A DNA stretch of 20,525 bases from the IMG/VR virus record IMGVR_UViG_3300020162_000338, positions 1 to 20,525 of that record, one strand, 5' to 3'. Below the pieces are notes generated by a model. That model did no database searches. It saw nothing but the letters and a program-made list of their open reading frames with translations, and was not told the DNA's origin. Every line of letters begins with the position of its first letter. Position 1 is the first letter of the stretch. Positions 1-20,525 of this stretch are shown piece by piece. This stretch comes from a virus. The position numbers and the translations under genes were made by a program.

Positions 1-1324
1 CAATTGTTGATAGCAATCGTTGATTGCTGCCACTTCCTACAAATAAGCTAGCACCTAGTACACTATTTCCGGCATCAAGTAATACATTGCCTAGTGCATC
101 TTTAATACTTAAACCATTACTGTTAATCTGACTAGCACTTATTTTATTAACTGTTATTGTGGTTGCGTCAATACTAGCAATTTTTGCTGAATCAATAGTA
201 GCATTAGCAATTTTAGCACTAGTGATAGTACCTTCTTTAATATAGCCAGCATCAATATAAACACCAACAGGTACTACTACTCCATTAATAGTAGTAGGAG
301 TAGTTACGACTGAAAATGGTATAATAGTTTGTGGAGTTGTAGACCAAGCTGTACCTGTATAGTATTTTGTTACATTTGGTGTAACACTGGTATCGACCCA
401 AACATATCCTTTATACAAATCTGTACTAGGGGCAGTAGCTTGAGCTACTGCAGGTGGTGCAATCCAAAATTTATCGGCCTGAATACCAAAATCACTAGTA
501 ACATTAGCTGAATCTGTAGCAGTACTAGCAATACCAAATCCAGCAATCTGTCCACCACTACCAACCTTAATAGTATACTGACTATTTAAATTACTTACAT
601 TATTTCGTAATGTGGTTGATAATTCGCTTGTGGTAATTTGACTACTAAGTGCGGATAGTAAGGTAGTAACATCTTCAGAAGTAGTAGCTATAGTTCCCGC
701 AGTACCGCCGCTTGGTGTAGTACTTAATATACCGTTATTGGTTTCCCACTTTAACCAAATATGCCAGACAGTTGCTGGATCACTACTAAGGTTAAAAATA
801 TTTCCTGTAAACTGTGCGATCTCGCCAGCAGCTGCTGCATTGGCAAAAGTATACCCTGCAGCAGTATTGGCAGGGGTTTCCTTTAAACCAAATACGTGCG
901 TCTTTTTATGACCACGACCCATTGTATAACTTGGTGCGTCGTGCTTAATAATTAAAGTACCAACACCAGCAGTAACACTTACATTAACGGGTGTTGGTGG
1001 GGCCGTATTATCAGTTGTTTGAGTTTCGTATACAGGAGTGCCAGAAAGCTGAGAACTTACAATCCAATAATCTGGCTCAATTTCACTTATAAGAGCATAT
1101 CTGACATAATAGGTAGTACCACTCAACAATCCGGTTATAGTTACGTCAAGACCAGTACCATCATACGCAAGAGTACCTTGATTATTGAGTGGGTCAAAAC
1201 CTGGTATAGTAGAATACCAGACTTTGATGCCTATTAAGTCGTCTCTGGGAGTTCCGTCACTTTCTTTCGGTGAAGTGACTTTTAGTGTTAAAGAATCAAT
1301 TCCTGCTGTAATTGTAGCTGACAT
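1..1324 (-). CDS. Tail tip attachment protein, J C-terminal part (partial)
   Basis: This frame stays open from an ATG at 1324 to the left edge, giving at least 441 residues; the 3' end is missing. It should form the host-contacting end of the tail tip. Residues about 8-100 look like a fibronectin type III domain. Residues about 245-300 hold a YTIKVGSGGQIAGFGIAS block and about 339-362 a TTPTTINGVVVPVGVYIDAG block. Both closely resemble the C-terminal half of lambda gpJ (DUF1983 and tip attachment region), and a TITSAKIANATIDSAKI segment follows as in J. The start has an AAGG six bases upstream of the ATG. It lies 15 bases after the hub gene and in the same frame, separated by TGA and TAG. The missing C-terminus probably carries receptor specificity (inference). 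Codons are rich in ACT and AGT. I translated this frame by hand. Confidence 0.85.
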   Translation of the reverse strand, partial: MSATITAGIDSLTLKVTSPKESDGTPRDDLIGIKVWYSTIPGFDPLNNQGTLAYDGTGLDVTITGLLSGTTYYVRYALISEIEPDYWIVSSQLSGTPVYETQTTDNTAPPTPVNVSVTAGVGTLIIKHDAPSYTMGRGHKKTHVFGLKETPANTAAGYTFANAAAAGEIAQFTGNIFNLSSDPATVWHIWLKWETNNGILSTTPSGGTAGTIATTSEDVTTLLSALSSQITTSELSTTLRNNVSNLNSQYTIKVGSGGQIAGFGIASTATDSANVTSDFGIQADKFWIAPPAVAQATAPSTDLYKGYVWVDTSVTPNVTKYYTGTAWSTTPQTIIPFSVVTTPTTINGVVVPVGVYIDAGYIKEGTITSAKIANATIDSAKIASIDATTITVNKISASQINSNGLSIKDALGNVLLDAGNSVLGASLFVGSGSNQRLLSTI

Positions 1325-1339
1325 ATTATACCTTTTCTA

Positions 1340-4300
1340 TCATGCCGGTATCGTAACTAAAGTAATGGAGGTCTTAGCGGAAGCACCCAAATTACTATAA
1401 TTTCCAACCCTATCTAAAGCCCGACAAGCAATTACATATTGAACACCGCTAGCACTAATTCTGTGTAAATTAGTTCCTACTGGAAATAGTTTTAAATCTA
1501 GTCTAGCGACACTAGTAGTAGTTATTGTTTGCAGTGTACTATCGGTACTATCCCATACATCAGGTATAGTACCTTGTACAGTTTGATACCTTAATACTCG
1601 TACTTCAAAATATTGAAAATCAGCAGGAGGTGGAACATTAGTTCCAAATGTTGGAGTAATTTCTAAATAACGTCCTACACGTTTTACGCTTACTGCTGAC
1701 ACGTCACCGTAGTTGTATACTTTGCCTTGTACTGTGTGATTATTCCATGTACTCCAAGAGCCTGCTCTACCATCTGAACTTGTGTACCTTAACCTAATTT
1801 TGTAAGTTTCTCCAACTTGTACATTAGGAATATTTACCGTATTTGATAAAAACGGTACTGTAACAGTTAAGTAGTTACTTGAGTTAGTAGAAGTAGATAA
1901 GTCATATTGACATTCTACCATATCTACTGTTGTTGGTAGTTGATTGCTATTAGCAAAACTTACACGAATTTTATAAGCATATGTACCCGGACTAATTATA
2001 TCAGCAACAAAATCGTTACTTTGCAAATTAGTTATTAAGGGTATGTCATCAGCAGCAAAAGCATTTTGTAAGAATTCAGAAGTCTTAGTAATATTTGTTT
2101 CAAATACAGTAGTTGCAGTTAAATTTAAGTACTGTGTAAATATATTATAACTATCTGTAACACCGTAATCTACTAGGGTAAGTAAAGCAGATTTATTGCC
2201 GCTAGGCTCAATATTCATTATAATTAAATCTTGAGACTCTTTTTGATATTGTCCAAATAAGAATAGATCACCACTATTTGCGTCTGTACTAGTAATAGTA
2301 GCTGTTAATTGGACTCTGCTGTAATAACCAGTTGCTAAAGTAACTGTTCCACTAGTAGAAGTTGTATTAACTGAATCGCCGACTAATCTGTAACTGAATC
2401 CATAAGTTGTTATTGCAGTAACTGTAGCTGTTGAACTGTTAAGTGCTGTAACTGCACTATTAACTACTACAACATTCCCTACAACTAGTGGGTGTTGTTC
2501 CGTTAAAATAACCGTCACTATAATTCCTGTACTTTCAACAGAAACTATGTTAAACTGTTGTTTAAGTGTTCTTTCGCTTGATGTACCTGAGTTACTTCTG
2601 AATCTCAAGGTATGATTCAAGCCGTTAGTAACTGATACTGTCTCATCTAAATCAAAGATAGTGTCAGTAATTCTATTTTTGATACGGCCGCTTCCTAGGC
2701 CCCACATAGGTACATCGTGAGTTACTTTTACTCTGTCACCACGATTAGCAACTATATATTCAATATCAGTACTTAAACTATATTTTTCTCTTCTTAGTTG
2801 TGCTTGCGCCATGTGCCATCTGGCGTGATCAATTGCTATTGAACTTTTAGTTACTCCAGGTACTTGAATACTTTCAAACAACTCTGCAGTTGCTTGAGAT
2901 TTACCAACTGCATAAACAATTACTTCTGATTCTTGATAGTCTTGATCTTCATCATAGTAAGTTACTCTGAGTGCGTCAGGTAGCCTTGGTAAAGCTCTGG
3001 TACCTTCAAATCCCCAACTATTGTGAGGACTAAAGTGCTGTACAATATTTGGTTTAGGTTCATCAATTATAACTGTCCATTTTCCGTCTATCAATCCTGG
3101 ACTGGCTCTACCTGCTGCACATATATCGCGTAAAGTATCTAATACACTTCTTGCTTCTGCTTGAATTTTGTTAAAAGTAAATCCTTTTGTTACGCAATAA
3201 TCGTGCCAGTACTGTAGTTGTGTTAAGTTAATTTTAGTTGCAACGTCAGTATCTAGAACTCGCTGAGGATTACCTGGGTGTTGAAGTACATACCTAAATA
3301 AGTCTGCAGGATTATTGGTGGCTGCCATAGCCCAAGTAGTACCATTCCAACTTAACGCATACGTTTGTACTACAGCATTAATACCTTCAATGCTATTATT
3401 TAGTTGTTCATTGGCTTTAATTTGAAGTGCAGTTTTTGCAATTACAGCATTTTTAGGATCTACTGCTGGACTATTATTGCTTACAAATGTAGCACTTAAA
3501 AATAACGATTCAAAAGAATATCTCCAATTTGGGTTATCTTCTGTATTGTCTCCTGTTTCGCGTCTTACTCTAACCTGTATGGATTGAGGAGTAGTTGAGT
3601 TATATTCTTCAGTAACAGTAAAAGCATCTTTTTTAACAGCATCACCACCATAAGTTACCTTTTTCCAGGGAGTCCAACCAGCAGTACCCAACTTAAGTTC
3701 ATATGCAATAGTAACAGGCGCAGTAGCATTAGCACCTGCCTCCTCACCTTTTATTAATATTTTACGTAAACCTTGTGAAAAATGAATAGCCACAATAACT
3801 TTATTGTGCGTGCCATTACCTGCAGCTTCACTCCAAGGTCCGGGGGTTACCATTACAGTTGAAGTGATTGGGTTACCTTCACTATCATAAGCACCAGTAT
3901 TAGTAGTAGTGCCTTCTGGATTTCCATCACATACAAGCACTAAATTTTTAGTAACTTGATAAACATCATTGCCATATATTGAGTTGAATCGAGCCAACTC
4001 TGTGTTAGTTGGCTCTGTGCGTCTGTCTAAGGTAATAAACTTACTTGTATTATCGCTAAATTTAGATAAAGTAAAGTTTTCTAAAGCTATATCACCTATT
4101 TTAAGAGTAGCGGCATCAATTACTAATGGGCCGTATCCCCATACCAATAGCATGGTTAAGTAAGTATCTCTGTCATTTTCATAGGTTATATAGTTATCCG
4201 CACCTAATGGTGGAGTAATTTTAACTTTACCTAAAATAACTGGTATAGCCGAGTATGGTGCAGCTCTATTAGCCGCTCCGCTAACCATTAGTTGTCGTTC

Positions 4301-5158
4301 TGAACTACCTGGATCGGCTCCGGGCCCTTTCATATCGTCAGGTCTAATTGGTGCAATAGCCATTACTAAGGCTGTGCCAACTAACGAAAGCGCTACTGTG
4401 GTTGCCGCAACTGCGGCAGTGGAAGTACCTAAACCAAGTGCTGACGAAACCTGAAGTCCGTATGATTGTGCTATAACAACAACGGCAATTAAAGCTGCCA
4501 TTCTAAGTATGCCGCCATTCTTACCACCACCAGTAGGCACTGCTCTGTATTCAACTCTATCAGATTCTTGTAAAGTAGTAGTTGCCCAATCTTCTTGGCT
4601 AGTAACGCGCCCGTTCAACATAATAATAATTCGTGAACGTATTTCTTCAGGTACTGAATACTCTTTGGCAATCCAAGGTACTAGTGCATCTAGTTTAGTA
4701 CCGGGCTCAATTGCCGCAGTAAATCTCTGTGTACGTAATGGGTGTGGTATTACATTTAAAATTGCAGAACTTTTTTCTGTGTACTTAAAGTACCCTATTA
4801 TTCTGTTTTTCCAGACGTGGGAGTCAAAGCTTTCTATGGTAGATAGTTGACCTTCTCTGGCATGTAAAAAATGTGTACTACTAATGGCGATGCCTACATG
4901 AGACTCAGTACCCACTATACGGAATAGTATGCCACAACCTTCTTCAGGTTTATCTAGCTGTGTCCAGCCTTCTTTATGTTGAGCAATTAAATCTTGAATA
5001 CGTAAAGTATCTATTTCAGTGTATTCTGCTGCAAAACTAGGTAAGTTAATGTTAAATTGTTCAGAATAAACTAGACGTAACAATCCCCAGCAATCAATGC
5101 CGTTGAGATCTCTGCCTCTTTCTTTATAGGGGATACCGACGTATTTATTTGACCACAT
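1340..5158 (-). CDS. Tail tip fusion: NlpC/P60 peptidase + gpI-like + gpJ-like hub
   Basis: This 1272-residue protein joins parts that lambda makes as gpK, gpI and gpJ. Residues 1-130 form an NlpC/P60 domain: catalytic Cys23 in GIDCWGL, His87 in SHVGIA, and His99 in the FLHA motif typical of phage K proteins. It may cut peptidoglycan during DNA entry. Residues about 131-208 look like the gpI beta-grasp domain (GTKLDALV, LNGR). A GGGKNGG linker and a hydrophobic stretch follow (about 210-271). From about 285 (RAAPYSAIPVILG, LLVWGYGPL) the chain matches the hub part of J. Residues about 872-943 form a beta-rich insert of a type common in phage structural proteins, and two fibronectin III-like domains fill about 1048-1272. 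The ATG overlaps the stop of the preceding gene (TAATG), with AGGA eight bases upstream. J usually also carries the tip region, which is a separate gene here. Domain assignment is by motif recognition. Confidence 0.9.
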   Translation of the reverse strand: MWSNKYVGIPYKERGRDLNGIDCWGLLRLVYSEQFNINLPSFAAEYTEIDTLRIQDLIAQHKEGWTQLDKPEEGCGILFRIVGTESHVGIAISSTHFLHAREGQLSTIESFDSHVWKNRIIGYFKYTEKSSAILNVIPHPLRTQRFTAAIEPGTKLDALVPWIAKEYSVPEEIRSRIIIMLNGRVTSQEDWATTTLQESDRVEYRAVPTGGGKNGGILRMAALIAVVVIAQSYGLQVSSALGLGTSTAAVAATTVALSLVGTALVMAIAPIRPDDMKGPGADPGSSERQLMVSGAANRAAPYSAIPVILGKVKITPPLGADNYITYENDRDTYLTMLLVWGYGPLVIDAATLKIGDIALENFTLSKFSDNTSKFITLDRRTEPTNTELARFNSIYGNDVYQVTKNLVLVCDGNPEGTTTNTGAYDSEGNPITSTVMVTPGPWSEAAGNGTHNKVIVAIHFSQGLRKILIKGEEAGANATAPVTIAYELKLGTAGWTPWKKVTYGGDAVKKDAFTVTEEYNSTTPQSIQVRVRRETGDNTEDNPNWRYSFESLFLSATFVSNNSPAVDPKNAVIAKTALQIKANEQLNNSIEGINAVVQTYALSWNGTTWAMAATNNPADLFRYVLQHPGNPQRVLDTDVATKINLTQLQYWHDYCVTKGFTFNKIQAEARSVLDTLRDICAAGRASPGLIDGKWTVIIDEPKPNIVQHFSPHNSWGFEGTRALPRLPDALRVTYYDEDQDYQESEVIVYAVGKSQATAELFESIQVPGVTKSSIAIDHARWHMAQAQLRREKYSLSTDIEYIVANRGDRVKVTHDVPMWGLGSGRIKNRITDTIFDLDETVSVTNGLNHTLRFRSNSGTSSERTLKQQFNIVSVESTGIIVTVILTEQHPLVVGNVVVVNSAVTALNSSTATVTAITTYGFSYRLVGDSVNTTSTSGTVTLATGYYSRVQLTATITSTDANSGDLFLFGQYQKESQDLIIMNIEPSGNKSALLTLVDYGVTDSYNIFTQYLNLTATTVFETNITKTSEFLQNAFAADDIPLITNLQSNDFVADIISPGTYAYKIRVSFANSNQLPTTVDMVECQYDLSTSTNSSNYLTVTVPFLSNTVNIPNVQVGETYKIRLRYTSSDGRAGSWSTWNNHTVQGKVYNYGDVSAVSVKRVGRYLEITPTFGTNVPPPADFQYFEVRVLRYQTVQGTIPDVWDSTDSTLQTITTTSVARLDLKLFPVGTNLHRISASGVQYVIACRALDRVGNYSNLGASAKTSITLVTIPA

Positions 5159-5691
5159 TAGAATAATCCTGGAAAATATGGAGCTGTAAATGCGTGCATT
5201 GGAAATGGTTCACGCTCATAGTCTATCATTGCTAGTTCAGCAGTTACAGAATCTGCATTGTATACAAAACTAGTAATATAAAATCCTGCAAAACTTGCTT
5301 CTACTACGTCAGGAGTTTTTGACAAAACCAGTTCCATTGTAACTTTTGGTGGACCACTAATTGAACGAATTAGTGGTGTTACATTTCTGGTTACGTCTCG
5401 GATAACCAAACTACATCTAGGAGCTTGTGCTTCTTCTTCGCTTGGTAGACTTAGTTCAAGTGGTAAAAATAAATACTGTTCTGTACGACTGACTACTCCA
5501 TAAAAAACTTCTGTTTCAGTTTCCGCATATGGAGCAGCTGTTAGTCGTTGTGTATAATTATCTGCTAATCTAACAGATACAGCATTAGTTATGGGGTCGT
5601 ATATTGTTAGTAAAAATATTAAATCACTATCCATATCCGTAGAAAATACGGCACGAATAGCTTCTGGGCTCATTGATGTAAGTCTACTCAT
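5158..5691 (-). CDS. gpL-like minor tail protein (DUF1833-like)
   Basis: This 177-residue protein sits where lambda has gpL, between a gpM-like gene and the NlpC/hub fusion. The C-terminal PFPMHAFTAPYFPGLF matches the end typical of the DUF1833 family of small phage tip proteins, which I recognise by pattern only. By position it should form part of the ring at the lower end of the tail tube that connects the tube to the hub. Lambda gpL binds an iron-sulfur cluster through C-terminal cysteines. This protein has a single cysteine (in APRCSLV), so it is unlikely to bind one. The ATG overlaps the previous stop as ATGA, with no strong Shine-Dalgarno sequence, so it is probably translated by coupling. 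Confidence 0.78.
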   Translation of the reverse strand: MSRLTSMSPEAIRAVFSTDMDSDLIFLLTIYDPITNAVSVRLADNYTQRLTAAPYAETETEVFYGVVSRTEQYLFLPLELSLPSEEEAQAPRCSLVIRDVTRNVTPLIRSISGPPKVTMELVLSKTPDVVEASFAGFYITSFVYNADSVTAELAMIDYEREPFPMHAFTAPYFPGLF

Positions 5692-6056
5692 GGTAACACT
5701 TCTAAATTCATACTTATGGTATAATATCCTGGTGCTGTATAACTTGTATTATATAGTGTACCATCTGACGGGACTATTCTAACTTCAACTACTGCTCGTG
5801 TTCGCGGATGTGGAAACCCAAATCTTGATACCCCTCTAATTGCAGCAGACCCTAGAACAAATGTTTCTAGGGTCGCTACTTGTGCAGTTGTCATTATAAA
5901 ACTTACAGACAATGTTTGAGGTTTTTTACCTCTGTATCTACGTTTTGCAGGACCTGAATCCATTGGGGTAGACAGTATGGTAGCACTACCTGTTTCTGTA
6001 TACCCTTTTTGAACTACTTGCGGTAAAGACGTAGGCCAAACATAACTATATGCCAT
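5688..6056 (-). CDS. gpM-like minor tail protein
   Basis: This 122-residue protein directly follows the tape measure gene, the position of gpM in lambda. It shows the usual gpM-type pattern: WPTSLPQ near the N-terminus, a STPMDSGPAKRRYR stretch at about 30-43, and GVSRFGFPHPRT in the middle. It probably forms the first ring after the tail tube, at the tip end, and holds the tape measure C-terminus (by family analogy). The ATG is two bases after the tape measure stop, and AGGAG lies six bases upstream inside the end of the tape measure gene. Its stop overlaps the next start (ATGA). Confidence 0.78.
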   Translation of the reverse strand: MAYSYVWPTSLPQVVQKGYTETGSATILSTPMDSGPAKRRYRGKKPQTLSVSFIMTTAQVATLETFVLGSAAIRGVSRFGFPHPRTRAVVEVRIVPSDGTLYNTSYTAPGYYTISMNLEVLP

Positions 6057-6058
6057 TA

Positions 6059-9000
6059 TTATCTCCTAATCAGTTGTGGTTGTATACCATAGGTATTTCT
6101 AAGAGATTTTTGAGGAGCACTACCACTTCTGTTCATTTCTCCAGCAGTTACGTCACCAATAGTCACTTCCACTCTACGATTACCTCTAGAGTCAGTTGTT
6201 TCAGTTGCTGTAGCTGTTTCATTTCCGTAATTATTAACAACTACGTCTACATTGCCACTATTTCCGTTGGATCTTACTCCAAGATTTCCTGAACTATCGC
6301 GCTTTAGAGGCATAATAGCCTCAGGACCGGCTTCGCCCATTAAACCAGCACCATTAGCAAATAAAGTTGGTGAATTTACTATTTTATTAGTAAATGCTCC
6401 GCCTTTAGCAAACATTTGTAAACCAGCATCAAATACGCCGCCTTTAGCGTATCCGCCACCAGGTTGCATTGGTATAGTAACATCTGCATTAGATGGAACG
6501 CCGCCCCCACCCATCCAACTAACTCCAGCCATCAACTGTGGACGCATAGCCTGATAAAGTGCTATTGCTTGCAATCTTAGTTCATAGCGTAATAAATCAG
6601 TTAGCATAGAGTCAATTAAACCCGTAAAATCTAGTTTTCCGGTTTTTACAAAATCAACAATTGCGTCGCCCATTCCTTCAAATGTTTTCTTAAATACGTC
6701 GGCATAAGCTATCTGACGAGCAGTTAAGCTGTTATTTAAGTCGTTGGTTCTAACTTTAGCGTCGTATAGTTTTCTCTCTCCATCTATTGCGGCATTATAG
6801 TAGGTATCAGTTGCGGCTTTTAAATTAGTTATACGAGTCTGTTCTTCTTGATCTCCGCCAGCATTTATCATGTCTCTTTGCAGATTTTCAAGCTCTTGTG
6901 CACGTTGTTTTTCTAAATCAAACGTTCTCTTTGAAAATTCTCCTGAAAGTTGTTTTGACTCTAGCAGACGTTTTTCGTTTAAGTATTGTTGTTCAGACAA
7001 CATATCTTGACTATTTTTAACTTCTAGGAGTCGTTCTTCTTCCGATAACGAACTTTGAGTTTGCATTAACTGTAGGTCTATATTACGAGTTCTATTACTT
7101 TCTAACTGGGCGGCTTTTTCCATGTCAGTTAACATTTCTTTAACTGTTATTGTTCTGTCTTTTTCTAATGCTACAGATTCTGCAATAATATCTCTAGTAG
7201 TCCTTTGTGCTGTTAGATTTCTATCAGCTAAAACTTGGTCTTTTTGTGCTAAGTTAATTAACTGGGTCTTGTCTTGTGCAACTAGTTTAGAGGCCCTTGC
7301 TTGTTCTTCGATAGAGATGGCAACAGCTCTGGCTTGCATAGGGCCTAAGTCAGCAATTCTACCTTGTTGTTCTGTTTCACCTGCTTGGCGACGTGCTCGT
7401 TCACGTTCTTGATTACTAGCAGATAAACTTAAAAATTCTGGTGATTCGAAAAAACGTTTGTTATCACTAGAAAGTTTATCCAGCTCTTTTTGCATTACTT
7501 CTTTAGCTTGGCCGTATCCAGCTTCAATCTGTTTAACGACGCCACCCATAACAATTTGTTGTTGCTGACTATTTAATTGTACTAGTTGTGTTCTATATCC
7601 AATTTGATTTGCTATTATATTTGCAGATTCTGCTGTTGGGATTTCACCTTTATTTAGCCGACCTGTAGTAACTGCTCGTTTTTGTTGATCTAAATCTTTT
7701 AATGCTTTCTCAGCTTTTTTAGTATCAGCATCAAGCACCTCTATCTGTGTAGCTTTTAAGCTTCCTGGAATGAGTGATGCAGTACCCTCTGTGCGAACTA
7801 TATCTTCTCGTTTTTGCTTATTACTATCAATTTTTTGTTCTGCAGCAATTATTTCGTTACTAATTCTTGCGGCATCTATTGAGTTCTTTAGATCGCGAAT
7901 ACTAGTAATTTCTTGTTTACGTAGATCAATAGTTGCTACTTCTAACTTAGTCTGGAACGAAACACCTTCTGGACTTTTTGTTAAAAAAGAGGCCAATGTC
8001 CTTGCACTATCAATATTAGCTTGAGCATAGGCTCTGGTTAAAGGAGCCTCAATTAATTTAAATCCTTGTAGCATTGCCGCATTAAGACCAGTAGTTAAAT
8101 TAGTAGTAATAGAATTTAACTTTTCAGTAGCTGCCGCAAATCTACCTTCACCTTCTATCTTTAACCTAATTATCTGCTCTTTAGCTGCGCCTTGAGCACC
8201 ACCTACATTCATTGTCATTAGTCTTCTGGCCTGCTCTAGTTCTTCATTTAAACCTTGAGCATCTTTTGCAGCTTGTAATAACCCTGCACGTGTTTCTGGT
8301 GGAAAAGCATTTAGTTGACTGGTATCTTTTAATAAATCGTTTAAAACGGCCAGCCTGTTTGTTGAATCTCCAAAAGCTGATGCTAGATTAGCACTTTGAC
8401 GTAATAAATCTAACCCCCATTTTGTAAACGGATCTCTATTTAGTAAACTATTTGAAAATTCGTCGTACGATTTTTGAAGTTGATTAAATCCGTCTTTTAC
8501 TGCACGCAAAGGTAAAGCTAGTTCTTGGCTTCTAGTTTTTGCAGTGTCTAATATTTGATTCAGCTGTCTATTTGTTGTGTCATACTCGGGGGAATTCTCT
8601 AATTTCTTTAGAGCTTGTCTAGCATCGCTAATATTTGTAATACCTAATAAACTATTTATTTGGGTTGTTGTTTGTGCTTTTAACTCTGGATTTGATAATG
8701 TATCTAATGCTGTACTAATGCTGCTGGCTAGTTCATTTGCTAATTTATCACTTAAGCTTTTACCAAAAATACCTGCAATAGAGTCTGTGAACCTATCCCA
8801 CCAACTTGCAGCAGCGTTTGCGTCTTTAAATGCCTGAGTTACACTTCTAACACTGTCAGCAATATTTAAAAATGCGTCTGCTTGAGCAATTAATTTAACA
8901 GAGCTTAACTGTCCTTCATATTTTTTATTTGTATCAGTTGCAGTTTTTGTTGCTTCTTCTAGACTAGTTAACTTATCTTCAAATATACCTACTTGTTTAG

Positions 9001-10684
9001 AGTTATTACTAAAAGCAAAGTCTAGTGCTGCATATACTGCAATAAGTGTTCCTATTACTAGAAATACTGTATTTAGTGCTGCTGCGAATCCCGCTATTGC
9101 AGTTCCTGCAATTACTGCTGTTGAAGCAATACCTGTAAATACGCTTGTTAAAATACTTAATTTTTCTGTCCTAATACTGGAAAGTGTTTTAGAAAGTGCC
9201 GCAGCTGCACCTTCTGTTTTAGTAATATCACTAGCCGAACTTATAATTCCTTTAGAAGCCGCATCTTGTCTAGCTCTTTCAGCACGTGCTGCGGCTATCC
9301 CGGCTGGTGAAAACATTCCAGGGCCTTTTGCCTTTTGAGCTTCTAATTTTTGTTCAGTTTGAAGATAATCTTGATTAGCTTTTTGTTCATCACGAATAGC
9401 TTTAGCTAGTTGTGTATAAACATTTTCTGTATTTTTTAACTTTGCTCCCAACTTATCAAGTTTGGCTAAGTCTTTTTCAATGTCTTTATCTAAAACCGGA
9501 GTCTGAGATAATCTTTTAATTAGGTCTGCTGATTCTTTACGAATTCTTCCTGCTGCTGCGGCATTGGCTGCGGCAAGTCTGGTTTCGGTCACGGTACCTG
9601 CTCTTTCAGCAAAAGCATCTTTGCCTGACATAATTGAGGCATCTCTAGCATTTCTAGCGGCAATTGCAGCTTTAGAAGTTTTGTCTGCAATTGCAGCAGC
9701 ATCATCAGAGTACTTTTTCAAGTAATCACCATAAGCTTTAAACGCAGGAATAGCTTGTCCTATTATAGTTTTTGCTACAAGTGCAATGCCTATAGCTAAT
9801 GCTGTAGGGCTACTTGATAATAAGCCTATTAGTGGTGATAAATATTTATTAATTACTTCAAGAATCTGTTGAGCCAAATTCTTTAAACTTGCTAATAGTT
9901 TATCATAAGGATTTGTAGGAATATTAATCTCATTAAACTTATCTGTACCTTCTTTTAAAACTGCATTAGCAAATGCTTGGCGTTTTTCAAAGTCAGTTAA
10001 ACTATCAACAGTTTTACCTACTCTTCTGGCATAGTCTTCTGTTGCTTTACCTAATTTAGTAAATAAGCCTAATTCGTCTAATAGTTCAGGCTCTAATTTT
10101 GAAATACCACGAGTTAAACGACTAACTGCGTCTGGCATTGCAATGCCTAATGCTTGCGAAGCTTTTTTGGCAACATCGCCAAGCTGTAACATTTGTTGAC
10201 TACTTAAGCCTGCAGCAGAACCTTTAGTAGTAGCTTCCATAGCTTCGCGAAAGCTAATAGCTCCACCGCTTGCTTCTGTAAAGCGTTTTGATAAATTTCC
10301 AAGACTTTGCCCAGTTGCTGCAGATAACTGGTTTAAACCTTGAACCATGTTTGTGGTGTCCATTGCGTTACTTAACGCTCTAAAAGCAGCTGTAACTGCA
10401 AATAGGTTAGCTGCATATGTTGCGTACAGGCGCACTAATCCACCCAAACCTTGGGATTCGGCGGCAAAGTCTCTGGCACCAGCACCAGTTCTGCCCGTAA
10501 CTCCACCAGCTTGAGTGTACGCTTGATTGCCAAAAGTTGAAGCTGCTACGGCTCTATTACCAGTTTGAGTACCGGTACTCATCTGTTTTAATTGAGCATT
10601 TAACTCTTTTGCTCTTTTGGTTTTATCGGCTAGTTGTCCGCCATCGTTAACTTCAAGCTTAATATTGATTGTATTATCTGCCAT
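6059..10684 (-). CDS. Tail tape measure protein
   Basis: At 1541 residues this is the longest gene in the window. It sets tail length and leaves the tail during DNA ejection. Hydrophobic stretches at about 291-308 and 509-558 could span the host membrane. Long Gln/Lys/Glu-rich helical segments, likely coiled coil, fill about 860-1320. The C-terminal part has lambda gpH-type features: FVKTGKLDFTGLIDSMLTDLL at about 1340-1360, repeated AKGG(V/A)F, and GLMGEAGPEAIMPL at about 1446-1460. I see no lysozyme or peptidase motif. By the lambda ratio (853 residues, about 135 nm) the tail would be roughly 230-250 nm (inference). The ATG at 10684 follows a GGGGG Shine-Dalgarno, and a consensus promoter lies about 60 bases upstream, so the gene begins its own transcription unit. 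Confidence 0.95.
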   Translation of the reverse strand: MADNTINIKLEVNDGGQLADKTKRAKELNAQLKQMSTGTQTGNRAVAASTFGNQAYTQAGGVTGRTGAGARDFAAESQGLGGLVRLYATYAANLFAVTAAFRALSNAMDTTNMVQGLNQLSAATGQSLGNLSKRFTEASGGAISFREAMEATTKGSAAGLSSQQMLQLGDVAKKASQALGIAMPDAVSRLTRGISKLEPELLDELGLFTKLGKATEDYARRVGKTVDSLTDFEKRQAFANAVLKEGTDKFNEINIPTNPYDKLLASLKNLAQQILEVINKYLSPLIGLLSSSPTALAIGIALVAKTIIGQAIPAFKAYGDYLKKYSDDAAAIADKTSKAAIAARNARDASIMSGKDAFAERAGTVTETRLAAANAAAAGRIRKESADLIKRLSQTPVLDKDIEKDLAKLDKLGAKLKNTENVYTQLAKAIRDEQKANQDYLQTEQKLEAQKAKGPGMFSPAGIAAARAERARQDAASKGIISSASDITKTEGAAAALSKTLSSIRTEKLSILTSVFTGIASTAVIAGTAIAGFAAALNTVFLVIGTLIAVYAALDFAFSNNSKQVGIFEDKLTSLEEATKTATDTNKKYEGQLSSVKLIAQADAFLNIADSVRSVTQAFKDANAAASWWDRFTDSIAGIFGKSLSDKLANELASSISTALDTLSNPELKAQTTTQINSLLGITNISDARQALKKLENSPEYDTTNRQLNQILDTAKTRSQELALPLRAVKDGFNQLQKSYDEFSNSLLNRDPFTKWGLDLLRQSANLASAFGDSTNRLAVLNDLLKDTSQLNAFPPETRAGLLQAAKDAQGLNEELEQARRLMTMNVGGAQGAAKEQIIRLKIEGEGRFAAATEKLNSITTNLTTGLNAAMLQGFKLIEAPLTRAYAQANIDSARTLASFLTKSPEGVSFQTKLEVATIDLRKQEITSIRDLKNSIDAARISNEIIAAEQKIDSNKQKREDIVRTEGTASLIPGSLKATQIEVLDADTKKAEKALKDLDQQKRAVTTGRLNKGEIPTAESANIIANQIGYRTQLVQLNSQQQQIVMGGVVKQIEAGYGQAKEVMQKELDKLSSDNKRFFESPEFLSLSASNQERERARRQAGETEQQGRIADLGPMQARAVAISIEEQARASKLVAQDKTQLINLAQKDQVLADRNLTAQRTTRDIIAESVALEKDRTITVKEMLTDMEKAAQLESNRTRNIDLQLMQTQSSLSEEERLLEVKNSQDMLSEQQYLNEKRLLESKQLSGEFSKRTFDLEKQRAQELENLQRDMINAGGDQEEQTRITNLKAATDTYYNAAIDGERKLYDAKVRTNDLNNSLTARQIAYADVFKKTFEGMGDAIVDFVKTGKLDFTGLIDSMLTDLLRYELRLQAIALYQAMRPQLMAGVSWMGGGGVPSNADVTIPMQPGGGYAKGGVFDAGLQMFAKGGAFTNKIVNSPTLFANGAGLMGEAGPEAIMPLKRDSSGNLGVRSNGNSGNVDVVVNNYGNETATATETTDSRGNRRVEVTIGDVTAGEMNRSGSAPQKSLRNTYGIQPQLIRR

Positions 10685-10691
10685 GTATCCC
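10685..10691 (-). promoter_or_regulatory. Ribosome binding site of tape measure gene
   Basis: On the minus strand a run of G residues (GGGGGA) lies about four bases before the ATG at 10684. It is one of the strongest Shine-Dalgarno sites in the window and supports this start. Confidence 0.6.
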
Positions 10692-10742
10692 CCAAATTCT
10701 GTGGACGGCTTACCTTAGTGGTAACTAATATATTTTGTAACC

Positions 10743-10771
10743 ATTATATCATAAGGGCAACTGTGTGTCAA
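10743..10771 (-). promoter_or_regulatory. Consensus sigma70-type promoter for tape measure unit
   Basis: Reading the minus strand, TTGACA (10771-10766) is followed by exactly 17 bases and TATAAT (10748-10743). This is a perfect match to the bacterial housekeeping promoter. An A-tract (AAAAAATTTAG) just upstream of the -35 box resembles an UP element. It lies 20 bases downstream of a strong terminator and about 58 bases before the tape measure start. It should therefore give the tail-tip genes their own transcription, independent of readthrough. Transcription would start near 10736. Confidence 0.85.
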
Positions 10772-10786
10772 ACTAAATTTTTTGAC

Positions 10787-10824
10787 GATAAAAAAGCCTG
10801 CTAAATATTATTTAGCAGGCTTTT
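10787..10824 (-). terminator. Intrinsic terminator after tail chaperone genes
   Basis: A perfect 15-bp inverted repeat (AAAAGCCTGCTAAAT and its complement, 10792-10806 and 10810-10824) closes a 3-base loop. On the minus strand it ends in TTTTTT. The stop codon of the chaperone T frame (TAA, 10810-10808) lies at the loop. The stem ends in T-runs on both strands, so it may also work against any plus-strand transcripts. Confidence 0.9.
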
Positions 10825-11158
10825 CCGTTTTTAATTTTGTATTAATTTCGTTAGACCTTACTCGATCTATCATACGAACTAACACAGTAATAAACTTATA
10901 CTCTACCGGCTCAATTTCTGTAGCTTCTAGAATATCTTTAATACCTATAAGTGATTTTCCTAAATAATTACCACCCATCGTATCCCACTCATCTCGTAAC
11001 ATATTATATACACTAAATGCTTGCTGTAACTCTATAGGGAAGTCTTCAAATTCCACAGGAATTTCTTCTTCTTTAATATCTGTACCTAATGCTTCGCACA
11101 TTTCAAAGTACAAATCTTTTGTCATGTTAACAGCTTGATTTTGTATATAGTTGACCAA
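10808..11158 (-). CDS. Tail assembly chaperone, T-like frame (made by -1 frameshift)
   Basis: This frame lies between the G-like chaperone and the tape measure gene, the place of lambda T. It is open for 116 codons from a TTG at 11158, but it also stays open upstream to the slippery site at 11194-11200 in the -1 frame of the G-like gene. The TTG lies inside the predicted frameshift hairpin and has no Shine-Dalgarno, and a later ATG (residue 12) has none either, so independent initiation is doubtful. The expected product is a 259-residue G-T fusion: 131 residues of G plus 128 from this frame. The sequence is acidic and helical (IKEEEIPVEFEDFP, GGNYLGKSL). In lambda, gpGT binds the tape measure and recruits tube subunits. 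The stop falls in the terminator loop. Confidence 0.82.
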   Translation of the reverse strand: MVNYIQNQAVNMTKDLYFEMCEALGTDIKEEEIPVEFEDFPIELQQAFSVYNMLRDEWDTMGGNYLGKSLIGIKDILEATEIEPVEYKFITVLVRMIDRVRSNEINTKLKTEKPAK

Positions 11159-11200
11159 CTGACTGTCTATTTCGGTGAGTTGGTCTTGGAAAAGTTTCCC
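11153..11200 (-). promoter_or_regulatory. Programmed -1 ribosomal frameshift signal
   Basis: On the minus strand the heptamer GGGAAAC (11200-11194) is in the right phase (G GGA AAC after the zero-frame codons TTG GGA AAC). After an 8-base spacer comes a hairpin with a perfect 8-bp stem, GACCAACT and AGTTGGTC (11185-11178 and 11160-11153), with a 17-base loop. The zero-frame stop TAG (11169-11167) is in the loop. The downstream frame is -1 relative to the upstream one and open across the junction. This is the layout of lambda-type G/GT frameshifting. Confidence 0.9.
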
Positions 11201-11586
11201 AAGTCACTTACCTGTTCGCTAATAAATGCATCAAAATTTGTGGAGTTCTTCATTAAGAATAGTGCGTTTTCAGCAGTATACTCTAACTCAGCGTCCATAT
11301 CTTGTGCTGTTAAATCAACTGGCGCAAGTTGGTCAAGATAGCTTAATTTAAAGCCTTTCCAACCTTTGATTGCATTTTCTACATAAAGTTGTAAGAACAA
11401 TTCATCGTTAAAGTCTTCTTGAGGTTGACGATTTTTGAAACTAGTTTTAGTAGACTTTTTACGAATACTTAGTAGAGTTTCACGTGATAAAAACGCAATG
11501 TCTACACAAAAACCTGGCATGCCAGGATATTCAACTTCAATTGCTTTAGAAGGTACTAATAAGGTTTTTAGGGATAATGTTGCCAT
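11167..11586 (-). CDS. Tail assembly chaperone, G-like
   Basis: This 139-residue protein follows the tail tube gene and precedes the T-like frame and tape measure, the conserved place of the tail assembly chaperone. It is not expected in the finished virion. In lambda, gpG coats the tape measure while tube subunits are added. The fold-level pattern is typical: an N-terminal beta-rich part (SKAIEVEYPGMPGFCVDIAFLSRETL), a helical middle with WKGF, and an AENALFLMKNSTNFDAF segment near the C-terminus. Codons 130-131 form the slippery site, so a fraction of ribosomes should extend it to 259 residues. The ATG at 11586 has no visible Shine-Dalgarno; TATAAT ends five bases before it. It is separated from the tube gene by a terminator. 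Confidence 0.85.
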   Translation of the reverse strand: MATLSLKTLLVPSKAIEVEYPGMPGFCVDIAFLSRETLLSIRKKSTKTSFKNRQPQEDFNDELFLQLYVENAIKGWKGFKLSYLDQLAPVDLTAQDMDAELEYTAENALFLMKNSTNFDAFISEQVSDLGNFSKTNSPK

Positions 11587-11608
11587 TTTTAATTATAGAT
11601 ATATTTAG

Positions 11609-11641
11609 GAAAAAGAGAGGCCGGAGATCAGCCCAGCCTCT
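11609..11641 (-). terminator. Intrinsic terminator after tail tube gene
   Basis: On the minus strand a 9-bp stem (AGAGGCTGG and CCGGCCTCT, with one G-U pair, 11641-11633 and 11624-11616) has an 8-base loop and is followed by CTTTTTC. It lies 19 bases after the tail tube stop codon. It probably reduces transcription from the abundant tube gene into the chaperone genes. Confidence 0.82.
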
Positions 11642-11659
11642 GTACAAGTTTAACTAATA

Positions 11660-12880
11660 TTAATAGTTAGTATTAGCTACAAAATAGCGTAGTTCAATTT
11701 CGTTGTTTGAACCAATGTCGAATGAAGTGCTGGCGTAACCTTGAGCAGTAAATCCGATTGTGGTAGAAATAACTTGTTCAGTTGCAATTGTAGGAATCTG
11801 CAATACAACAGCAGGCATTAACAAGTCAACGCGAGTTGTTGCGCTTGAGCTACCACCAACGCTTAAAGACAAGTTATAAGCTGGGTTAACATCTGTTGCG
11901 CTGGCTGTAATCAATGCATTATATAGTGCTGTTGCACTTAGTGAACCAGTACGTAAGTAGGCATTGATTGAACCACTTACAGAACGTGTACCTGTAAAGT
12001 AGGTAATTGGCTGGTTAACAACACCCAAGTTACTTGGAGTCAAGTAAGTAATGTTGTTAGCAATAGTTACTGATCCACCTGTTAAGGCAATATCGTATGT
12101 AGAGCCTGAACCTGAAATTCCTGATTTTAGGGTAACTGTGCTTAATTTATTAGCTAAATAAGCAGCTTGTGTATCCTTAAGAACAGCAGTACCTGTGAAC
12201 GGTGTGTTACTTGAATTAACTGCTGTTGCAGTAACTGTACCAGAACCATTAGTTAGTGTAGTTTTGTCAAATTGACGGATTGCAGAAGCTTTACCAGCCC
12301 ACTGTACCATAGCAATTGTATCTAAGCCAAAGTCCATGGTTGCTGTGTCCATAACGCAGTTGTCAATAACAAATGTTGCGTCATCTAGAACAATAATTAA
12401 GCCAAACTGTAGTAGTTGATTTCTGTTAGAGTTTGTTAATACTACTGAAGCATAACTTGTTGTAACTGCATCTTCTGCACCATCTGCCCATGCTTGTCCA
12501 GCTGCTGCTGCGGCACCTGCGGCACCTAGAGCGGTGTAGCCAAACATTGCATTCCACAAGTGTCTTTCTTCACAACTAACTTGGTGTGAGGTAGCACCAG
12601 CACCTAATGGCTCAATATCGCGTGGGCGAATATAAGTACTAAACGAAAAGTCAACTGGTTCTAAGGCAGTGTTAAAATTACGCTGACCACGATTAGGTGT
12701 TGCACCTGCTTCGTTTAAGGTAACTGTTTCTGTTGTTGTATTTTGAGTAAAACTTAAACCATCTAAAACTTGAATCTCAAATGTGTTAGTACTAGTCATT
12801 GAACCAGTACTAACAACTCCATAAGAATTAGTGTTTGTGGTAAAGAATACTCTGGCGTTACGAATTAAATTAAATGCCAT
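11660..12880 (-). CDS. Major tail tube protein
   Basis: This 406-residue protein lies between the tail terminator and the tail assembly chaperones, where siphoviruses place the tail tube subunit. It is rich in Thr, Ser, Ala and Asn with many beta-strand-like stretches, as expected for a tube protein. It is longer than the lambda tube protein gpV (about 250 residues). Residues about 205-275, a Gly/Ser/Thr-rich beta segment (TNGSGTVTATAV, LTGGSVTIANNITYL), may be an added surface domain (inference). The ATG at 12880 is preceded by AAGGA with six bases between, one of the better ribosome binding sites. A terminator follows the stop. A different structural role is possible because I recognise no named signature; position and composition are the main evidence. 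Confidence 0.8.
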   Translation of the reverse strand: MAFNLIRNARVFFTTNTNSYGVVSTGSMTSTNTFEIQVLDGLSFTQNTTTETVTLNEAGATPNRGQRNFNTALEPVDFSFSTYIRPRDIEPLGAGATSHQVSCEERHLWNAMFGYTALGAAGAAAAAGQAWADGAEDAVTTSYASVVLTNSNRNQLLQFGLIIVLDDATFVIDNCVMDTATMDFGLDTIAMVQWAGKASAIRQFDKTTLTNGSGTVTATAVNSSNTPFTGTAVLKDTQAAYLANKLSTVTLKSGISGSGSTYDIALTGGSVTIANNITYLTPSNLGVVNQPITYFTGTRSVSGSINAYLRTGSLSATALYNALITASATDVNPAYNLSLSVGGSSSATTRVDLLMPAVVLQIPTIATEQVISTTIGFTAQGYASTSFDIGSNNEIELRYFVANTNY

Positions 12881-12955
12881 TTCATTTCCTTTTTTGTTAA
12901 TGCTTTAGCGCATAAACTAGACATTTATCTGTTATTAGCACTGCGGCATGGTTGC

Positions 12956-13399
12956 TCACGGGACCTCGTATCGGGCCTGTAAGTTAATTTCACCAATTGC
13001 ATAAGGGTATAGTAATCCCTCGTCTGTAGTGATTGATTGAACTAAAATTTCTGTTGTTGTATAGTGATTAGTACTATCGTACTCTAATACTCGATTATTA
13101 TCAATCACAGTTTCAAGATCACCAAGTAGTAATTCTAATTGGTCTTGGGATGTTTCGCCTTTGCAATATACTTTAACAGCTATTCCAATAAATCCCCAGG
13201 TAAATCCTGATGGATGATACTCGCGCATTTCAGTACCGCTGGTCATGTACACCGCCGGAAAGTCTTTTACTTCATCCCAGAATTTTAATTTTGCATAGCT
13301 ATTGTTGAAAAGATTTATACTATATAGCCCTGTGCCGTTAATAAGCTTAAATTTTTCACTAAGAGCTTTTACTATTGAATTTCTTTTGCTTCTGCTCAT
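12956..13399 (-). CDS. Tail terminator protein
   Basis: This 147-residue protein precedes the tail tube gene. The tail terminator caps the tube once it reaches the length set by the tape measure and joins tail to head. The pattern fits: DFPAVYMTSGTEMR, an alternating strand (GIAVKVYCKG), LLLGDLETVID, and a C-terminal TTTEILVQSITTDEG followed by EINLQARYE. It resembles gpU and Gp-type terminators of siphoviruses. The ATG overlaps the stop of the neck gene (ATGA), pointing to coupled translation. The 75 bases that follow it before the tube gene hold no convincing promoter or terminator. Confidence 0.8.
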   Translation of the reverse strand: MSRSKRNSIVKALSEKFKLINGTGLYSINLFNNSYAKLKFWDEVKDFPAVYMTSGTEMREYHPSGFTWGFIGIAVKVYCKGETSQDQLELLLGDLETVIDNNRVLEYDSTNHYTTTEILVQSITTDEGLLYPYAIGEINLQARYEVP

Positions 13400-14772
13400 A
13401 CTAGTACGGCCCTCATTCTGTTTCCTACTATTGTTTCTGCAATTTCTTTAATTGACTTTGAAATCAATAATTTAGGGTCTCTTGATCGCGGTATTTCTTG
13501 ACGTCCCCCATCTGAAAATGTGCCGTAAGGATTGCGCATATAGTTGTAAAATGCTGTTACCATACCTTCACGACTCTGCGTTAGTCTTTCAACCTTTGCA
13601 CTAGCGGCAAATCTACCTGTACGATAATTTAAAATATTCTTACGACTACCGTCACCCATATTAGCACTTATTACGCTTTGTAAATATAAATTTATAAAAG
13701 TTTGTAAGTTTACTAAAGATATTGGGGCTGCTTTTTTAGGCGACGTAGACTTTGTTACTATATTTTTTGCTGTAGCCGTGATCTTGTTTTTATTAACTTG
13801 TTTTTTCGGAGTCTTTTTGGTGTGTAAACCGTGACTACTAAGGTTAGCTTTACCTGTTTTTATTAACTCTACAATATTTTGTTCTATGTCTTGAACTATT
13901 GTATTAGAACCTCTTATGTTCTGTATTAAATACTTATTGCGTAAAGCACTACTAGCTAACAAAGCTATTTTTTGTCTTAAATTATTAAATATTGTTTTTT
14001 CTACATCAGAGAATTCTTGGTTTAAATCTGATGTGTGTAAAGTTACTACTACGAATACTTCGCCTAACTTAGATTCTGCGGTTTTTAAGGCTTGTGGTGT
14101 TGTATTTTTAAAAGTATACTTTACATCTGCTTGAATGGCGTATAGCTTATCTAAGGCTTCTGAAGCATACTTTTCTAAAGCTGCATTGCCACTTAGTACT
14201 CCGTATTCTAATAGCCCTTGTGCTTTATAAGATAGCGGTGATGTTAATAACGAACTAAGGTCACCCTCTGTTGCAATGTGACCTATATCAAGCTTACTAA
14301 CATAAGTGACTTGAACGTCGCCTGTTGGTATGCCTTTTCGCATCAGTTCTTTTTCTACTTTTCTTAGTCCAAAAATACTGTCTACAAGTCTAGGGTCTTT
14401 AGATATTTTATCAGTTACAAAAGTACGAATACCTGCAACTGATTTTGCAATTAAAAACTGCTGGTCAGGGCCACCATTAATATATATTAAATATGGAGTT
14501 GATCCTTGAAAATATCCTCTAGGAATATCTTCAATTGACTTATATGTGCGCTGTGCTTTTTCACCTACGACACTTAATAATGTGTCGTGAATTTCTTTAA
14601 ATATTTGTTCAGAGTAATTTTTTCTATTATTTACCCTTAAACTATTATAAGTAATGTCTAATATTGTTGGGCGCTGATTTAATAATGTGCGAGTATCTTC
14701 ATATAGTAACTTTCTAATTTCAGGATCTAGACTATTTACTAGATCGTCAATAGTTACATTTTTTGCAGCCAT
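13396..14772 (-). CDS. Neck-region structural protein of unknown family
   Basis: I do not recognise a named family over most of these 458 residues. It lies between the gp6-like connector and the tail terminator, where phages usually carry small head-closure and tail-completion proteins, so a neck role is likely. Residues 1-300 are mixed alpha/beta (a possible motif is LDIGHIATEGDLSSLL). Residues about 310-345 form a Lys-rich low-complexity linker (KKTPKKQVNKNK). The C-terminal about 80 residues (NYRTGRFAASAKVERL, YNYMRNPYGTF, RDPKLLISKSIKEIAETI) look like a compact conserved module; the RTGRF segment recalls tail-completion proteins that share RTGrL motifs. It starts with TAATG overlap after the connector gene and ends in ATGA overlap with the terminator gene. 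It is about three times longer than typical neck proteins. Confidence 0.65.
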   Translation of the reverse strand: MAAKNVTIDDLVNSLDPEIRKLLYEDTRTLLNQRPTILDITYNSLRVNNRKNYSEQIFKEIHDTLLSVVGEKAQRTYKSIEDIPRGYFQGSTPYLIYINGGPDQQFLIAKSVAGIRTFVTDKISKDPRLVDSIFGLRKVEKELMRKGIPTGDVQVTYVSKLDIGHIATEGDLSSLLTSPLSYKAQGLLEYGVLSGNAALEKYASEALDKLYAIQADVKYTFKNTTPQALKTAESKLGEVFVVVTLHTSDLNQEFSDVEKTIFNNLRQKIALLASSALRNKYLIQNIRGSNTIVQDIEQNIVELIKTGKANLSSHGLHTKKTPKKQVNKNKITATAKNIVTKSTSPKKAAPISLVNLQTFINLYLQSVISANMGDGSRKNILNYRTGRFAASAKVERLTQSREGMVTAFYNYMRNPYGTFSDGGRQEIPRSRDPKLLISKSIKEIAETIVGNRMRAVLV

Positions 14773-15338
14773 TATGTGAAGTCCGCTACATATTGATCTA
14801 ATATTCTGCGAATATGAATTGGCAGACTTGAACTAGTAATGTACTCTATTTGTACTGTATTTGAGCCAATATTTTTGGCTGAGTGAATTGCTGAGTCATT
14901 TCGTATGTAATACGTAAGTAAGTCTAAAATTGCTAATTCTAAATCTTGTGGAGTATCTTCGTACCCACCAGTATAAGTGACTTTATAACCACGCAGTAAA
15001 TATGGAAATCCTGAAGATAGTGTGCTGCGTACCGTATAACCATCAATAACGTAGTCTGTATAATTAGTCAAAGTTGTAAACGTTTGACCAAAGTCAATGC
15101 TATATTGTACTGTAGAAATAGCTCTAACAGGATTTTCTGCTAAGATAATTCTGTCGAACCCACCATCAAATATTTCTACTTTTGCGGTTTCCCAGTGATC
15201 TACAAAAGTTCTTTTGCAGTAGTTTTTAACAAAATCTGATACTCTTGGTATTAGGGCGTCAATTATAGTGTCTTGATTAGTACTAGAAATTCCGGCATAA
15301 GTTTTATAGTCTGCTCTAGTTGTTAGATTTAATCCCAT
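14772..15338 (-). CDS. Head-tail connector (gp6-like)
   Basis: This 188-residue protein directly follows the capsid gene, as HK97 gp6 does. It should form a ring below the portal that bridges head and neck. The N-terminal MGLNLTTRADYKTYAGI, the DALIPRVSDFVKNYCKRTF segment, ILAENPVRAISTV, and the YKVTYTGGYEDTPQDLELAILDL helix at about 125-150 are all characteristic of the gp6-like connector family. The ATG at 15338 is preceded by GAGAGG, five bases from the start. A pair of interlocked hairpins lies just upstream and separates it from the capsid gene. Confidence 0.87.
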   Translation of the reverse strand: MGLNLTTRADYKTYAGISSTNQDTIIDALIPRVSDFVKNYCKRTFVDHWETAKVEIFDGGFDRIILAENPVRAISTVQYSIDFGQTFTTLTNYTDYVIDGYTVRSTLSSGFPYLLRGYKVTYTGGYEDTPQDLELAILDLLTYYIRNDSAIHSAKNIGSNTVQIEYITSSSLPIHIRRILDQYVADFT

Positions 15339-15351
15339 ATTTGCCTCTCTT

Positions 15352-15388
15352 GTCTTTTAAATAGGCTCAGTGAACCTATTTAAAAGAC
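15352..15388 (-). repeat. 14-bp perfect inverted repeat downstream of capsid gene
   Basis: GTCTTTTAAATAGG and CCTATTTAAAAGAC (15352-15365 and 15375-15388) form a perfect 14-bp stem with a 9-base loop. The hairpin shares three bases (15386-15388) with the adjacent terminator stem and would sequester that terminator's T-tract. It lies 14 bases before the connector gene start, so it could also affect RNA stability or ribosome access. Confidence 0.85.
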
Positions 15389-15407
15389 AGGGCTCTAAAG
15401 CCCTGTC
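15382..15407 (-). terminator. Intrinsic terminator after capsid gene
   Basis: On the minus strand GACAGGGCT and AGCCCTGTC (15407-15399 and 15394-15386) form a perfect 9-bp GC-rich stem with a 4-base loop, followed by TTTT. It lies 20 bases after the capsid stop. The T-tract is the start of a second hairpin, so termination efficiency may be reduced or controlled. Confidence 0.82.
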
Positions 15408-15427
15408 AGTTTCAACAACTTAACGGA

Positions 15428-17374
15428 TTAAGATGCTGTGTACTTGTGTGCTGTAACAGCGTTACCTAGGTTAGTAGTAACACGAGTCATACCGGTACGT
15501 AGGCTAGCTACCATAACACGGCGTTGTGTTTCAACTAATTCTTGAGTATCAATGCGTAGACCGCGTTGGTTACCAACAATAAAGTTACCTGGGTTTACGC
15601 AAACGGCGCCTGCAACACCAGTTCCTGGGGTAGCAAACTCTGCGGAAACTAATACTGGGCTACCACCAATCTGGCCGATTTGACCAGTTAGTAATGTAGC
15701 TTGTGTACCAACTTGGTTCATTGTCTGGAAGACTGTGTCTTCTAGCAACTGGTAATATGTATCGGTATTAACGATATAGATTACTTCTTGTGGGTCTAGA
15801 CCCCAAGCACCAAGACCTTGGCGTAGAACGCGCATTTTAGCAACTGTCATACCTGCAGCAACTGTATTACCGGTAGCTGTGGTGTTGGTTGCCCAAATGC
15901 TTAGACCTTTAACAGGGTCACTGCCTGAACCAGCACCTAACAAGAATGCTTTGTCAACAGCGCGGGCAACACGACGAATCATACCGTCACGAATAACTGG
16001 CATTAAAGCGATAAGACTATCTTCTTCTTCTTCGTATGCTGTGTACTCGTTTGTAGCTAGTTTGTATGCATTTAGAGTAATCTCTTTTAATGTATGAGTA
16101 GCATTTCCACCAGCGCCTGGACCTGCTGCACCAAGGGTAGCTGGAACAGCGCCAAAGTCAGCGTTAGTAACCCAAGTAGCAGTACCTGCTTCTGGATTTA
16201 CTGGGATTGTCATTACGTTGGTCTGCATAGCAATGTTGCGGAAAATTGGAGCAACAACTAAACGACGACGAACTTCAGACTCTAGGTTTAAACTAACTTC
16301 TAGTTCCCAGGTAGCTGAAGGAACGTGAGCGCCGTACTTCTGTACTAGTTCACGACCAAGCTTGGTACCGTCAATAGACTTACCAGCCATTTTAGCTAAC
16401 ATAACTGCTTTCTCTTTGTCAGCATACTGCATGCCATCTTGCTTGGTGTCACTGAAAGTCATGCGGGACTTTGTGATAGCTTCAATTTCGCTTGCTTTTT
16501 CTTTTAGAGCAGCTTCTAGACCTGCTAGAGCACTCTTGTGAGTTTCTTCAGTTGCAGCTAGACGCTTTTCAACTTCAGCTAGTAGTTTTTCAGCACCAGT
16601 GTCAACTGTGCTAATTGTAGCTTTGATTTTGGCTGTAAGATCTGCTTCAGCTTGTGCTTTTGCAGCTTGATCAGCCACTGCTTTAGCAGTTTGATCTGCG
16701 AAAGCTTTTGCTGTTTGTTCTGCTGCTTTTTGTGCTGTAGCTGCTAACAATGTTTCTAATTCTCTTGGATCCATGATGTTCCATTCCTTATTAATGTCGC
16801 TTTTTGCTTCCGTAGAGGACTCTAGCCCTTTAGCTGACTCGCTTTTGGGTGCAAATTGCATTTTGAAAGATTTAAATTCTTCTGCGTCGTTAAACGCTTT
16901 AGAAAGACTAAATATTGTATTTTGATTAGCTGGCACTGACACGACTGATATTTCGTGCAATTCCAGTTCCTTAACTACAAACACTTCTGCTGCACTGTTG
17001 TACTCTGCATCTACGATACGGAATCCAATACTAAATGCGGTCAGTATGCCGTCTTTTACAAGATTAAACACGTCGTCTGCAGCTGCTGAGATTCTGGCTT
17101 TAACCCATAATCCTTTAGCATCAATTCTGTGTTCTATCATCCTACCGACTGGCTCTGAATGATCGTGGTAGGCTAAAATTACTGGGTTTTTCAAGTAATT
17201 TTCCATTCCCGCTTCCCAGACATTAGTCGGGACAACGTCACCTTGTCTATCCATATCGTTAGTACTTGCGTAGCCTTCGATTACAATAGAGTCGATCATT
17301 CCGTCTTTGGTAGGTAGTGTTTCACTTTTGATGAATGTACTGTTTAAGCGCAGTACTTTATTTTTATCTACCAT
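15428..17374 (-). CDS. Prohead protease - major capsid protein fusion
   Basis: This 648-residue protein joins two HK97-type functions normally encoded by separate genes. Residues 1-165 match the S78 prohead protease: catalytic His70 in AYHDHSEPVG, Ser115 in LTAFSIGF, and the ELHEISVVSVPAN stretch at 138-150 with a probable third residue Glu141. Residues about 203-310 are Ala/Lys/Glu-rich and probably coiled coil, as in the scaffolding delta domain. Residues about 330-648 look like the HK97-fold capsid subunit (ESEVRRRLVVAPIFRNIA, TYTAYEEEEDS-like acidic loop, VDKAFLLGAG, GLRIDTQELVETQRRVM). The protease should release itself and remove the scaffold segment during maturation (family knowledge). 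AAGGGG four bases before the ATG at 17374 is a strong ribosome binding site. Met201 may serve as an internal start for the scaffold-capsid part alone. A terminator and hairpin follow the stop. Confidence 0.92.
   Translation of the reverse strand: MVDKNKVLRLNSTFIKSETLPTKDGMIDSIVIEGYASTNDMDRQGDVVPTNVWEAGMENYLKNPVILAYHDHSEPVGRMIEHRIDAKGLWVKARISAAADDVFNLVKDGILTAFSIGFRIVDAEYNSAAEVFVVKELELHEISVVSVPANQNTIFSLSKAFNDAEEFKSFKMQFAPKSESAKGLESSTEAKSDINKEWNIMDPRELETLLAATAQKAAEQTAKAFADQTAKAVADQAAKAQAEADLTAKIKATISTVDTGAEKLLAEVEKRLAATEETHKSALAGLEAALKEKASEIEAITKSRMTFSDTKQDGMQYADKEKAVMLAKMAGKSIDGTKLGRELVQKYGAHVPSATWELEVSLNLESEVRRRLVVAPIFRNIAMQTNVMTIPVNPEAGTATWVTNADFGAVPATLGAAGPGAGGNATHTLKEITLNAYKLATNEYTAYEEEEDSLIALMPVIRDGMIRRVARAVDKAFLLGAGSGSDPVKGLSIWATNTTATGNTVAAGMTVAKMRVLRQGLGAWGLDPQEVIYIVNTDTYYQLLEDTVFQTMNQVGTQATLLTGQIGQIGGSPVLVSAEFATPGTGVAGAVCVNPGNFIVGNQRGLRIDTQELVETQRRVMVASLRTGMTRVTTNLGNAVTAHKYTAS
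16774..16789 (-). other. Possible internal translation start for scaffold-capsid part
   Basis: Inside the fusion gene, in-frame Met201 (ATG at 16774) falls exactly at the junction between the protease and the coiled-coil scaffold domain. AAGGA (16789-16785) lies 10 bases upstream and GGAA four bases upstream. Use of this start would give a 448-residue scaffold-capsid protein and raise the capsid-to-protease ratio. The ribosome binding site spacing is not ideal, so this is a candidate only. Confidence 0.4.
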
Positions 17375-17385
17375 ATTACCCCTTG

Positions 17386-18570
17386 TTATTCTTTAGCGGA
17401 GGCGGGACGTCCTCCTTGAGCTGGGTTAGCAGCTGAACCAGCAATGTTAGCTGGTATCCTTAATTCGTCATTGCCTGTAATTGGCTCATAACGTAATTCT
17501 GTTCGTGCTTCGTTTGCAGTAATAATTCCTGCATTAACTAGTGTTGAGTGGTATGCAGCAATATCTTTTAAGTCTGGTTGTAGTGCGCTGACTGAACTTG
17601 TAATTGCTTCTATATCGTAACCGTAATATCTCTCTAAAGAAGAGGTAAATCTTCTAACAATAGGCATTACTGTTTCTAAATAAAATAGTCGTAAATTTGG
17701 GCTGATATTGGCGTTATTTCCACCTTCCATTAAGATTGGCGGAACTCCAATTGCTTGCATAATCATGGAACTGTGAGTTTTGATCGAAAGATCAAAGTCC
17801 ATTTCCTTGAAACTTGTTTGTGATACTGAGTGTGGTTTTAAACCGGAGTCTAAAATCACAGGCTTTTTACCACCTGATTTAGCACTGTATCTTTGCAACC
17901 AGTTCTGAATAGTTTTTTCTTTAGCAACTTGCGATAGGGTATTATCGCTAGTTAAGATTAATCCAAAAACTGCCCCGTTATCAAAGAAATGATCTTGAAA
18001 ATCTTTCATTGAATATAGCAGATTAATCGACTGCTCTGCTGCCTCAATTCTAGAACTACCACGGTAAATAGATTTAGAATTAATATCTTTGAAGTGAAAC
18101 ACTTCTGATTCTTTAAACTCTACCAAGCCGTTATATAAATAACCTTGAATAAACGTTTTAGTGTCTGGTAAGATTTGTACGTCTTTGGCTGGTAAATGGT
18201 ACATGAATACACCGTCAAAGTGTATAAACACGTTACCGTCCAAGATCAAGTCTTGGAAAAGTGCCATTCTGAATTCTTGTGCTGACTGATAAGGATTAGG
18301 CCTAAAGTTCAGCAAAGTATTCAATGACTTTTGGCGAATGCCAGTCACAATACCATCATGTATTTTGTCTTTAACGTCATAATCTAAGCTAGCGCAGGCT
18401 GACACTACCATGTTAACAGACCTATTTACAGACTCCAATTTCTGAAAAGCCTGTAAATAATTTAATTTTGCTGTAGTACCAATTCTGGTACCCTCAGCCT
18501 GTGCAATTCTTGCTTGTGCTGGGTTCAGCTTTTCTCGAACCCAATCACCTGTGCGGGTAATCCATGACAT
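17386..18570 (-). CDS. Portal protein (HK97 family)
   Basis: This 394-residue protein forms the dodecameric ring at one capsid vertex through which DNA enters and leaves. It is slightly shorter than HK97 gp3. It matches the HK97-type portal family: an N-terminal W-rich start, SVNMVVSACASLDYDV, LNFRPNPYQSAQEFR, DGNVFIHFDG, FHFKDIN, and the C-terminal NAGIITANEAR followed by GNDELRIPAN, a very typical portal ending. A QAIGVPPILMEGGNNANIS stretch at about 280-300 is also characteristic. It lies between the HNH gene and the capsid gene, as in HK97-like phages. The ATG at 18570 is preceded by AAGGAAA, which overlaps the stop region of the HNH gene. Confidence 0.95.
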   Translation of the reverse strand: MSWITRTGDWVREKLNPAQARIAQAEGTRIGTTAKLNYLQAFQKLESVNRSVNMVVSACASLDYDVKDKIHDGIVTGIRQKSLNTLLNFRPNPYQSAQEFRMALFQDLILDGNVFIHFDGVFMYHLPAKDVQILPDTKTFIQGYLYNGLVEFKESEVFHFKDINSKSIYRGSSRIEAAEQSINLLYSMKDFQDHFFDNGAVFGLILTSDNTLSQVAKEKTIQNWLQRYSAKSGGKKPVILDSGLKPHSVSQTSFKEMDFDLSIKTHSSMIMQAIGVPPILMEGGNNANISPNLRLFYLETVMPIVRRFTSSLERYYGYDIEAITSSVSALQPDLKDIAAYHSTLVNAGIITANEARTELRYEPITGNDELRIPANIAGSAANPAQGGRPASAKE

Positions 18571-18581
18571 AACTTTTTCCT

Positions 18582-19013
18582 TTAAATGAACTCGGAGAAA
18601 AAGCTGCCAGAACTAGTTTTAGGTATTTCGGTTCCACCTGTGAGGAATTTTTCACGCTGTATCCCGATCCAACGGGCCTGTTTCGGTTCCGATCCAGGTT
18701 TAGGAGCTTTACCATAAACACCGTGCAACGCTATATGGTGACGATTACAAAGGGTGTAAACTTCTTCATATAACTCTGTATGATGCTCGCTAATAAACTC
18801 GTCTCTTACGGCTAAAATACCATCGTCAGTAGAAATGTCATAACCTTTGCGTTCGGACCATTTTTCTAAGAGTATAGTTACTGAGTGTAAATGATGAAGT
18901 TCTAGGTCAACTGTGGTTTCACAGATGTGACAGGTAGACTTCTTTTCGTAAGCTGCTTTAGCGCGATCTCTGACCCACTTAACAGGAATACGTTTGTTTG
19001 TATTTTTAGCCAT
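18582..19013 (-). CDS. HNH endonuclease, packaging-associated
   Basis: This 143-residue protein has an HNH pattern: Cys28 and Cys31 (TCHIC), His40-His41-x-His43 (LELHHLH), then Cys89 and His92 (LCNRHH) with His97 close by. The two Cys/His pairs would bind zinc and the paired histidines would lie at the catalytic site. In HK97-like phages an HNH protein beside the terminase stimulates terminase cutting during DNA packaging; that role is established for the HK97 type and inferred here from position between the terminase and portal. The ATG at 19013 lies eight bases inside the Dps-like gene with no Shine-Dalgarno, so it is probably translated by coupling. A homing endonuclease is the alternative. 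Confidence 0.85.
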   Translation of the reverse strand: MAKNTNKRIPVKWVRDRAKAAYEKKSTCHICETTVDLELHHLHSVTILLEKWSERKGYDISTDDGILAVRDEFISEHHTELYEEVYTLCNRHHIALHGVYGKAPKPGSEPKQARWIGIQREKFLTGGTEIPKTSSGSFFSEFI

Positions 19014-19452
19014 TTTTTAGCGTACTGCGTAACATCCACGAGTGTTTGCGATGAGCATCTTGACGATCTGCTAAAAAGTTTGAGAGACCGTGGTCGCCCA
19101 TCATTTCAGCCATTTTAAATACTGTGCGGAACATTTCTGCCATAGTATCTGAATCAGCTAATAATTCTTGTGTCATTTGCATACCGTCAGGTACTGCTTC
19201 TTGACACTCAACTACCGACATTTCGTCTAGGGTTTCAAAAGCGGCAGGGGTATAAATTCGGGCTGCACGTAGCTGTTCGGCAAACGTGTCAATAGACCCA
19301 TAAACTTCAGTGTAAATATTGCCAAAAAGTTCGTGGTACTGTGGAAATAGGTATCCTTCCACATTCCAGTGAAAGTTGGCAGCTTTTAAGAAAAAGCTGA
19401 ATTCCGACGCAAAAGCTACACGTAGTGCCTGTAAATATTGTTCTTTGTCCAT
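19006..19452 (-). CDS. dps: Dps-like ferritin-family protein
   Basis: This 148-residue protein matches the Dps branch of the ferritin superfamily. Bacterial Dps forms 12-subunit shells that oxidise iron with peroxide and protect DNA. His28 in FHWNVEG, His40 in YHEL, Asp55 and Glu59 in DTFAEQL have the same spacing as E. coli Dps His51, His63, Asp78 and Glu82. The residue equivalent to Asp67 is Gly44. The C-terminal GDHGLSNFLADRQDAHRKHSWML also fits Dps. The N-terminal tail is short and not basic, so tail-based DNA binding is unlikely. I place the start at ATG 19452, with GGAAAA six bases upstream. An in-frame ATG at 19536 lies in the -35 box of the promoter and upstream of the expected transcript start. 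It is an accessory gene in a packaging region, and a virion or host-protection role is inference. Confidence 0.87.
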   Translation of the reverse strand: MDKEQYLQALRVAFASEFSFFLKAANFHWNVEGYLFPQYHELFGNIYTEVYGSIDTFAEQLRAARIYTPAAFETLDEMSVVECQEAVPDGMQMTQELLADSDTMAEMFRTVFKMAEMMGDHGLSNFLADRQDAHRKHSWMLRSTLKNG

Positions 19453-19507
19453 AAGTTTTCCAGTTAGCCGTAAATTTTGCGTATCACGTGCTCGTACATT
19501 TCCTAGT

Positions 19508-19536
19508 ATTATACTGGATAAGCACAGAAAAGTCAA
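19508..19536 (-). promoter_or_regulatory. Sigma70-type promoter for Dps-like gene and head genes
   Basis: On the minus strand TTGACT (19536-19531) is followed by 17 bases and TATAAT (19513-19508). One base differs from consensus. An A-tract (AAAAAA) lies upstream of the -35 box, as in the tape measure promoter. Transcription should start near 19501, about 49 bases before the chosen Dps ATG. No terminator separates it from the terminase, so the downstream genes may be read from both. Confidence 0.85.
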
Positions 19537-19553
19537 TGATGATTTTTTAACAC

Positions 19554-20525
19554 CTATAAGGTATACGTGTACAAGGCGTATCGTAGCGCGTCAGCCATGT
19601 GCGAATACTTATCATGCTTAGGACGCTCGCGTTGCAAGCCTTCCTTATCATCCCAGCGGTATTGATCCAACATGGCTAACACGTGCTCGCAGTGTGGAGC
19701 TACTTTAAGGCGATTTTGTTGTACCAGAGTTTGCACATAGGCAATTCCAGGTAACACGTCTTTTTTGGCTTTAGTGGTTGCTAGGTTGTACAGGTAAGCC
19801 AAGTCTGACGCAAACTGTGCAGCTGCTGAGTCAATAAAGATAGTTTCAATACCCCACTTGGTGCATAAGCTTTGAAAATGCTCAGAATGTTCTCGTGTGG
19901 TCTTCTCTGCTTTAAGATACTCGTCCACCACCCAAAAACAGTCCCCAACATGGTCATAGACCACAGCCACAAAAGCAGTTTCGTCGCGGTAACCTGGGTC
20001 ACAGCCAGCAATTGCTTCACCCACAAGTTCTAGGGGTGGTGCTACCACGTCGGTTTGCGAGTAGTTGTAGATTTGACCGGCATAGGTAGTGAACGAAGCC
20101 ATGTACTCTTGTTCAAACTCTGCTTTAGTCATTGATCTACGGGCTTCAGCTACATCCGACTCGGCCATGCGGGTATTCTCTGTATAGTCCGCTTGTAAGC
20201 TAACCCATTCTGGAAAGTTAGGGTCAAATCCGCGGTTCCAAAATTGTGAAAACCAGTTGTTGCGACCGCGTGGGGTGCTGATAAAGATGGCCTTTGCACC
20301 TGGCTTGTCCAGGGTAGGGCGTAGTGCTACGTTGAAAGCAGCCTCACCGCCTTCGCCCAAAGCCGCCTCGTCAAATATAATTAGGTCATAGCTGCGACCA
20401 ACTGTGCTGTCTACTGTTGAAAGTGAGCCCATGCGGATAGTCGACCCATTGTCCAACTCAATAATCTTGTCCTTAAGATTATCCCTGGCAACTTCTAAGT
20501 CAAAGTGCTTGATTAAACGGCGCTG
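19554..20525 (-). CDS. terL: Terminase large subunit (partial, N-terminus missing)
   Basis: The frame is open to the right edge, giving 323 visible residues; the Walker A part is outside the window. This is the ATPase and nuclease that pumps DNA into the prohead. Visible Asp52-Glu53 in DLIIFDEAAL is the Walker B site with the catalytic Glu. The STPRGR at 83-88 matches the coupling motif. The RNase H-type nuclease has Asp176 in GCDPGYRDE, Asp232 in FIDSA and Asp312 in HMADALRY as metal ligands. The first in-frame ATG inside the window (20456) is internal and not the true start, because the frame continues upstream with terminase-like sequence. The stop is TAG at 19554-19556. The small terminase subunit is probably upstream, beyond the edge. 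The DNA is richer in GC than the tail genes. Confidence 0.95.
   Translation of the reverse strand, partial: QRRLIKHFDLEVARDNLKDKIIELDNGSTIRMGSLSTVDSTVGRSYDLIIFDEAALGEGGEAAFNVALRPTLDKPGAKAIFISTPRGRNNWFSQFWNRGFDPNFPEWVSLQADYTENTRMAESDVAEARRSMTKAEFEQEYMASFTTYAGQIYNYSQTDVVAPPLELVGEAIAGCDPGYRDETAFVAVVYDHVGDCFWVVDEYLKAEKTTREHSEHFQSLCTKWGIETIFIDSAAAQFASDLAYLYNLATTKAKKDVLPGIAYVQTLVQQNRLKVAPHCEHVLAMLDQYRWDDKEGLQRERPKHDKYSHMADALRYALYTYTL

Follow-up and report, generated by a model that had tools for sequence, protein, structure and literature searches.

We found that the window (the whole 20,525-nt stretch of viral DNA that was analysed) carries a gene for a Dps-type mini-ferritin as the first gene of the head operon of a T5-like phage, where it appears to be an optional cassette between an old operon promoter and the next gene. 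We consider it fairly probable that the protein is co-made with the packaging proteins and acts as a peroxide-driven ferroxidase that would limit Fenton damage to progeny DNA. The family, the ligands, the operon position, the promoter, the presence/absence history and the purifying selection on the gene all come directly from computation. Dps proteins have already been annotated in cultured phages (PHROG 3636; e.g. Aeromonas phage LAh_9, Salmonella phage SE131 and Synechococcus phage S-SRM01), and in these the gene sits beside nucleotide-metabolism genes or in other non-structural regions, in contrast to the position found here (Table 1). New are the head-operon slot, its gain/loss history, the SciA neighbourhood and the reassignment of the promoter to the operon; a literature search of partial coverage returned no paper that describes a Dps gene within the head operon of a phage.

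Table 1. Features of the head operon and its upstream border in the window
Feature	Position	Strand	Remarks
Terminase large subunit (TerL), 3' part	19554..20525	minus	upstream border of the slot
Sigma70-type promoter of the Dps-SciA-portal-capsid operon	19508..19536	minus	TTGACT-17-TATAAT, 11/12; kept with and without Dps
Untranslated stretch, -10 box to Dps ATG	19453..19507	minus	55 nt; length and sequence differ among relatives
Dps (mini-ferritin) CDS	19006..19452	minus	148 aa; ligands H28, H40, D55, E59; W29, Y47 next to the di-iron site
HNH nicking endonuclease, SciA (T5.153) orthologue	18582..19013	minus	8-nt overlap with the Dps stop
Portal protein	17386..18570	minus	same operon as Dps
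Prohead protease (S78) fused to HK97-type capsid protein	15428..17374	minus	same direction

Family, fold and iron site of the phage Dps

The gene product is a bona fide Dps mini-ferritin, as had been proposed from the sequence. It matches the Pfam family Ferritin (PF00210; E=1.7e-16, 60.9 bits against a cut-off of 24.5, far beyond chance) and PHROG 3636 (E=3e-25 in a profile search), and among solved proteins its closest sequence match is the Dps PA0962 of P. aeruginosa (E=6e-23). The AlphaFold2 model of the single chain, made with 22 homologues (mean pLDDT 94), agrees with these matches and shows the expected four-helix bundle, with four long helices and the Dps BC helix (residues 3-30, 36-63, 72-78, 90-117 and 121-147). 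A fold search of the PDB with this model returned a top list made up entirely of Dps-type structures, headed by PA0962 (PDB 8ff9; TM 0.90, rmsd 1.5). A ferritin or bacterioferritin (24-mer maxi-ferritin) is ruled out by the length of the protein, the lack of a fifth C-terminal helix in the model and the Dps ligand pattern. The scores against the NCBIfam Dps equivalogs NF006975, NF041388 and NF052461 (31-44 bits) lie below their cut-offs (114-300), which places the phage protein in a distinct Dps subfamily.

In PA0962 the iron ligands are H37, H49, D64 and E68 (PMC10002758), and with a constant offset of 9 they correspond to H28, H40, D55 and E59 of the phage protein, the spacing that had been noted originally. 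These four residues, W29 and Y47 are invariant in all 83 phage proteins compared (63 T5-like and 20 T4-like) and are also kept in the compared cyanophage and bacterial sequences. Because the ligands are invariant, and with the precedent of PA0962, which oxidises Fe with H2O2 and shields cells from H2O2 (PMC10002758), we propose a peroxide-driven ferroxidase activity for the phage Dps; we also infer a dodecameric cage. The two proteins are alike in fold, in the four iron ligands and in the Trp beside the site; they differ in that the phage-borne protein is only 30% identical, that the tyrosines of the PA0962 radical trap (Y27, Y30, Y81 and Y84) are largely replaced by F or L, that Q138 of PA0962 is Asp, and that almost every phage protein has Asn in place of the pore residue D134, so that iron traffic may differ from that in PA0962.

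The slot between TerL and SciA and its promoter

Downstream of the dps gene, which lies between the terminase and the HNH and portal genes as originally described, we found the genes for the HNH protein, the portal and the protease-capsid fusion, followed by T5-type connector and tail genes, including a match to the T5 tail completion protein p143. The HNH protein had no match in a Pfam profile search, and its model matched the T5 endonuclease SciA (9qgx/9qgv, E 9e-9; the PDB entry name is 'nicking endonuclease'), in line with a phmmer comparison (1.9e-22) and with synteny, since T5.153, located directly before the T5 portal gene, is 36% identical. The earlier label of an HNH nuclease was thus right and can be made more precise: the gene is the orthologue of the T5 nickase SciA (T5.153), with C28, C31, H40, H41, H43, C89, N90 and H93 as invariant residues. 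A literature search of partial coverage yielded no paper on SciA itself. This orthology makes the phage T5-like, and the nearest TerL proteins among cultured phages are those of Vibrio Demerecviridae (47-49% identity); the assignment as T5-like (Demerecviridae) is one by homology and order of TerL, SciA, portal and head/tail genes rather than by formal taxonomy. In T5 the backbone order is the same (TerL-T5.154-SciA-portal), but the slot holds T5.154 instead of Dps, and protease and capsid are separate genes. They are also separate in Vibrio phage vB_ValS_X1 (Demerecviridae; TerL 49% identical), where the slot lacks Dps and TerL is followed, after 74 nt with a promoter-like site at the same place (TAGACA-16-TATAAT), by a SciA-like gene and the portal gene.

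The presence of dps in the slot is variable. A scan of viral contigs with Dps returned 277 relatives, 80 of which were read together with the window; the order TerL-Dps-HNH-portal, whose conservation had been put forward as a check, was found in 53 of these and another arrangement in 28. Another scan, for which the HNH protein was the query, yielded many relatives without Dps. When the Dps-, HNH- and TerL-based scans were pooled, we obtained 121 distinct TerL-to-HNH junctions, of which 70 contain Dps, 42 contain nothing (lengths of 71-173 nt; one of them from a cultured Vibrio phage) and nine contain other DNA, proportions that reflect contigs gathered by similarity and not population frequencies. 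As about 42% of the junctions are without slot Dps (empty or with other DNA), the gene is dispensable. In all 70 Dps-bearing junctions the following gene starts -8 to +1 nt from the Dps stop. The presence/absence pattern needs at least eight changes, all forced by well-supported branches, on a tree of TerL, HNH and portal proteins that cannot tell gain from loss. What was a single odd gene thereby becomes a testable pattern, with Dps repeatedly gained or lost at one exact point in an uncultured T5-like clade. The gene is under purifying selection, with a median dN/dS of 0.11, similar to that of the neighbouring SciA gene. As separate observations, in the Dps-less contigs L087, L103, L108, L118, L175, L198, L219, L228 and L229 about 700-900 nt of DNA lie between TerL and the promoter, and L004 has six extra genes in the slot, upstream of promoter and Dps.

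Another important finding was that the near-consensus promoter in front of dps, which is indeed present (-35 box at 19536-19531, -10 box at 19513-19508), is not the gene's own, contrary to what had been supposed. By itself the consensus scan was weak, with four promoter matches found against 4.5 expected. Nevertheless, the -35/-10 pair is present in all 121 junctions (10-12 of the 12 positions match, and all except one have a spacer of 17), that is in 70 of 70 with Dps and in those without, while leader and spacer sequences diverge; shuffled empty junctions score 11-12 of 12 in only about 0.4%. This conservation puts the promoter beyond chance. In every junction class it directly precedes Dps or, where Dps is missing, SciA, and the empty junctions that retain it, in which it drives the SciA-portal operon, rule out a Dps-specific promoter. 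It is thus an old promoter of the head operon, and because Dps-bearing and Dps-less junctions have it in common, Dps is best regarded as an optional cassette between this promoter and the next gene. More generally, a promoter that seems to serve a cargo gene specifically can in fact be that of the operon into which the cargo was inserted. Late expression does not follow from a near-consensus promoter alone.

The open reading frame originally given for Dps (19006-19536) exists, but the gene starts further downstream: the homologues, when aligned, start at the ATG at 19452 (product MDKEQYLQ...), and the TTG at 19536 falls within the -35 box, at the start of the hexamer, which rules it out as the start. 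Elsewhere in the window, a perfect promoter-like sequence (12/12, TTGACA-17-TATAAT; 10771-10743, minus strand) was seen 87 nt upstream of the tape measure gene. In relatives, near-consensus promoters with a spacer of 18 nt recur upstream of TerS (L002:836, L002:2247, L019:1530 and others); they share a CAATTATA-like core, and the next forward gene found is distant from them.

Other Dps and ferritin-like genes in phages

In a tree, the slot Dps, the T4-like Dps and a second, divergent T5-like group form one phage group, which lies apart from the cyanophage Dps and from the sampled bacterial sequences. The most divergent slot proteins (L112 and L130), considered as candidates for independent acquisition, have long branches of unsure placement inside this group. 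No close bacterial donor was found: a single scan of genome contigs gave only two relatives at 32%, and plasmid homologues reached at most 35%, with thin bacterial sampling, for which reason we do not call the protein phage-specific.

The T4-like dps genes adjoin genes for a ClpA/B-type ATPase and a cytidylyltransferase-like protein. The second T5-like group occupies a separate site, behind genes for collagen-like and short fibre-like proteins and a few genes behind a ribonucleotide reductase that matches B12-type domains (L425:4686-5123, L426:4563-5000, L427:4580-5017, L429:4740-5177, L430:4446-4883, L331:5001-5438, L332:5001-5438 and L428:4639-5091). The operon at this site encodes a 305-aa protein, the collagen-like protein and the short fibre-like proteins, usually with Dps last, and is convergent with a PhoH gene; in L431 Dps is reduced to a C-terminal remnant. 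In second-site genomes the TerL-SciA junction is empty wherever visible, and Dps at both sites was not found among the contigs examined, few of which show both.

Some empty-slot relatives carry a ferritin-superfamily protein elsewhere: L210, L230 and L174 (97-102 kb, found via TerL alone and without slot Dps) all have second-site Dps or rubrerythrin, and rubrerythrin occurs in three of 17 long contigs, a recurrence that is suggestive only. Weak PF00210 matches in other long contigs were rejected as second Dps copies, as the inspected reading frames encode helical non-ferritins. Rubrerythrin (PF02915) was seen in several T5-like contigs (L325:2376-2828; L333-L335), and viral contigs contain at least 600 stretches related to it. 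A separate and abundant cyanophage-type family (L239-L318; 292 stretches) is related to the Dps of Synechococcus phage S-SRM01, and in one phage protein (L238:145-1500) a Dps domain is fused to a long lysine-rich C-terminal part.

Proposed function and alternative explanations

In the reading that we favour, host RNA polymerase would transcribe dps together with the genes for the SciA nickase, portal and capsid, and since the Dps stop overlaps or abuts the SciA start, Dps should be made alongside the packaging proteins. The protein would probably assemble as a cage of 12 subunits, with each di-iron site shared by two of them, that oxidises Fe2+ with H2O2 and retains the product inside. Both Fenton reagents would thus be removed at a stage when the progeny DNA, probably with nicks made by SciA, is being packaged and is beyond repair. 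The timing of expression and the benefit to the phage are inferred. Several points appear to count against this reading, namely the variable leader and ribosome-binding region, the dispensability of the gene, the largely lost tyrosine network, the Asn at the D134 position and the occurrence of SciA both in relatives that have Dps and in relatives that lack it, by which the two are not obligatorily linked. The head-operon position in this lake-water relative of T5 suggests that such phages make iron/peroxide protection at the time of DNA packaging. Oxidative damage during packaging then becomes a plausible selective force on phages, and relatives with and without slot Dps are clean natural pairs for testing this idea.

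There is a modest chance that Dps is instead generic cargo: a gene that raises fitness, lies by chance where insertions are tolerated downstream of a strong promoter, and has no special tie to packaging. It would then help the infected cell to withstand peroxide or iron whatever the stage of infection. The repeated presence/absence changes, the variable slot (T5.154 in T5, other DNA in nine relatives) and the existence of Dps genes outside this slot, also in phages of other types, fit such a role, but in the slot Dps invariably follows the promoter and is closely coupled to SciA, and both sites in the clade adjoin structural-type genes. The latter would also be expected of a virion protein, with cages or subunits in or on the particle that protect the packaged DNA or decorate it and a gene placed for stoichiometric assembly: the first site is in the head operon and the second directly behind the collagen-like and short fibre-like genes. 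We regard this as unlikely, however, as Dps has no signal, fusion or tail region for capsid attachment, is optional in the clade, and has homologues among non-structural genes in T4-like phages, cyanophages and cultured phages.

T5 virion DNA has programmed single-strand nicks that depend on SciA, and Dps and the nickase could be thought of as a functional pair, in which Dps would shield the nicked genome up to its enclosure in the head. An oxidative break opposite a programmed nick would give a lethal double-strand break, and a peroxide-consuming iron cage co-expressed with the nickase and packaging proteins would guard against it. We consider such a pairing unlikely. The classical T5 nick motif, GCGCGGTG, was absent from the window but also from the 31 kb of T5 examined, which makes its absence uninformative.

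It is very unlikely that Dps serves chiefly as an iron store for iron-dependent phage or host enzymes rather than in peroxide defence: the gene adjoins thymidylate synthase or ribonucleotide reductase genes in cultured phages and lies near a reductase at the second site, but that reductase, with its B12-type domains, needs no di-iron centre, and the head-operon position would be late for nucleotide synthesis. Least credible of all is a Dps that coats phage DNA or cleaves host DNA, although PA0962 cuts DNA in vitro (PMC10002758) and PHROG 3636 is labelled 'DNA binding protein', which is annotation only: with a pI of 4.8 and a net charge of about -10 the phage protein is acidic, only two residues precede its first helix, and the basic N- or C-terminal tail of E. 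coli-type DNA-binding Dps is absent at both ends, which, as the original prediction had argued from the N-terminus, speaks against DNA coating.
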